Positions 1-64,000 of a DNA stretch of 64,000 nt are shown in pieces. Numbering within the stretch: position 1 is the first letter of the stretch; each line of letters starts with the position of its first letter. Made by a program: the position numbers and the translations under genes. The notes beneath the pieces were generated by a model. That model ran no database searches. It saw nothing but the letters and a program-made list of their open reading frames with translations, and was not told the DNA's origin. This DNA comes from Hawksworthiomyces lignivorus (taxonomy: Eukaryota > Ascomycota > Sordariomycetes > Ophiostomatales > Ophiostomataceae): assembly GCA_002917075.1 (NCBI GenBank), contig NTMA01000014.1, positions 1 through 64,000 of the forward strand. Reading direction: 5' to 3'.

Positions 1-33
<33 letters not shown>

Positions 34-78
34 TCTGCTGTAATATGGGCTCCAAGACTGATGCTTTCTCCCTTTCAG

Positions 79-459
79 GCTCTGCTATCTCCAAGGAGGA
101 GGCACATGTCATTAACATTGGCGACCCGGATGGACCCCCCCGACTGGTGCGTGCTAGTGCTCTGTATTTCATCTGCTCGCACAATTGTGCAAACCCCTCT
201 TTGCTAACCTAGATCTAAATACTAGATCTCATATCTTGCCTCTAGCCAAGGTTTCACTTGGAATCCTGGTATGTTTGCATGTGTTTTAAGGACATCTCTT
301 TCTACTAATTTCTTCTCATGCTGATACGGTTGGTTCTTGGCAGAAATCTTTGTCCCTTCTTATGTCGACTGCGATTATACCCCTCTTGAGAACCAGCGGG
401 AACCAGTGATCGAGATCTTCCTGAGCGACGAAGAGATTGAGCAGATGTTCCCCAAATAA
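79..459 (+). CDS. 3' end of an unidentified gene (partial)
   Basis: Probable last exons of a gene whose 5' part lies outside the window. Visible pieces are an exon at 79-146 (after ctttcag, before gtgcgt; reads SAISKEEAHVINIGDPDG), a possible micro-exon at 251-268 (after aag, before gtatgt) and a last exon at 344-459 (after cag) ending IFLSDEEIEQMFPK and a TAA stop. The final exon is convincing as coding. The phases do not join cleanly: the first exon ends in phase 0, but the last needs one carried base. One base more in the run of seven C at 135-141 would reconcile them and give GFTWNPEIF across the junctions. I do not recognise the family. The window begins with 30 T. Confidence 0.4.
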
Positions 460-1687
460 TCGGCCGGTCCCCGAGTCTTGTTCCGTCAACGCTCGTGACA
501 TGACTGCTATCTTTTGACGTCCCTTAACGCGATAACGTTCCGCAGACACACCTATACTCCTGGTGTAACATATGCTCCGCCCATTCTATTTCTGCCATCT
601 GATAACCACCACTCTTATTCCCTGCTCATTTCCCAATTGCGAATCGATTTTATCCTCGAATGCCTTTCCATCACCACTCGATTTCTTTTACTCATCCGGC
701 CTGGCGACTGGCGTACAAATCTATTCTTATGAGTGCCACAGAGCCCATGTGGTACTGTGCGACAAAGATGGGCAGTAAGAGCCGACCGCGATGAGGCCTG
801 CCAGAAGCCTCAAAATTGCCTCTGGCTAACCTCCTTTCGTGGCACTTATTCGCCTCTTATATGTCCTGGCGCATGCATGCTTTTACTATTGCTATTCTCA
901 TCTTTTACGACTTCACCTTTCTTTTCACCGTATTTTTACTGCGTCTGTCGCTTATTGCTATCGGCCTTAGATTCCGGGGCGTTCTTTTTTGGGCATCTCT
1001 GTATCCGGAAAACTTCCGGAGCGCGAAAGATTGGTACAGGACGGTAATGGACTTTTGGCTGGCCAGGACGGGGCAGGGGCATTTCGGAGAGACGGCGTAT
1101 TTCACTTGAGAGTTTGGAGTTCCAGATTTGTGGTGTCCAAGTTCACTCTGGCGATTCTGTTTTTTTTTTCTCTTCTAGTGCTTTGTCGATCGATTTCATT
1201 TGACTTGCCTGGGTATTTGTTGTTTCGCGCACATGTCCGCTCTTTCACGTATATTTCGCTTCTTTATTTCTGGTACATAGAAGATTGTTCGTCGGTTCGG
1301 AATATGTATATTTCACAATTCAAAATATGATAACTTCTGCTAGAGATCTAAGACACTTCTCAGCCGTTTGAGAGGTTGAGAAGTGCGTTGAGAGCATTAT
1401 ATCGTCTGCATATTCTGTTTGCATCTTGGTGGCTGCGTCTTTGTTCGTTCCATGGCGCTGGGTCAGTTGAGGCAGAGCGATAGCGGCAACCCCACCATCT
1501 CATATATGCATATCGAATTTAATGATATGCATATAAACATAACAACATATCCTTGTTAGAGATAGTAAACACGCGGCGGCTTGAAAGTGCATCGCGTATT
1601 CTGCAATTTGCCCATAGAGGTTCTCTTTCTACCCTCTCCCCTACACCATTCTCTCTCGCACGACAGATTACGAACGAGAAAGGGGAA
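460..1687. other. intergenic
   Basis: No supportable gene. Pyrimidine-rich stretches suit the 3' UTR of the left gene and the promoter of the Mis14 gene. It holds a perfect 9-bp inverted repeat, arms 1354-1362 and 1377-1385 with a 14-nt loop. Confidence 0.6.
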
Positions 1688-2508
1688 ATGGGCGACTCGT
1701 ACCACCGGAAGATTGAACTCCAGTCCCCCGAGGACTTTGCCTATCTCGTCGACAATGTGCGCCGCGCCGCGGCCGAGAGCGTAGCAGCCGCGTTTCCGCC
1801 AGTGGACGACGGCCAGGCTGACGACGATGACGATCTGCACGCGCGGGTCGAGGCGCTGGTGAACGAGGTGTGTAGTCATATTCCCTTTGCCCTATCAGTT
1901 GGCCGAGAATGCTGCAGAGTCAAGAGCACGTTATCGTCTGACGCAGCTGTGTCCCCTCCCCGCAGTACATCCAGCGCACATTCGCGCTAGCGGCGCCCAA
2001 CCTGACGATCAACGGCCTCCCGGTAGACGACCCGCGGGCCTTTTTCGAGGACGATAAGAAGGCGGGCGGCGGCAAGCGCACATCTACCCGGGACGAGGAG
2101 GAGGACAGCGAGCCCGTCGAGCCCTTCGACGCCCGCAAGCGCCGCCGCGTCGAGGCCCTCAGCCGCGAGGAGGAGGACCTGCTGCGCGCCATCGCCCGCC
2201 TCAAGCGCCGCCTGCCCGCCGCCGCCGCCGACGCCCGCCGCGCCGCCCTCGCCCAGGCGCTGGCCGCCGACGATGCGGCCCTGCACGCGGCCCAGCAGCA
2301 GGTGGAAGCGGCCCACGCTGGCGTTGCGGCATCCGAGCCGTCGTCGGCAGCAGACCGGCTCACCCGCCAGGCCACCACAGAGGCTGCCGCAGCGTCGTAT
2401 GCGCAGGCGGTGGCCGGGCTGGACCGGCTGAAGCAGGCGATGCCGGCGACGGTGGCGCGGATGGAGCGCGCCCGGGTGGCCGGCACATACGCGGCGGCGG
2501 AGCGGTGA
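1688..2508 (+). CDS. mis14: Kinetochore protein Mis14/Nsl1
   Basis: Subunit of the MIND/Mis12 complex, which links the inner kinetochore to Ndc80 at centromeres. Exons 1688-1867 and 1966-2508 (intron 98 bp, gtgtgt...cgcag) encode 240 residues. The N-terminus has the family pattern RKIELQSPEDFAYLVDNVRR (about residues 6-25), then an acidic linker, and just after the intron YIQRTFALAAPNLTINGLPV, strongly typical of fungal Mis14. The C-terminal half is Ala/Arg/Glu-rich helix, probably coiled coil. The ATG lies just after a pyrimidine-rich leader and starts the only frame that joins correctly. It is convergent with the Sec14 gene, 640 bp away. Identification rests on recalled family sequence, not a search. 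Confidence 0.85.
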
Positions 2509-3147
2509 TGAGGCGGCGCGAAGGCGGCAGGCAGCGCTGCGCTTGTTCTTTCTTTCTCTCTTTTTTTTCGGCTAGGGGTTGCTCGGACAGCAAATGGGAC
2601 TGCTTTCTTGGGGCGGCGTTGCGGGTTATGATTCTACGATACCACATGGGAGGAGGGAGGTATATATTTTGCATTACCAGATCGAATGCATGAACGGGTC
2701 AGGGCCTTTTGGAAACTGCACATAATAACATGGTTGCACAAATGAATTTGAACTTGATGCTCGTATAAACACGTCTATGTATATTTTTTAAAACCGGCTC
2801 TGGCGCTCGCGCGGTATATTTGCACTTGGGGCCAAAAAATGAATTGCTAGTTTATTTTTGTATAACCAGAATCTGGGGAGGGATGCCGTCGGGATAGGAT
2901 TTGCCTTCCCCGGGACTGTACGACGCAAAAAGAGGCTGACTGGAAATCCATGCTTTGAGAACCAGAAAAGGCATACGGAGCTCGGGCGAGACAGAAAAGA
3001 CCAAGAAAAAGGCAAACAAAATAAAAAGAAAAAACACCCAGCTTTCCCCTCTTCTAAAAAAAAACCCTCTCTTGCACCGCCTATCTATCTACCTACCCTC
3101 TCTTTTCTCCCCTTCGTTCCCATGCTCCCCCTCCTAGCGCCGCCGGC
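2509..3147. other. convergent intergenic region
   Basis: Tail-to-tail spacer between the Mis14 and Sec14 genes. A-rich and CT-rich tracts suit two 3' UTRs. No gene or RNA seen. Confidence 0.6.
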
Positions 3148-4465
3148 CTATGCGGCGGCCGTCTCCTTGCCGGCTGCTGCGGCGGCGTCGGCACCGGGTG
3201 CCTCTAAGGTGATGCCCTCGGCGCCGGGTGCTGCGGGCTCCTTGGCGCCGCCGTCCTCCTCCCACTTGGGGGCGCGGTACCACTCGTCCTCGCGCCAGGG
3301 CCCCATGTCGGAGAAGCCGCAGCCGCCCTCGCACTCGCAGGTGCCGCCGAACTGCTTGGGCAGGTTCTCCGGGGGCACCTGCTGGAAGAGCTCCTTCTGG
3401 TAGGAGCCGCCGAGGATGTGGATCTTGGCGACGGTGACGGGGTCGAGCCAGCCCTTGATGATGGACCAGACGCCGGCGAAGCCCCAGGGGGCGTTGATGA
3501 GGTAGAAGCGGCCGAGGCGCTCCGGGTAGTAGTTCTGGGACATGGCGGACGCCTGCTTGATGTACGAGTAGACCTGGGGCGCGCGCGTGATGCCCACGCC
3601 CTTCATGTCCATGATGGTGCAGCACGTCTCCAGCAGGTGGCCCGCCTTGCGGCTGCAGGCCGGCAGCCGCGGGTCCGCCAGGCGCTCGTACTCCACCGCC
3701 AGGTTCGTCAGCATGCGCTCCGCCGTCGTGATCTCGTACATCTTGGTCAGGTCGATGTTGCCCAGCTGCTCAATGTAGACTGGCCGGCCGTCCTGGAGAG
3801 CGAAGAGCGGTCAGCAAAAAAAAGAAAAAAGTAAATAAACAACAACAAAAACATAGAAAGGGGAGGACCAAAAAAAAAATAAAACGCACTCTGTCGGTCT
3901 TGTGGTAGTACTGCGGGTAGTACTCGAAGATCTTCACCCTCTCAGGGTACTCCCACGTGGCCACGAGGTCGTCCAGGTTTGTCTCTTTCCGCCATGTTTC
4001 GCAGTCCATGAACCTGAGAGCCGGGGAAAACCAGTTGTTAGCCATTGCAAGCTTCTCTGCAGAGACGCTCCTCCGGGGGGGGGCCGCCTCGCCTTCCTGG
4101 TACCATCTCAGCCACACCGCCCACTTACATCTTCATCGACAGGTTGACATCAAACTTGCGTGCGCGCAAAAACCGGAGCTATAGGGCAGGTTAGCAGACG
4201 AGCTCGGCAGGAGAGGACAGAAGCTCCGAGCACAGATTCGAAGAGTAGAGAGAGAGAGCACGGCTGGCCAACTCACCAGCGTCAGGGTGTCTAGCCGCTT
4301 TGTGAAGCCCTGGGCCTCGAGCATCAGGCGCAGCTGGTGCACCTGGGCCTGCTGCTCCTTGGTGAGGTGGCCGGGGTGGCCGCTCTGGTCGTTTGGCGAC
4401 ACGATGGGGTAGTCATAGTCGTCGTACTTGGCATCAAGCTCCATACCGCCGTTTGCGTCGGCCAT
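3148..4465 (-). CDS. sec14: Sec14 phosphatidylinositol/phosphatidylcholine transfer protein
   Basis: Cytosolic/Golgi lipid-transfer protein that coordinates PI and PC pools for secretion. Exons on the minus strand: 4465-4277, 4178-4129, 4013-3890, 3792-3148; phases join to a 335-residue protein. CRAL-TRIO-N helices lie at about residues 30-80, with LRFLRARKFDVNLSMKM spanning exons 1-2. The CRAL-TRIO lipid-binding domain follows: DGRPVYIEQLGNIDL, the GVGI segment, then YYPERLGRFYLINAPWGF and ILGGSYQKELFQQV, all near-invariant in fungal Sec14. The tail has a short Cys-rich stretch (CECEGGCGFSDMGPW) and an Ala/Glu-rich low-complexity end. The length is normal for the family (about 300-340). The start is the ATG whose product begins with the acidic segment usual in fungal homologues. 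Confidence 0.92.
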
Positions 4466-5749
4466 CTTTGCTGGAGGGGGGGGGGAGAGCGGAGAGAGCT
4501 GAGAGATAGGGATGCCGGAGGGGGACAGGAAAGCTTCAGCGGATAGATGGAGGGGAAGGTCAAGGATGGAGGACGATTGAGTGCGAGGAATAGGGTTTGC
4601 TTTTAAGGAGGGACACTTGCAGATGCTGTTGCTCTGGTCTCGTCTCGTCTCTTGAATGGAGGTTCTAGCTTCAATTCAGACGAGAGAAGAAGAGGTGAAC
4701 AACTAGAGCAAGGAGCAGGACGGCTTTTGAGGCTTGAGGGGTGGACTAAGCCAGGCAAAAATAAGGAGTTCGGGCTTTACTGTTTGCGGTCTGTGATTTT
4801 CCTCTTTTCGTCATCAAAAAGGCGGAGTGTTGAGTGTACTTCACAGAACTGAGGCAGTAGGGCGAGATAGGCTGTAGCACTGACTTTTTAGGGGGGAGAG
4901 GAGACGCTGTTTAGGCTTAGTAGGGGTGATAGTAGGGGTGAAGGAGTGAGGGACCTTACGTATTAGCAGGCGCCACAACGTTTATTTTTCAGCCCCTCCA
5001 TAATAATAAAAAAACAGGTCGTATTAATCTCAGCCAGCGCCAGCTCAACACCGCCTAATTTCAACGAGTCATTGGCTAGCCAGGCCTCAGCGGCTGGTGC
5101 CTCTCTGCTCCCCTCTCTCCCCCCCCAACGGTTTGCAGCGAAGGGAGAACAAGAGAAACAAGGCAGTGCGCCCCGCATTTTAGGTTGTAGTGGGTGTAGT
5201 GGGTGTCGTGGGCTTAGTGGGCTGAAAAAAAGGGGAAAAATGTAATAATACCAGAAGACCTGCCTTATACGAGCACACAGAGTTGGGAGAGCTGTCAATG
5301 TGCCATGATGCTGCGATGCTGCTGTGCTGCTGTGCTGCTGTGCTGCTGTGCAACTGTGTAATTAATGTGCGCGTATCGAAGTGCGGCGTGTGTACTCCAT
5401 AGGCACATATGCAAATAGACATCTTGGAATAGCTGCTTGGCTTGCCGTTTTCGGTATCGATTTGGGTGTACTCTGCGCTCATTAAACTTGATATACCTGA
5501 TATGTGCATACATCTGTACACCGGTAGCTACATATGCATACGATTTGGGCTACCGAAGGACATAGGACGGGCTCCGGGGTATGATATCGCCCCGTACGGC
5601 CGAGTAAAGAGGCCCAGGCCTCGTCACCTTCTTTTCAAGAGAGCCTGCTCGCGTGCAATTTCGTTTTTATTTTTTTTGGACCTTAAATTGCGTCTCCATA
5701 GCTCATCTCGTCTCTCTCGTACACGCAATGTGAAAAACAGCTTGGAACC
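4466..5749. other. intergenic, Sec14 promoter side
   Basis: About 1.3 kb without a supportable gene, between the 5' end of the Sec14 gene and the 3' end of the prefoldin gene. A purine-rich stretch upstream of the Sec14 start suits a promoter/leader. It contains a perfect 8-bp tandem repeat (see separate entry). Confidence 0.6.
5318..5349. repeat. 8-bp tandem repeat x4
   Basis: Four exact copies of GCTGCTGT in a row, followed by a partial diverged copy. A simple microsatellite in non-coding DNA. Confidence 0.9.
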
Positions 5750-6929
5750 TCACCCGTTTGGCTCGCCGGCGGCCTCCCCGCTGTCCTTCTTGTCTCCTTC
5801 CTCGGCCTTCTCCTTGCGCTTCTGCACTACATCCCAGTTGTATACCCGTGCAATAGCGACTTCCATCGTCTGGCGAGCAGGGCAGCATGTCAGCAAGTAT
5901 CCCTCTATGGTAACTCCCCTTTCTCCCCAACAACAAGCTAAGAGGTACGGCTAAGATAAGGCCCGAGCAGGGGAGGTGACCAGGATGGAAGAGGGAAGGG
6001 GGAGGTAAAGGAAAATCATACCGTAATCTGCTCCCGCAAGAACTCGAGGTCTTCCTCGCAATTCCTCCGGCTGGTCTGCGCCGCCGTAAGCTTCTGCTGT
6101 AGAAGCGCCTCCGCTTCGGCGATGGGATAGGACAGCATGACGTTGGCCTTTGTGGAGGAGGAACGAGCAGTGTCAGCAATATCCACACAATATATTTGGG
6201 ACCCGAGATAAAGAGAAGGGGGAAAAAAAGAAGGGGGGAGCTCGAGCTCGTTATCGTTCTCTCCTCTCCTCTCCCAAAATACGCACCCCCAGCCACAGGT
6301 ACACCTCGTCCGTTGGCGGGATGACCGCCTTGGCGTAGAGTGTGTCGTTGAGCTCAAACGTCGTCTCGATAGCGCCGTCGTCATCGTCGTCGTCGTCTTC
6401 GTCGCTGTCTAGGTCATCGTCATCTTCGTCGTCATCTTCTGTCTTTTTCGCCGGCTTGCCCCGCGTCTGCAGAAACCGCACCGTGTCCAGCGTCTTCTGG
6501 ATGTCCGGCAGCTTCTCGTCGAGGCCGGCCACGCGGCGCTGCAGGTTGGACTCCATAAACTGGTATTTTCTGATAGAGGGCGCTAGTCAGCTCATAGAAG
6601 AAACAAAAGGTCACCGCACGAGGTGCTCGGTAGGGCCAAGAAGACGCACGAGATCATCTCCTGGAACCGCCGCAGGGTCGGCTCGACCTCGTCCCGCGAC
6701 GTCACGTAGTCTTCCACCTTGTCGACGAACGGCGCCTGGGGAATGCCCCGCGGGTTGGTGGCCACGTCGTCGGCATCTTGTCTAGAAAGCAAGAGATCGT
6801 TAGCTAACAGGAAAAGAGGAACTGGGGCTCACTGGCAAGCTCCAAATTTATTTGGCGGGGTGACTAGCTGGTAGGAGAGTTCAATATGGCGATGTCTTAC
6901 TTTTCTTTTCCAGTGCTCTTGGACGCCAT
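5750..6929 (-). CDS. pac10: Prefoldin subunit 3 (VBP1/Pac10 family)
   Basis: Alpha-type subunit of the prefoldin hexamer, which delivers nascent actin and tubulin to the CCT chaperonin in the cytosol. Five exons: 6929-6901, 6781-6650, 6569-6287, 6147-6022, 5869-5750; phases join to 229 residues. Family features: GIPQAPFVDKVEDYV after the short N-terminus, the helix KYQFMESNLQRRVAGLDEKL, the beta-hairpin segment TFELNDTLYAKAVIPPTDEV followed by VYLWLGANVMLSYP, then a C-terminal coiled coil ending NWDVVQKRK. An acidic Asp/Glu insert (about residues 85-110) between helix and hairpin is common in fungal members. It is larger than yeast Pac10 mainly because of this insert and the Lys/Glu tail. Confidence 0.9.
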
Positions 6930-7544
6930 CGTGACCAGCAAGAGCAGAGAGACGAAAAGAAACGGCCGTTTCTTTGCTCTGCAGCTTTTTTTTTGCCCTT
7001 TGACGTGGGGAAGAAGCTTGGATATGACCAGAACTACTCGTAGAGGAACCTTGTTAGTCGCAAGACTAATCCCACCATCACCCAGTTCCTTGTGAATTAT
7101 GGCGGTGTCGGGAGGCAAAAAATCTATGAAAGAGCCAGTGGTAGGCTTAGAGAGCTACTCGGATTAATTCACACATATCTACGCATCAACCGTGAAAGCA
7201 AGTTATGAACAACTGGAAAATTCCTGACACTATTTTCTGACATTTTACTTTTCCAGGCAGCTAAATATGGGGTGATAGTATACATGCGTATATGTATACA
7301 AAAAAGAGGTATCCTAAAACGAATTTCTGCTTTGTTGAGCATCCTAGTTCCATTCAAAAACTCCTACCCTAAAAGGGCTTCCCAGGAAATGAAAAAAAGC
7401 GAACCCAGTTTCATTTCCCTTGAAAAAACAAGACGTTACCGCTCGCACGCTGAATTGCAAAAAAAATTTGAACCCATAACCTTCGTAGTCATATTACATG
7501 TCAGTCGCTAGTCCATTAAATGGGCACCAGCCATAGACTCAATC
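6930..7544. other. intergenic, frq 3' side / prefoldin promoter
   Basis: 615 bp holding the prefoldin promoter and the frq 3' UTR. No other gene seen. Natural antisense transcripts of frq would start in or near here in Neurospora, but nothing in the bases proves one. Confidence 0.5.
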
Positions 7545-10500
7545 TCACGCACTGTCGTCCATCTCGAGAAGTCCGGAATCTTCACCAGCTTCCACATCGC
7601 CGTCCTCTCCCGAAGACAGAACTTCTTGAGACGCCGGCGACGGGTTGTCATCTGAGTGGTGGGGGTTCGCGCGACGCGAGATCATCTCCTCCGAGGACGA
7701 CGCTAGAATGCTCTCGTCTTCGTCGTCCATTTCTTCCGAGTCCAGCAAGTCGTCTTCGTCTTCCGACTCTGTGCTCGGGCTGAAGGGCGGATAAAACATG
7801 GCCGGCGGGGGCAGCTCAACAGGATCGCGCCGCTCGACGCGAATCGAGGCGTAGTCGACGACGATGACGGCTGCTTTGGACTTGTTCAAGTTGGCGACCG
7901 CTGCCGAAATCGGGCCGGACTGCTGTTTCAGTGCGGCGAGGCGCTTCATGAGGGACGACATCGAAAACACACCGCCACCGGGGTTGTCGTTTGCATTGTC
8001 GTCGCCCTCGTCTTCATCTGCATCCAGGCCGCCGTTCACGCGGAATGGGCGTTTGGTCGTCACATGCACGGCGAAGTGGTCATCGGGATAGACCCGGTTG
8101 ATGCCAGATGCCTCGAGAAACGGCTCGATGAACTTCGCCGGCAAGGCCGTCGTCTGAGTCGGGCCGTCGCCAAGCACCAGGATGTCGTCGTCCAGCTCTT
8201 CGTCCACACTTCCGGTGCTCCGATAGCTAGCTGAGCTACTCATGTTGTCTATGCTCACAGAGGACCGAGCAGGTTCGGCACGTCCGACCGTGCCAATTCC
8301 AAGCAGGCCGAGAGCAGACCATTCGTCTCTTGACAGCGTCAGGTAGTCGGTTAGAGGCCGGAAAGGGATGAACGAGCCGGACGAGGAGCGGTGGATGGTT
8401 GGCCTGCCTTGAAGTGCATCATCCACAGACTCCTGCATCTGGCCTGTCGATGTCATGTATGTCGTGGGGCTCCCATCTCCCCCGCTGTCGCCCGCCAGAT
8501 CGGTGCAAAACGGCATGCCGCTATAATACACTAAGACGCCGTCTCCCTTGAGCCTGTTGTGCTTGGCTGACGACGTAGACCGGCTCAGGTCGTATTGAGA
8601 CATGTCGATGTTGCTGTTGCTGTTGCTATTGCTCTTGCTCCGGTTGCTGTTGTTATTGCCTTTGAATGCGCCAGAAGGTCCACCTTCTACCGGGCTCGAA
8701 TCCTGCGACATTAGATCGTCTTCAGATTTAGTCGCCTGAGGTGAAGTGCGGTGGACAAAAAGCGGCTTGTACTGAAAACTGGACGAGGCGCCCGACTCCT
8801 GCGGTCCGAACTTGGAGTTCTTTTTGCTGCTGGACAGCGCAGATGCCGAACCGTCGGCCAGTGTCTTTGTCCGCTTGCGCCGGCCGTTTTCATCAGACCC
8901 GTCGCCTTCATCTGTGGACGGGCTGAGCTGTGACTGATCTTCTGTGCTGCCATCACTGCTAAACTTGGTCCCGTCAACACCGCCCCGCCAGCGAATCTTC
9001 TGGCCGTCTGGGGACAGCTGGAATTTGGTGCTCTTTTCCACGATCGCTTGGCGAATAAAATCACTGGACACGTTGAAGATGTGCAGCTGGGCCAGGTTTG
9101 ATAGAAGATTTAGATATACCCAGCCATGGGCATCGGGAGAAACGTCATTGACTGTGACAGTGCTCTGTGGGCCAATTTCGGGAGGAACCAGGCCGAGGTG
9201 CCGGATGTACTCCATATTCTCGGCAGGAACTTGAACTCTGTCTGGATCAAGATCGAGCGGTCGAGTCGGGCGCTGCTCAAGCAGAGCGACACCAGCAGGC
9301 GACTTCCCGGGTCCGCTGCCATGGCCGTTTCCGCCATTGTTGACTCCATTTCCAAGCCCGCTCCCGTTACCGGATTCGTCGCCATTAGAGTTTGAATTGG
9401 TCGAAACGTTGTCGCGCGAACCACCTTTTCTGTGGCTGTTGTGCCTGGCCTGAATGCGAGCTTCGCGCGCTGGTTCTGCACTTGACGGCGCTTGGAGGGA
9501 AATATTGGCACCTACCAGAAAAGCAGGGACAACAGCGGCAGCGGCAGCGTTAGCCAGAGCCTCATTCGTACCGCCACTTCCGCTGCCGCTGCCAGCCCTT
9601 CTAACAGACTTATCATCGGAGCCGGACACAGCATCTGCCACTGCGCTCCTGGCTGCTGCTGGAAGGGCCGCCTTTCTCTGACGGCCGTAGCGACCGCTGA
9701 TCTTACCAGTAAAAATCTGCTCCAGCCGCCGAACGATGAGCTTCTTCTTGTCATTGTCGCCCAGCGCTCGGATGCCGTAGTTGGGGTGTAGGCCCTCTGG
9801 GATGTCCTGGAGGTAGCGCTCGACTTTCTGCTCGGAAGTGCGGGCTCTTGCACCGCTTCCAAAGGAGGGACGGACAAGCGACGCGCCAGATGAATGCGCA
9901 CCAGTTGACATAGAGGCGTAAGCTGAGTCGACTGGGCGCGATCGCGAAGACGAATTCGACGTTTGTTTGGAGCGCGAGCCACCGGAAGAATGGGGCTCCT
10001 GCCCGTGGTGATGGTGATGGTGGTGGTGATGAATATGAGAGGAGACATTTTTGGACGACGCGGACTTGTCGCGCTTACGCTGAGAAGCCGATTCGCTCGA
10101 TGCGGTGTCACCAAGACTGGCGGCAAAGTCTCGCAGTGTCGCTTCCAGCTCCTGTTTCTTTCGGCGTGGCAAGCCGTGGACTCGGATTTCGAAGAGCTTC
10201 TCTTTTTCGAGGAGATCGCGGCTGACATTCTGCTTGTAGCGCTTCAGCTCCTCTTTTAACCGTTTGTTCTCGATAGTCAAGTCGTCGATGACGCTACGGA
10301 AGTCGTCTGCGCTACTGCTTCGAGCTGTGTCACGGCGGATAAGACCCGGCGGGAAGAACGGGCCACCTGGAGGGGCAAACGGGGCGGTGCTTCGCGGAGA
10401 CGTCACGGGCAGATCGGCGACAACATCGTCGCTTGAAGAATCACGCTTCTGAAAGAAGGGTAGGTCGACTAAAAATATGGAAGAACAGAAAACCATGTCA

Positions 10501-10945
10501 GCCTCTGTAATAGCTATCGTAGATGATCCTGCTGATTGTAGCTTAGAAGGGCCTCTACGATGCCCATGCCTCAAGTGCACTGTCGAAGGGAAAGAGGGTC
10601 ACACGAATACCTACCGTCCATGAGATTACTATCAAGGGTGGTTGTCGGATGCCGATTGGCATCGTCAAACCACTTCTTCGCATCAGTCATCTCGGACGCG
10701 TGGCTGCCGCGAGATGCATCGCTGCTCTGGTCTGGCCGCAGTAGGCCCTGCTGCGGCTGCTGTTCTAGGGATATGTCATAAGATACATTTTTGGCGGCTG
10801 TTACCAAGCCTGCATCTCTAGATGAACCGTGAGAGCGGCGTCGGCGCCCTCCTAGTGGAGGTTCGTCGGAAGGGGTAACGGCTATCCGCCGCGGATGGGA
10901 TTCTGGTGGTGGCCGGTCGGTCGGAAGGCGCCTGGCGTCGGCCAT
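7545..10945 (-). CDS. frq: Frequency clock protein FRQ
   Basis: Core negative element of the fungal circadian oscillator; known FRQ dimerises, binds FRH and CK1 and represses the White Collar complex. Exon 1 is 10945-10615 and exon 2 10468-7545 (146-bp intron), giving 1084 residues; Neurospora FRQ is about 989. Hallmarks: NLMDVDLPFF across the splice, coiled coil SVIDDLTIENKRLKEELKRY (about 169-188), KLFEIRVHGLPRRKKQELEA then TLRDFAASLG (to about 230), ERYLQDIPEGLHPNYGI, KKKLIVRRLEQIFTGKISGR, ENMEYIRHLGL, VSPDAHGWVYLNLLSNLAQL, IRWRGGVDGTKFSSD, VYYSGMPFCTDLAGD and an acidic C-terminus. Odd points: a run of about ten His near residue 260 and long Ser/Asn/Gly-rich linkers. The start ATG gives the MADA N-terminus and has no competing upstream in-frame ATG in the exon. 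Confidence 0.95.
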
Positions 10946-13900
10946 GTTGAAGGGAGGCTATGTGGTGTAGCTTATCAAGGATTGTCTGTATACGTCGAAA
11001 CGTCTTGCCACGCGAGGGCGCAGAGTCGTTAGAGATGCGGCATTTGAGCGTGGCTGTTGCCGAGGATGTTGCTATATTCTTTCAACTGTCTTTATCTTCG
11101 GTCTTTTGCGGCGTGCAGTTCGAGATTTGAATTTGCGTTTGAGAGAAAAAAAAAAAGGCGAGGAAGTATGTGGTGTGTATTGAAGCCTACGTATATTGAG
11201 TATGGTATGACTAGCGTTTGGTTTTTGTGGATGAAGCTCTAGAATGTTAGAACTTCGATATTATTTGCTCGGATGGGAACCGGTGCAAAGGGCAGAAGAC
11301 CCTGAATTGGCTGAAGGCGGAAACGGGATAGGCCCAAAAAAACCGAGCTCCAGCGCTTTGTAATAGGAGGCCAGAACGAAGGAAAAAGAAAGGCGAACGG
11401 ATGATTGTGAGGTGAGATGGGAGAATGGCACGGCAGGAAAGCAAAAGAAAGCAGAAAATGGGGGAGAAGAGGGAAGAAAAGGGAAAGGATCGCCTTTGCG
11501 CTGGAACCCTGAGCGGTGGGTTGTGGGCGGATGGCAACTTGAGCGGCCAGTCAGGGCAAGGAGAAACACGGTGTCGCTACTCCGGAAATGGTGTGGCTTG
11601 TGGTTCTGAATGCGACGGAGCACTGCACGATGACGCTGGCGTCGGGAGGGCGAAGGAAATGCGAATACACATGCACGGACAGAGTAAGACAGGGTACAGG
11701 TAGACGGGAGAAAGTAGAAGAATGTGAAGCTGAAGATGAAGCGTTGAGAGAGGAAGAAAAAGTGAAGAAATTGGAAAGCAGACGGAACGGAAGAAAGAGA
11801 TAAGATAGGAAATGGAAAGGGAAAGAAAGGGAAGGGGAGAATGGGGAGCTTATGTCAATACAAAAGCAAAAAAAGCGGCAAGCACGCTGATGCCGGGTGT
11901 TCCTACTGTGTTTTCACTAGATATTTGTGACCATCGTCTGTCTTTTGGATTTCTGACAGAAAGAACGGCTGCAGATGCCAAACGATCGAAAGAAGAGTCT
12001 CGTGATTGGACAAGCGCGATAGATGGACGATGGGAAAATCGGGCAAGATCGAAAAGATTCAAAGAAACAAGAACAACAATAGCAACAATCAAGGGATCCT
12101 TTTGGGCCTACGGCCGCTCCACGAGCTGTTCATCGAGATCAATTCGTACGAGCTCCTCAAACGAAGGATCACCCACCACAGTATGGATTAAGCATACGAC
12201 AGACACCAGTGTACGAGATACAATCAATCCACCGACTGCTCTGGGGGAACAGGGTACTCCTCCTGCGTTCTAATGCTTATTCAAGACTATGCTTATGAGG
12301 CATGGTTTCCAACAGCGCCCGTGTTGGCGTTGTACGAGTACTTGTTTTGGAAAGGATCGGCCCACAGCTTAGTATTTAGGTATATATCGGTAATAGATCC
12401 CCTAACGATGTCATTAATCGCATCTGGATGGTTCGGACTCCCACGCAGTGTGCCATTGCTGCGTGCCCGAGTCCGCGGTCAATACGACCAGACCTAAAAC
12501 GAAAAAACCGCCAAAGTGGGGTCTATGTCCCTAATAAAGTTTTTTCTTCTGTTATTGCCATTTTTGTCTCTCATTTGTGGTATTGCTACATCTTCGTCCT
12601 GCTCGCACGGCCTGATTAGCGTTAGCGGCAGATGGGTCCCTTACGATCGTGAATTTGGGCGGGAATCGAGGAAAACGCGCGTGGCTGTAGAAGAAGAAAC
12701 AAACAATTTTTTTTAAAAAAAAAATTTAAAAGAAAAAAAAGAAACCACCACTTCCGGGGAAGTGATTCGGTGCAGACAAAAGCTAGACTCGTACTCACAG
12801 ACAAAGAAAAGGTGTGAGCTAGTGGAGTAAAATCTGTATGTGAACAAAGGCATCCCAGATGCAGTTTTGGCGTTGGACATTTCGACGTCGAATTGTAACG
12901 TCTAGGTTGTCGACCATCTGTTGCCGTTGATGCCGTCAGCGTTGGTCTTCGAGAGCGAGTACACGTAGACACAATTTAGATATGACACTCAAAAATTTCT
13001 CTAATGCAGATACAGAGGATGCTGCCGAACACATGCAGAAGATGCATTAAGAACCCTTAATTCCTCAAGCAAATATGGGGCGATGCCGGTTACAGTTTCT
13101 TTTTCGCAAAAGTTTGTCCCCCTCCATCAGGACAAATTTATTGACACCGCAAAACAGAATTCTCCCCAACTTCGACTTCAGAGCAAAAAAGTCATTATGG
13201 GAGTAGGGAATATTTCTTTTTATCGAAATAACCAAAATTCCTTAGATTCTGACTTTTTCGACTTGAATTTCTCTGCACTAGAAGCGCTTTTTCTTACCGT
13301 AAGAAAGAAAAAGAATGAAGAAATAGGTGGTGTGAAATGGGGGCCAGCAGTGGCTGTTTTGCGGTGTCAACAGATTTGTCCTGATGGAGTCCCCCACTCA
13401 ATGAAAAGAATCTCCTGACCTTTCTTGCATTTGCTATTCACTCCCTGCAAAGAAACATCGCGGTAAAATCCCAGCAAGCCGTCTCGAAAATATCGCAAAA
13501 TACCGTCACTCATACGTAGTAGCTCTCAGTCACCAAAAGGTCCTTATGTCTTGTTCTTTTCCTCTCCCTGCTCTCTTCTCCCTTCCACCGCATTCCAGGC
13601 TTTTTTTTTTAAACTTTCTTAGCTGTGGGTCCCCCAATGTACGTGTAGGTATGGAGGATGCCTCTCCTGTTGATCTTGTAATACTCGTACTCCAGAAGGT
13701 AGCGCTCTTTGTGGGACATGGGCCATGTGACTTTGTCTTCTGTTGCTCTAGCTCTAGCGAGTAGAGTTCAGCTCTTTGGCAGCCCACTTGTCGAAGAGGA
13801 AAATCGTTCTTTTATTGTGATCGATGTGACTGTAAAGTGGATTAAGCCCTGCTTCCATGATGGCAGGTACAACAGCACCAAGCCAGCAAGCGGGTCCTCT

Positions 13901-15258
13901 TTGGCTCTGGCCCTGTCATCTACGCTGGCTTCAAAAAGTAGATCCTGACCGCTACGCACAAAAGACGGCTGTTTTGCGTCTTGTCTGCGACATTCGGCCT
14001 GCTTCAATGCCCCCCCAGGTATAGCCCCAAATATAGAAGTGCCGTCTTGTTGTGAGTAGAGCACATGTGTGAAGCTCCACAGAGAGGTGAGCGACACGGC
14101 ATGCAGAGAGAACACGATCGTACTATGACATCACAGGGCTGGAAAGAGGTCCAAAACCATCAATTATAGCTTCATATTTATTTTGTGTCTTATGGCTGTG
14201 CTGATTCCCCTTAGGACTCGACGCCCAGACCTTCTCCTTCCCACTCTCTCCTTTCTCTTACAGGAATACACACATACGAGTAGGCGCACTAGACGCTTCA
14301 GAGTTCATGTCAGCACTCGTAGATATGCACACATGCTTACGGAGTATTTGCGCGAGATTGCTTCCCCGCCCGGCAGACTGCGTCGGACAGCATGGCAGCG
14401 AACTGCCTGATATTAGCAGAATGGCTTGTCTCAATGCAAGGAGAGGGAAAGGGAATCACAGATAAGACAATGGAATCCTCCAAGCAGACACCTATTTTCT
14501 CTTCGCAGGCATCGGCGGATCTATCGAAAGGCATCTGCGGAGCAGACTCCTGCTCCGCCTCTAGTGTCCTCTCCCTAATACCGGCTAATTCGGCCATTGG
14601 TGAATTGGCGGAGGAGAGAGGGTAAGCGCAAGGAGAAGGGGGTGTGTTGTGGTGTGTGTCGGCTGCGGAGCAGGGGAGAGCGCCGAACCAGCAAGCAAAA
14701 ATGGCAGTTTTTCGCCATATGTTCGGGTCGATGGACCCTTTGAACACGTACGTATGCCGTCTATGTAGAGGGATTTGCGTCTTGCATTGCATCCCTGCCC
14801 CTCCAGCTTTGCACGCGCAAAACGGACACCATGTCCCCTTCACTTTCCGTGCATTCTCCCAGCCGTCCGTGACGTCATCGTACAGGACTAGCACGGCAGC
14901 GCCAAAACAGCCCTAAAAAGCGAAAACTCTCGCTGGAAGCTCCTTGCAGCTTTTGGCGATCTCATTTCTCTTTCCGTCAGTGTGGATAATGGTATTCTTG
15001 TTTTTCGTGTATTTTGTTACGTTTTATGTCTATCTATTCTCGCGCGGTACATCGTATATCCGGTCTCTTTTTCAAAACCAATGTGCACCGTAGTGCTTGT
15101 ATGTATTATCCTCTTCCTTGTGTGCGCAGCTGCGGAGACGTCTTGGATGGGAATCGCTAGGCAGCGTGCCTAGCAATGCGCGCAAGATGTATGCACTGCT
15201 CTCTTCGCCTAGCCCTGCCGCGTGGCGGCTGGTCCTCTTCCCAATCCGAAAATGCTTC
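10946..15258. other. gene-poor interval upstream of frq
   Basis: About 4.3 kb between the frq start and the 3' end of the phosphoglycerate mutase gene. frq genes have long leaders and extended promoters, so much of 10946-13000 is probably regulatory. I could not assign clock or light boxes with confidence. ORFs here (such as 14337-14894 minus) lack coding character. It contains a MITE-like inverted-repeat element at 13122-13389 and a T(8)A(10) tract near 12705. Confidence 0.55.
13122..13389. mobile_element. MITE-like inverted-repeat element, 268 bp
   Basis: Two 34-bp arms, 13122-13155 and 13356-13389, are inverted complements with 32 of 34 matches (outer ends CTCCATCAGGACAAAT and ATTTGTCCTGATGGAG). 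The 200-bp interior has no credible coding capacity. Size and structure match a non-autonomous terminal-inverted-repeat element. No clear target-site duplication is visible; both flanks are only C-rich. The alternative is a chance or regulatory palindrome, unlikely at this arm length. Confidence 0.6.
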
Positions 15259-17424
15259 TTATTCCTTGACCAGCAGGCTCCGGCCGGTCATCTCCTCGGG
15301 CTGCGGCAGCCCCATGGCGGCCAGCACGGTGGGGGCGACGTCGCCCAGCACGCCCTCGACGTCGGTGCGCAGGCGCCAGCCGGCGGGGGCGTTGGCCATG
15401 ACCAGGGGCACTTTGTTGGTGGTGTGGGAGGTCTTGGGCTTGCCGTCGGGGAACTTCATCTCCTCGGCGTTGCCGTGGTCGGCGGTGATGAAGAGCACGT
15501 AGCCCTCCTTCTTGCAGGCGGCGTAGATGGTGCCGATAGCCTTGTCGGTGGTGGCGCAGCCCACGATGGCGGCCTCGTAGACGCCCGTGTGGCCGACCAT
15601 GTCGGGCGGCGCAAAGTTGTTCATGACAAAGGGGAAGCGGTGCTCGGCCAGGCGCTTGGCCACCTGGTCGGCGACGCCGGCCGCGGACATCTCGGGCGCC
15701 TTGTCGTAGGTGGGGACGCTCTTGTTGGAGGGTACCAGGTCCTGGCTCTCGTCGCGCGTCTCCAGCGGGAACACCTTCTCGACGCCGCCGTTGAAGAAGA
15801 AGGTGACGTGGGCGTACTTCTCCGTCTCGGCCACGTGCACCTGCTCGACATCCTGCTTGCCAAGCCACTCGGCCAGCACGTTGCCCATGTGCTGCGGCTT
15901 GAAGGCAATCTCAAAGGGGAAGTCCTGCTTGTACTGCGTCATGGTCACTAGCTTGATGTCCTTGGGGTAGGGGAAGTCGGGCCGTGGCGAGCGGTCGACG
16001 TCGCCTAGCAGCTGCACGATCTGGCGAACGCGGTCCGACCGGTAGTTAAAGAAGAAGACAATGTCCTTGTCTGCGCGTGCAAAAAAATAGCTCGTTAGCA
16101 AGTAGAAGAAAAAAAGGAAAAAGAAAGAGAAAAGCAAGACTCTCCCTCCTTGTGGGCATGTGTGTCTGTCCCAGGGGCTCTTCTGCAAACTCACCCTTGA
16201 TGCGGCGCTGCTCGCCGCCCACGATGATGGGCTTGAGGAACTCGTCCGTCTCGCCCTTCTCGTAGCGCTCCTCGAAAGTCTTGAGCGGGTCCTCGCTGGC
16301 CTCGCCCTCGCCCAGGACCATGCCCTTGAGGGCGATCTCGTTGCGCTCCCAGCGCTTGTCGCGGTCCATGGCATAGTAGCGGCCGACAATGGTGGCGATC
16401 TCGCCCGCGCCGATCTCCTTGGCGGTCTCGAGGAGCTCCTTCAGGTAGGCGGCGCCGGACTTGGGGTCCGTGTCGCGGCCGTCGCCGAAGAAGTGGATGT
16501 ACACCTCAGGCACGCCCACGGCCTTGGCGGCGCGCAGAATCGCATACAGGTGCTCCTGCTTGGAGTGCTAGAGACGGAGACGTGGTGTCAGCAGAAATGA
16601 TGCAATTAAAAACCGTGTAAAAACACGAAAAAAGAGTTGGCAGAAGCAGACGTACCACACCACCGTGCGACACCAGGCCACACAGGTGAAGACGGCCGGT
16701 GCCGTTCTTGGCGGCCGTGAGCGTCTCGTGGATGACGGGGTTCTTGGCGAACTCGTCCTTCTTGATGGACTGGTCGATGCGGACGACGTCCTGCCAGACG
16801 ACGCGGCCGGCGCCAATGTTCAGATGGCCGACCTCGGAGTTGCCCATCAGGCCCTCGGGCAGGCCCACGGCCAGCGAGGAGGCCTCGAGCTCCGTGTAGC
16901 CCGTCTTGCTCTTGGCGAACTCGTCCATCACGGGCGTCTCGGCGGCCGCGATGGCATCGCCGTTCTTTGGCGACTCGGCCGACGGAATGCCCCATCCATC
17001 GATGACGACTGTTTTTCAGCGGGTGGGGGCGGCGCGCAGGAGCAGAATGGTTAGCCAGGCGATCTCGACGTAGACGAGCATGTAGGCGACGACCAGCACG
17101 GGGTCTGGCCGCTCCTCGTTTTTCTCCTCGTCTCTCTCCCGTGCCACATCCGCTCTCCTCTCTTCTCTTCTCCACATATCATTTTCTTCCTTCCCCGCCG
17201 TCTCCATACTATTGCTCTTTCTCTCTCGCCACCTTGCATCACCGCCCCTCTCTACCAAGCTATGGACTCTACCACGCAGCTCGGGTACAATCTCGCTCGC
17301 TTGCTTCTCGCCTCCCCCCTCTTCTCTTCTGCGTACACTCTCCAACTCGTCGACGGACGAAACAGCTCTAGAAAAATCGGACGGGGCACGTACTGAGGCA
17401 GGCATTATGCTCGACTTTGACCAT
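15259..17424 (-). CDS. 2,3-bisphosphoglycerate-independent phosphoglycerate mutase
   Basis: Glycolytic/gluconeogenic enzyme interconverting 3- and 2-phosphoglycerate using two Mn ions and a phosphoserine. Exons: 17424-17394 (31 bp), 17008-16656, 16567-16195, 16070-15259, giving 522 residues, normal for the family. It starts MVKVEHNACL and continues across a long 385-bp first intron into IVIDGWGIPS (metal-binding Asp about 14). The catalytic serine motif is GLMGNSEVGHLNIGAGRVV (Ser about 68). Later motifs are LVSHGGVHS, HFFGDGRDT, VGRYYAMDRD, FFFNYRSDR, NNFAPPDMVGHTG and TADHGNAEEM. The tiny first exon is accepted because it alone supplies the conserved N-terminus in phase with a good gtacgt donor. 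Confidence 0.95.
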
Positions 17425-18652
17425 CTTCAAAACGAGGCAAATTTTCTGGCTAGCTTGCAGTTGTATATTGGCGAAACAGTTTAACAAGTTAACAGACGGA
17501 AAGAGTAAGAATTGGATCTCAACAGGACTGCTGTTCTGTGAGGGAGATGGAAAAAAAGAAAAGGAAAGCTGAGTGATTTTATAGGAGGGAGGTAGTGAGA
17601 GACAAACGAGCAAAAAAAAAAAAAAACGTGAGCTCTATTTCCCTCTTCCCTACTCCTTATGGACGTATCATTACACTATCATTACATGTAGAATTACGCG
17701 CAGTAATTTTGTGCTGATCTGATTTCAGCGCTTTTTCTCGTTCAATGGCGGGACAGCTCAGCGGGGTAAACAGCAGATAAACAGGCGACTTCTGATAGCA
17801 CTGTATCCACACGGTACATCATCTGGTGAGGCTCTTTGCTAGGTAAGCTTCAGAAGTACAGTGTGAGCTTGGGCCTTCTGAAGCTCCCGTGTTGCACGAC
17901 CGTTTGGAGCATCCTCTCACCCAGCAGCTTCTGAACGTTCCGCGGCTCTCGCCAGCCATTCGTGAATTCTAACATAAGATCATGAGTCAATACTCGGAAA
18001 GCCGGGTTGCGTCTCCGCCAGCGACAATATCTGGCTTCTAGAAGGACCTTCGCTTTCAGGAAGATCCTTGCTAAGTGTATACGCTACGGACACCACACGA
18101 GAGCTCTGTAAGACGTATCGCGGGAAAAAAAAACAGGAAACACCGCAGACAGCGCTATAGATATTAGCAGAGGGGATTGTATACAAGACCCGGCATAAGA
18201 GACCACGATTGACTGAGCTTAGATGGCCATGAGCAAGCTAATGTGATTATTTCATAAACAGTAGTGAAATCTCGATTACAACTTGTAAACTACATGGATG
18301 TAGTATGTAAAACTTCTTACGATAATTGGTTTATCCAGACAAGCAAAATGCCATAAATGAATCAGACGTTGGTATAAAGTTGTATCTTTATCCCTTCTTT
18401 ACCAATCCATAAACATAGCAAAAATAAAATTTGCATTCATAATAATACCGTTACATATGCAATTAACTGTTCCAAAGAAAACAGAGATGAAGATAGAAAG
18501 AAACAAAATGGGAAGGGCAATATTCATATGGGGTATCGTTGTGGGGCAAATCAATCAAACGAGTCGCTTCAAAATGTTTCTCCAAAATTCCAAAATTCCA
18601 AAATCCCCCCCCCCCCCCCCCCCCAAAAAAAACGTAGTGCTCTCTCTCCGTA
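17425..18652. other. intergenic
   Basis: 1.2 kb without a credible gene: promoter of the phosphoglycerate mutase gene and 3' flank of the following relic. It has a perfect 11-bp inverted repeat (arms 17846-17856 and 17875-17885, 18-nt loop) and a run of about 20 C near 18604-18625. Confidence 0.6.
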
Positions 18653-20379
18653 TCAATGCTTGCCTTTGCCACGTCGCCTGTTTCCGCGGGGAGGGATCGG
18701 CGGCGATGTGGCTTTGCGTTTACCACCACTACCAGCCCCAGGAACGTCGACGTCATTATGTGGGCGGGTTTCTGATGAGGAGGCAGCTCTTGGTGTTTTG
18801 TCTATTGGGGGTGATGCGGTGGGCGTAGGCTGCCACGGCGGACCGACCGCCTCGAAGCCGGCTTCGGCATCGCCAGTATCGCCAGCATCGCCATCGGCGC
18901 CTTCCGCGTCCAGTTCTGCGGCGACGACCCCAGCGGCAGACGGAGACAGAGGCGCCACATCGGCGGTGGGCTGGAGCGCACCAGCGCTCCCGCGCTGCTG
19001 CCACCGCTGCAGCTTCCAGTGCTCCTTGAGCTGGTCGCGCAGGAGGTACGCCTGCGCGCGGGCGTGGTCCTGCTCGTTCCGGAGCCCCCGCCGGCCGTCC
19101 TTGTGCTCCTGGTGCGAGTTGACTAGGTTGACGGACGTGACGGGGTACTGGTGGTACCGCACCGCGTCGCCGTCGTCCTCGGGCTGCTCGGCGTAGTGGG
19201 CGAACAAGTTGAGGCTCGTGCCGTCCGTGGTGAAGGTCGTGATGCTCGCGTGGCCGGGCGGGTCGGGCGTGCCGAGCAGCGACAGGGCCTGGTTGCGCGC
19301 GTACACGAGGGCCGCGCCGTCGTACGCGCTCTGCAGCCGCGCCTCCACCATGTCCTTGCCTGCGCCCTTGAGCTCCCCAGCACGTGCGATAGCGTCAGCG
19401 AGTGCGGGTTATCTTTGTAGAGCACGGCACCCGCGACCTGCTCGTCGACCGGGAAGGGCAGGTACTCGCCCATGCGCAGGCCCTCGACAAAGTAGGGCTG
19501 CGGATACGACAGGCCGTCGTTGAAGCCGACGCCGCTCGGGAAGCCCGTAAAGGCCTTGTCAAAGGCCCGCTTGTAGCCCCGATCGTCATACGTCTTGAGC
19601 AGCTTGCCGCCGACCACAAATACCATCGTCGCTTAGTTGACGGCGCCGCCCACAGTGTTGACGTAGTCCTCGTACTGCGACTCGGGCGGCGACGCGGTGT
19701 CACGCGTCCCGCTAAGACGGCGGCGGATGTCCTCTAGGTTCGTTGGCGGCCGAGAGTCGAGCTGGTCGAGGATGCCGTTTTTGTGTGCCCGGATCGCAAA
19801 GCCCGTCGTCGTCGTCGTCTTTGTCGTCTTTGTCGTCGATGACTCGGCTGTGGATCCCCGGGCAGTAGACGCTGCCTCTCTTTTGCTTCCCTTCTTCGCT
19901 CCCATCTTGTCGAACAGCGCCAGGTTCTCTCGTGTCAGTCGTGCCCGCTTTGGCTGGTGCCCGTCGATGACGCCGTCCATCGGTTGCTTCCGCAGCCGTG
20001 CAGCCGCAGTGGCTCGTTCTAGCTCACCTGCCTTAGGTTTGGCAGGCTCTAGCACCTCGCTGTGCCGGATTGCTTCCGCCCGGGTTCTCTTCGCGGGCCG
20101 CCGGCCATCTGTCACTAGCGCGCTGGGCTGTTGTCGTTTAGGGGACTTGGACGGCACGTCCGTCGCGTCGTCGGCAGGGTCCTTGTCTGCAAGTCGCTGC
20201 TTTCTGCTGCCTACTGGAGGGTCTGTAGGTGGCACAACAGAATATGTTTCTGCTCCATGAGAGCAGGGGCGCTGCAGGGTATGTATACCTGCATCTGGGC
20301 TGGCAGCCTTGTCTCGCAGCTTCGCCTGCGCAGTTTGAGACCGCGTGCGGGCCCGCGACTTGGGCACTCGCGCTGCCAT
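18653..20379 (-). pseudogene. broken fungal-specific protein (stop plus frameshift)
   Basis: One gene-sized coding region interrupted twice. From the ATG at 20379 the frame reads MAARVPKSRARTRSQ through basic, low-complexity sequence to YEDYVNTVGGAVN, then a TAA (about 19633-19635). It continues in the same frame with VFVVGGKLLKTYDDRGYKRA and FDKAFTGFPSGVGFNDGL. At about 19375-19385 the frame is lost: SLTLSHV stops matching, and AGELKGAGKDM begins in another frame, consistent with one missing base. That frame runs on through DGTSLNLFAHYAEQ, RYHQYPVTSVNLVNSHQEHK and DGRRGLRNEQDHARAQAYLL to the stop at 18653. The C-terminal half resembles a large family of uncharacterised fungal proteins; I know no function. 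The TAA could derive from CAA by C-to-T change. Sequencing error is possible. Confidence 0.7.
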
Positions 20380-21454
20380 GTCGTGGCATGTGTATGTAAT
20401 TAGGCTGAGTTTCGTAGGCAGCGCCCCTCGACAGACCGACAGAAACGGCCGTCGAGACCGCTCAAGGAATGTGTTGTTCGCGATCAAATTAGTTTTAGTG
20501 CCTGCAGGTCGACCTCGAGCAATTGTGAGGTCGCATCTTGTAGGGCGGCTAAAACGATTGGCAGTCCTAGCTCCCTACCTAACAGGTCAGTGGTGGGGTG
20601 GTCACAACGGACCAATCCCCATTCGCCAGCGCTGGGATGGGACTACGCCTGTGGCCGCACAGCCAGTGCAATGCTCTATCCGTCCACAGAGGCTTGCAGA
20701 CTTTGAAACCTCTCTGAACACCAACAAATACATACGTCTCAGGGAGTTTAACCTAAATAACACTTAGGAGGCCTAGTTTCGGCCAACTGGTCGCTGACTA
20801 TTGTCAGAATCACAGAACAGGCAAAATCGAAAAGCGATGCTGAAAGAATAAGAAAGCTAAGAGCAAACACTCCCTATTGGGAAACCCAGAAATTGGGAAT
20901 TGTTCGCTGATAATGGGAGGAACAAATATGGTAATAGATTGTATGCAAAGGAGTCACAAAAAGGCAAGGCTTACATCGTGCAGCACAGCTAAGTACCTGG
21001 AGCTGGCTATGCCGAGCGAATCACAGTTCAGCCTCAGGGACACATGAATTCCCAGCCCACATAATCAAGCCGTCTTACGCTTTACGCTCTCCTTCTGTCC
21101 CTGGCATTGCTAGAAGACGCTTTTAAATTAAATTATTGTTATTTTTCCCATTGTATATCGTATAGACTAATAAGACCCATGGTGGCCCATTTGAGACACT
21201 GCCGTTCTTACGGCGGCTGCCTGGGTGCGAAGGGTCCGGTGTCCCCCGGACATGACAAGGCCCGTGACGACGCCTCGCACATTTCTATCGCCCGAGACGT
21301 CGTTGCCTCGTCTGCTCCGCATACTAATATAAGATAAGGGCCGCAACGCCTTTACTTTTTTCTTGAATAAGATGCTCCTCAAGCCATTTTGTACTAGTTT
21401 CCAGATTTTATATTCAAAACCTACAACTTAGCACTTTGCCAACAGCGGAATCCA
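20380..21454. other. intergenic
   Basis: No gene supported. It includes a cloning-polylinker-like run of restriction sites at 20499-20525 (see findings) and the presumed promoter of the FAD monooxygenase gene. Confidence 0.6.
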
Positions 21455-22753
21455 ATGTCACAGCTTAGGGTCCTCATCAGCGGGGCAGGCGTGGCCGGCA
21501 ATGCTCTCGCCTTCTGGCTCTCCAAGCTCAAGTACTGCGACGTGACCGTAGTCGAGCTGGCGCCCGAGCTGCGCCTGACAGGGCTGCAGATCGATCTTCG
21601 CGGGGCCGGCATCGACGTGCTGCGGCGCATGGGGCTGGAGGCTAGCTTCCGCTCCCACGCGGCGCCCGAGCAGGGCATGGAGTTTATCGACAAGACGGGC
21701 CGCCGGCGCGCCTTCTTCCCGGCTAACAAGTCGGGCAAAGGTCCGCAGACGTTCACGTCCGAGTTCGAGATCATGCGGGGTGACCTGTGCCGGCTCTTCT
21801 ACGACGCCACCGGCAAAGATCGGACCCGTTACCTCTTTGGGACGGGAGTTGAGAGCTTCAGCGAGAAGCCCGGCGGCGAGGTCGAGGTCCGCTTTGCCAA
21901 CGGCACGACGGAGCCGTTCGACCTCGTGGTCGGGGCCGATGGCGTGGGATCGCGCGTCCGCAAGCTCCTGCTAGGGCTCCAGGACGGTGCGGCCGACCCG
22001 TCCTTTTATCCGCGCGGCGACAGCTACGTCGCCTACTTCACCGTGCGCCGCCCCATCGAGGCGGGCGAGGAGTACGTGGCCAAGTGCTACGTGGCGCCCG
22101 GCCACCGGATGGTGCTGGTGCGGCGGCACAGCCCCGACGAGATCCAGGTCTACCTCATGTGCACGGGGGAGGGCCTCGACCGGCTCGGCAAGGCTCGCCG
22201 CGGCGACACGGCCGAGGAGAAGGCGGCCATGGCCGACATCTTCCGCGGCGCCGGCTGGCAGGTCGACGACATCCTGCGGGCCATGGCCGACGCTGACGAC
22301 TTTTACTGCCAGCGCATGGGCCTCGTCAAGATGGACGCCTGGTCGCGCGGCCGCGCGGCCCTCGTCGGCGACGCCGCCTACTGTCCCTCGGCCAACGGCT
22401 TCGGCACCACATCCGCCGTCGTCGGAGCCTACATCCTAGCCGGCGAGATCGCGACACGCTGCGGGCCTGCGGGCGCGGGGCAGGCGCCTGCCGACGCCGG
22501 CCATGTCGGCGGCGAGACCCTCGCGGCCGCCCTGCAGGCCTACGAGCGGCGGCTGCGCCCCTTCATGGACAAGATGCAGAAGGAGGAGGAGAAGGGCAAA
22601 GACATGATGCCGGCGACGGCATTCGGCATCGCCATATTCAACCACCTGGTGGGCATCGCTGCTTTCCTGAGGCTAGACGCTCTCATGATGCGCTTCTACC
22701 ACCCAGAGAAAGGGTTAGAGCTGCCCGATTACGGAGAGGTGCTGCGGGCTTAG
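21455..22753 (+). CDS. FAD-dependent monooxygenase (group A flavoprotein)
   Basis: Single-exon gene, 432 residues, a normal length. NAD(P)H- and FAD-dependent hydroxylase of the PHBH/TetX-like class; the substrate is not predictable. Visible: the Rossmann FAD site VLISGAGVAGNALAF (GxGxxG at 10-15), the DG motif FDLVVGADGVGSRVR (about 156-169), and the GD motif GRAALVGDAAYCPSANGFG (about 299-317), where Asp contacts the FAD ribityl chain. The C-terminus is amphipathic with FGIAIFNHLVGIAAF. The ATG gives the glycine-rich loop at the usual distance. No biosynthetic partner genes adjoin it, so it may be a stand-alone detoxification or catabolic enzyme. GC-rich, unlike its AT-richer flanks. Confidence 0.88.
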   Translation: MSQLRVLISGAGVAGNALAFWLSKLKYCDVTVVELAPELRLTGLQIDLRGAGIDVLRRMGLEASFRSHAAPEQGMEFIDKTGRRRAFFPANKSGKGPQTFTSEFEIMRGDLCRLFYDATGKDRTRYLFGTGVESFSEKPGGEVEVRFANGTTEPFDLVVGADGVGSRVRKLLLGLQDGAADPSFYPRGDSYVAYFTVRRPIEAGEEYVAKCYVAPGHRMVLVRRHSPDEIQVYLMCTGEGLDRLGKARRGDTAEEKAAMADIFRGAGWQVDDILRAMADADDFYCQRMGLVKMDAWSRGRAALVGDAAYCPSANGFGTTSAVVGAYILAGEIATRCGPAGAGQAPADAGHVGGETLAAALQAYERRLRPFMDKMQKEEEKGKDMMPATAFGIAIFNHLVGIAAFLRLDALMMRFYHPEKGLELPDYGEVLRA

Positions 22754-23870
22754 GCTTGCGGAACCAGTTTCTTGGAGGACTGTGTAACAATAGAATGTAG
22801 GATATGTATCTGTTAGCAAACAGCGAGAACAAAAGTCTCCGCTCAAGGTGGCGTGCGGACGTGAATTAGCAATCTGAATAGAAGCAGAAAGGTTCTATGC
22901 TCAGTACAGATGTCCTCCTGGTATGCATTTGTGTCGCCTTTGCCCGACCAGCCGAGAGGGAGAGGTCCTCTCACCATTATTGAGCCTGCGTATGGCTGCT
23001 GTTGTCCTCTATGCCATAAGCCTGGAAGATAACACCTTCTGCCACGTTCGACCATACCTATTGGAATATACGGGATCCCGTCCGCTCTCCCCTAGTCAAA
23101 CTAATAAGGGCCGGATTAGTAGTTGGGTCGGTGACGACCAGCGAATACCCGGTGTTGAACGTCCTTTTTTGCTCTATTTTTGCCTACCTTCTAAAGCACG
23201 ACATGCTCCGATTTTGCCATTAATTTATTATAAAACGCTGTAGTATAAATTGCCCCTAGAAATGCAACCTCGTTCTCTGTCCCTCCATTTTCCCTTGATG
23301 TTTTTTTTCTCCTGATGCTCTGTCCTGCTTCGCTCTGAATCACATGTGTGCAGACAACAGAACAGCGGCCGGAGTGTTGACCTGCACACTTTTAATTAGA
23401 TTCCAGGATGAGGGACCAAAGTGCTATTATTGCGAAGGCCTTCATGAAACTAAGAAGACTGAGAGAAATAACTAAATTCAGACCAGCGGAGGTTTTTTAT
23501 GAGGTGGGATATCAGGTGCTATTGCTATCATGCTGTAGTGGAGTAGGTAGGCTGCGTAGCGCTGAATTTACTCGTTATTTTTAACTGTATGGCTGCTGTG
23601 ACTGTGGTAGTCTTGGTAAAGATATACAGTGTAATATATACAGTAATAATGCATTATTAAGACCGTGCAAGCGCAGCCACGAAAAACGAATCAGAGATGG
23701 AGCTCAGTGCAGCGGCACGCGAATCCACATAAAACTTTGTGTGCTGCTGCACTGGCACTTTGGTTTGCCCACATCGCAGCTGTACGAGTCGGCCATCCTC
23801 GCTTTTCGGGATCAATTCAGAATCGCTCCTTTGGCCACCGAGCCTCTCCAGCTAGCTGACTCCTAAGACA
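22754..23870. other. intergenic with 5S rRNA gene
   Basis: About 1.1 kb between the monooxygenase and Med9 genes. Apart from the 5S rRNA gene listed separately I see nothing supportable. Confidence 0.6.
23044..23162 (+). rRNA. 5S rRNA gene (variant, dispersed copy)
   Basis: 119 nt with the conserved core: GGGATCCCGTCCGCT near the 5' side, GGATTAGTAGTTGGGTCGGTGACGACCAGCGAATA in the 3' half (cut here as positions 23112-23146), and closing termini ACGTTC / GAACGT that can pair as helix I. A T-run at about 23165-23170 suits RNA polymerase III termination. Dispersed single 5S genes are normal in filamentous ascomycetes. The box-A region differs from the canonical one, so this copy could be a diverged type or pseudogene. 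Confidence 0.8.
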
Positions 23871-24434
23871 ATGGCCCACCCTCTCGCGCTGCCCCCGAGC
23901 TTCTCGCCGGACGCGCTCGACACCACCGCCGAGCTGGCTGCCATCCTGGCTCGTCTCCAGCCCCCCCAGTCGACCACGGCAACAGGGCCTGGGGGTTCTG
24001 CCGCAGCTGGCGGCCCGGGTGTTACTGGTGCCAGCGCTGGCGCGACACCACAGCCAGGCACAGCGGCAGCAGCAGGAACGGGCGCCGCGAACGGTGCGGC
24101 GGCGGGGGGGGCATTGGTTGGCACCGGCGCCGGTGCCGGGGACAGCACCACCATCAGCCTGCGCGACCTGCCCACGGCGACGGACGCGCTCAAGCATAAG
24201 CTGCAGCACGCGCGCGCGCAGATCAAGACGCTGCCAGACGTGGGCCGCACCGTGGCCGCGCAGGAGGCTGAGATCCGCGCGCTGGAGGCTCGCATCCGGC
24301 AGCAGCAGGCCGTGCTGGCGCGGCTGCGCGCCGACGGGGCGCGGTTCGCTGCGGCCGCGGACGGCGAGCAGCCGCCGCAGCAGGGCGGGCAGCAGACCCA
24401 AAAAGCACACGACGCAGACAAGATGGAGCTGTGA
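23871..24434 (+). CDS. med9: Mediator of RNA polymerase II transcription subunit 9
   Basis: Middle-module subunit of the Mediator coactivator in the nucleus (yeast Cse2). Single exon, 187 residues. The N-terminus LPPSFSPDALDTTAELAAIL is followed by a Gly/Ala-rich linker (about 35-100) and then the conserved region: LRDLPTATDALKHKLQHARA, QIKTLPDVGRTVAAQEAEIR and LEARIRQQQAVLARLRADG, forming a C-terminal coiled coil. The LRDLP...ATDALKH...LP(D/M) pattern is characteristic of fungal Med9. Assigned from recalled family pattern; confidence is limited by the shortness of the domain. Confidence 0.8.
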   Translation: MAHPLALPPSFSPDALDTTAELAAILARLQPPQSTTATGPGGSAAAGGPGVTGASAGATPQPGTAAAAGTGAANGAAAGGALVGTGAGAGDSTTISLRDLPTATDALKHKLQHARAQIKTLPDVGRTVAAQEAEIRALEARIRQQQAVLARLRADGARFAAAADGEQPPQQGGQQTQKAHDADKMEL

Positions 24435-24718
24435 ACTGGACGAAAGAGCAACCAAAACACTTCAAAACAGGGAAAAAGAAGGCTAAAGGACGATATCGTC
24501 TCTTGGCCATGTACATTTACTTATTTATTCTTTCTCATTCTAGGCCATTGCAATGTTTCAAACGACGATATGATCATGTACTTTTGCTAGTTATACAGAA
24601 AAAAAGATACCATGCTTAACCAATTTCATTTGCGGTCAAAATGGAAAGAAACTCAGAGCAATGCTTACACATCCAGAAATAAAACGGGAGAAAACTAATT
24701 TCTCATTCTTCTTCTACC

Positions 24719-26121
24719 TCACTGCTTCTTCTTGATGCCAACTGCTTGCAGTACGTCTTCAGTGGACAGTCCGGGCCCCCCTGGGACCGCCGTGGTCCAC
24801 ACCGTCTCGGGCAGGCGCTCGGCCTCGGGAAGCACGCTCCAGTTGGGCGAGTGGTCGGCCCGGAGCCACTTGAAGTCGTCCACCTGGTCCCAGTGGTTTT
24901 CGGCGGCCTCTTCTCCCGGGTTCATCTGGACACTTGTCAGCAAGAGAGGGGCAACGAAGAAAGTGAATAGAGACGGGCCAACGAGAGGAAGGAAGGGGGA
25001 GAATACGCACATAGCAGGCGGGCAGGGGGGCAAAGCGCATGCCGCGGCAGTCCTCGATGATGGGCCGGCTGCCGCAGTGCAGGTACACGTCGACGTCGAC
25101 GCACTCGTGGATGCGCACCTGCCGGGCCGCCACGACGACGATGCTGTCGCGCAGGCCCGTGATGTGCACAGAGCCGCTGACGTGGCCGGCTACCACCAGG
25201 CTGCGGTCCATGTTCTTGAGCATGAGGCTGAGGAACGCGGAGCCGCCGCCGCCGCCGCTGCTATTGTCGCTCACCGTCGCCGTCGGTTCTGACATGTCGA
25301 TGACGCAGCCGTGCAGGTCGGTCAGGCTGCCAGACGCCGTGGCGCGCGACGCCGACAGCGGCAGGATGATGTGCAGGCCGGTGTGGCCGCTGATGGCCAC
25401 CTCGCGGGCCGCAGAGAAGCTGGGCTTGCGCACGCTGCCGCTGCCGCCGCCGTCGCTGGGCCGTGTGATCTCTGCGTTGTAGTTCTTTGTGCTGCCGCCA
25501 AAAGACGGCAGCGCGCCCACGGCGTCGTGCGTCTCTGCTGCTGCTGCGGCGGCGGCGGCATCCTTGTTTGCTTGGCCACTCGACGCAGAGAGCTCCGCAG
25601 AAGGGCCCGGTGCGGCAGCCGGCACGGCGCCTCGGAGCAGCCGCGGGTCGTCCTTCTTGTCGGCCGCGGGCTGGCCGGCCGCCTTTGCCGTCCGCTTGAA
25701 CTGGAATTTGGATTTGGGCTGCAGTCGGCCCAGCTCTTCGTTGAGCGTGTCCGTCAGGTTCTTGACTGCCTAGCAAGATAATGTCAACCCCTACCCTGTC
25801 CGCCATAGTTGTCATGGTCCAAAAACAAGGGGCAAACTCACATCTGCGTATGTTCTCTGGTCGTGCGCGGGAATGTAGTCGGTCGCGTCCGAGACCTCGA
25901 GCGACAGTTTTGAAATGCTGGCGAGGATGCTGTCTGTGGCGTCCTTCCGCTCGCCGCCGATGATGGCTACGGAGCCGAGCCGGCTGATGTGATCTTGGAT
26001 ATCTTTGCATTTTGTGAGTAAGTGCATGTCCGCTCTGGACAAGAGTATGAGCCATCTGTGAAAAGTGCATACCGGCAACTCTGAGGTGGAACTGGCGATA
26101 GAAACGTTCCTTGGGATCCAT
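24719..26121 (-). CDS. Tubulin-specific chaperone C (cofactor C)
   Basis: Cofactor C is the GTPase-activating protein of the tubulin-folding supercomplex. Exons: 26121-26073, 26002-25842, 25769-25011, 24925-24719, giving 391 residues. Start MDPKERFYRQFHLRVADIQD is typical of fungal members; an upstream in-frame ATG at 26187 is rejected because a good acceptor (cctttgcag) lies between them. A spectrin-like N-terminal helical region is followed by an Ala/Ser-rich linker, then the C-CAP/beta-helix domain: GLHIILPLSAS, GCVIDMSEPTATV, LVVAGHVSGSVHITGLRDS, IVVVAARQVRIHECVDVDVY and LHCGSRPIIEDCRGMRFAP; the QVR segment carries the GAP arginine finger. Acidic/Trp-rich tail WDQVDDFKWLRADHSPNW. Confidence 0.9.
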
Positions 26122-28543
26122 GATAGGCCGTGGCCCTGCAAAGGCAAACGGGTAATCATGAGCATAGGGTTGCATAACACGAGACATTGTGAGAGTTATT
26201 TGTTTTGTTTACGGGATGTCGAATTATTACGATGGGACTTGGGAGAGACGATTGGAGAGAAAAGAACTCATATATATGCATAATGGCATCTTGACTAAGT
26301 GAAAGTATTGGAAGGCATCTTACAATGTTGTATCGGCAATTTACGCCGTGCGTCTTCTTTTCAGGATCGTAGGTGGTATCGATATTCAAGATGTGTTTAG
26401 TACCGTCAAAACCATCAAATGTCGATCGCCCTAAAAACAGAAATAAGAGATCGAAAGGCCGAGAAGAGAAAGAAAGGTGGTCAGACGGATATAAAATGGA
26501 GGCAAAAAAGTTGGCAGACAGCCTCTTTCTCTTTTGCTGTCGCTCTCTCGGGGTTTATGATCGACGCCGCGGCGCTTTCTTCAAACAAGATGATAATTTC
26601 AAAGAAATGCAAACTGACAAAAGACTCGCAAGAAATGACAAAATGAAGGCAGTGATTGGAAGCTAGGCCGCTGGAAAAGAAAAGCGTGATAACCGTCCTT
26701 TGATGCTCGGAGAGAAAGGCGTAGTAGAGGTATGCTAAGCAAAAAAAAGGGAAGGAGGGCTGCCTTCTAGACTGAAGAGATATTCAGCCTCGGGAGGGAA
26801 GAGATATGTGCAAGTTTAGTGCTGCCTATCAATGCTGGGGAGATAATACTGTCGTCTGCTCTCTTCTGGAGAGAACAGCATTGGCAGAGCATTTCTTTTG
26901 TTGGAAGGCTGCCGTCAAAATGTTTCTACCCAGGCGAATGACCGACCGTTAGCGTCCCCGCACTTTCTTGTAGAAAGAGGGGGCGGTTTGTGACGTAGCT
27001 AGCCAACGGGGTTGTGGTGCACGAGGAACGCGCGACGGCCACTTGTTCGTGGGAAGGCTTGAGAAGAGCCCCGTCCGGGATTAAAATTGCTGTGAAATAA
27101 TGGTCACAGACACAACCTTTGCCTCTGACCATTTTTGTTACGAAACCATACGAGGTTTGAGTGTTGGTGTGCTTGGAGTTTTATGTATTTTTTGTGTCAC
27201 TTTGGAAGAAATTTCTTTTTCTTCTTTTTGGTATAATCTGTTATGTGTCGCTCCATTGTAGCTTTATTCCAGTACCCATTGTGATGATCCACCGTTTTCT
27301 GACCAATATCCGTCTTCAAGTGAGCTTTGCTTTGAGTCGTTGTCCTGCTACAGAGTGTCTTGTTCGGCGAGGTATTTTCGAATCCTTCGTTTGTATTTTG
27401 TTCTTTTTTGCCTGGCATGTTATTAAATGTGCTTCTGGTTTGAGTCAGGTTGTGGTGGGGCGTTTAGCATGAGTCTTGAGGCGAACACATAATCTGTCAC
27501 AGCGAAGCAGCTGCATGTATAAATGGTGTTGTCAGTTAGGTTTATGTCGTTGAGCAGTAGATTTGTTTCTATTTAATGTAGAATAAACTGTGTTAAATGA
27601 AAAACGGCGCGTCTCATGGACGGAAATCTACCGTGGGTCTATTGTATCAAAACTGGCCAACTGCGGGAACAAGAAAAAAGAACGTAACAAAGATAACGAG
27701 GTATGAAGCGAAAGGACTGGGGTATTTATTTTACAGCTACCATTTTGTCTTCGAAAGTAGAAAGTTATCAATCTACGTTAGCAGGGTCTGGATGTCCTTA
27801 AAGGTGCTACCTGTACGTAAGCTCACAGGTCTCAACGCCTTCCCTTCATTAACTTGCATAGCTATTGTTATCTGCTCATCATAAACTCTTATTTTTAGTA
27901 GTGGAAGCTGTAGAATTCTTTTAATAAAAAGAAACAAGTCTGCGGCCAGCAACGCCGCTGCCGCTGCGACCCAGCATCAGCTACCTGGTCCTAAGATGGT
28001 AAATTGGAAGCGTCGCCGCATTTTCATTCCGGAGTAAATTAGCCGTAATATGGACTGTTGGCGACATAGTAGACTGCCACTGGACTTTGGGCTCAATATC
28101 AGCGACTGTCTATACGATTAACACGTAGGATTAACATAGAACATAACATGTCGTCTGGTGTTATGGTTTGGTGAGACGGTGAAAGAGTACACGCTCAAGG
28201 CTTTATATTTCACGGCGCAGAACACTATACTCGTAAGAAATATCTTCCTCATAGCTGAGGAAGTATAGAATGCGAAAAATCAAATAGCAATATAGGTAGT
28301 GCAACGAGAATTGCGTATATGAATATTTCGATTCTTCCCAGTGTCGAACATTTTCTGCTCAGTCCGTTTTTCGTATTTGGTTTTTTATTTTACTCCTGAA
28401 GGCATCTTTTTCAAAAACGTTTAAAACGTTCACCACAATATTTCTTCTGCCTCGGTTTTTTCCCCGTCTTTTAATACTTCCTCTACCAAAAAATCCAAAA
28501 AAAGAACACTGTATCTATACAAAAAAAAAAAAAAGGTCCAAGA
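26122..28543. other. intergenic, AT-rich
   Basis: 2.4 kb with no credible gene; the short ORFs lack family features and codon character. It marks the shift from conserved genes to accessory DNA. A perfect 8-bp inverted repeat with 4-nt loop lies at 28244-28263. Confidence 0.6.
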
Positions 28544-29508
28544 ATGGCTTGCTCTGCCACGACATTCGCTTCTCTTCCGGAGCTCTTAAGCCTCTTGGTA
28601 TATCAAGCACATCCACACAAAATGTCCAAGTTAGGCAATTTTTCTTACTTACGATTGTTAATGCTAACAGCTTCTTCTTCTCCTCTTCCTCTTCTTTTGC
28701 AGATCAGGAGTCGTAAACCGTTGGCCAGGCTACAACTTACGAACAGGACCTTCGCTTCCATGGCTTCACCTTTGTTGTTCTTCGATATCCGTATTAGAAA
28801 GGGGCGAAACTCGTAAACACTCCTTGAGCTTGCGAACTGCGAGCATATTGGTTGTGTTCGGAGGCTCACAATCGACTGGAGTAAAACTTCCGAACCCGAG
28901 GTGTGCTATGAGATTATGCAGAAGATCCTATTGCCAAAGATGCCTCGTTTAGAGAGCTTCACGTAAGAGATACAAAAGATTATGATTTTCGATTTGGTAG
29001 TGTCTTACGAAGGTGGCCAAAACCAAAGAGTTAATACTGGTCTAAGATGGAATTATATGCCTCTACCGGTAGCGACGCTTCGTATCTTACAACTATCTTG
29101 ACCTTATATCAAAGCCATCCAGGTCACCTTTCCGGACGATGTAAGCGAGCGAGTCCTCGGTTATAGATACGGCAATACCCCGACATCTTTGCATTTGGAA
29201 AAGCGCGAACCCTACGGGCAACCAGACCTGACTTTGTTCGCTAGCCTACAAGAACTAACACTACACAATCTCTAGACAGAACTACTTTGGTGGCAAGTCT
29301 AGGTCTCGAAAATGCTCCGGAATAACATGCGGACCTTACACAAACTGGTCTTGTCGCTCTCGATCAGCACATACAGGCAGTATTCTTTAGATTATAATCG
29401 AGAACCATTTGACAGCTTCTTCAAGATGCTCTGCATCAGACACGGAGAGATGGGTCTGCCGTTGCGCCTCCGCTCGCTGGAGCTTGGACTGGGCATGTTC
29501 GCAGGATA
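28544..29508 (+). pseudogene. F-box protein relic with in-frame stops
   Basis: ATG at 28544 opens TTFASLPELLSLLVYQAH, and after a likely intron (acceptor cttttgcag, about 28702) come LARLQLTNRTFASMASPLLF and FDIRI, a classic F-box N-terminus. The same frame continues to 29508 (LELANCEHIGCVRRLTIDW, LLPKMPRLESF, LHKLVLSLSI, RLRSLELGLGMF) but is broken by five stops (TAA, TAA, TGA, TAG, TAG) without a shift of frame. The second TAA overlaps gtaaga and might lie in an intron. The single-frame decay by point change suggests inactivation by C-to-T/G-to-A mutation. F-box proteins recruit SCF ubiquitin-ligase substrates; this copy is almost certainly dead. Confidence 0.7.
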
Positions 29509-29951
29509 GTTCGTGAAAACCTCTCGCAGGGTCCCCATAACGCATGGGCCGCCCGTTGATACTCCCGCTCCGGGGCGGACCCTCCAATCTGGCTTGTGGC
29601 TGGGACCAAGCTACTCCCGGGCTCTTAGTCCATGATAATTTTCTATATAATCTTGTAACCGCATTGCTAGAAGTGTAGCCTGTATGTGTCGTAAATTTGA
29701 TTCATTAAACTCCTACTGAAATTTGCCCTCACGGCGACCTGAACATGTATTTCGCCTATTTTACTCCCACAATTGACGAGACATAAACTCATATAGGTGA
29801 ATTGTTACGAACTCTTCAATTAAATGTGTTAGGTACGATACGTACGGGGTATTTGATGACTGGAGCGAAGTACACCAAAGTCTAAACACAAGCTTTAAAA
29901 AAATACTGGTTTTTTGAAGAAGTTGAACTTTATATAGCGAGAAACATTGCC
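29509..29951. other. intergenic
   Basis: Short AT-rich spacer between the F-box relic and the 3' end of the NOD-like receptor gene. Nothing else seen. Confidence 0.6.
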
Positions 29952-32900
29952 TTAGCTCCACTCTTCTACACAAGATGCAGACAATAAAGTATTTGGGTGT
30001 TCCGGGCCAAGGACTCGTCGACGAGCCTGAACACAGTCTTTCATCAATGCTAAGGCTTCCACACAACGACCTTGATCCATCCAAGTAAAAGCGAGGTTAT
30101 TCATGCTCATCAACGTATTGGGATGATCTACCCCGAGCTTGGTCTTACGAGTCTCCAACACCTGCACGTCCAACTTCTCGGCCTCGTCCCATCGTCCTTG
30201 ACTCCAAAATGTCGACGCAAGGCTGGCCATGCTCGTCAACGTATCGGGATGATCTACCCCGAGCTTGGTCTTACGAGTCTCTAACACCTGCACCTCCAAC
30301 TTCTCGGCCTCGTCCCATCGTCCTTGATATCTGTACGTCGCCGCAAGGCTGGCCATGCTCGTCAGCGTATCGGGATGATCTACCCCGAGCTTGGTCTTAC
30401 GAGTCTCCAACACCTGCACGTCCAACTTCTCGGCCTCGTCCCATCGTCCTTGACGTCTGTACGTCGACGCAAGGCTGGCCATGCTCGTGAGCGTATTTGG
30501 ATGGTCTACCCCGAACTTGGTCTTACGAGCCTCCATTACCTGCACCTCCAACGTTTCGGCCTCGTCCCATCGTCCTTGACTCCAAAATGTCGACGCAAGG
30601 CTGGCCATGCTCGTCAGCGTATTTGGATGGTCTACCCCGAGCTTCGTCTTACGAGTTTCCATCACCTTCAGTTGTAACTTCTCGGCCTCCTCCCACCGGC
30701 CTTCATCATAATACAACCTGCCAAGAGTTTCTCCTATGAAACACTCATTGTTTTCAATGTGCTTTGCTCCATCCTCATAATTCTCACCAATTCCCTGAAG
30801 GTGGACAACTAGATATCGACGGAATTCCGGCAATGGTTCCTTTGTCATCTGACAGCACGCCGCCAGAACAACCACCATATACCACCACTGCCACAGTTGA
30901 CTCGCGCTGCTCTGCGTCACCCGCCATTGAACCATGCTGTGCATTGTTACTCCAGGCCATCTCCCCTCCACACGCTGCAACAAGCTGTGTCGAATGAGGA
31001 CGCCGCAAGCTTGCCGATACTGAAAGTCATCCCATTCGTCTTCATGAAGGGGGAAATATTGCCGGAGCCCAGTTGGTATCCCATCGCTTGCTTCGCCCTG
31101 AATTTCGGCGTCGACCACTGCCATTCCAAGACTTGCCAGACGGAACAGCTCGTCCTGGATAATAGTGCCTTTGAAATACGCGAGACATGTCAGTAGTATA
31201 TCCAGCTGCAGGTCTGCATTCTCCTCCGTGATTTTCTTTACTGTAGTGTCCCACACCGTCCATACCGTCTTCTCTGTTGGCAGCAGTCCTTTGAAATGAT
31301 CCATCTTAAGGAGCTCGTCACGGTGTCCATCATAATCTGCGATATACTGCAACAGAGCCTGGTCTGGTGCAGAATTATTACCAATATACGCGCCAGCAAG
31401 TTCAAGAGCAAGCGCCAGATATCCAAGCTTCTCTGCCACCTCGTCACAGGCGCGCCGGATGTGCTCGGATGCCGACTCTGCATCAAGCTGTAGATGCCGT
31501 AGAAGAAGAGCCGCTCCTTCGGACGGCGTCATGGTGCCAACTGGAACCTCTTCGCAAGCTCTGGAGAGCAGCATTACGCTCTGCTTATCTCGGCTGGTAA
31601 CAATGATACTACCCCGCTCACCGCTAGGCATTATCTTTTTGATTCCCCAACTGAGATCGTCAGCGTTGTCGACTATCACCAGCCAATCGTGGTTCGCTTC
31701 CGTTCTGTCGTGAAGCCATCGGAGGACCGCTGTGACTGCTACGTCTTCGAAAACTGACGTTTGTTTCTCGGTACGCTCATCTGGGAACCCAAGCTCCGCA
31801 GCACATTTTTGGAAGCTGGATCGCACGGCCTCTTCGTCTGTCGCATCGATCCAAAGAATAGGGTTGTACCGGTCTTTGTGCTTCTCGGCGTAGTCTAGCG
31901 CCAGCTGGGACTTGCCGGCACCGCCGAGTCCGTGAAGAGCAACCGCAAATGGAACGCTAGCTCTCTCGTGTCGTATTCGCAGCTTCTGCTCCAGTTCTTC
32001 CGAGAGCTCCACGCGCTGGGTATACGTATATACTCTCCTGAGCGGGACTACGTAGTGGCGCTTCACAGATCGGGCTGAATATGTCGGTATTCAGTAAACT
32101 ATCTTGACAACTAGAATTTCGCGCACGTCTGCTCCCTCCGGTTGGTGACCAGAACTAAGCAGGCCGTGACATAAGAGATTTAAAGAGAAGTTAGAGACTG
32201 ACCATTCTCGTCGAAAGCCTGACTGCTTTCGTCTGAAGGCAGAAGCATCTCTGCACATTTTCCCACTTCTTCTCCAACCCCGGCCATCTTCAAGTAGTTG
32301 ACCGTGAGTGCCCGCATCTTCTCAGTTTCCTGCCAGTCATCCAGCTGCAGATCTTGCATGCCCTGAGGCACGTTGAAACGGAAATATCGGTTCACACTTC
32401 TGAGGCGTTTTCCTTCACTGCTATTAGCGAATTGCTCGGCAATGTCCTCCGAGTCTGTCATCATCTGAATGGCGCCGCCGAGGAACCCCAACAAGTTCGA
32501 CGAAACCTTTCTAATATGCGGGACTCCGGTTCCTATACTGACAACACAGCCAATCTCTCTGTCTCTAAAGCTGCTGTTCTGAAGTCGGCCAACCTCTTCC
32601 ATGGCTACGTGTATGGGATTGTTCCGCTTCAATCCTCCGTCAACCCACTTCTCCTTTCTCTTCTCGAACTCCACGGACTTGAAGTACATCGGCGCTGCAG
32701 CAGTTGCGCTTGTAGCTTCCCATATCCGGCACTCGTAGTTCTCTTCGGTGGGGACGTTTGTAATGTAATTTCGGAGGACATCTGGCTTGGAGATACTCTT
32801 TCGAGTGACACAAAGCATGCTATAGGGCAGACATTAGCAATGAAGCAAGTCTGTGGGGATGAAAAACTGACACTTTACATCCAGGGTCTTCCGCTTCGCA

Positions 32901-33314
32901 AAACGGCTCATCCGGCGGTATAGCGGGTACGCTCATACCAAGAGCGTCTTTAATACACTCTTGCAAGGTCGCTATGTTGTATAGAGGGCGGCCCACAAAC
33001 CCTTTCGCAACGAGCCCCGCTTTCCCACCAGTTGGCTTTCCAAACACCTTCTTCCCCACCGTTTCGTACTGCTCTATCGCCTCATCAATGGTCATGCGGA
33101 GCCGTCCGAGCATCACAGCTATCAGACCGCCAGTCGAGGTTCCGATTATGAGGTCGAAGACGTCGCATGGCCTGGGCTGCTCCACGAGCTTGTTGCCGGC
33201 TTTGTCCTTTAAGGTGCGGAAGATGCGCTGGAGAATGAGCAAGGACGTGTAGCCTTTGATTCCTCCTCCATCAAGAACCAGGATTCTGAGAGGTTGAGTG
33301 GAGGCCGCCGACAT
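29952..33314 (-). CDS. NOD-like receptor: patatin-like phospholipase / NB-ARC / TPR
   Basis: Three-part fungal NLR, 1060 residues, exons 33314-32872, 32819-32203, 32074-29952. The N-terminal patatin effector has LVLDGGGIKGYTSLL (oxyanion loop, about 13-27), nucleophile elbow GTSTGG (Ser about 60) and catalytic Asp in WVDGGLKRNNP (about 208), so it should be a competent acyl hydrolase. The NB-ARC NTPase has P-loop GLGGAGKS (402-409), Walker B DWLVIVDNADD, SIIVTSRD, and YLALALELAGAYI. The C-terminus has about six 42-residue TPR units of the NLR type (GRWDEAE...HPNTLTSMASLA). Donor AAAGT|gtcagt is chosen because only it gives in-phase KVMLCVTRK. Such proteins trigger regulated cell death or allorecognition in other fungi; a role here is inference. 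All key residues are intact. Confidence 0.93.
30090..30700 (-). repeat. 126-bp tandem repeats encoding TPR units
   Basis: The landmark CTACCCCGAGCTTGGTCTTA (one variant has GAAC) begins at 30128, 30254, 30380, 30506 and 30632, exactly 126 bp apart. Each unit is 42 codons, in frame in the NLR gene. Units are near-identical in DNA, with differences concentrated at a few codons (for example FWS, YRR, YRY, FWS before QGRWDEAE; Glu/Asp after KL; Met/Leu and Thr/Ala in the V(M/L)E(T/A)RKTK segment). Outer units at both ends are more diverged. This is the pattern of concerted evolution by unequal exchange seen in fungal NLR repeat domains. Confidence 0.95.
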
Positions 33315-34147
33315 TTCGATAAAGTAAAAGAATTAGACAAATTGTCACGTATTTCGTCACCGCCACAGGAGCTGATTTCCCATGCGAAAATGGTCGTTGT
33401 TTGCGATGTAATGTTGGCGTCGGAAGTGGGTGTGAAAGAAGACTGTAAGCCTAGGTCGGGCTCTGAGCGGCAATTTTTTTCCCCTGTGTAGTTGGGCATT
33501 TCTCGAGGCGTCCTTAATTATTCGACCTAGCAAAATGCAGAGATGAGCAGATCGGCCCCAACTCGGTTCATCCTGTAAGCAATAACACAGCTCATAACGC
33601 GGGACACTTCTCAGCCGCATCCATTTGGGTTTGAGTGCACAAACCACAAGGCTGAACCAAGCTGATGTCGCTAGCGGCTGTAACTAGCCCCAGTTTTCAT
33701 CACATCCGAATGCGATGACTGCTGCAAAAGCGTCCGGCTTGACATCGAAATTCCTTAGATTCAGCTTGGAGTATCCCCGATGAGTACGAAAGGAATTAGC
33801 TGCTAAGACTGCAAATAATATGTTCGTCGAGCGACCAGAATTATAAAATAGCACGGAGTACATGAGCCCATCTTGGCTAGGAAACCCAATTTTACTGACG
33901 TTTCTTGGAGATACCTCTGGTGGTAGGACGACTTCGGTGCTGCGGGAGTATATGAAAGCACACCCACTAAGCTGGCTAGAGAACGGACTGCACAGGCGCA
34001 CGCCTTAAAGAGGAAATTTGTACCCATGCAAGCTGGCAGACGAGCTCTAGCTGGATCTCACGTCTTAAGCTCTTGGGCTTGCTCTGGTCAAGAACAGATA
34101 AACTAACAGCAAACTTTAATTTGGTAGATTGGCAGTGGCTTGTCTTT
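33315..34147. other. intergenic with a doubtful short ORF
   Basis: Promoter of the NLR gene and 3' flank of the F-box gene. A minus-strand open stretch at 33684-34001 (starting GTG, with overlapping ATG frame from 34027) reads plausibly (ends VKPDAFAAVIAFGCDENWG) but matches nothing I know and needs an unproven intron to acquire an ATG. Confidence 0.45.
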
Positions 34148-36271
34148 TTATGTATTCAGCCAAGATAGGTCTCTCCGCACACTATAGCCTAAGCTTATAC
34201 ATGATGCATTGTTCGGGCCATCCCATAAATAAGCCGTCTGTGGAATCCGCAAGCACAATGGATCCTGCCGCTTGTCGTATGCCATAGCTCCGTCTGGCGG
34301 TTCCTGTACCGAAAGCTGATCCCATAGCTCCAAGCGGCCCGGCCCGAGCACTTCCTTAACGCTCTTTATGTCTTCGGACACGTCGCCCGGGTATGTGTTG
34401 ATGCGTCTGCTATATGGTGTCGGTTCGATCGTGTCTCCGGCGTCGCTGTCCCAGTCTTCAAAAAACTGCTCGGGCGGCTCCATGAGGTCGGGGAGTGCCT
34501 CCACATACAAGATATCGCCGGTGTGGCGCGTGAGCTTCCAGACCTCGCTGCGGTATGCGCCGCGCGCACCCGGCTCTGCCCGCCAGACGTAGAGCTTGCC
34601 CGCGGGGTCCTCATTGTAGAAGCGGCCCCAGGTCCAGTAGACCTGCTGCGTCCAGGCAGCATCGCTGTCGTCCGATGCCATGGAGGCGGCATCTGAGGAA
34701 TCACTAGAAGCTCTGTCGTGGTTGGCGCCTGCTTTCCACCTGTCCGGTTGAGAACTGCGGCCGGCTGCTTCGTCATCGTCTAGGCCGTCAGGCATGCATC
34801 TGCGGAATAAAATCATGTCCTGCGCGTGCCCCCACCTGTGCTGGCACGTTGAGAAGAAGGGGCTTCCGTTGCTTTCGATCTGGCGAGCAAATTCACTGTG
34901 ATATACGACAAACTCGTCCTTCACGATCTTTTTGCGTTCTGTCGAGGAGGTTTTCTCTTTCTCTTTCCTGCTCGTCTCTTCTACTTTATTCGTTATCGGA
35001 GTGGCCACAAAATCCAGCGGATTTGTATCCGTTTCTTTATTGACAAAAGCCAGCAAAGCCTTCTCGTGAACAAGCGGAGTATTGATTCCGGAATCAGCTC
35101 CTTTCTTCTCTACGCGTAGCGTACTGAGCTGGAGGCCATCAATAGCGGCCATCCCTGCAATGGCGGAGGCACGGATGAAGCAAGATCTCAAGACGAGATG
35201 GCGCAGTGTTCTCGCGTGTGTCTTCACGAATGACAGCAGATGCGCCTCTTTTGCCGGAAAGCCTTCGAGGACGATCGTCGTGAGCTGCTTCCAGCACCAC
35301 GTCGTCTCCATGGTCTGGAAGTCGAGAAGGAAGAGCTCGGAAAAGTCGTATGTCTTGTTGTAGATGTGGTCGTGGCGCAGTAGGTGAAGCTCGTGGAGAC
35401 CTGTGGCCGACCGCAGGCAGTCGGCTAGATTTCGCCCAGGCAGCATGTGCGGCACCGAAGCTGAGCCGAAGTGCATACTGATGTGGGCAAGGTGGCTGAA
35501 CGCGGACGCGGGCATAGAGTGGGGCGCATCGATCTTGGTGACCAGCAGACCCTCGTCTACCAGGCTCAGGCTGCCGACGCGGCTGCCCAGACGGATAAGA
35601 GCGGGCAGGATGAACTCGAAGAAGCCGGCGTTCTGGGGGCCGGCATCGCTGGCAAACGCCCGTAGGAGATGGACAGTCAGCGGGCACGTGTTGTCTTCTT
35701 GGCAGGCACCCAGGCAGAGTCGCTTCTCAGACGGCATCGGCCGGCACATGAGCAAGCGGAGGCACGGCAGACGGTCGAGCGCCGAGAAGAATGCCTGCCG
35801 GAAGCCGAGGGCGGCAGGCGGCAGCGTTTGGTCGCTATTCTTTGGCGGCAGCGACAGCCAGAAGAGGTTCGGGTCTTGGAGCACGGCCTGAAGGTGCGTG
35901 TGAAAGGGCTCAAGGTTGTGCGTCATGACGACCCGCCGCTCGTCGTCGTCGTATGCACGCCCAGCCTCGCTGTCCAGAAAGCGTTCAAGAAATGCCTGGA
36001 GATTGGTCTCGGCGAGCTCATGCCACACCACCTCGCGCACGTGGCAGGCCAGATGGGGGCTGTCGCAAATGGCCAGAAAGGTGTCGCGGTCGCGCGTCAG
36101 CCGTGACACGGAGACCTGCTGGAAGAGCAGGGATGCGCAGACCCCGTCAAAGGTACGGCAGACGCTCCGCAGCGACATCAAATCCGGCCGCCCGACATAG
36201 CCGAAGATTCGGAATAAGATCTCCTTCGGGAGGAGTTCGACCGGCTGGTGTCCTTGTTCTTCTGTAGCCAT
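34148..36271 (-). CDS. F-box domain protein
   Basis: Single exon, 707 residues from the ATG at 36271 (three upstream codons in frame begin with TTG and are not used). F-box at about residues 11-50: VELLPKEILFRIFGYVGRPD then LMSLRSVCRTFDGVCASLLF, the usual Skp1-binding pattern. The middle contains leucine-rich segments (HLAHISMHFGSA, LHELHLLRHDH, LRHLVLRSCFI) as in fungal F-box/LRR-like proteins. A Lys/Glu- and Asp/Ser-rich linker precedes a C-terminal region with GRFYNEDPAGKLYVWRAEPG and acidic stretches. Expected role: SCF ubiquitin-ligase substrate adaptor; substrate unknown. It lies between the NLR and HET genes, and F-box genes commonly expand in the same accessory regions. The second F-box gene nearby (28.5 kb) is dead, this one intact. 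Confidence 0.8.
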   Translation of the reverse strand: MATEEQGHQPVELLPKEILFRIFGYVGRPDLMSLRSVCRTFDGVCASLLFQQVSVSRLTRDRDTFLAICDSPHLACHVREVVWHELAETNLQAFLERFLDSEAGRAYDDDERRVVMTHNLEPFHTHLQAVLQDPNLFWLSLPPKNSDQTLPPAALGFRQAFFSALDRLPCLRLLMCRPMPSEKRLCLGACQEDNTCPLTVHLLRAFASDAGPQNAGFFEFILPALIRLGSRVGSLSLVDEGLLVTKIDAPHSMPASAFSHLAHISMHFGSASVPHMLPGRNLADCLRSATGLHELHLLRHDHIYNKTYDFSELFLLDFQTMETTWCWKQLTTIVLEGFPAKEAHLLSFVKTHARTLRHLVLRSCFIRASAIAGMAAIDGLQLSTLRVEKKGADSGINTPLVHEKALLAFVNKETDTNPLDFVATPITNKVEETSRKEKEKTSSTERKKIVKDEFVVYHSEFARQIESNGSPFFSTCQHRWGHAQDMILFRRCMPDGLDDDEAAGRSSQPDRWKAGANHDRASSDSSDAASMASDDSDAAWTQQVYWTWGRFYNEDPAGKLYVWRAEPGARGAYRSEVWKLTRHTGDILYVEALPDLMEPPEQFFEDWDSDAGDTIEPTPYSRRINTYPGDVSEDIKSVKEVLGPGRLELWDQLSVQEPPDGAMAYDKRQDPLCLRIPQTAYLWDGPNNASCISLGYSVRRDLSWLNT

Positions 36272-36588
36272 TTCGAACAATAGAGTGAATTCCTACTTGT
36301 ACACCCACGATGTCATATCTGTCCATTAATTTTCACCACCTTCTAGTAGTAAAAGTGCAAATATATGTACATTATTGGGTTGCAATATTTATTAGCATTT
36401 AGATAAAATGAGTAACGGGTTAGAAGTTGAAATGGAAGACAATTCCTGATATTTGATAGACTCTTTTTCCTACCTACTAAAAGGCGGTGAAAATCGGTGT
36501 GCAAATAGGAAATCATAGTTGTACAAACAGGCAGCATAGTTCATTTTGCTGAGACTTGGCTACTGCATCAAAGGAAAAACTGTTTGGT
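36272..36588. other. intergenic, AT-rich
   Basis: Short AT-rich spacer: promoter of the F-box gene and 3' end of the HET gene. Nothing else seen. Confidence 0.6.
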
Positions 36589-39292
36589 CTACACAATGCA
36601 AACTTCTACTTCTGGAGAACCTTCGAGCCAAGTAATGAGATGTTCAGTCGACGTCGTGTCCGCCCGTCCTTTGCTTGAATCAAATGGTTCATTTGGCCCG
36701 TATGAAACGCTCACTGCCGAGCCAACACGCCTAAATTTCTGCCGCGGCACGCCTGCCGCAGATGACGCAGAAGCTGACGCTGGCGGTGGTGTCGAGTCCT
36801 CTAGCGGCACCAGTGCCAAGCAGCGCATCAAGTATCCGTCATAGATGAGGGGCATACACCAGACGTGCGACTCGGTGAACGGCACGGTGGTGTCGTCCGC
36901 CTCGAGGTTGGCAAGCTCTCTGCGGGAGGCATCCGGAATATGGCCGATTGCCCCGTTGCCGACAGCGGCTGTGGCGTCCTCTCCTTGGGGGGACCCATCT
37001 GGGACGAGCGTCAGGACGACGTCTCGGTTTCCCACTCGCATAGACTGCAACAATGCCCGTCTGCCAAGGTGGCGGAGCACAACGCGCGCGCGCCGCATGT
37101 GGCCGCGAAGGGTGATCTCCCCGGCAGCGACCTCGCCAAGCATGTTAGCGGCGTGCCTCGGGGTTGTCCAACAGTCGAGGATGGCGCACTCAATGGAGCG
37201 CGCCCGCGCAACTAGGCCGCTCTCGTGTTCGTTGCTGAGGGGTATGGAATTGCTGTCGATGGCCAGTGTGCGCACGAGCTCGTTCGTGCTGGCCCACGAC
37301 CAGGACGGGACCCGATATGCCGCCGCTGCAGCCGCCGGCAGAGACGCTAGAGGACGCTTTGTGGCAATGCTGCCGTGGGAGGTGTTTGCGGCCGTGTCCG
37401 CCGTCAAGCGACCCACCTCTAGAGCACTGCCATAGACCAGCCAGGCCAGGCCGCGGCGGAGATCCGTCAGCCAGAGCCCGGCGCGGTATACGCTCGCTGG
37501 ATCGGTCTGTGCCAGGGCGCGCGCAAACTCGGCCGCCATGCCGGCCAGGGCAGGCAGCTTATCCTTGTCAAATGTGAGTTTCCGGCTCGTGAATTCGCGC
37601 ACCACGTTTTGCCAGTTCTCGTGGATCTTGACGATCTGCCGGCTGCTGTCGTTCCCGCTCTTCTTGCCGTCCAGTTTGTGCATGTGGCAGCCCACGATGT
37701 CCGGCGGATCATTGGGCAAGCCGGCGGAGGGACCCAGGGCCGGGTCGAAATCGTCGGGCTCGTAGGCTTCGCTGTACGCCTGGCCCTCTGGAAGACACTC
37801 GCAGGCCAGCAGCGACGCGCATGTCCAGCGCACCTCGTTGGCGTCAAACGACAGCGCCCGGCTGGACAAGATCCATTCCTGCAGCGTCCAGCCGCGCACG
37901 TGCAGAGGCGTCTTGATGGGATATAGCTTGCGCATCATGTCCAGCGGGCGCGTCACTTTGGGCATGCGAAAGACTTCCCAGTGCACCAGCCGCCTCTGCA
38001 GGTAGCAGCGGCCGGCCCGTCTGCCTTTGCCGCCCTGCTCGTCTTCCTTTTCTCTGTCTTCTTCCGCTGCGCCACGGCCGGACACATCGGCCGTGCTCTC
38101 GACCCATGGCGCCAGACCATCGAACATGGGTGCCCGGCAGGGTGCGGTCAGGCAGCCGTCGCGCGGACGGAAAAAGCCCTCGTCGTCGCCGCCGGCCGCG
38201 TCCGCAAAGAGCGTCAGCGCTGCCTCGCGGTAGTAGCGGCCCATCTGCGCGGCCTCGCGCTGCCACTCGTCGTCCGAGTCCTGCACGATGCACAAGCTGT
38301 CGATCCACAGGTAGCGGTGGCCCAGGTGCCGCGTGATGGCCACGGCGTTGCGGAACGTCTGCGGCATCGCGGCCAGCGGAACGCCCGCCTGGCGCGCCGC
38401 CAGCGTGCGCGTCTCGGTCGTGAGAGGGCGGCCTGAGCCCCAGCAGTGGCTCAGGCACACGTATTCGCCGCGCTCGCCCGCCTGCACCGTGTACAGGAAC
38501 GGATCCTCGTCGCCCGCGACGCTGACGGCGACATCCAGCACCCGCGTCGGGAGCAGCCGCGTCTGCGTCTGGCGGGCGAGGCGGCATGCTGCGTGCGTCG
38601 CATCGCAGGTCTGCAGCCACAGCCGCGCGCGGTATAGCGCCGCGAAGCTGCCCGTGTGCGTATCGGTAGCAAGGTCCTGGTCCTCTAGCAGCGTCTCTAC
38701 TCTCTCTGAATTTTTGGCTTTAGCTAGGTCCGCTTCTGGTCGCTGCGTTCTTCAGCGGTTCATCAACACAATGCTCACCTGGAAGACCAGACAGGAGACA
38801 GAGACTGACTGTCGACCGGCGGCAGTCTGCATCCACATCTGTCCAGTGCACGACAACCCTGATCCGGTTCCTCGGCTCGCCTTTTTGGGTGTTCCCGAGG
38901 ACTAGCTCTAAGAGCACCGGCGCCAAAACGTCTTCAAGGTCTAACACGGGTCGGATAGCCGGTTGAAATAAGCTAGCGATTGCTTGCTCCGTCTGTGGCT
39001 CGCTCTCTTCTTCGGCTAGCATCTCTTCCAGCAGATGATCGGCGTGTTCCCATTCGTCGTCCACATCTTGCTGTCCTTGGTTAAACTCCACAATTCCGGC
39101 CAAGATGATTGCACAGAGCCGGCAGCTGCCCTGGCCTGCCGAGAGCTCCAGCGCCTCTAACGAGGAATGGTGCGCGTAGAATACATGGGTTTCCACGCCA
39201 GAGTCTAGCCTTTGGTATTTTGGCCCATGGAATGGTACTCTGTAATTGATAGCTTGACAAGTTTGACACAGCTGAATTCCTGCTGCAGTCAT
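36589..39292 (-). CDS. HET (heterokaryon incompatibility) domain protein
   Basis: Two exons, 39292-38779 and 38705-36589 (73-bp intron), 876 residues. The N-terminus has CQTCQAINYRVP and GQGSCRLCAIIL, the paired CxxC pattern that precedes many HET domains. HET domain about 252-400: YVCLSHCWGSGRPLTTE, LAARQAGVPLAAMPQTFRNA, ITRHLGHRYLWIDSLCIVQD, WQREAAQMGRYYREAALTLF, then GFFRPRD. These are the three conserved HET blocks. The C-terminal half has GWTLQEWILSSRALSF and RVPSWSWAS, also standard. HET domains execute cell death upon non-self recognition, often with NLR or STAND partners; whether this one works with the NLR 3.3 kb away is inference. Both frames are intact and GC-rich. Confidence 0.93.
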
Positions 39293-39838
39293 TGTCCTGG
39301 ATCTTTTAAATTATCGTAAGCGGCGGGTAGAGTTGTTTGGGAAAGCCATTAATTTGACCAGATATTGGTGGCTGCTGAGTGAAATAATGTGAGTACGTGT
39401 TTAGCTGCACAAACCCTTCTAGCCCAACGCCAGCCTTGTCAAATACTACAAAGGTACTGCAATTCCGCCTAGCAAAACTCTATGCACAGGGGAAGAATTT
39501 TTCCCTCATTGCCTCACCAATCACGATACTGCAGGTAATTCTAGGCGGCTTAGGTAGGAATGTCTAGTCCAAAGAGAGATCGTAACGAGGGTATATAGCG
39601 CTGGTGCTTTTATGCCCCTCAAAATAAGCTAGTGAGTGTCCTTTGTGGAATTAGGCATTAAAACAGAATCAACTGTCTTGTTTGGGTGCCTACCAAACAA
39701 AGCTGACATTCCGGGGATGACAAGCAATGTTGAACCAGGTAGAATTTTTTTTTAAAAAAAAATTAGAAGAAAAAAACGCATCAGCTCATCGCCTTTGATC
39801 CAGGGATCTTATGTTGGCGATAAACCACTTCTGTATAT

Positions 39839-39862
39839 GCGGTGAGGGTGGATCGAACACCC

Positions 39863-39894
<32 letters not shown>

Positions 39895-39910
39895 GCTGAG
39901 CTATCCCCGC
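39839..39910 (-). tRNA. tRNA-Phe (anticodon GAA)
   Basis: 72 nt on the minus strand that folds as a full cloverleaf: acceptor stem GCGGGGA / TCACCGC (one mismatch), D arm GCTC...GAGC, anticodon stem TCAGA/TCTGA with loop CTGAAGA (GAA), and T arm GGGTG/CACCC with loop TTCGATC. There is no intron. CCA is not encoded, as expected in a eukaryote. Confidence 0.95.
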
Positions 39911-40142
39911 TGTGTTGATGCTTTAGCGGCCGGCATTGTAGGCTTAAGCACTAGGATTCTACGCTGCTCAGACAAAGAAATCAGCATACCCTTGCGAAAC
40001 TGGAGCATAATGATTTAACTTGCAGCCATTTACGATGACTAATGAAGTCTACGGAGTACACAAGACACTAAACTGAGGGTAGATACGACGTCTCTCACGT
40101 TTACGCCAGAGTAAATAAGGCTCCTTTCAATATGTTCATAGC

Positions 40143-40261
40143 ACGTACGGCCATAGATACTGGAAAGCACGGGATCCCGTCCGCTTTCCCCTAGTTAAAC
40201 CAGTAATCGGCGGATTAGTAGTTGGGTCGGTGACGACCAGCGAATACCCGCTGCTGTACGT
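40143..40261 (+). rRNA. 5S rRNA gene (variant, dispersed copy)
   Basis: 119 nt with termini ACGTACGGCC / GCTGTACGT able to form helix I, conserved GGGATCCCGTCCGCT, and the 3' core TTAGTAGTTGGGTCGGTGACG. A T-rich terminator follows. Compared with the usual fungal GGGTGGGTGACCACC it has GGGTCGGTGACGACC, a paired (compensatory) change shared with the copy at 23044-23162. Better conserved than that copy and probably functional. Confidence 0.88.
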
Positions 40262-40816
40262 TTTCTTTTTGATCTTGTATTAATTAATGAGTTTCTTTTT
40301 TTTCCCTTTTTCTTTTTTAAAAAAAAAAGTTTTCCTTTTTGGGAGGTTTTTGGGGGGCTGTTTTTGTGTAAGAATGAAAAATACTGTAAATATTGCAATA
40401 AGTGAGATGCAGCAAATGTCATAAAAAAAGCTGTCATATCAATCTTTTTTGTGGGAATGTCCGCCTTATCGAATCGCTGGACCTCTTGGACGATATTTCT
40501 TCCACTTCGGCATCAAACAAACTGGTAGCGATGTACTCCGTAAAATTGAGTGGCGGTGCAGAGATCGTTGCCAGAAGAAGCAACGTAAAAGCCTGGGTCG
40601 CAGCCGCATCGCATGTGTTGCATTTCAGACCCAGTCACCCGCAGCATGTCGGCAGAGTGGGGAAAGGATCCGCCAATGTTATGTGCTACGTGCTTCGTTC
40701 TGTGTCAGGGCTATCGCCCTTCTAAAAATTGATTAAAAGACCGGCAGTTCCACCGTAGAAGATACAGGATTGTTTTGTTCCTCCTCTCCTTCTTTTTGTC
40801 TGCAGATGTCGTTAGA

Positions 40817-42985
40817 ATGTCAAAACATATAGAAACTGCAAACCGACGCTCAGAAGACGTGATCCACGCACCACAAGATCCCCTAATATCAAGCGAAGAG
40901 CCCAAAGAAGAAGAGCCTGAGGCTACGGTCGAGCATGGCCTCCTCCAAACCGGGACCCCTGCAGCATCCAATGCGCAGCAGGCGGTTGTCGACGAACACG
41001 ACCCGGCGCGGAATCGAGAAAAGTTGAAGCAAGGATGGAGGTATCTGCTGTCGCAATGGTGGCTGGAGGTGGCGTCGTGTGTTCTGGCCGTGGCGGCTCT
41101 GTTTGCCGTTGTTGGCACCCTAATTCCCTACCAAGGAAAGCCCAGGCCGCAGTGGCCGAACGAGATATCCATCAATACGCTGGTGTCTATCTATACCAGG
41201 TTTCTGCAGGCCGGCATGGTCGTAGCTCTAGGCTCAAGCATGAGCCAGCTCAAATGGTCCTGGTTCGCCTCCGAGCTGCTGCTTATGGACTTGGTGCGGT
41301 ATGACGCGGCCAGGACCGGTGCTTGGGGTGCACTACAATGGATCTGGACATACAGATTTCGTCAGCCGCTGATGGCGCTCGGAGTCGTGATCACACTCCT
41401 CTCGGTGGCCATCGACCCTTTCATGCAGCAGCTTCTTTCCTACAACGACTGTACCACGGACATAGGCAGTTCCAACGCCTCGCTGCCTCGAACAGCCTAC
41501 TACCAAGGTCGAGGAGTTGAATCCGGAGGTGAGTTGGCGATAGTGGATCCAGACCTTCAGGCTGCCATTAAAGCCGGCTACTCCGGATCGCCTTACACGA
41601 TCAGCGCCGACTGCTTGACGGGCAACTGCACGTTTCCTCAGCCTTACAGCACCGTCGGGTACTGTTCGCTGTGCCAAGACATCTCCGATGCCATCCGGAT
41701 CGTTCACCAGGAATGCTGGCACTCGTTCAGCGACAACACGAATGCGTTGGTCAACAGCTCCACGTGCTACCCCAACTCTACCGGCTCCATCATCACGACG
41801 CTACTCGACACCAACAGCACCTCGGCAAGGTATGGTGTCCAATCCAACCTCTTGGTTACCTGGGACGACACCCTGACGTCTTCGGGCTTCACTGACGTCG
41901 CCGCCGTTCAGACGGTGGCGTCGGGCGAGCCCTGGCAGCAAAACCAGGTCGGCTACATCTGGACGCAAGTGCTGTTCGGCAAGACGCTGTCGTCGGTGCA
42001 GCAAGTCAACCCCGCCACGGGCGAACCCCTGACAGGATGCAGCGGCAATGCAGCGGCTAGCGACTGGCAGTGCCGCGGGTACGGCGCGGCGCAGTGCGCC
42101 CTTCGGCCGTGCGTCCGCGAATACCGAGCCGTGGTCGCTGCAGGGCAGCTGCAAGAGACACTGGTCGATCACTCCGACGTCGATGTGCCGTGGGGCCTCG
42201 GCGATCTGACGCACGACAGCGACGGTTCCGCAGACGGCGGCGGCACGCTGGCCGTGGTGGATCTGCGCTGCGCGACGCCGGCCCAGACGGCGCAGCTACA
42301 GCAGCAGGGCTACGCGCTCGGCGGTGCCGGCCGCTGGTTGCCCTACAACGTCTCGGACGGCTTTCGCGCCAACCCGGCGGCGGACCCGCTGGCCCCGTGC
42401 ATCGCAGCCATCGACCTGCAGCTCGCCCAGGACTTCTGGTCCATCTACCTCGATACCGACTTCAGCGGAAACCTAACGGGACAGCTGAGCTTTATCGGCA
42501 ATGTCTCGACGGCCCAGGAGCTGGTCTCCTTCACGGGCGGGCCCCCAATCCTGCAGGCCATCTACAACCTGGGCAATCTGAGTTACGGAGGCGTCGAGGC
42601 CGTCTTCGCCAACATGTCGGACTCCATGACCGCCCACATCCGGATAGCCGGCGTGGCTGGTTCGAGCGCGCCCGCCATGGGCACTGTGCTGCACAACACC
42701 ACCTGTGTCGCTGTTACGTGGCCGTGGCTTACCTTGCCGGCCGCACTGGTCTTATTCACCATTTTGTTTCTGGCGTTGACAGTGATGGCGACAAGAGGCC
42801 AGATCCTGTGGAAGGAGTCTTCTCTGGCCATGGTCTTCCATGGACCTACAAACAGCAACAAAGAGCGTCTAAGTCTGGGGACAGAAGGGGAGCCAAATAC
42901 AATCGACGCCATGGAAGAGGCCGCCAAGACGCTGCGAATGAAGCTGGAGAGGCCTAACAATAGTTTCACATTGGTACCAGCATGA
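40817..42985 (+). CDS. DUF3176 family membrane protein
   Basis: Single exon, 722 residues from the ATG at 40817; an in-frame TTG upstream is not a start. After an acidic N-terminus come WWLEVASCVLAVAALFAVVG then TLIPYQGKPRPQWPNEISIN, the diagnostic DUF3176 opening: TM1 about 82-104, TM2 about 122-140, then MSQLKWSWF and ARTGAWGALQWIW, and TM3 about 184-200. A large, presumably extracytoplasmic, domain follows with many N-glycosylation sequons and paired cysteines (for example DCLTGNCTFPQPYSTVGYCS). A last TM (LTLPAALVLFTILFLALTVM) sits near residue 645, with a cytoplasmic tail. Molecular function of the family is unknown. The sequon-rich loop suggests a surface or endomembrane protein. Confidence 0.85.
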   Translation: MSKHIETANRRSEDVIHAPQDPLISSEEPKEEEPEATVEHGLLQTGTPAASNAQQAVVDEHDPARNREKLKQGWRYLLSQWWLEVASCVLAVAALFAVVGTLIPYQGKPRPQWPNEISINTLVSIYTRFLQAGMVVALGSSMSQLKWSWFASELLLMDLVRYDAARTGAWGALQWIWTYRFRQPLMALGVVITLLSVAIDPFMQQLLSYNDCTTDIGSSNASLPRTAYYQGRGVESGGELAIVDPDLQAAIKAGYSGSPYTISADCLTGNCTFPQPYSTVGYCSLCQDISDAIRIVHQECWHSFSDNTNALVNSSTCYPNSTGSIITTLLDTNSTSARYGVQSNLLVTWDDTLTSSGFTDVAAVQTVASGEPWQQNQVGYIWTQVLFGKTLSSVQQVNPATGEPLTGCSGNAAASDWQCRGYGAAQCALRPCVREYRAVVAAGQLQETLVDHSDVDVPWGLGDLTHDSDGSADGGGTLAVVDLRCATPAQTAQLQQQGYALGGAGRWLPYNVSDGFRANPAADPLAPCIAAIDLQLAQDFWSIYLDTDFSGNLTGQLSFIGNVSTAQELVSFTGGPPILQAIYNLGNLSYGGVEAVFANMSDSMTAHIRIAGVAGSSAPAMGTVLHNTTCVAVTWPWLTLPAALVLFTILFLALTVMATRGQILWKESSLAMVFHGPTNSNKERLSLGTEGEPNTIDAMEEAAKTLRMKLERPNNSFTLVPA

Positions 42986-43370
42986 TCCTAGATAGATTAA
43001 TAGAGAGAATCGGCGGGTGTTCACGTGTAATGACATATTAGAATTATTTGTACAGCATTGCTTGGTTCAGTTCATATTCTGAGCTTCTGGTTATTAATAT
43101 TAGGTGTACTTGGAGCTTTTACACAAAGTACAGCCTTATCCCTCTTTATGTCTGATACAACCAACGTCGTAGGCAGAACCATCTGGTACATTCTTTCGGA
43201 AATTTTCATGGGAGATCTCGCTTCTTGTGTCGTCTATGCCAGAGAATAATGAAGGCGAGACGCGTAACATCTTTATCATACGGAGGAGTTATTAATGGTT
43301 TTGTTTTATTGAGATATAATATGTACATTGAAAATGAGCTCTAATTCTAACCTCCTGTTAAAAAGGTAAT
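42986..43370. other. convergent intergenic region
   Basis: Tail-to-tail spacer between the DUF3176 and FAD oxidoreductase genes; AT-rich, no gene seen. Confidence 0.6.
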
Positions 43371-44726
43371 CTATAATTTACTTTTGATATCTGCCTGGAA
43401 CCGGTCCAGGCGATTTTCCGTCAAGAGCATAGACCGTGGGTAATCAGCTGGAAGTTCCTCGCCAAGGATGAGCAGGCCTAACATTTGGGCCGTACGGAAG
43501 GCCCTGACCATCCCAATGCCTTGGTATGCCGCACACACCCATTGGTGGCGGCGGCCCACGAAGGGAAGAGGGCCAACGAAGGGATTCCCATCTAGTGTAA
43601 AGGCCACAGATCCACTCCATGCGTGCGTAACGTCCAACGCATCAGTCTTGAAGTCAAACAAAAGGGGAGTGGCCCCTTGGAGGTGCGCTTGAGCATGAGC
43701 GTCTTTATTCGTATCATCGCTAGTAGCGCGACGACCAGTGTTAGCGCGTCCTATAATGAATGCCCCATCAGGCCGCTGTATCATATAGTCGTAGTCTTTC
43801 TCAGCATATCGCAACCAGTAGGAGCGGTCAACACGAAGCGGTGGCCCGGCAGTGGGATGAGGTACTTGGCGCTGTACGTTGGCTCTCACAGGAGACACGA
43901 ATGAGCGGAGCTCGGGGACGAGACGGCCAATCCAGCAGTTTGTAGCATGCACGACTGTTTGCGATCGTATATTTCCACGATCTGTGTGAACAATTGCAAA
44001 ATTTTCCTGGTCGTTATCGACGACATCCGTAACCAAAGTGCCGGTCTGGATGGAGAGTCCTTTTTCCCTCACCAACTTTTCGAACATACCCGTGACAAAC
44101 TTGTAGGGCCACATTGTCGCCGCAGGCATTCCGATAGCACCCACAACCAAGTCACCGCAGTTGAGTTCGCGTAGGTTTTCTCGGGACGTGTATACCGAAT
44201 ATCGCGCAGCTAAAATAGGGTTGTGCTTGCGCATATCATCCAGAGCGCGAATAGCTCGGTCTAAGATCTTTTCATCATGGTAGACATCAAGTCCCTCAAC
44301 CCGACGTAGATCGCAGTTAATACCATTTTCTTGGATGCATGAGGATATGTGGTCCAGATGGCTGTGTTCATATTCCATAATGCGTTGTGCTTCTTCAATA
44401 CCGAACTGCTTCTTCCTGTCAAACCACACTCCCGGACTCATGGCCTTAACGTGGCCTCCATTACGCCCGGTCGCACCAGAGCAGAGGTCGCGAGCCTCCA
44501 CGACAACAATTTTAAGGTCCGGTCTTTTCGAGTATAATGTGTGGCATAGGCTCATTGATGTCATTCCCGAGCCGATAATGACGATGTCTGCCACGTCCAA
44601 CCACGGCGATTGCAGCTTGGCTATGGCCGATGGTTCACTCAACCAAAACGGCTGTGTTGAATTTTTCATTGGAAATCCGGGGTCAATGACTCCCGGCTCA
44701 TAAATACCCTCGGGCGATGTAGACAT
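43371..44726 (-). CDS. FAD-dependent oxidoreductase (DAO family)
   Basis: Single exon, 451 residues. D-amino-acid-oxidase superfamily: dinucleotide-binding ADIVIIGSGMTSMSLCHTLY (GxGxxS about 52-57), the acidic ribose-binding end VVVEARDLCSGATGRNGGHV (about 74-93), a mid-domain ATNCWIGRLVPELRSFVSPV and a C-terminal FAD-contact segment HQWVCAAYQGIGMVRAFRTA. Such enzymes oxidise amines or amino acids to imines with release of peroxide or use of another acceptor. No signal peptide or peroxisomal SKL is seen (C-terminus KSKL is close to, but not, a standard PTS1). It lies at the edge of the amidase/transporter/regulator group; a shared pathway is inferred from position only. Confidence 0.87.
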   Translation of the reverse strand: MSTSPEGIYEPGVIDPGFPMKNSTQPFWLSEPSAIAKLQSPWLDVADIVIIGSGMTSMSLCHTLYSKRPDLKIVVVEARDLCSGATGRNGGHVKAMSPGVWFDRKKQFGIEEAQRIMEYEHSHLDHISSCIQENGINCDLRRVEGLDVYHDEKILDRAIRALDDMRKHNPILAARYSVYTSRENLRELNCGDLVVGAIGMPAATMWPYKFVTGMFEKLVREKGLSIQTGTLVTDVVDNDQENFAIVHTDRGNIRSQTVVHATNCWIGRLVPELRSFVSPVRANVQRQVPHPTAGPPLRVDRSYWLRYAEKDYDYMIQRPDGAFIIGRANTGRRATSDDTNKDAHAQAHLQGATPLLFDFKTDALDVTHAWSGSVAFTLDGNPFVGPLPFVGRRHQWVCAAYQGIGMVRAFRTAQMLGLLILGEELPADYPRSMLLTENRLDRFQADIKSKL

Positions 44727-45760
44727 GGTTTCTTGGAGAGCGAGATTATTGAGGGTTGAAAAATGGAATTGCCAATATTAAACGTGTACAACTAGATCAG
44801 AATAGAGAGTTGCAACGTTCCGGAGGTACTTTCTATGTCTAGAACAATTGCAGATGTCAGCGTCTGAAGTTTATTAAATAGACTGTAAACTTGGATATTG
44901 CATGATAAACCTCTAGCAATAAACTATACAAACGATAGGATGAGAAAGTATTCACTTTCTCATATCAACTTCCTAATCAGATCAAGATACGATTCGTCCA
45001 AGGAATCATGTTAGAAATATAATATGTAAAAAAAATCAACAGCTATATCATGCCCGAGTTAAAAACTCAGAAAAGAGGAAAACCATAGCCACGGCGGCGC
45101 GCATGCCAGCTTCTTCCTGTCTGGGGCCATGGTTGCTGCCAAACGCCGAGATTTTGACATATGGTGCATTATCTTCTCATTCTGCATTCCTAATGGGGCA
45201 TTTCTGGGAAAACTATTCCGCTTAAAGCTCTGAATTGTGTTTAGAATACTAATACCGGTGTGCCATTATTGATATGGCAACAAAATGCGTGGCCTGGCTA
45301 TGGAGTGCTTCGACTCTTCTCATTTAAGTTGCCAAATCAGGAATAGCGCAAAAAAAACCCTGGTCATTCCCGATTGACGTCGCTGTTCTCCGTACGATAA
45401 GAATTGGCAATTGTTTGTTGCCCCTAATATCGCAAATCAAGGTCAGGGTTCGAGGCCGCGCCTACTACGGAGATACAATAAGCGGTTTTCGCAAAAGAAT
45501 GGCAGCTCATATTCAAATCTATCCAGTCAGTCAGCATCGTTTTTCTATAATTATCAACCTGGTGCTCAATGAGATATATGTAGGGCTACCGAAGTAGATC
45601 TATCACAGGTACTCAAGGAGGACGTTAAGTCGGGTTTTATGAGGTGTATAAAGGCATAAATGGCATATTTCTGTGTGAAGAATAGGATTGTTCTATGGAG
45701 TTTTTGTACAGTATCCTAACACACACTGAGCCGTGGGTAACTCATGTCAGACGGCACGGC
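44727..45760. other. intergenic, AT-rich
   Basis: 1 kb between the FAD oxidoreductase start and the 3' end of the first Zn2Cys6 gene. No gene supported. A perfect 10-bp inverted repeat, arms 44940-44949 and 44954-44963 with a 4-nt loop, lies about 215 bp upstream of the oxidoreductase start. Confidence 0.55.
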
Positions 45761-47424
45761 CTACATAACAAACATTTGCGCCTCGACAAGAGTTCTTGCC
45801 CAGCTTGTTCTTAATGTTCCCTGCCATATCGTCTGTAATATTAATATGGACTTCAAAATATTTGAGAATCCATTAATGTGATAAAAATGCTGCATTCTCT
45901 TTGTAAAATATGCCCGATGCTCTGATGTCGAGCTGGCAGCAGCTACAATGAACGAAGCCCATATCAAAACGTGCTCACCCGGGCAGTTCCTGGGATATGC
46001 TTCCACAGTTTGTTGGAACTGGCCGATACGGTATGTCAAATCGTGGGAGTTGTCATCATTTCCAAGTACTTTTTCCAGATAAATGGCATGTGCTTGCTCA
46101 ATCTGGCTTCGGACGTTCTGTAGACCTGTCGCGTGCTCTGGATGATTCTCGATACAGTGTTGAAGGCACTCAAGGCCTTGAAGCGCGCGGGATCGGACCA
46201 CGTCTACGCCACTTTCTTCGTCAATCAGGGGCTCAGCATAAACGTTGAATCTATTGTCCGTTTTGTCAGCTTGGCATTCAGCAACTTCAACTAAGCCGAT
46301 TCTCTCTCATTCTCCTTTTCCGTATCTATGTTTGATTTATTAGGTCTTACTTCCGTATCTGGCGAAGAAGAAACGCTCCTAACTCCTCGCCACCTAGACC
46401 ATTTTCGTAACCGATTGTCTGGAAGGCAGATTTTAACATCCGGAAAAGAGTAGGAAAATCAGAACTTCCTGTCACCATTGCCGAAACAAGAAGAATTAAT
46501 ATGGTCAGGATATTAAAACAGTTGACGAGTTGACCATGGCTCTGAAGATCACAGCGAACCCGGAGCCCCTGTATAGCAGCTGTGTACATTAACTCTGCTG
46601 TTGGTAATAAATAAGGCGAGCGGAGGGCCATATGATGCATTGAAGTGGCAAGGACGGCGTTTTGCACAACGCTATCAGTCATTGAAGCGGGCAAGACAAG
46701 ATGCCTCCAGCCATTGCAGTTATCATCAATAGCTAGCATCTGTGGAGCAATATACTGAGAAACTAAAAAAATAAATCGGAAAAGATTGATTAGCCAAATA
46801 GATAACTGCAACTCAAGTTTTCTTTTAATGAAAAAAAAAATCCAGAGGACAGGAAGGTTGGTAAGTGATGTAAGGATGAATAATAAGGCAGAAAAAGGAG
46901 TCTGCAGAAGCTGCTAATACCGTACAGTAGGAGAGCAGAAACTGTTTCCATCTCGGTGTCAGGTCCACCTGATAGATAGTTGTCTGTGAGTATAGCTCTG
47001 GAGATGTGGCGGTAATGTTGCTGGGAAATTGGTGCAAGATAGTGTTTTCCTCGTATGAGCTTTGGACATCTGATGAGAGCTTGTGGGATGGTATCAGACA
47101 ATTGGCGACTGTGGCAGATTTGGAGGTAGACTGCACTAAAGATGTCTTATCCATAATATCCTGCATAGTTTTGCCAACCATCTTTCCTCTTGAGGCGACG
47201 CCCTTCTCAAACCTATACCGGACGCCTAGTCCACTGCATTGCAGTCCCTTCAAAATGCATTTTCGGCAACTTGGGCCGTTCTTATCACAGCTGATGCGCC
47301 GTTGGGAGCACTCATGACACCCTGATTTTTTTTAAATACACATCAGCACGGCTGGCAGTTACCACAGTGGCTAAGTAGGAGCTCTCTAATACCCACCTTT
47401 AATCTTTGGATGAGTCCGACCCAT
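45761..47424 (-). CDS. Zn2Cys6 transcription factor
   Basis: Exons 47424-47397, 47321-46921, 46754-46351, 46250-45761 join in phase to 440 residues. The zinc cluster sits at the N-terminus across intron 1: MGRTHPKIKG then CHECSQRRISCDKNGPSCRKC...GLQC, the C-x2-C-x6-C-x6-C-x2-C-x6-C spacing of the Gal4 class. A fungal transcription-factor regulatory region follows, with YIAPQMLAIDDNCNGWRHLV and a helical C-terminus ending ILILQTIWQGTLRTSWARTL. Short for the class, so the regulatory half is compact. Divergent from the next Zn2Cys6 gene with 458 bp between starts, which suggests shared or cross control. It belongs to the putative catabolic cluster. Exon 2's donor (ACG|gtatta) is the least certain junction. 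Confidence 0.82.
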
Positions 47425-47882
47425 TGCAATAAAATGAGAGACTTGACACTTTTTCCGTTTTCGTTTTGCAAGAGCTATTAAGGCAGCGGTGGGAGTGCTT
47501 CTACAGTCTCTGTAAGTAAGGAAGTAAGGAAGTGGGTAGAGCGGCAACTATGGGAGGAGTCAGAATACCCTGTCGCATTATTTAAGGAAGGCAAAGCTCC
47601 TAAGACAGAGTTACCGAACTCCGGACTTGATACGAAGAGGGGGATGGCCCTAGAAAGGATGATGTGGACCCAGCTGTGATAGGCGAAGATAAACAGTAGA
47701 TCTTACATAACAGCAGGCGCATAGTCTGTTTTCTACGGTGTGCTTCCCCGCATTGAAATAGTTCTCTTCGGGGTTGAGATCTAATGTATTAATTTCCATT
47801 TGTTGACAGCGTCCACAAACGCTCAAGACGCAATGACATCGAATCTAGGCTTTGCACTCTCTTGACTCTTCACAAAATAACT
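47425..47882. promoter_or_regulatory. divergent promoter of two Zn2Cys6 genes
   Basis: 458 bp between two divergent start codons. Contains three near-copies of AAGTAAGG near 47512-47535. No clear CGG-pair operator was recognised here. Confidence 0.5.
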
Positions 47883-50597
47883 ATGGCCGGAAACGATTCC
47901 ATCGCATACGCTGTGGTATACAAAAGTACGGGGCGAAGGACCTTCAAAGCCTGTCGGACTTGCAGGCAACAGAAGTCTAGGTGCATTATTGACCGCAATA
48001 CACCTCCCTGTAGGCGTTGCCAAGCGACTGGGAGAGATTGCATTTTTGAAGAAATCAGTGTTGGCAATAGTAGTGGAAATCATGACAGAAAACGCACACA
48101 ACTGACGGAGTCGGGAGTCGGCGAACAGCCGAAAAAGATAAGGTGATCGAATTTAACTGCTCCTTCTTGAATTCAACTCCTTAAGATCTTGCCTGTCTTT
48201 CTTTGTCACATCTTTACGATCTCAACCAGCTAAAACTATTATAAATTAGACTTCACGAGCAAACAAAGAGCCTCAATCAACCCGGTCAAATTGTGGCAAG
48301 CGTCCGCCAAGCGCCCATCCACGACCATGGTCAACAGCAATCGGTTGGGACCTCATCTTCACAGCTAACCAGCAATCACCGCCGGCAACTTTCTCACGCC
48401 TCCACGAAAGACGAGCCCGTTCGCCAGTGTGCGCAAACTCGGACATCTGCCGAGGATGCGCTATCACCGGACGAGATAGTCGGTTTGCATCTTGACGCCC
48501 CGATAACTGCAGTCCATGCCATGACATCAGCTGGTCTTCCGCCTAGTCCATTTTCTGTTATGAGTGAAGATAGTAGCACCCCAAATGTTTCACCAGACCT
48601 TTGCACCGAATCACCCCAAGTAACCTCGGTACCACCACGGAAATGTGACGACGTTGTTTCGGCTGGCATCATTAAGGAATCTCACGCCCGCAAATTGTTT
48701 CAACTGTGAGTGCGCATACCTCCAACGAGAATTTTGTGCTTCTACTTTTCACTAACTAATTATGTTTGCATAGTTACATGGCCAATGGAAATGCATTTCT
48801 GCCAGTTTTCAACCCTACGGTGGACACATTCGATGCAATGCGCAACCATTCATCCTTCTGTATGGCGGTCATTCTCGCAGTTGCCGTCCGGATAGAACCA
48901 CCATCCTCGGAATCCGTGCTTCTAGCAGAGCGATGTTTTCGAGAGGCACATCGTTTGGCAGAAAAAAGTCTATTTTCAAGCTCGGCACGCATTGAAAATG
49001 TACAGGGCATGCTATTGCTCGCCGCTTATTCGGACAACAACTGGTTCGCCATCAGCCACGCATATCAGATGGCCGAAGACTTGGGTCTCTTTGACCTCCT
49101 TGAATGTTGGCCAGACTTCACTACATCTGCAGCAATAGAATCGGATGACACACGCGACGAAAGAGACCGTTCTAAGCTGGTACGAACGGCTCTGATATTA
49201 AGACATGTTGAGCAGGAAATTGGAAGTGGCAGAGCGCGTCCGGCTAGAGCACTTCCAGTGACGGGTGTATTTCTACAGAGTTTTCTGTCGAATAAATTTT
49301 CAACTCTCTATGATATGCGTATTGTTTCCACATTAGAAATAGTGCAATTACGAGGTAAGTATGCTTGATCAGTTGCGCCCACTGAAAAGAAGGTTGGTGT
49401 GAAATTCTAACTCTAGCCAGGACGTTTATTGGAAGAACTCGACCGACAGAGCCGTTCAGTTGACGCACTTCCAGAAAAAATGAAATTCCTGGATGATGAA
49501 ATCAATTCTTGGTTCACTACATGGGATGTCGCATTTCGAGGTAGGCCAATTGTTAAAGGAAGATTTTTTTGCTCTTTTTCTGTCTTTTTTGTTCGATTTA
49601 TTTATTTTCTATAAGAACATGATCTCCAGATCGGATGTTTTCAACGGAGTAGTATTCGTTTACAGAGAGACTACGCCTTCATTATCGTATGTGCCGCAAT
49701 TATCAGCAAACTATGCGGCGATATGACTCCAGCCAACACCACGGCGGAATTGACAACATCAGCTGCAGCAACTGAAGTTATAGATGCTACATTAAAGCGT
49801 AGTATTGAGATACTAGACTTCATTGCCGAAGACAATGACTACAAGTGGTATCTACCTTGGGCGCCAACCTACTCCGCTTTATTTCCAGCTTTCACAGGTG
49901 CGTGTGACTTCTTCTGATAGTGCTTGTAGGGTTACGACAATCTAACATATTCACTTTAGCTGCTCTTGCATTCCGTCTAGGCAGGCTCCGCTTTAGAGAT
50001 GTAGGAGACTGGGCGAGTCTCAAGTCGTCATTCTCTGCCGTAGCAGAGATTCTTGAGACGCACCCAAATTCAAGATTTTCGCTTGTGATTCGAGGCCTAC
50101 AAACTCTTGCTGGAAGAATTTCCACGACAAGAAACAAGCAACAGCTGAGACAACGCGACATACTCATAGCAGCCGGAAGCATAGAGAAACCAGAAGTCCG
50201 CTACAGTAGTAGCGTTGATACCGGTGTTAGCGGGACTTTTACGTCCAATGATGCCACAATACGCACATACGGCCCAGCATCCGACGACGAAGTTGATGGA
50301 GAGCCACGGTCAAACTTGGAGCTGCAGCTAACCTCTGCCACACCAGAATTAGCTGAATGGTCGCTAGCCGGCGACGATTATGGGAATACATCTAGCGGAA
50401 ATGCTTGGGACGATGACCTGCGTGGGCAATGCTTTTTCGAAAACAGTGGGGAGAGCCTTGAAGCAAATCTATCTCATCTGCCTCTGGATGTTTTATCGTC
50501 CCTTAGCACGCCGTCACTCATGCTCGATTTCAATTCATTTGCTGCGTCTATGCACACTGTAGCGCTGGACGCTGAGAACGATAAAATGCAGGCTTGA
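47883..50597 (+). CDS. Zn2Cys6 transcription factor
   Basis: Six exons, 47883-48142, 48250-48705, 48774-49354, 49421-49540, 49616-49897, 49960-50597, join in phase to 778 residues. Zinc cluster near residues 24-50: CRTCRQQKSRCIIDRNTPPC then RRCQATGRDC (C-x2-C-x6-C-x7-C-x2-C-x6-C) with basic QQKSRC. After a Ser/Thr-rich linker, LYMANGNAFLPVFNPTVDTF and SSFCMAVILAVAVRI begin the fungal_trans regulatory domain; EHDLQIGCFQRSSIRLQRDY is a typical later element. The acidic C-terminus could be an activation region. Resembles regulators with the RCC- or Tea4-like fungal_trans fold; target genes are unknown, but the amidase and transporter next door are the obvious candidates. Confidence 0.87.
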
Positions 50598-50790
50598 GAG
50601 CCAAGCCCCAGCAAAGTCATGGTCAGCGGAGGAGAAAGCCAGCTCGTTTACTTGACATGGCTATACAATCGCCTCTGAACGTAGTTCGTCTTTTATTTAT
50701 GAAATAGTATATGTACTTCTATTCTATCTGTAGTTTATAGTTGCGGGTTATATTAAAACTTGGACCGTCATATTTCCTTAGACTGGGCCG

Positions 50791-52896
50791 TTAAGTCTTG
50801 TTCACAACCGTGTCAACGATTTCAGTCACACAAATTAGTTCCTCGTCATCAAATGGCCTGGCGACGATCTGCAAAGAAACTGGCATATTTTTCCAGAGTG
50901 TCGCGTCATCTGTTGGTAGATACGGTCAGTTAACAAATTCGATGCTGCCAATGGGGGGACTATGTCCAGAAGCAGAGAGGGAATAGAAGGAAAAGAAGAA
51001 AAATACGGACAAATATCCTGGCAAGCCGTATCGAAATCGTTCTCCTTTGGCCTGTAATTAAGATCCTTTGGATCCTCACTTGGGCTGATACGGACACTCC
51101 TTATGGGTAAAACAGTTGAAGGATAGTCAACAAGGTTGAACAGACTCGTATAACCCCACCACGGTAGAAAATCGTGTGGGTAGCCAGCCACAGGGGAAAC
51201 AGGGCATATGATGCCGTCAATTGGCCGTCTAGTCGATGTCTGCCTTGCAGTGGCATCCCAGGCGTCTGCGAGATCCTCACGGTATTTACTCTGGGCTTGG
51301 ATAAGCTGTGAAGCTCGAATATGGTGAGAATTATTGGACAAACCATAGTTGAAATAGACCAAAAGCAGGACTGACCTTTAGAAGTTGTCTTGCTTCCAGT
51401 GGCGTTTTCTGGATTCCATAAATGCCAAGCATCTTTCGGTAAGCTGGCATCATTGGCTCGCCTGCTTTTGCCAGAAGCTCTTCACAATCCATGTTTCCAC
51501 ACTGGTAATATATTTTCATCTATGGAAGACATAATGCTCTAATTAGTTTCTCTTACGTGTGAATTCAACAGGAAGTGCTTGCTTACATATACTTCAGACG
51601 CTACCCAGCAATCGAAAGGCATTTTAAAGCTGATAACTAAGAGATTTTATAATTAGATCTAGTTTCCAACCAATTTGGTCTTAAAGAAACAAAAACATAT
51701 AACATACCTTCGTGACCCGCAGCGCGGAGTTTTGAGGCTACTTCCCGCATTGCTCTCACGATTGGAGGATGCGGCATCACAACTTCATCCCATTCCCAAA
51801 GGCCAAGAGATAGTTTCTTGCCTTTCATATCCACTTCTCTCCATGGCACAGGCATGCAGGTTGGGTCATATCGCGCTTGAGGAGAATCAATCAAAATACG
51901 CGTCAAGAGCTTAACGTCAGCCATACTATGCGCCAGGGGACCACAAGACACGCGTATATTGAGCTGGCCGCTTTCCACGCTCTTCATTCCGCGCTTGGGA
52001 ACACGATCTGCAGATGGGCGAATGCCATAAAGGCCATTGAAGGCAGCGGGTGCCCGAATTGACCCACCGATGTCAGTCGATGGTGTGAATGGGCTCCCGC
52101 GCATGGCAACAAGCGCACCGTCACCTCCTGAACTACCACCTGAGCCAAAATTGATGTCTCGCGGATTTAATGTTCGTCCGTATAAATTGCTGACTGTTTC
52201 CAAGAGCATGCCAGCCTGTGGCATCGTAGTTTTAGCAAAGAAGATAGCTCCAGCCTGACGCAATGTCCGCACTGTTGCCGACTCTCTTTCGGCCCTGTGC
52301 GTAGCGTTGGCCGCGTATCCCCAAGTAGTGGCATAGCCAGGAACGTCGAAGGTATCCTATGAACAAGTGGTTTTTTTTATTAGCCACATACAAACAGAAG
52401 TATGAGGATGGGCCGGCTCTTACTTTCAGTGCAATTGGCAATCCATGAAGCGGCCCTACAGGTCTTCCAGTTGACTTTAAGTGCTCGTCCAACTCTCTTG
52501 CACGAGCGAGAGCTTTTTCGGGAAAGAAAACGGTTAAACAATTCAACTGGGAAGAATTAAATGATAAGCAAGGTTTCCGCAACGGAACCAGTATTTCCCA
52601 AGCATTCGAGGTTAATGAAAATGTCTTACTAACTGGTGTGCAATGGCAGCGCGAGCACAAAATGCCTCAGTAACGCGGAGAGCAGAGAGATCACCTCGTG
52701 CTAGCAGCTTTACAATAGCCGAAGCATCAAGACTGGTGATGTACAAGTCATCCTTGGAGAGAAGACCACACATTTCGGGCACACCAGTGGCATCTTGAAC
52801 AATCTGCTTCTGACTCGGCGAGAGTCGCCATTTGTCTGGGATAGATCTGTCAAGAGCTTCACGCACCTCACGAGCGGCGGTTTCCCAACTCATCAT
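50791..52896 (-). CDS. Amidase (amidase-signature family, acetamidase-like)
   Basis: Seven exons: 52896-52630, 52546-52424, 52356-51708, 51636-51587, 51519-51376, 51305-51011, 50909-50791; phases join to 548 residues, normal for fungal general amidases. Hydrolyses an amide to acid plus ammonia. Catalytic Ser-cisSer-Lys triad present: Lys in LHGLPIALKD (about 130), GSGGSSGG (about 201-208, cis-Ser) and STDIGGSIRAPAAFNGLYG with nucleophile Ser about 229. N-terminal segment DLSALRVTEAFCARAAIAHQ, and C-terminal MPVSLQIVARPFDDEELI, are standard. The ATG chosen opens MMSWETAAREVR. Divergent from the transporter with a 546-bp shared promoter. Substrate not predictable. Two of the exons are very short (50 and 119 bp), but all joins keep the family pattern. 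Confidence 0.92.
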
Positions 52897-53442
52897 GCTA
52901 GTTATTGGAGTATAACAGTTAATTGGAATCGGGTAATGTGACAACGAATAACGGTGCGACCTGTTCCTAAAGGTGGTGGTGAACTTGAGAGGAGATAAGA
53001 GGTAAACGATCACCTTGTACAAAGACTGTAAAACTATCTGTATATTCCTGATTGAGTTGTCTTGGTACTAATTAGAGGCAAGTGTCAGAGACTTCCTGAA
53101 GTGATGGTCCTTCGTATTATCGAACCGGCTCCGGGCCGGATTTGGACCGGCTGCTAATAACGCGTCTTATCAGGTCTAACCATGCGCTAGAGATAAAAGG
53201 TTCCACTACTCGCATCTAACAACCGAGCCGGCGCCGAGCAGGCTCCCTCTAGATAAGAGTGTCAGTAACTCCACATATATTTGTTTAGAAGCATCTTCAC
53301 TGCGGAATTTAAAAGCTAGATCATCACTCTAGAAGCCTGAGCATTTACAACTGTGGCAAGGTTTTATTATTTCTTGCCTGCTATCTGCATTCAGTTGAGC
53401 TTACAAGTTGTGCTTTATTTTACTGCCTTTAACAATACGTCC
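52897..53442. promoter_or_regulatory. bidirectional promoter, amidase / transporter
   Basis: 546 bp between divergent start codons of the amidase and the MFS transporter. Shared control is expected from the layout. It contains a GC-rich patch with overlapping CGG-N7-CCG motifs (separate entry) in otherwise AT-rich DNA, and a second CCGGCGCCG patch near 53228. Confidence 0.65.
53126..53149. promoter_or_regulatory. two overlapping CGG-N7-CCG sites
   Basis: CGG at 53126-53128 and CCG at 53136-53138 are spaced by 7 bases; CGG at 53137-53139 and CCG at 53147-53149 are spaced by 7 again. Inverted CGG triplets with a fixed spacer are the known binding mode of Zn2Cys6 dimers. Two such regulators are encoded next door. 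Binding is inference. Confidence 0.6.
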
Positions 53443-55493
53443 ATGCAAATGTCTACAGATTTGAAAATAAAGGAGGCCCCCGGGGACGAAGCCAAGCAGG
53501 ATGTACCCTCAATTTCTGCCGCAGACGCAATTTACACACCCGAAGAAGAGACGCGAATCAATCGCAAAATCGATCGATACCTTCTCCCTGTTCTCGCTGT
53601 TTTATATCTAATGTCCTACCTGGACCGTTCAAATAGTAGGTTCTACGACTTTTAATCGGAGCGCTTCTATGCTATGCTTAAGTGTTGTAGCCTAACTTCA
53701 ATTAAAATTTAGTGGGAAATGCTGCCATCATAGGCCTCAAGACAGATTTGCATTTGACTGGCACCCAATACAATCTCTGCAACTCCATATTTTTCATTCC
53801 TTATGCCTTTTTTGAAATCCCTTCAAATCTCGTCCTGAAGTTTATGAAGCCCTCATGGTTCATCGGAGTGATGATGGTCTCATGGGGTACCGTTGCAACG
53901 TGAGAATTTACCAACCCGTCCATAAACATTAGTTTAGGATATATGATTGTAGGCGCTGACAATGGCTGGTCTTAGGCTCCAAGGAATCGTACAAGGATTT
54001 TCTGGTCTTTTGGCCGTTCGATTTTTTCTAGCTATATGTGAAGTAAGTTGTCGTGAATCCACATTTTCATCTGGCTAGCTATTAATACAGGCTCATTTAG
54101 GCAGGTTTCTTTCCTGCTGCCAGCTACTTGCTGACAATGTGGTACCGTCGTCACGAAATTCAGGTATGTGCAAATTGAGCGAGAATAACTCGAGGTATAA
54201 ATAAGAAATTTAACATCAATTGAATTAGTTGCGCGCTGGAATATTCTACTCTGCTGGCGCAATGTCAGGTGCAGTGTCTGGCTTGCTTGCTTATCTTATT
54301 AACCTCATGGATGGTGTGGCAGGATTGGAAGGATGGAGATGGTCCGTTGCATAGACTCAACTCCCAACCTATCACAGAGTATTATTTTAACAAAACTGCA
54401 GGCTTTTTATCCTCGAGGGTATCGTCACTGTACTGTTGGGTGTTGTGGCGCCGTTGCTTTTGCCCGATAGCCCTGAGAAATGCAAATTTCTTAGTGAAAA
54501 TGAAAAGGCTATTGTTTTGCATCGTCTAAAGTATGACATTGGTACACGGAATGGGACATTCATGGAACATCAAACTTTTCAGTGGAAGTTTGTGAGGGCT
54601 GCCTTGTGTGACTACAAAGTCTGGCTTATTGTCCTTGTTTATTGGGGCAGTGCTATACCTATTTATGGGTGAGTCAATTATTTTTCTCTAAATGTGTCTA
54701 AGCTTAGGTAACTGACCAATTCTTAATAGATTCATCTATGCTCTGCCGACTGTGATATCGCAGCTTGGATATACTGCGGCCATTGCAGTAAGCTTTACAT
54801 TTCATCAATCAGTACCGAGGTTTCAATCATAGTGTTGCACTGCTGACAATGATCCTTTCGATAGCAACTGTTGACCATTCCAATTTACGTTGCTGCAGTT
54901 ATATCACTTCTGACAGCTGCATATTTCTCTGACAGAGCTAAAGACCGGTCTAAGTATGTAATATGGCCTCTGGTAATTGGGGGCATCGGAATGATTGGTT
55001 TGATGGCTATCCCCAGGGGTACTGCTCCAGGCGCAGTATATTTTATGCTGTTTCTTGTTGCTATGGGTCTTTACTGCATTGTATGTGGCACAGTTGCATG
55101 GACAGGTACGTCTCATTTGTCTCTTACCTACTGTAACTGCGTGTCCTATGTGTCTTTTACGTTAAAGCTAACATATCTTAAGCCAATAACCTCGCTGGTC
55201 CGTGGAAGCGAACAACTGGAATGGCTTTAATGATTTCTGTTGGCAATCTTGGCGGAGTGGCCGGCACAAATATTTACCTAGCAAAAGAGGCGCCTTACTA
55301 TTGGACTGGTTATGGAACATCTCTCGGGGTTATTGTGCTGTCACTAGTGACAGCTGTGTTCTTGAGATATAAACTGAAACAAATCAATGCAAAGAGAGAC
55401 TCGATGTCAACAGAGGAGATATACAGCAGATGGACAGATGAAGAGCTTCTTGATATGGGTGACGATAGTCCGCTTTTCAGGTACACCATTTGA
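53443..55493 (+). CDS. MFS transporter, allantoate permease-like (ACS family)
   Basis: Nine exons: 53443-53635, 53713-53899, 53976-54042, 54101-54163, 54229-54341, 54402-54668, 54730-54787, 54865-55105, 55183-55493; phases join to 499 residues, normal for the family. Plasma-membrane H+ symporter of organic anions/amides. Features: acidic/Lys N-terminus, INRKIDRYLLPVLAVLYLMS then YLDRSNMGNAAIIGLKTDL (TM1 and the DRSN motif), WFIGVMMVSWGTVAT, AVRFFLAICEAGFFPAASYL, LTMWYRRHEIQLRAGIFYSA, FILEGIVTVLLGVVAPLLLP then DSPEKCKFLSENEKA, and WTGTANN-type loop before TM10-12. These are ACS-family (Dal5/Tna1-like) signatures. The cargo is likely the amidase substrate or a related small molecule, by position. 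The upstream GTG in frame is not used. Confidence 0.93.
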
Positions 55494-56809
55494 ACATTTA
55501 TCATAGTTTCCGGAAGTATATAGGTTAAGAGATAGATAATATAATATTTTGGAACCTGTACGATAATGGCCATGTATCTGCAAACGTAATTTAGCTATAA
55601 ACACCGCTCAGGATTATGATCCTTTCTTGTATCAACCTAATATTACGAATCTATCATTAAGAATTTTCTTATTTGGCATATCTCCATACTACTTCTACTC
55701 CAACCTGCTTAACGGGTGTGCTTGGTGGGTGATCTTGCAGCATGGCTATAGACCTTTGTTTTGGTGAGATTTAGAAACTTTTTTTTTTGTAAGTCTGGAG
55801 CCGCTGTTGTGGACGCAGGAACTGGTGTTAGTTATGTTAGATGCTTATTGGCTGGAGTCTTTTTCATCTCCTCGACGAGCACATACAGATACAGCGCTCA
55901 TTTCCACTGTGTCTCTCTTGTACGCTTAACCTTTTATCTTCCTTTTCTTTTCTTTCTTTTTTTTTTTTTTTTAAAAAAAAAAATTTATCCTCTTCCTTGC
56001 GGCAGTGCTTTGACTATTGCATTGAATTACCTAGCTTCGCTACTCTTTCTCTTCTTGTCAAAATGCTTCGTGTTACGATTGTGAGGCCCGCGGCCACAAG
56101 TGTTGACCCACAAGGTGGACGAGAAACGGTCATCTTCAGATGACCACCACCCGGTCGTTATTGGAACGTCAGAGGGATGGCCACCTTTATCAAGCATGCC
56201 GAGGGTGGACATCCAAGGCCTGGACTAGTCAAAGTGATTTTCTTACTCGTGTTCCGGCCAAGTTATCCCAGAAAGCTCTTCATCCTCCGATGCAGGATGG
56301 TCTAAGCTTAAAGTAAGCGGGCAAGTGGATCCAAATGAAGGAGTCGAGCAGACGGAATTTGGCTCATCCGCCCTCTGAACAAGGCCAGACAACCTCATTG
56401 TATACTGAAATGTAAAAGATTTCTGTATTCTGCTAGATCTGGGTCTTTCTTGTTCATGCAATTTTTTTTTTAACGTACAGAGGCTTCGACGACGCCCATA
56501 TGCCGGCTCCCTGGTACGCGCAAGGTCCGTCTGTTGCCATAACTCATCAATTTACGTCCTCTAGTTCCAGCCGCTCATATACGACAAGACAACGTAGTCT
56601 CGTCAGCAGCTTCGTAGCGCATCACATAAACGACAGTGAGAGGAACGAGCATAGGCTGCCGAAGAGCAATATTATCTCGGATAATCTTAAACGGATTCAT
56701 GTACAATTCCATCCACTGCTACAAATGCGTACCAAGGAAATAAGAGTAGAAGGAACCGGTATAGACACGTTTATCCATGGGATAATGTGGACGTCCCCAG
56801 CGAAAAAAA
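55494..56809. other. intergenic, repeat-containing
   Basis: 1.3 kb after the transporter with a dispersed repeat at 55793-56066, a T(17)A(12)-type tract near 55960, and pyrimidine-rich DNA. No gene supported. Confidence 0.55.
55793..56066 (+). repeat. dispersed repeat, copy A (~270 bp)
   Basis: Aligns in the same orientation with 61910-62168. Shared blocks in order: TCTGGAG(C)CGCTGTTGTG, GCTGGAGTCTTTT, ATCTCCTC(G/A)ACGA, GCTCATTTCC, GTCTCTCTTG, TCCTTTTCTT, TGCGGCA, TTGAATT and CTT(C)TC...AAAATG. Indels and about 25% mismatches by eye separate the copies. Nature unknown: possibly a non-autonomous element or a duplicated promoter/leader, since both copies end at AAAATG. Confidence 0.65.
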
Positions 56810-58195
56810 TTGGAAGACAGATTACAGAATGCTGCTTTATTAAATGATGAAAACCCTCATCTAGCTACTGCTGTTGTTGCGCGGGAATTTGGGTTTTCAC
56901 GTTATACGCTAATTATGCGGTTACGAGGCATTTTGCTAAGACCGTCCTCGCACCCACAGTCGGCTTACAGACCCCGAGGAGAAGGTCTTTGTCTATATAT
57001 CGACCGGCCTGAGCATGTTGATCTTGCCGTACGTCGAGAGTTTGTTACTGGCGGAGCAAATGCGGTTCTTCAAGCCCGGTCAAAGAAACAAAAGTATACT
57101 TTGGTTGGCTCTCAGTGGACTTCTCGTTTTCTACATTGTTATAAATATTACGTCTTTCGTCAACAGGCTTTATAGTCTACTCGGTAGGTATAGGAGGATA
57201 TCTTTCAAGTGAAAGAATACTTTCGGTTGTTGTAAGAAGTATTCGAAGTTGAAGGTATTGATTCACATATTATATGGAGTATGGATGAAACTGGATTCCA
57301 TACTAACCTTGATAAAGATTAAATGGTTGCGACAAGAAGAAGAAGAAAATAATATCTTGCAGTGTCATTAAGTAAAGAGTTTACTATTATTACAGTTATC
57401 TCAACTACTGACGAGTACATTTCTGTTCTCTTAATTCTTTTTGAAAAATGTTACAGAAGTCCTTGATGCACATCACTGTCTTTTTCGAGAGAAACACTTC
57501 TTTCGATCACTAATATAGGTTATATATCAATGATAAAGTTAGTCTTTAGTGGTTAAAATATTTTTAATAAATATATTACTAAAGATGTATATGTAAAGAA
57601 AACACTTGTATTCAGTCTTTCGGCCGTTTACTGCTTCGGAGCGCTTACCTCTCACGATCAACATATTGATCGACAACGAATCTTACCACTCTACATCATT
57701 GATGACTTCGTAATATGAAATCTTGGATTGAGAGTTTTACGCTTTATATATAAAATGATCAAAAGTTAGATAGACAGCTAGTCGCAAAGGGATCGGTAAG
57801 TTGAAGTCTATCGATCCTCAGACTATTAAGAATTAACTACTGTTTTCCAACCTTGTTGCGCATTTAATACTCCCTTCACTCTACGCTAGATCAATAAATC
57901 AGTGGAAAATATTGAAGAAATACTTGAAAGAGATGGATATTATATAAAAGAATGGGCCAAAAACGTCATAATTTTTATCAAAGGCTCAAGGACACTTGCT
58001 ACAAAGTTGTTACAGACCAAGAGAGACTTGAGCCGCACTCAGCTTGCAGAGAAAGCTAGACGACAGGCTATGGATAAAGCCAACGCTCCATTACAGTTTG
58101 GAGGTACTCTAGACGTAAAGACTGCCCGAAACATGGTGATTCAGAGACAGGAGAATCAAGAATCCAAGGCAAATGCTATGATTACGGTCTCGTGA
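56810..58195 (+). pseudogene. pogo/Fot1-like DDE transposase relic
   Basis: 56810-57175 reads LNDENPHLATAVVAREFG then FSRYTLIMRLRG, CLYIDRPEHVDLAVRREFVT and NAVLQARSKKQKYTLVGSQW, the HTH/CENP-B-like N-terminus of Fot1/pogo transposases. Downstream, frame by frame and broken by many stops, come IIWSMDETGFHTNLDKD (catalytic-core start), pieces like ISNDKVSL*WLKYF, and near 57902-58195 a tail ENIEEILERDGYYIKEWAKN and GGTLDVKTARNMVIQRQENQ. The interior is strongly AT-rich with TAA/TAG stops, as expected from repeat-induced point mutation. Inactive. Terminal inverted repeats were not found. Confidence 0.72.
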
Positions 58196-59811
58196 TGTGT
58201 CAGGTGACTACACACGTGTAATACCCGTGCAACTGTTAAGAATAGTGCATGCACTGTGTTGTAGTGTATCAGACACTGTATTAGCCCTTAAGAGCCCTTC
58301 GTCGAAAATCCTCTGAGGAGAAGCGACTGAGATTAAGTCTTGTATTTTACAACCTTTATACGCTGTTAATAATATACTTCTCACCCTCCTATCTCTACCT
58401 AGAGTACAAGTCACTCCCTAATTGCAAGGCAGACTCTTGAGGATGCGGAAAAAAAACTTACTGAATTGAGCGAAACGCTCCTATTTTGAAGCCGCAAAAA
58501 AGGCTAGGGCTTGGAGATTGACTGGGAGGCACCCCCTCACAGAATCACTCGCACCGCAAAATCAATTCCTAGGTAGGTAGGAAAATGTCAGGACTGCCAC
58601 AGCACTGTAGGGGAGAAAATAGGCTGGATCGGTGCGAGCTCATGAGGAGGGTAGGATTGTTGGAGAGTGCATAGGCCTGTGGATATCAGCCAATCAGGCG
58701 AAAGGATTATTGGAGCCTGAGGCAACAACTCCCATATAGTTAAATAGTGAGGCATTTGTCTGTAGGCCAGATATTACGCTTAGTACTGTGCTGACAGGGT
58801 GTGTGGAGCGAGTAGCATATTTCGCTACAAACATATCACATACGGAGTAAAACATATTATTTTGCACCTGTGGACCACTTGTAAGGGTCGTAGCCAATTG
58901 TATTGTCCTGTGATAAAACTCACCGAAAATAATTAGCTGTTGGACGGTAGCCCCTGACAGAAAATTGGATCCTCGGTTGACAATCTGACCTATCGGGGAA
59001 CTTTCCACTGCTTGTGAGGAGCCTTGATGCAACATCAACGACAGGCAGTGCAATTTCGTCGTATCGTTGTACACAAAAGTCAAGAAAAATGGAAAGAAAT
59101 CGAGAAGAGATAAAGGCTGAGGTCAAACCAATGCGAGGAGGTGACTTTGGAAATAGTAGAGAATGGAGACGTCGTAGGTGATTAATTCATGGTTGTCCAG
59201 GAAGTGTTGCGCAATCGCAGAATGATTTTTTTATTACTGTAAATCATTTGGGCTACCGCCACGGTGACGCATCAAATTATGTATCATCCTCTAGGGCTCT
59301 TCTCCATATAAAGATCTAGAACTTCGCTTGTTGTCTTTGCAGCCTTGTCCCCGTCTCCTCCTCTTCCTTCGCCCTACATGACTGTGGGTTTTCATATCTC
59401 GCATTCTCAATTTTATTTTTTCTTTTGGTTTTGCTCCTCCCCTGCTTCTTCTTGTATTTGGTCTGCAGCATATTTCATCATACACCCCCCCAGGGTTCAT
59501 TGCTTTCAGGCCTTATCAACTCCAATTTCTCAAGCAAAAAAATCAGTCTGGCCCCCAAATTTGAAATTTACCATATGTTGAAATAGATTCGTGGACAATC
59601 AACGTCGGAACTTTTCTTGTATATCGCGTTCTTCTTTTTCTATCTTCAAGCTCTTTTTTTCTACTCCCCCCCTTCCCTCTTTCCTGTTCTTGATGATTCT
59701 TTCTTATTACCGTCTTTCTGTCGTCTTTCTCTAGTTGTCGTTATGTCTTGTCTCTTTATGTTCCAATTCAATCCTTCTTTCACTTCTACATAACCTCTAC
59801 ATAGCCTCTTC
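58196..59811. other. intergenic
   Basis: 1.6 kb between the transposase relic and the OrsD-like gene. A minus ORF at 58694-59083 (129 codons) resembles nothing known. The last 450 bp are CT-rich (59330-59810), as in a promoter/leader of the following gene. Confidence 0.55.
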
Positions 59812-61849
59812 ATGTCTCACCATTTCGAGCCGATTATTTACCAACACGCGCATGCTATGGAACAGACTTCGCTTGGAGACCTCAACTTGCGCCTTGATAA
59901 GGCTCTTAGATGCCTCTTCTGTACGACCTGTGATTACAAGTTCGCCATTGATGTTACAATCAATGCTTATAAACAACATCGGAAGGCGTTCCACGAAGAC
60001 GAACTCGGAGTTGACGTATTTTTAAAAGTCATCCGTCCCTTGAACCTCACTCGATTTCAAAAGAAAAAGGTTCCCTCGAGTATCTCCGCACCTAACAAAG
60101 CTCTGCCGGTCTATGAAGCCTATTCCTGCTCTGAGTGCAAACACTGGACAATTAAGAAGGACAAGATTAAAGACCACATACACACTATGGAGCCAGTACG
60201 CATGCAGAGTTTCATGCATCCAAAATACGCGCCTCAGAAAGCGGTTTGGATTACCTCTGATGACGGTACGCCGCTGCATGACGTTGAGCAGCCTGAAATT
60301 GGAAATGAGCCATACTTAAATAATGATGGGCCTATCGACTTCTCAGATGCAGCTGAGAATCTGTCTATTGATGCAGATAATGACAACATGCCAAGAGTTG
60401 AGCAAAGTCAGGTTCCACCAGCTTCGCAAGACACCCAGGCCGTCCAGAACCATTTGGACTCTCCAAGTATTCAGGTCAGACAGGATACGAGTGCTGACCA
60501 GGTCACATATTCCAACAATCAGGATACCCAGCGCATCGAACATGACCACAACGACTCAACCAAGGCTAATTTATCTCAAAATGCAGCTGGTACCAATCCG
60601 CGCAAGCATGTCGCCGATGACATTCGTCGGTTGCAATGTGGGGAGTTGAATAACGATGACATGAATGCGCTGCTCCAAAGAATCCAAAAGAAATACGGTG
60701 GCACAGTTCTTGTTGTCGAGCCATCATTTTTTCGAAGACTAAGTAGTACAGACGGTCTCGACAATATCTCGGCTTGGTCACCGCAGGTTGATTTTACCCA
60801 GTATGAGTACACCGTGTTTCCAGTTTTTAGAAGATCTGTCTGGTTTGCTATGATTGCTTGTAATTACGGCACATATGCCGTAGGCCTCGACCCCTTTGGC
60901 TTGGCTCACGACGGTTCCTCTTATAGGCTCGCAGAGTATTACAAAAAACTGAATCGAAGTCTCACCGTAGGTATTTGGATGCGCAGGCCAGTACCAAATG
61001 TGAGTAAAAACGACAGTGGTGTTGTTCTTTTGGGCCTCATAGAGCGATTTCTCCAGGACCCAGACACGGCCGTAAAGTCCATCTTGCTGCAGGATACCAA
61101 TTTTCCTCACGAGGTGGACATGGCGGCACTCCGGTCGAACATTGTGCATTACAGACATCCTGCGTTTGCCAATGCTTGTGAGTTTGCATCATCTCTTATT
61201 TCGGCATGTGGCATCATTCTAACTGTGTACATCAAGGCCACTACGCCGATGTGCTGAAGCAAATGAGCGAAGAGATTTCTGTCCGGTCGTTTTCCGAAAT
61301 AAAGGGTTTTGTTGAACGCATTACTGAATCTTTGAAACGTTATGAAGATATTTACGAGCTTCTTCAGAGTGCATATCCAGAGAAAAAGGACTTTGCAGAG
61401 GTTCTGCAGTTGGTCCCTCTGGATAGCCACCCTCCCTACGTTGCAAAGATATATATGGGGGAAATTATGCAGCTAGGGTAAGTGAAGCGTCCAGCAGATT
61501 TGCTAAAGCGATTTGATTTGAGTTATGGTTTTAATGCAATCCTATTCTCAGTATGGACTCTTCTACCTCCATGCCGTCTTCAAGCTGGTCCCTACCATCC
61601 GAGACGTCGAGTAGATTCATCTTGAGAGAAGGGGACAGCCCACAGAACATCGAGCCACCTGCTCTGCCAAACCAAACGACATTTACCGCTCCATGTCAAT
61701 TACCGTCAGAGATGGGCAGCTGCGACACTTGGGTCAATAGTAGCCCTACTTTTACAGCATCTGTCACGCCAGCAGTGCAAAACAGACAAGAGCAGGATAA
61801 CTGCATTTCAGCACCAGTCTCAAAACGCCGCCGCCTTGATTTGCCTTAA
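59812..61849 (+). CDS. OrsD-like zinc-finger protein with a Ulp1/C48-like region
   Basis: Exons 59812-61177, 61237-61477, 61552-61849 join in phase to 634 residues. N-terminus: C-x2-C-x2-C with distal His (LRCLFCTTCDYKFAIDV...YKQHRKAFH, C34/C37/C40, H56/H61) and a second finger YSCSECKHWTIKKDKIKDHI (C106/C109, H122/H124), as in the OrsD (DUF3505) family. A long Gln/Asp/Asn-rich linker follows (about 160-265). About 300-455: GTVLVVEPSFFRRLS, YEYTVFPVFRRSVWFAMIAC and YGTYAVGLDPFGLAHD resemble the Ulp1/C48 core, but the catalytic His-Trp is replaced by Val-Trp. The tail has a bipartite-like VSKRRRLDLP. Function unknown; a domesticated mobile-element gene is one option. A weak match for the protease part. 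Confidence 0.6.
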
Positions 61850-62739
61850 GTTTACGCAAATACCGGATTCGTTTCAACTTCTATGCCTCTCCTCCATTTT
61901 TAATTGTATGTCTGGAGCTGCTGTTGTGCCGTAGGAACTAGTAGCCACCCCGATTAGGAATACGGGGCTAATTCTTTCTTACTTATTTGCTGGAGTCTTT
62001 TAGATCTCCTCAACGACCACCTATAAATACAACGCTCATTTCCGTTACGTCTCTCTTGCGCTCATGACCTTTGATTTTCCTTTTCTTCTCCTTTTTTAAA
62101 TTTCAATTTCTCCTCCCCTGCGGCATTGAATTCCTTAGTTCCGCTCCTCCTTCTCTTTTGTTAAAATGGCTCGCAGTGTAAGGGGTAAGCTGGAAAGGAC
62201 CACAGAGGAGCCCTGAGCCAATGGTGTGATATAAGCCTAGATGAACCAAAGCCTAAAGATACAGAAGAAGGAAGACTCCCTCGAGGGTGCCAGGTGCGAA
62301 GCTCCCTTCTTAAATAAGGGCCAGGACGAGTAGGTCGGTGGGCCGACCGAACCCACTCCTCCCTCCTTTTTCCCGTGGATTTCTCGCTGGGCCAACTAGT
62401 CTGATCTCTGGGCCTGGGATCGCCCTGGGCCGCCCTCAGGGCCTTGGCCTATTACAGATTTATCTGCGGCTGTCGCTTGTGTCTGAGCTCTAGATGCTGG
62501 AGAAGGCATCTCCTGGAGTCTCATATCACGGTCAAGCGCTCCGCTACGTATGAACTGCTTGAGAGCCCCAAGAATAGCACGGTACCGTGGATCTTCTTGG
62601 TCACGGCACAGAGCTATAATGCTCAATATGTACCTAAATACCACTATAGTGTTGTACTTCGTATCATACTTTCTTTATTGTCATGATTATCATTCAAGAG
62701 TAAGAAGTTTATAGTGTCTCACTCTAAAATCGTTTCATT
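61850..62739. other. intergenic, repeat-containing
   Basis: Holds dispersed-repeat copy B and, at 62170-62650, GC-richer DNA with a minus ORF (62396-62644; DPRYRAILGALKQFIRSGAL then DRDMRLQEMPSPASRAQTQ) that looks like a fragment of a repetitive-element protein but cannot be named. Confidence 0.5.
61910..62168 (+). repeat. dispersed repeat, copy B (~260 bp)
   Basis: Second copy of the repeat at 55793-56066, same orientation. Copy B carries an extra ~15 bp (CCCCGATTAGGAATA) and lacks the long T/A tract and a 14-bp block. It also ends at AAAATG. Confidence 0.65.
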
Positions 62740-64000
62740 TCAGTTTCGCCACTCATCCTTCCCTGCTGCCTTTCCATCCATTAAACCATGGACATATGCC
62801 TCGCATGCAAATTCATATGTTCTTGGGTCGTTTAACTTGACATACTTCCCTTGACGTGGCCGAAGAAGGAGAGGAAGCTTAAATCCAGACATTATCCACA
62901 CCTCATTACCAACTTGCATATCTCTTTTCCCGAGGCCTATATAGCCATTTTCGGTGAGAAAGAGCTTATTATTTCCGTAGAGTGTTGCCACTGCCTCCAA
63001 AAAGTCTCTTTGATTTGTGCTTTGGAGATGTTGCTGCGCAGTTAATAGTGTGTGTTCAAAACTTTCACATTGAAGTAACCTTTGAAGGGCAGGTTCGTTC
63101 ATGTTATAACCCTCTAGGTTTGCCTAATCTAGTAAGAAATTCTCACCCTCTGTATCCGGTCTGTTTCTTTTCTGACCATCTTTCAAAGCCGGGGCTATGG
63201 AACTGATGCTCTTCAACGTGTCCCTTTCCTGGCCGTATTCTTCAACGTAAAATTGAAAAATCTCTGCACTTGGTGGAATGCAATCCCTGTCTGCAACTTC
63301 ATCAAATGCATTCAAGGCTGCCTGGAGCCCCGCTAGCTTCGGGTGCAGCGACGAACAAAGCTGCCTAAGGCTTTCAAGCCTCATTCCGTCGATAGCTGAG
63401 CCTTGTTCGTTCATTACTCTTTGCGCGTGACGGCAGATGTCAAGGTAAATGTAGGGTTTGAACGCTTTGTCGTATGGACTAGGAGCAGCCTGTCTGGGAT
63501 TCGTTGTCAAAGTGTTGGCGCAGAGAGTTCGCTAGACACTTTCGCCTTGAGACTGGCCTTTTATATGCTCGTACTCTCGTCCTTGCCTCCCTAAGATGCC
63601 TAAAACGTTTATGTAATCTAATAAGATCGATTCAAGATATGTTTTACTCGTGAACCGGTCACTTGCAAAGCTAACTAAGCTGATTAATTTTCCTCTCAAG
63701 TGTAGCTTTCGAAAGTCGTCTATGTCATGGATTATCCGTAGTGGGTTGCTGCCAGATGCAGAGAAGTCTCCGAGAAGAGGATTGCACTCCTCGGAAAGCT
63801 CGTCCTGATCGAAGTTCAGGTTGATGGCCCAAGTAGGGACACAGAAACCGTCTTTTTCCAGAATTCGACATGCTTTTAGCTAGGGTCAAAATTCAGAGAT
63901 CCATTTCCGCACAGATCACCTCTCGTGTGTAGAGCGCCCATATCTCAGCATCAGTGCTAGAGTGATCAGGAATTACGCCGACCTTCTGGTTGGGGTAGAG
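62740..64000 (-). pseudogene. HET-family protein C-terminal relic (runs off window)
   Basis: One minus-strand frame from about 63890 to 62740 carries a HET-protein C-terminal half: ACRILEKDGFCVPTWAINLN, DFSASGSNPLRIIHDIDDF then RKLHLRGKLISLVSFASDRF, and finally FLTENGYIGLGKRDMQVGNE then VWIMSGFKLPLLLRPRQGKY and FACEAYVHGLMDGKAAG, which is the standard tail of het-6-like proteins. Two in-frame TAG stops break it, at 63534-63532 and 63126-63124; neither is avoided by a normal-length intron (the best alternative at the second is only 33 bp). Further upstream WALYTRE, PDHSSTDAEI and LYPNQKVGVI continue to the window end. Probably inactivated by point mutation; the 5' HET domain lies outside. Confidence 0.7.

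What the first reader, a model, noticed from the sequence alone, without database searches (positions are those of the whole stretch)
29952..33314. Complete patatin / NB-ARC / TPR NOD-like receptor with near-identical TPR units
All three modules are intact: GGGIKG, GTSTGG and DGG in the phospholipase, P-loop GLGGAGKS and Walker B in the NTPase, and a C-terminal TPR array. At least five units of exactly 126 bp are almost identical in DNA, while a few codons vary. In known fungal NLRs this pattern marks a recognition surface remodelled by unequal crossing-over. It is the best candidate in the window for a rapidly evolving recognition system.
Basis: partly seen in the sequence, partly recalled or inferred. 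Interest (0 to 1): 0.78.

Follow-up and report, generated by a model that had tools for sequence, protein, structure and literature searches.

The report
Fungal immune receptor with swapped effector
This is an intact-looking fungal immune-type receptor gene (lipase head, ATPase switch, repeat tail) of a known kind; what is unusual is that its lipase head comes from one receptor family and its switch and tail from another, joined at an intron, which shows how such receptors can be rebuilt from parts.

Summary
The observation mostly holds. On the minus strand (33314 to 29952), three inferred exons give a 1060-residue patatin / NB-ARC / TPR protein with intact motifs. The tail has five 126-bp TPR units, 76-91% identical in DNA, so 'near-identical' is too strong; a sixth is divergent. 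Four of 35 other arrays in this genome are more homogeneous.

New here: the gene is a chimera. Of 127 NB-ARC relatives (300 bits or more), 76 have an N-terminus long enough to judge: 75 match a sesB-like lipase profile, one is another type, none is patatin. The 30 closest patatins carry a different NB-ARC (79 bits at most). Similarity switches between aa 344 and 354; codon 354 is the one split by intron 2.

Variation between units concentrates at TPR ligand-groove positions, here and in 18 of 18 other homogenised arrays. But pN/pS in this array is 0.37, so positive selection is not shown. Strain polymorphism and true repeat number cannot be tested here.

Verdict: new member of a known kind (PLP-1-like architecture) with a well-resolved effector swap.

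The parts
29952..33314 (-). whole gene, ATG at 33314, stop ending at 29952, 1060 aa after splicing (gene model inferred)
32872..33314 (-). exon 1: N-terminal part of patatin with GGGIKG and GTSTGG (Ser60)
32820..32871 (-). intron 1, 52 bp, GT..AG (inferred, no RNA data)
32203..32819 (-). exon 2: rest of patatin with DGG (Asp208); strong likeness to patatin relatives ends at aa 344
32075..32202 (-). intron 2, 128 bp, phase 1, splits codon 354; the joint between the two receptor families; the 401 bp around it (31950-32350) match only themselves in the genome
29952..32074 (-). exon 3: NB-ARC, following helical region and TPR tail, kin of sesB-like NLRs
31383..31997 (-). NB-ARC domain (PF00931, aa 380-584), P-loop GLGGAGKS at 31931-31908
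30576..30701 (-). TPR unit 1 (aa 812-853); private differences only in its first half
30450..30575 (-). TPR unit 2 (aa 854-895)
30324..30449 (-). TPR unit 3 (aa 896-937)
30198..30323 (-). TPR unit 4 (aa 938-979)
30072..30197 (-). TPR unit 5 (aa 980-1021); private differences only in its second half
29955..30071 (-). divergent C-terminal sixth TPR unit (aa 1022-1060)

Best explanation
The gene encodes a fungal NOD-like receptor made by exon-level domain exchange: a patatin phospholipase effector (exons 1-2) from one NLR family, placed before the NB-ARC and TPR tail (exon 3) of the sesB-like/NB-ARC/TPR family. SHOWN by sequence: intact motifs, two separate ancestries, the joint at intron 2, a TPR tail homogenised as a tandem array with variation at the ligand groove. 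INFERRED from known fungal NLRs (PLP-1 above all): the TPR groove senses a self or foreign protein, ATP-dependent oligomerisation through NB-ARC clusters the patatin domains, and these hydrolyse membrane lipid and kill the cell. INFERRED: the swap replaced one lipase type by another, keeping the chassis but changing the output enzyme.
For: Motifs and domains. NB-ARC side: 127 proteins at 300 bits or more; 76 have at least 150 aa before the NB-ARC, of which 75 match a sesB-like profile (10 of them are its seeds; one of the other 65 is weak, 17.5 bits), 1 other, 0 patatin. Own NB-ARC is 60-69% identical to the 22 best relatives and lies with 15 rows of that clade on one side of a fully supported branch, against 10 patatin NLRs (100/100). 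Patatin side: 58-61% identical to P0069, P0070, P0076, P0085; the 30 closest patatins (250 bits or more) match own NB-ARC with at most 79 bits, 10 of them not at all. Joint, with uncut alignments: share of relatives with own residue falls for 27 patatin relatives from 0.78 at D344 to 0.30 or less at 345-363, and rises for 30 sesB-type NLRs from 0.03 at N353 to 0.60 at A354; codon 354 is split by intron 2. In uncut BLAST, 60 of 76 such relatives start at own aa 347-361. Intron: donors of phase 1 read by eye within about ten residues of the same place in three patatin NLR genes of this genome (C114, C148, C188); the sesB-type paralog C108 reads on without an intron there. Exon 3 has no ATG before Walker B, against an independent gene. 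Groove: own 0.640 vs 0.151 elsewhere (70 of 100,000 random sets as high); 18 other arrays 0.519 vs 0.249 (7 of 100,000), groove above rest in 18 of 18. Fold: mean pLDDT 85.5, TPR blocks mostly 93-98; best PDB match the STAND-TPR protein 6mfv, then kinesin light chain TPRs.
Against: No RNA data for the splice at the joint; intron 2 is long (128 bp). Direction of the swap rests on parsimony: holding own NB-ARC together with the ten patatin-NLR rows was not rejected (AU p = 0.192), though on an unrooted tree this only asks whether own branches first among the sesB-type rows. 15 of the 76 uncut alignments start before aa 347 (as early as 210) and one at aa 500; I read the early ones as weak extension into unrelated sequence, since mean likeness upstream of 351 is 0.10-0.25. 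Nothing ties this gene to cell death directly. pN/pS 0.37 in the array. No patatin in this genome is closer than 36% over most of its length (C148, with stops), short pieces reach 52%, so no donor is seen. No SNARE-family (PF05739) match on contig C46.
Confidence: 0.76

Rival explanations
1. An ordinary vertically inherited PLP-1-type patatin NLR; the reader's reading without any swap.
For: Same three-part architecture as PLP-1 (PMC12881547 and PMC10197012, passages); patatin NLRs are 95% of NB-ARC type in Sordariales (PMC12258605 section 13).
Against: NB-ARC belongs to a set whose judged N-termini are sesB-like in 75 of 76 and patatin in 0 of 76; the closest patatins carry a different NB-ARC; likeness changes sides at the joint.
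Confidence: 0.1
2. Two neighbours wrongly joined in the gene model: a stand-alone patatin gene and an NB-ARC-TPR remnant lacking its own start.
For: Intron 2 is 128 bp against 52 for intron 1; exon 2 read through gives a stop after ENGQSLTSL.
Against: GT..AG sites in frame; phase-1 donors read by eye near the same place in three patatin NLR genes here; exon 3 is one open frame with all motifs but has no ATG before Walker B.
Confidence: 0.12
3. The swap is real, but the 126-bp array as seen (number and order of units) is an assembly product.
For: Short-read assemblies of such repeats were found unreliable in Podospora (PMC12222747, passages); 2 of 17 array places end 94 and 733 bp from a contig end (C97, C85; for a further one, C153, the contig length was not known). 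The sequencing method of this genome is unknown.
Against: This array lies 30.1 kb inside a 571-kb contig; its units differ at many sites and its edges diverge as in a natural array.
Confidence: 0.2
4. The gene is decaying or has no recognition role, and groove variation reflects relaxed constraint.
For: Groove codons in 18 other arrays run at about pN 0.31 / pS 0.33, near neutral (my arithmetic rows); other patatin genes here carry stops (C148, C188).
Against: This gene has no stop or frameshift in the model and keeps its motifs; codons outside the groove are more constrained; the same positions vary in 18 of 18 other arrays, though these arrays are related to each other.
Confidence: 0.1

Closest known systems
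PLP-1 of Neurospora crassa (patatin/NB-ARC/TPR NLR that senses SEC-9)
   Same: Order of domains; PLP-1's death response depends on its patatin activity and ATP-binding motif (PMC12881547, passage); here Ser60, Asp208 and the P-loop are intact.
   Different: NB-ARC here falls with sesB-type NLRs; no SNARE-family match on contig C46. No listed hit bears the name PLP-1 or Neurospora, so it was not aligned directly.
sesB-like/NB-ARC/TPR NLRs (for example Pa_2_10340 of Podospora anserina; P0016 and others here)
   Same: NB-ARC 60-69% identical to the best 22 relatives; TPR units up to 0.79 mean aa identity (P0016). Pa_2_10340 shows repeat number polymorphism and selected concave sites (PMC4986451, passages).
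   Different: Effector is patatin, not the sesB-like lipase. Pa_2_10340 itself was not aligned.
N-terminal swaps in fungal NLRs (Dyrka 2014, Table 2)
   Same: Related NOD with a different N-terminal domain (PMC4986451 section 12, read in full).
   Different: Table 2 lists pairs with 80-99% identical NODs and has no patatin case; here the NOD is at most 69% identical to any listed relative, so the swap may be older. That section gives no break point; here it is placed at an intron.
HET/NB-ARC/TPR NLRs of the same genome (C163, C85, C104, C140, C159)
   Same: Related TPR arrays; C85 (22/31) and C163 (20/30) share synonymous codons above chance; C104, C140 and C159 do so weakly or not after correction.
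   Different: HET domain at the N-terminus and a distant NB-ARC with codons at or near saturation.
Podospora anserina TPR-like repeats (PDB 4y6w, 4y6c)
   Same: Matched by sequence and fold to the TPR tail.
   Different: By their titles, a nearly identical repeat array alone, without patatin or NB-ARC.

Membership tests
PLP-1-type patatin NLR | patatin domain with GxSxG serine and DGG/DGA aspartate | tested here: met
   PF01734 83.8 bits vs 27.7; Ser60, Asp208
PLP-1-type patatin NLR | NB-ARC with P-loop followed by TPR | tested here: met
   PF00931 37.3 vs 23.5; TPR_10 261.7 bits, 6 stretches
PLP-1-type patatin NLR | NB-ARC of the same clade as other patatin NLRs | tested here: not met
   PLP-1 itself was not among the listed proteins
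PLP-1-type patatin NLR | linked SEC-9-type SNARE | tested here: inconclusive
   PF05739: 6 places in the genome, 0 on C46; a SNAP-25-type gene could be missed
PLP-1-type patatin NLR | oligomerises and causes cell death | not testable with these tools
   needs experiment
sesB-like/NB-ARC/TPR NLR | NB-ARC and TPR of that family | tested here: met
sesB-like/NB-ARC/TPR NLR | sesB-like N-terminal lipase | tested here: not met
   own aa 1-353 scores -3.0 bits with the sesB-like profile; it is patatin
NLR with highly internally conserved repeats (Dyrka 2014: over 85% identity over at least 100 aa) | internal identity above 85% over 100 aa | tested here: not met
   neighbouring units share 32, 34, 37 and 33 of 42 aa; my pairwise measure, not their program
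NLR with concerted, diversifying repeats | variation at the concave groove | tested here: met
   positions of PMC1261162
NLR with concerted, diversifying repeats | positive selection at these sites | tested here: inconclusive
   pN/pS 0.37 over the array; no site test on alleles
NLR with concerted, diversifying repeats | repeat number polymorphism between strains | not testable with these tools
   one genome only

The most novel reading that the evidence does not exclude
The phase-1 intron at the patatin/NB-ARC boundary is a recombination hinge: effector exons of fungal NLRs are exchanged as cassettes through introns there, while TPR arrays are exchanged separately between NLR classes (sesB-type and HET-type), so that head, switch and sensor of one receptor have separate histories and are traded like modules within one genome.
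Probability: 0.33. Interest if true: 0.62.

Novelty: new member of a known kind. Interest (0 to 1): 0.38.

Why it matters
Domain assortment in fungal NLRs is well described, mostly as tallies of architectures and tree conflicts. Here one gene shows the joint itself, placed within about ten residues at an intron, with one lipase effector in the place of another while the NB-ARC stays close to its kin. If the chimera works, it is a natural experiment suggesting that sesB-like and patatin effectors are interchangeable outputs of one NB-ARC-TPR chassis. The groove test on 19 arrays of one genome also adds a case of the sensor-surface pattern reported in Podospora.

Tried and rejected
Considered and dropped: (1) a linked SNARE guardee as in PLP-1/SEC-9: 6 PF05739 places, 0 on C46. 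(2) An AU test to reject own NB-ARC with patatin NLRs: p = 0.192, hardly informative on an unrooted tree; kept as a result against certainty of direction. (3) A larger quick tree: same split, but with long branches and weak deep forks. (4) Positive selection from one array: pN/pS 0.37. (5) TPR tail as a third, foreign module: sesB-type NLRs of other species have TPR units as close or closer (up to 0.79, P0016; median 0.62 over 98 proteins) than this genome's other arrays (C19 0.75, C85 0.69, C163 0.67), so co-inheritance with the NB-ARC is the simpler reading. Synonymous sharing with C85, C151, C97 and C163 stays above chance after correction for 35 arrays, so exchange between arrays is likely, but its direction is open; 19 of the 35 have p above 0.05. 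(6) A first joint estimate used queries cut at aa 353/354, which forces the edge; repeated with uncut queries. On the patatin side uncut BLAST runs on into the distant NB-ARC (query cut at aa 420; ends at 327-420 in 30 relatives), so the edge there rests on the per-residue counts. (7) A first paper search for TPR groove terms gave nothing. The groove positions were chosen from recall, after I had seen the variation, and only later confirmed in print.

Limits: protein searches scored only the 7994-7997 candidates sharing most words and listed the best 120 of 258, 318 and 432; counts are over the 264 listed proteins. In one search, 51 of 127 NB-ARC relatives with under 150 aa before the NB-ARC were set aside. 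One search used 30 sesB-type relatives (500 bits or more, at least 150 aa before the joint) and 27 patatin relatives (300 bits or more). Arrays with under 3 units, and units with indels, were dropped; one search also required 8 shared codons. The other arrays are related to each other, so 18 of 18 is not 18 independent trials. Species unknown; Sordariomycete origin is a guess from the relatives.

Full report
What is there. The window is part of a 571-kb contig (C46) of a 43.7-Mb genome held as G000; intron-bearing genes and relatives point to an ascomycete fungus (inference). On its minus strand, 33314 to 29952, three exons (443, 617 and 2123 bases including the stop) separated by introns of 52 and 128 bp encode 1060 residues without a stop. 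Introns are inferred from GT..AG sites and reading frame; there is no RNA evidence. Pfam gives Patatin (aa 12-221), NB-ARC (380-584) and TPR_10 in six stretches. Ser60 lies in GTSTGG, Asp208 in DGG, the P-loop at aa 402.

The repeats. Tandem Repeats Finder reports period 126, 4.8 copies, 89% matches. The five units share 96-115 of 126 bases and 30-37 of 42 residues pairwise; a sixth is divergent. Of 36 arrays with three or more in-register units in the genome, this one is fifth in mean DNA identity (0.844); C68, C107, C19 and C117 are higher. The array has the shape expected from exchange between repeats: unit 1 has nine private differences, all in its first half; unit 5 has ten, all in its second half; units 3 and 4 have one each, unit 2 has six. 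Units 1 and 4 share the codons for FWS, and units 2 and 3 start that stretch with the same codons for YR.

Where it varies. Taking L35 of the unit as TPR position 7 puts positions 2, 5, 9, 12 and 13 at unit positions 30, 33, 37, 40 and 41. A published analysis found 2, 5, 9, 12, 13, 33 and 34 the most variable and all on the concave face (PMC1261162, passages). Mean pairwise residue difference at these five is 0.640 against 0.151 elsewhere in this array, and 0.519 against 0.249 over 18 other homogenised arrays, higher in 18 of 18. In an AlphaFold model of exon 3 (mean pLDDT 85.5) they fall inside one helix of each of the five units (model helices 483-498, 525-540, 567-582, 609-624, 651-666). 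This supports a ligand groove. It does not show positive selection: pN/pS over the array is 0.37, and in the other arrays the groove codons come to about 0.95 by my arithmetic.

The chimera. Searching the halves apart gave two different sets of relatives. Over the 264 proteins listed by the three searches, 127 match aa 354-795 at 300 bits or more. Of these, 51 have under 150 aa before the NB-ARC; of the other 76, 75 match a profile of the sesB-like lipase built from 10 of them, one is of another type (P0172), none is patatin. One of the 75, P0152, is weak (17.5 bits). The 30 closest patatins (250 bits or more) match the NB-ARC part with at most 79 bits, 10 of them not at all; the best over all 136 patatin relatives is 126 bits (P0054), against 627 for P0014. 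Trees agree: own NB-ARC lies with 15 rows of the sesB-type clade on one side of a 100/100 branch, and own patatin lies in a set with 26 near patatins (98/97). An AU test could not exclude own NB-ARC branching first among the sesB-type rows (p = 0.192).

The joint. With uncut sequences, own residues are shared by most of 27 patatin relatives at several places up to D344 (0.78) and by 0.30 or fewer from 345 to 363; they are shared by 0.03 of 30 sesB-type NLRs at N353 and by 0.60 at A354, then 0.80-1.00 at K358, H360, Y361, V363 and P364. Codon 354 is split by intron 2. In uncut BLAST 60 of 76 relatives with a long N-terminus start at 347-361; 15 start earlier and one later. In three other patatin NLR genes of this genome (C114, C148, C188) the patatin frame ends at what reads as a phase-1 donor within about ten residues of this place, the phase of intron 2 here (by eye; two of the three carry stops). 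In C108, the only close NB-ARC paralog in the genome (55%, 493 bits; next 76 bits), the frame runs on without an intron there and three of four N-terminal pieces match the sesB profile. The 401 bp around the joint match only themselves in the genome, so an assembly misjoin at a repeat is unlikely. No patatin closer than 36% over most of its length is in the genome, so the donor is lost, diverged or foreign.

The tail's history. NB-ARC codons of this gene against C85, C163 and C151 look saturated (synonymous identity 0.31-0.34 against 0.30-0.32 expected), but their TPR codons do not (0.55-0.64 against 0.31-0.33). With one consensus unit per array, C85 (22/31), C151 (19/26), C97 (19/27) and C163 (20/30) remain above chance after correction for 35 arrays. 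Of the NLRs with related arrays, the five whose upstream frame I scanned (C163, C85, C104, C140, C159) all have a HET domain. So arrays seem to be shared between NLR classes, as reported for WD repeats and suggested for TPR (PMC4986451, passages). Against a wholly foreign tail: sesB-type relatives elsewhere can have even closer units (P0016, 0.79).

Mechanism. By analogy with PLP-1, whose death response needs the patatin domain and the ATP-binding motif and which interacts with itself (PMC12881547, passages; the original paper was not read), the TPR groove would bind a trigger, NB-ARC would oligomerise and the patatin would attack lipid. Every step after 'intact motifs' is inferred.

What is known. 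Patatin/NB-ARC NLRs are common (146 patatin NLRs, 95%, in Sordariales are of NB-ARC type; PMC12258605 section 13). N-terminal swaps are documented (PMC4986451 section 12), with no patatin case in Table 2. My paper searches (listings; passages or sections read in four of the listed papers) showed no report of a patatin-for-sesB swap at an intron; they cover only the held open library and no supplementary files. Hence: new member of a known kind, with an unusually clear joint.

Noticed in passing
window 36592-38751 (-): A HET-domain frame (PF06985, 92.4 bits) near the NLR, separated by an F-box-like frame (34151-36292, -): possibly a small group of allorecognition-type genes.
   Followed up: partly
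G000:C46:372143-373083 (L045, L046): Second related TPR array on the same contig, about 340 kb away, in a frame with a distant NB-ARC.
   Followed up: partly
G000:C85 (array 733 bp from end) and C97 (94 bp from end): Two related TPR arrays lie at contig ends, suggesting that assembly breaks at such arrays.
   Followed up: no
G000:C68:141571-143931, C117:26734-29385, C159:443315-445546: Arrays with stronger signs of recent homogenisation: C68 mean 0.952; C117 and C159 hold unit pairs identical over all 126 bases.
   Followed up: no
G000:C148:628799-630256 and C188:50868-52420: Patatin NLR genes with in-frame stops, pseudogene-like, though introns were not modelled.
   Followed up: partly
G000:C19:41161-43875 and C131:147339-149335: TPR arrays split over two open frames by a stop or a change of frame, possibly broken genes or introns.
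   Followed up: no
P0172 (protein from a source without a name): Same NB-ARC set with PF01048 (PNP_UDP) listed among its domains and a non-sesB, non-patatin N-terminus: a further effector type on this chassis.
   Followed up: no
window 7548-10598 (-) and 59794-61254 (+): Frequency clock protein FRQ (813 bits), and an OrsD match below its cut-off.
   Followed up: no
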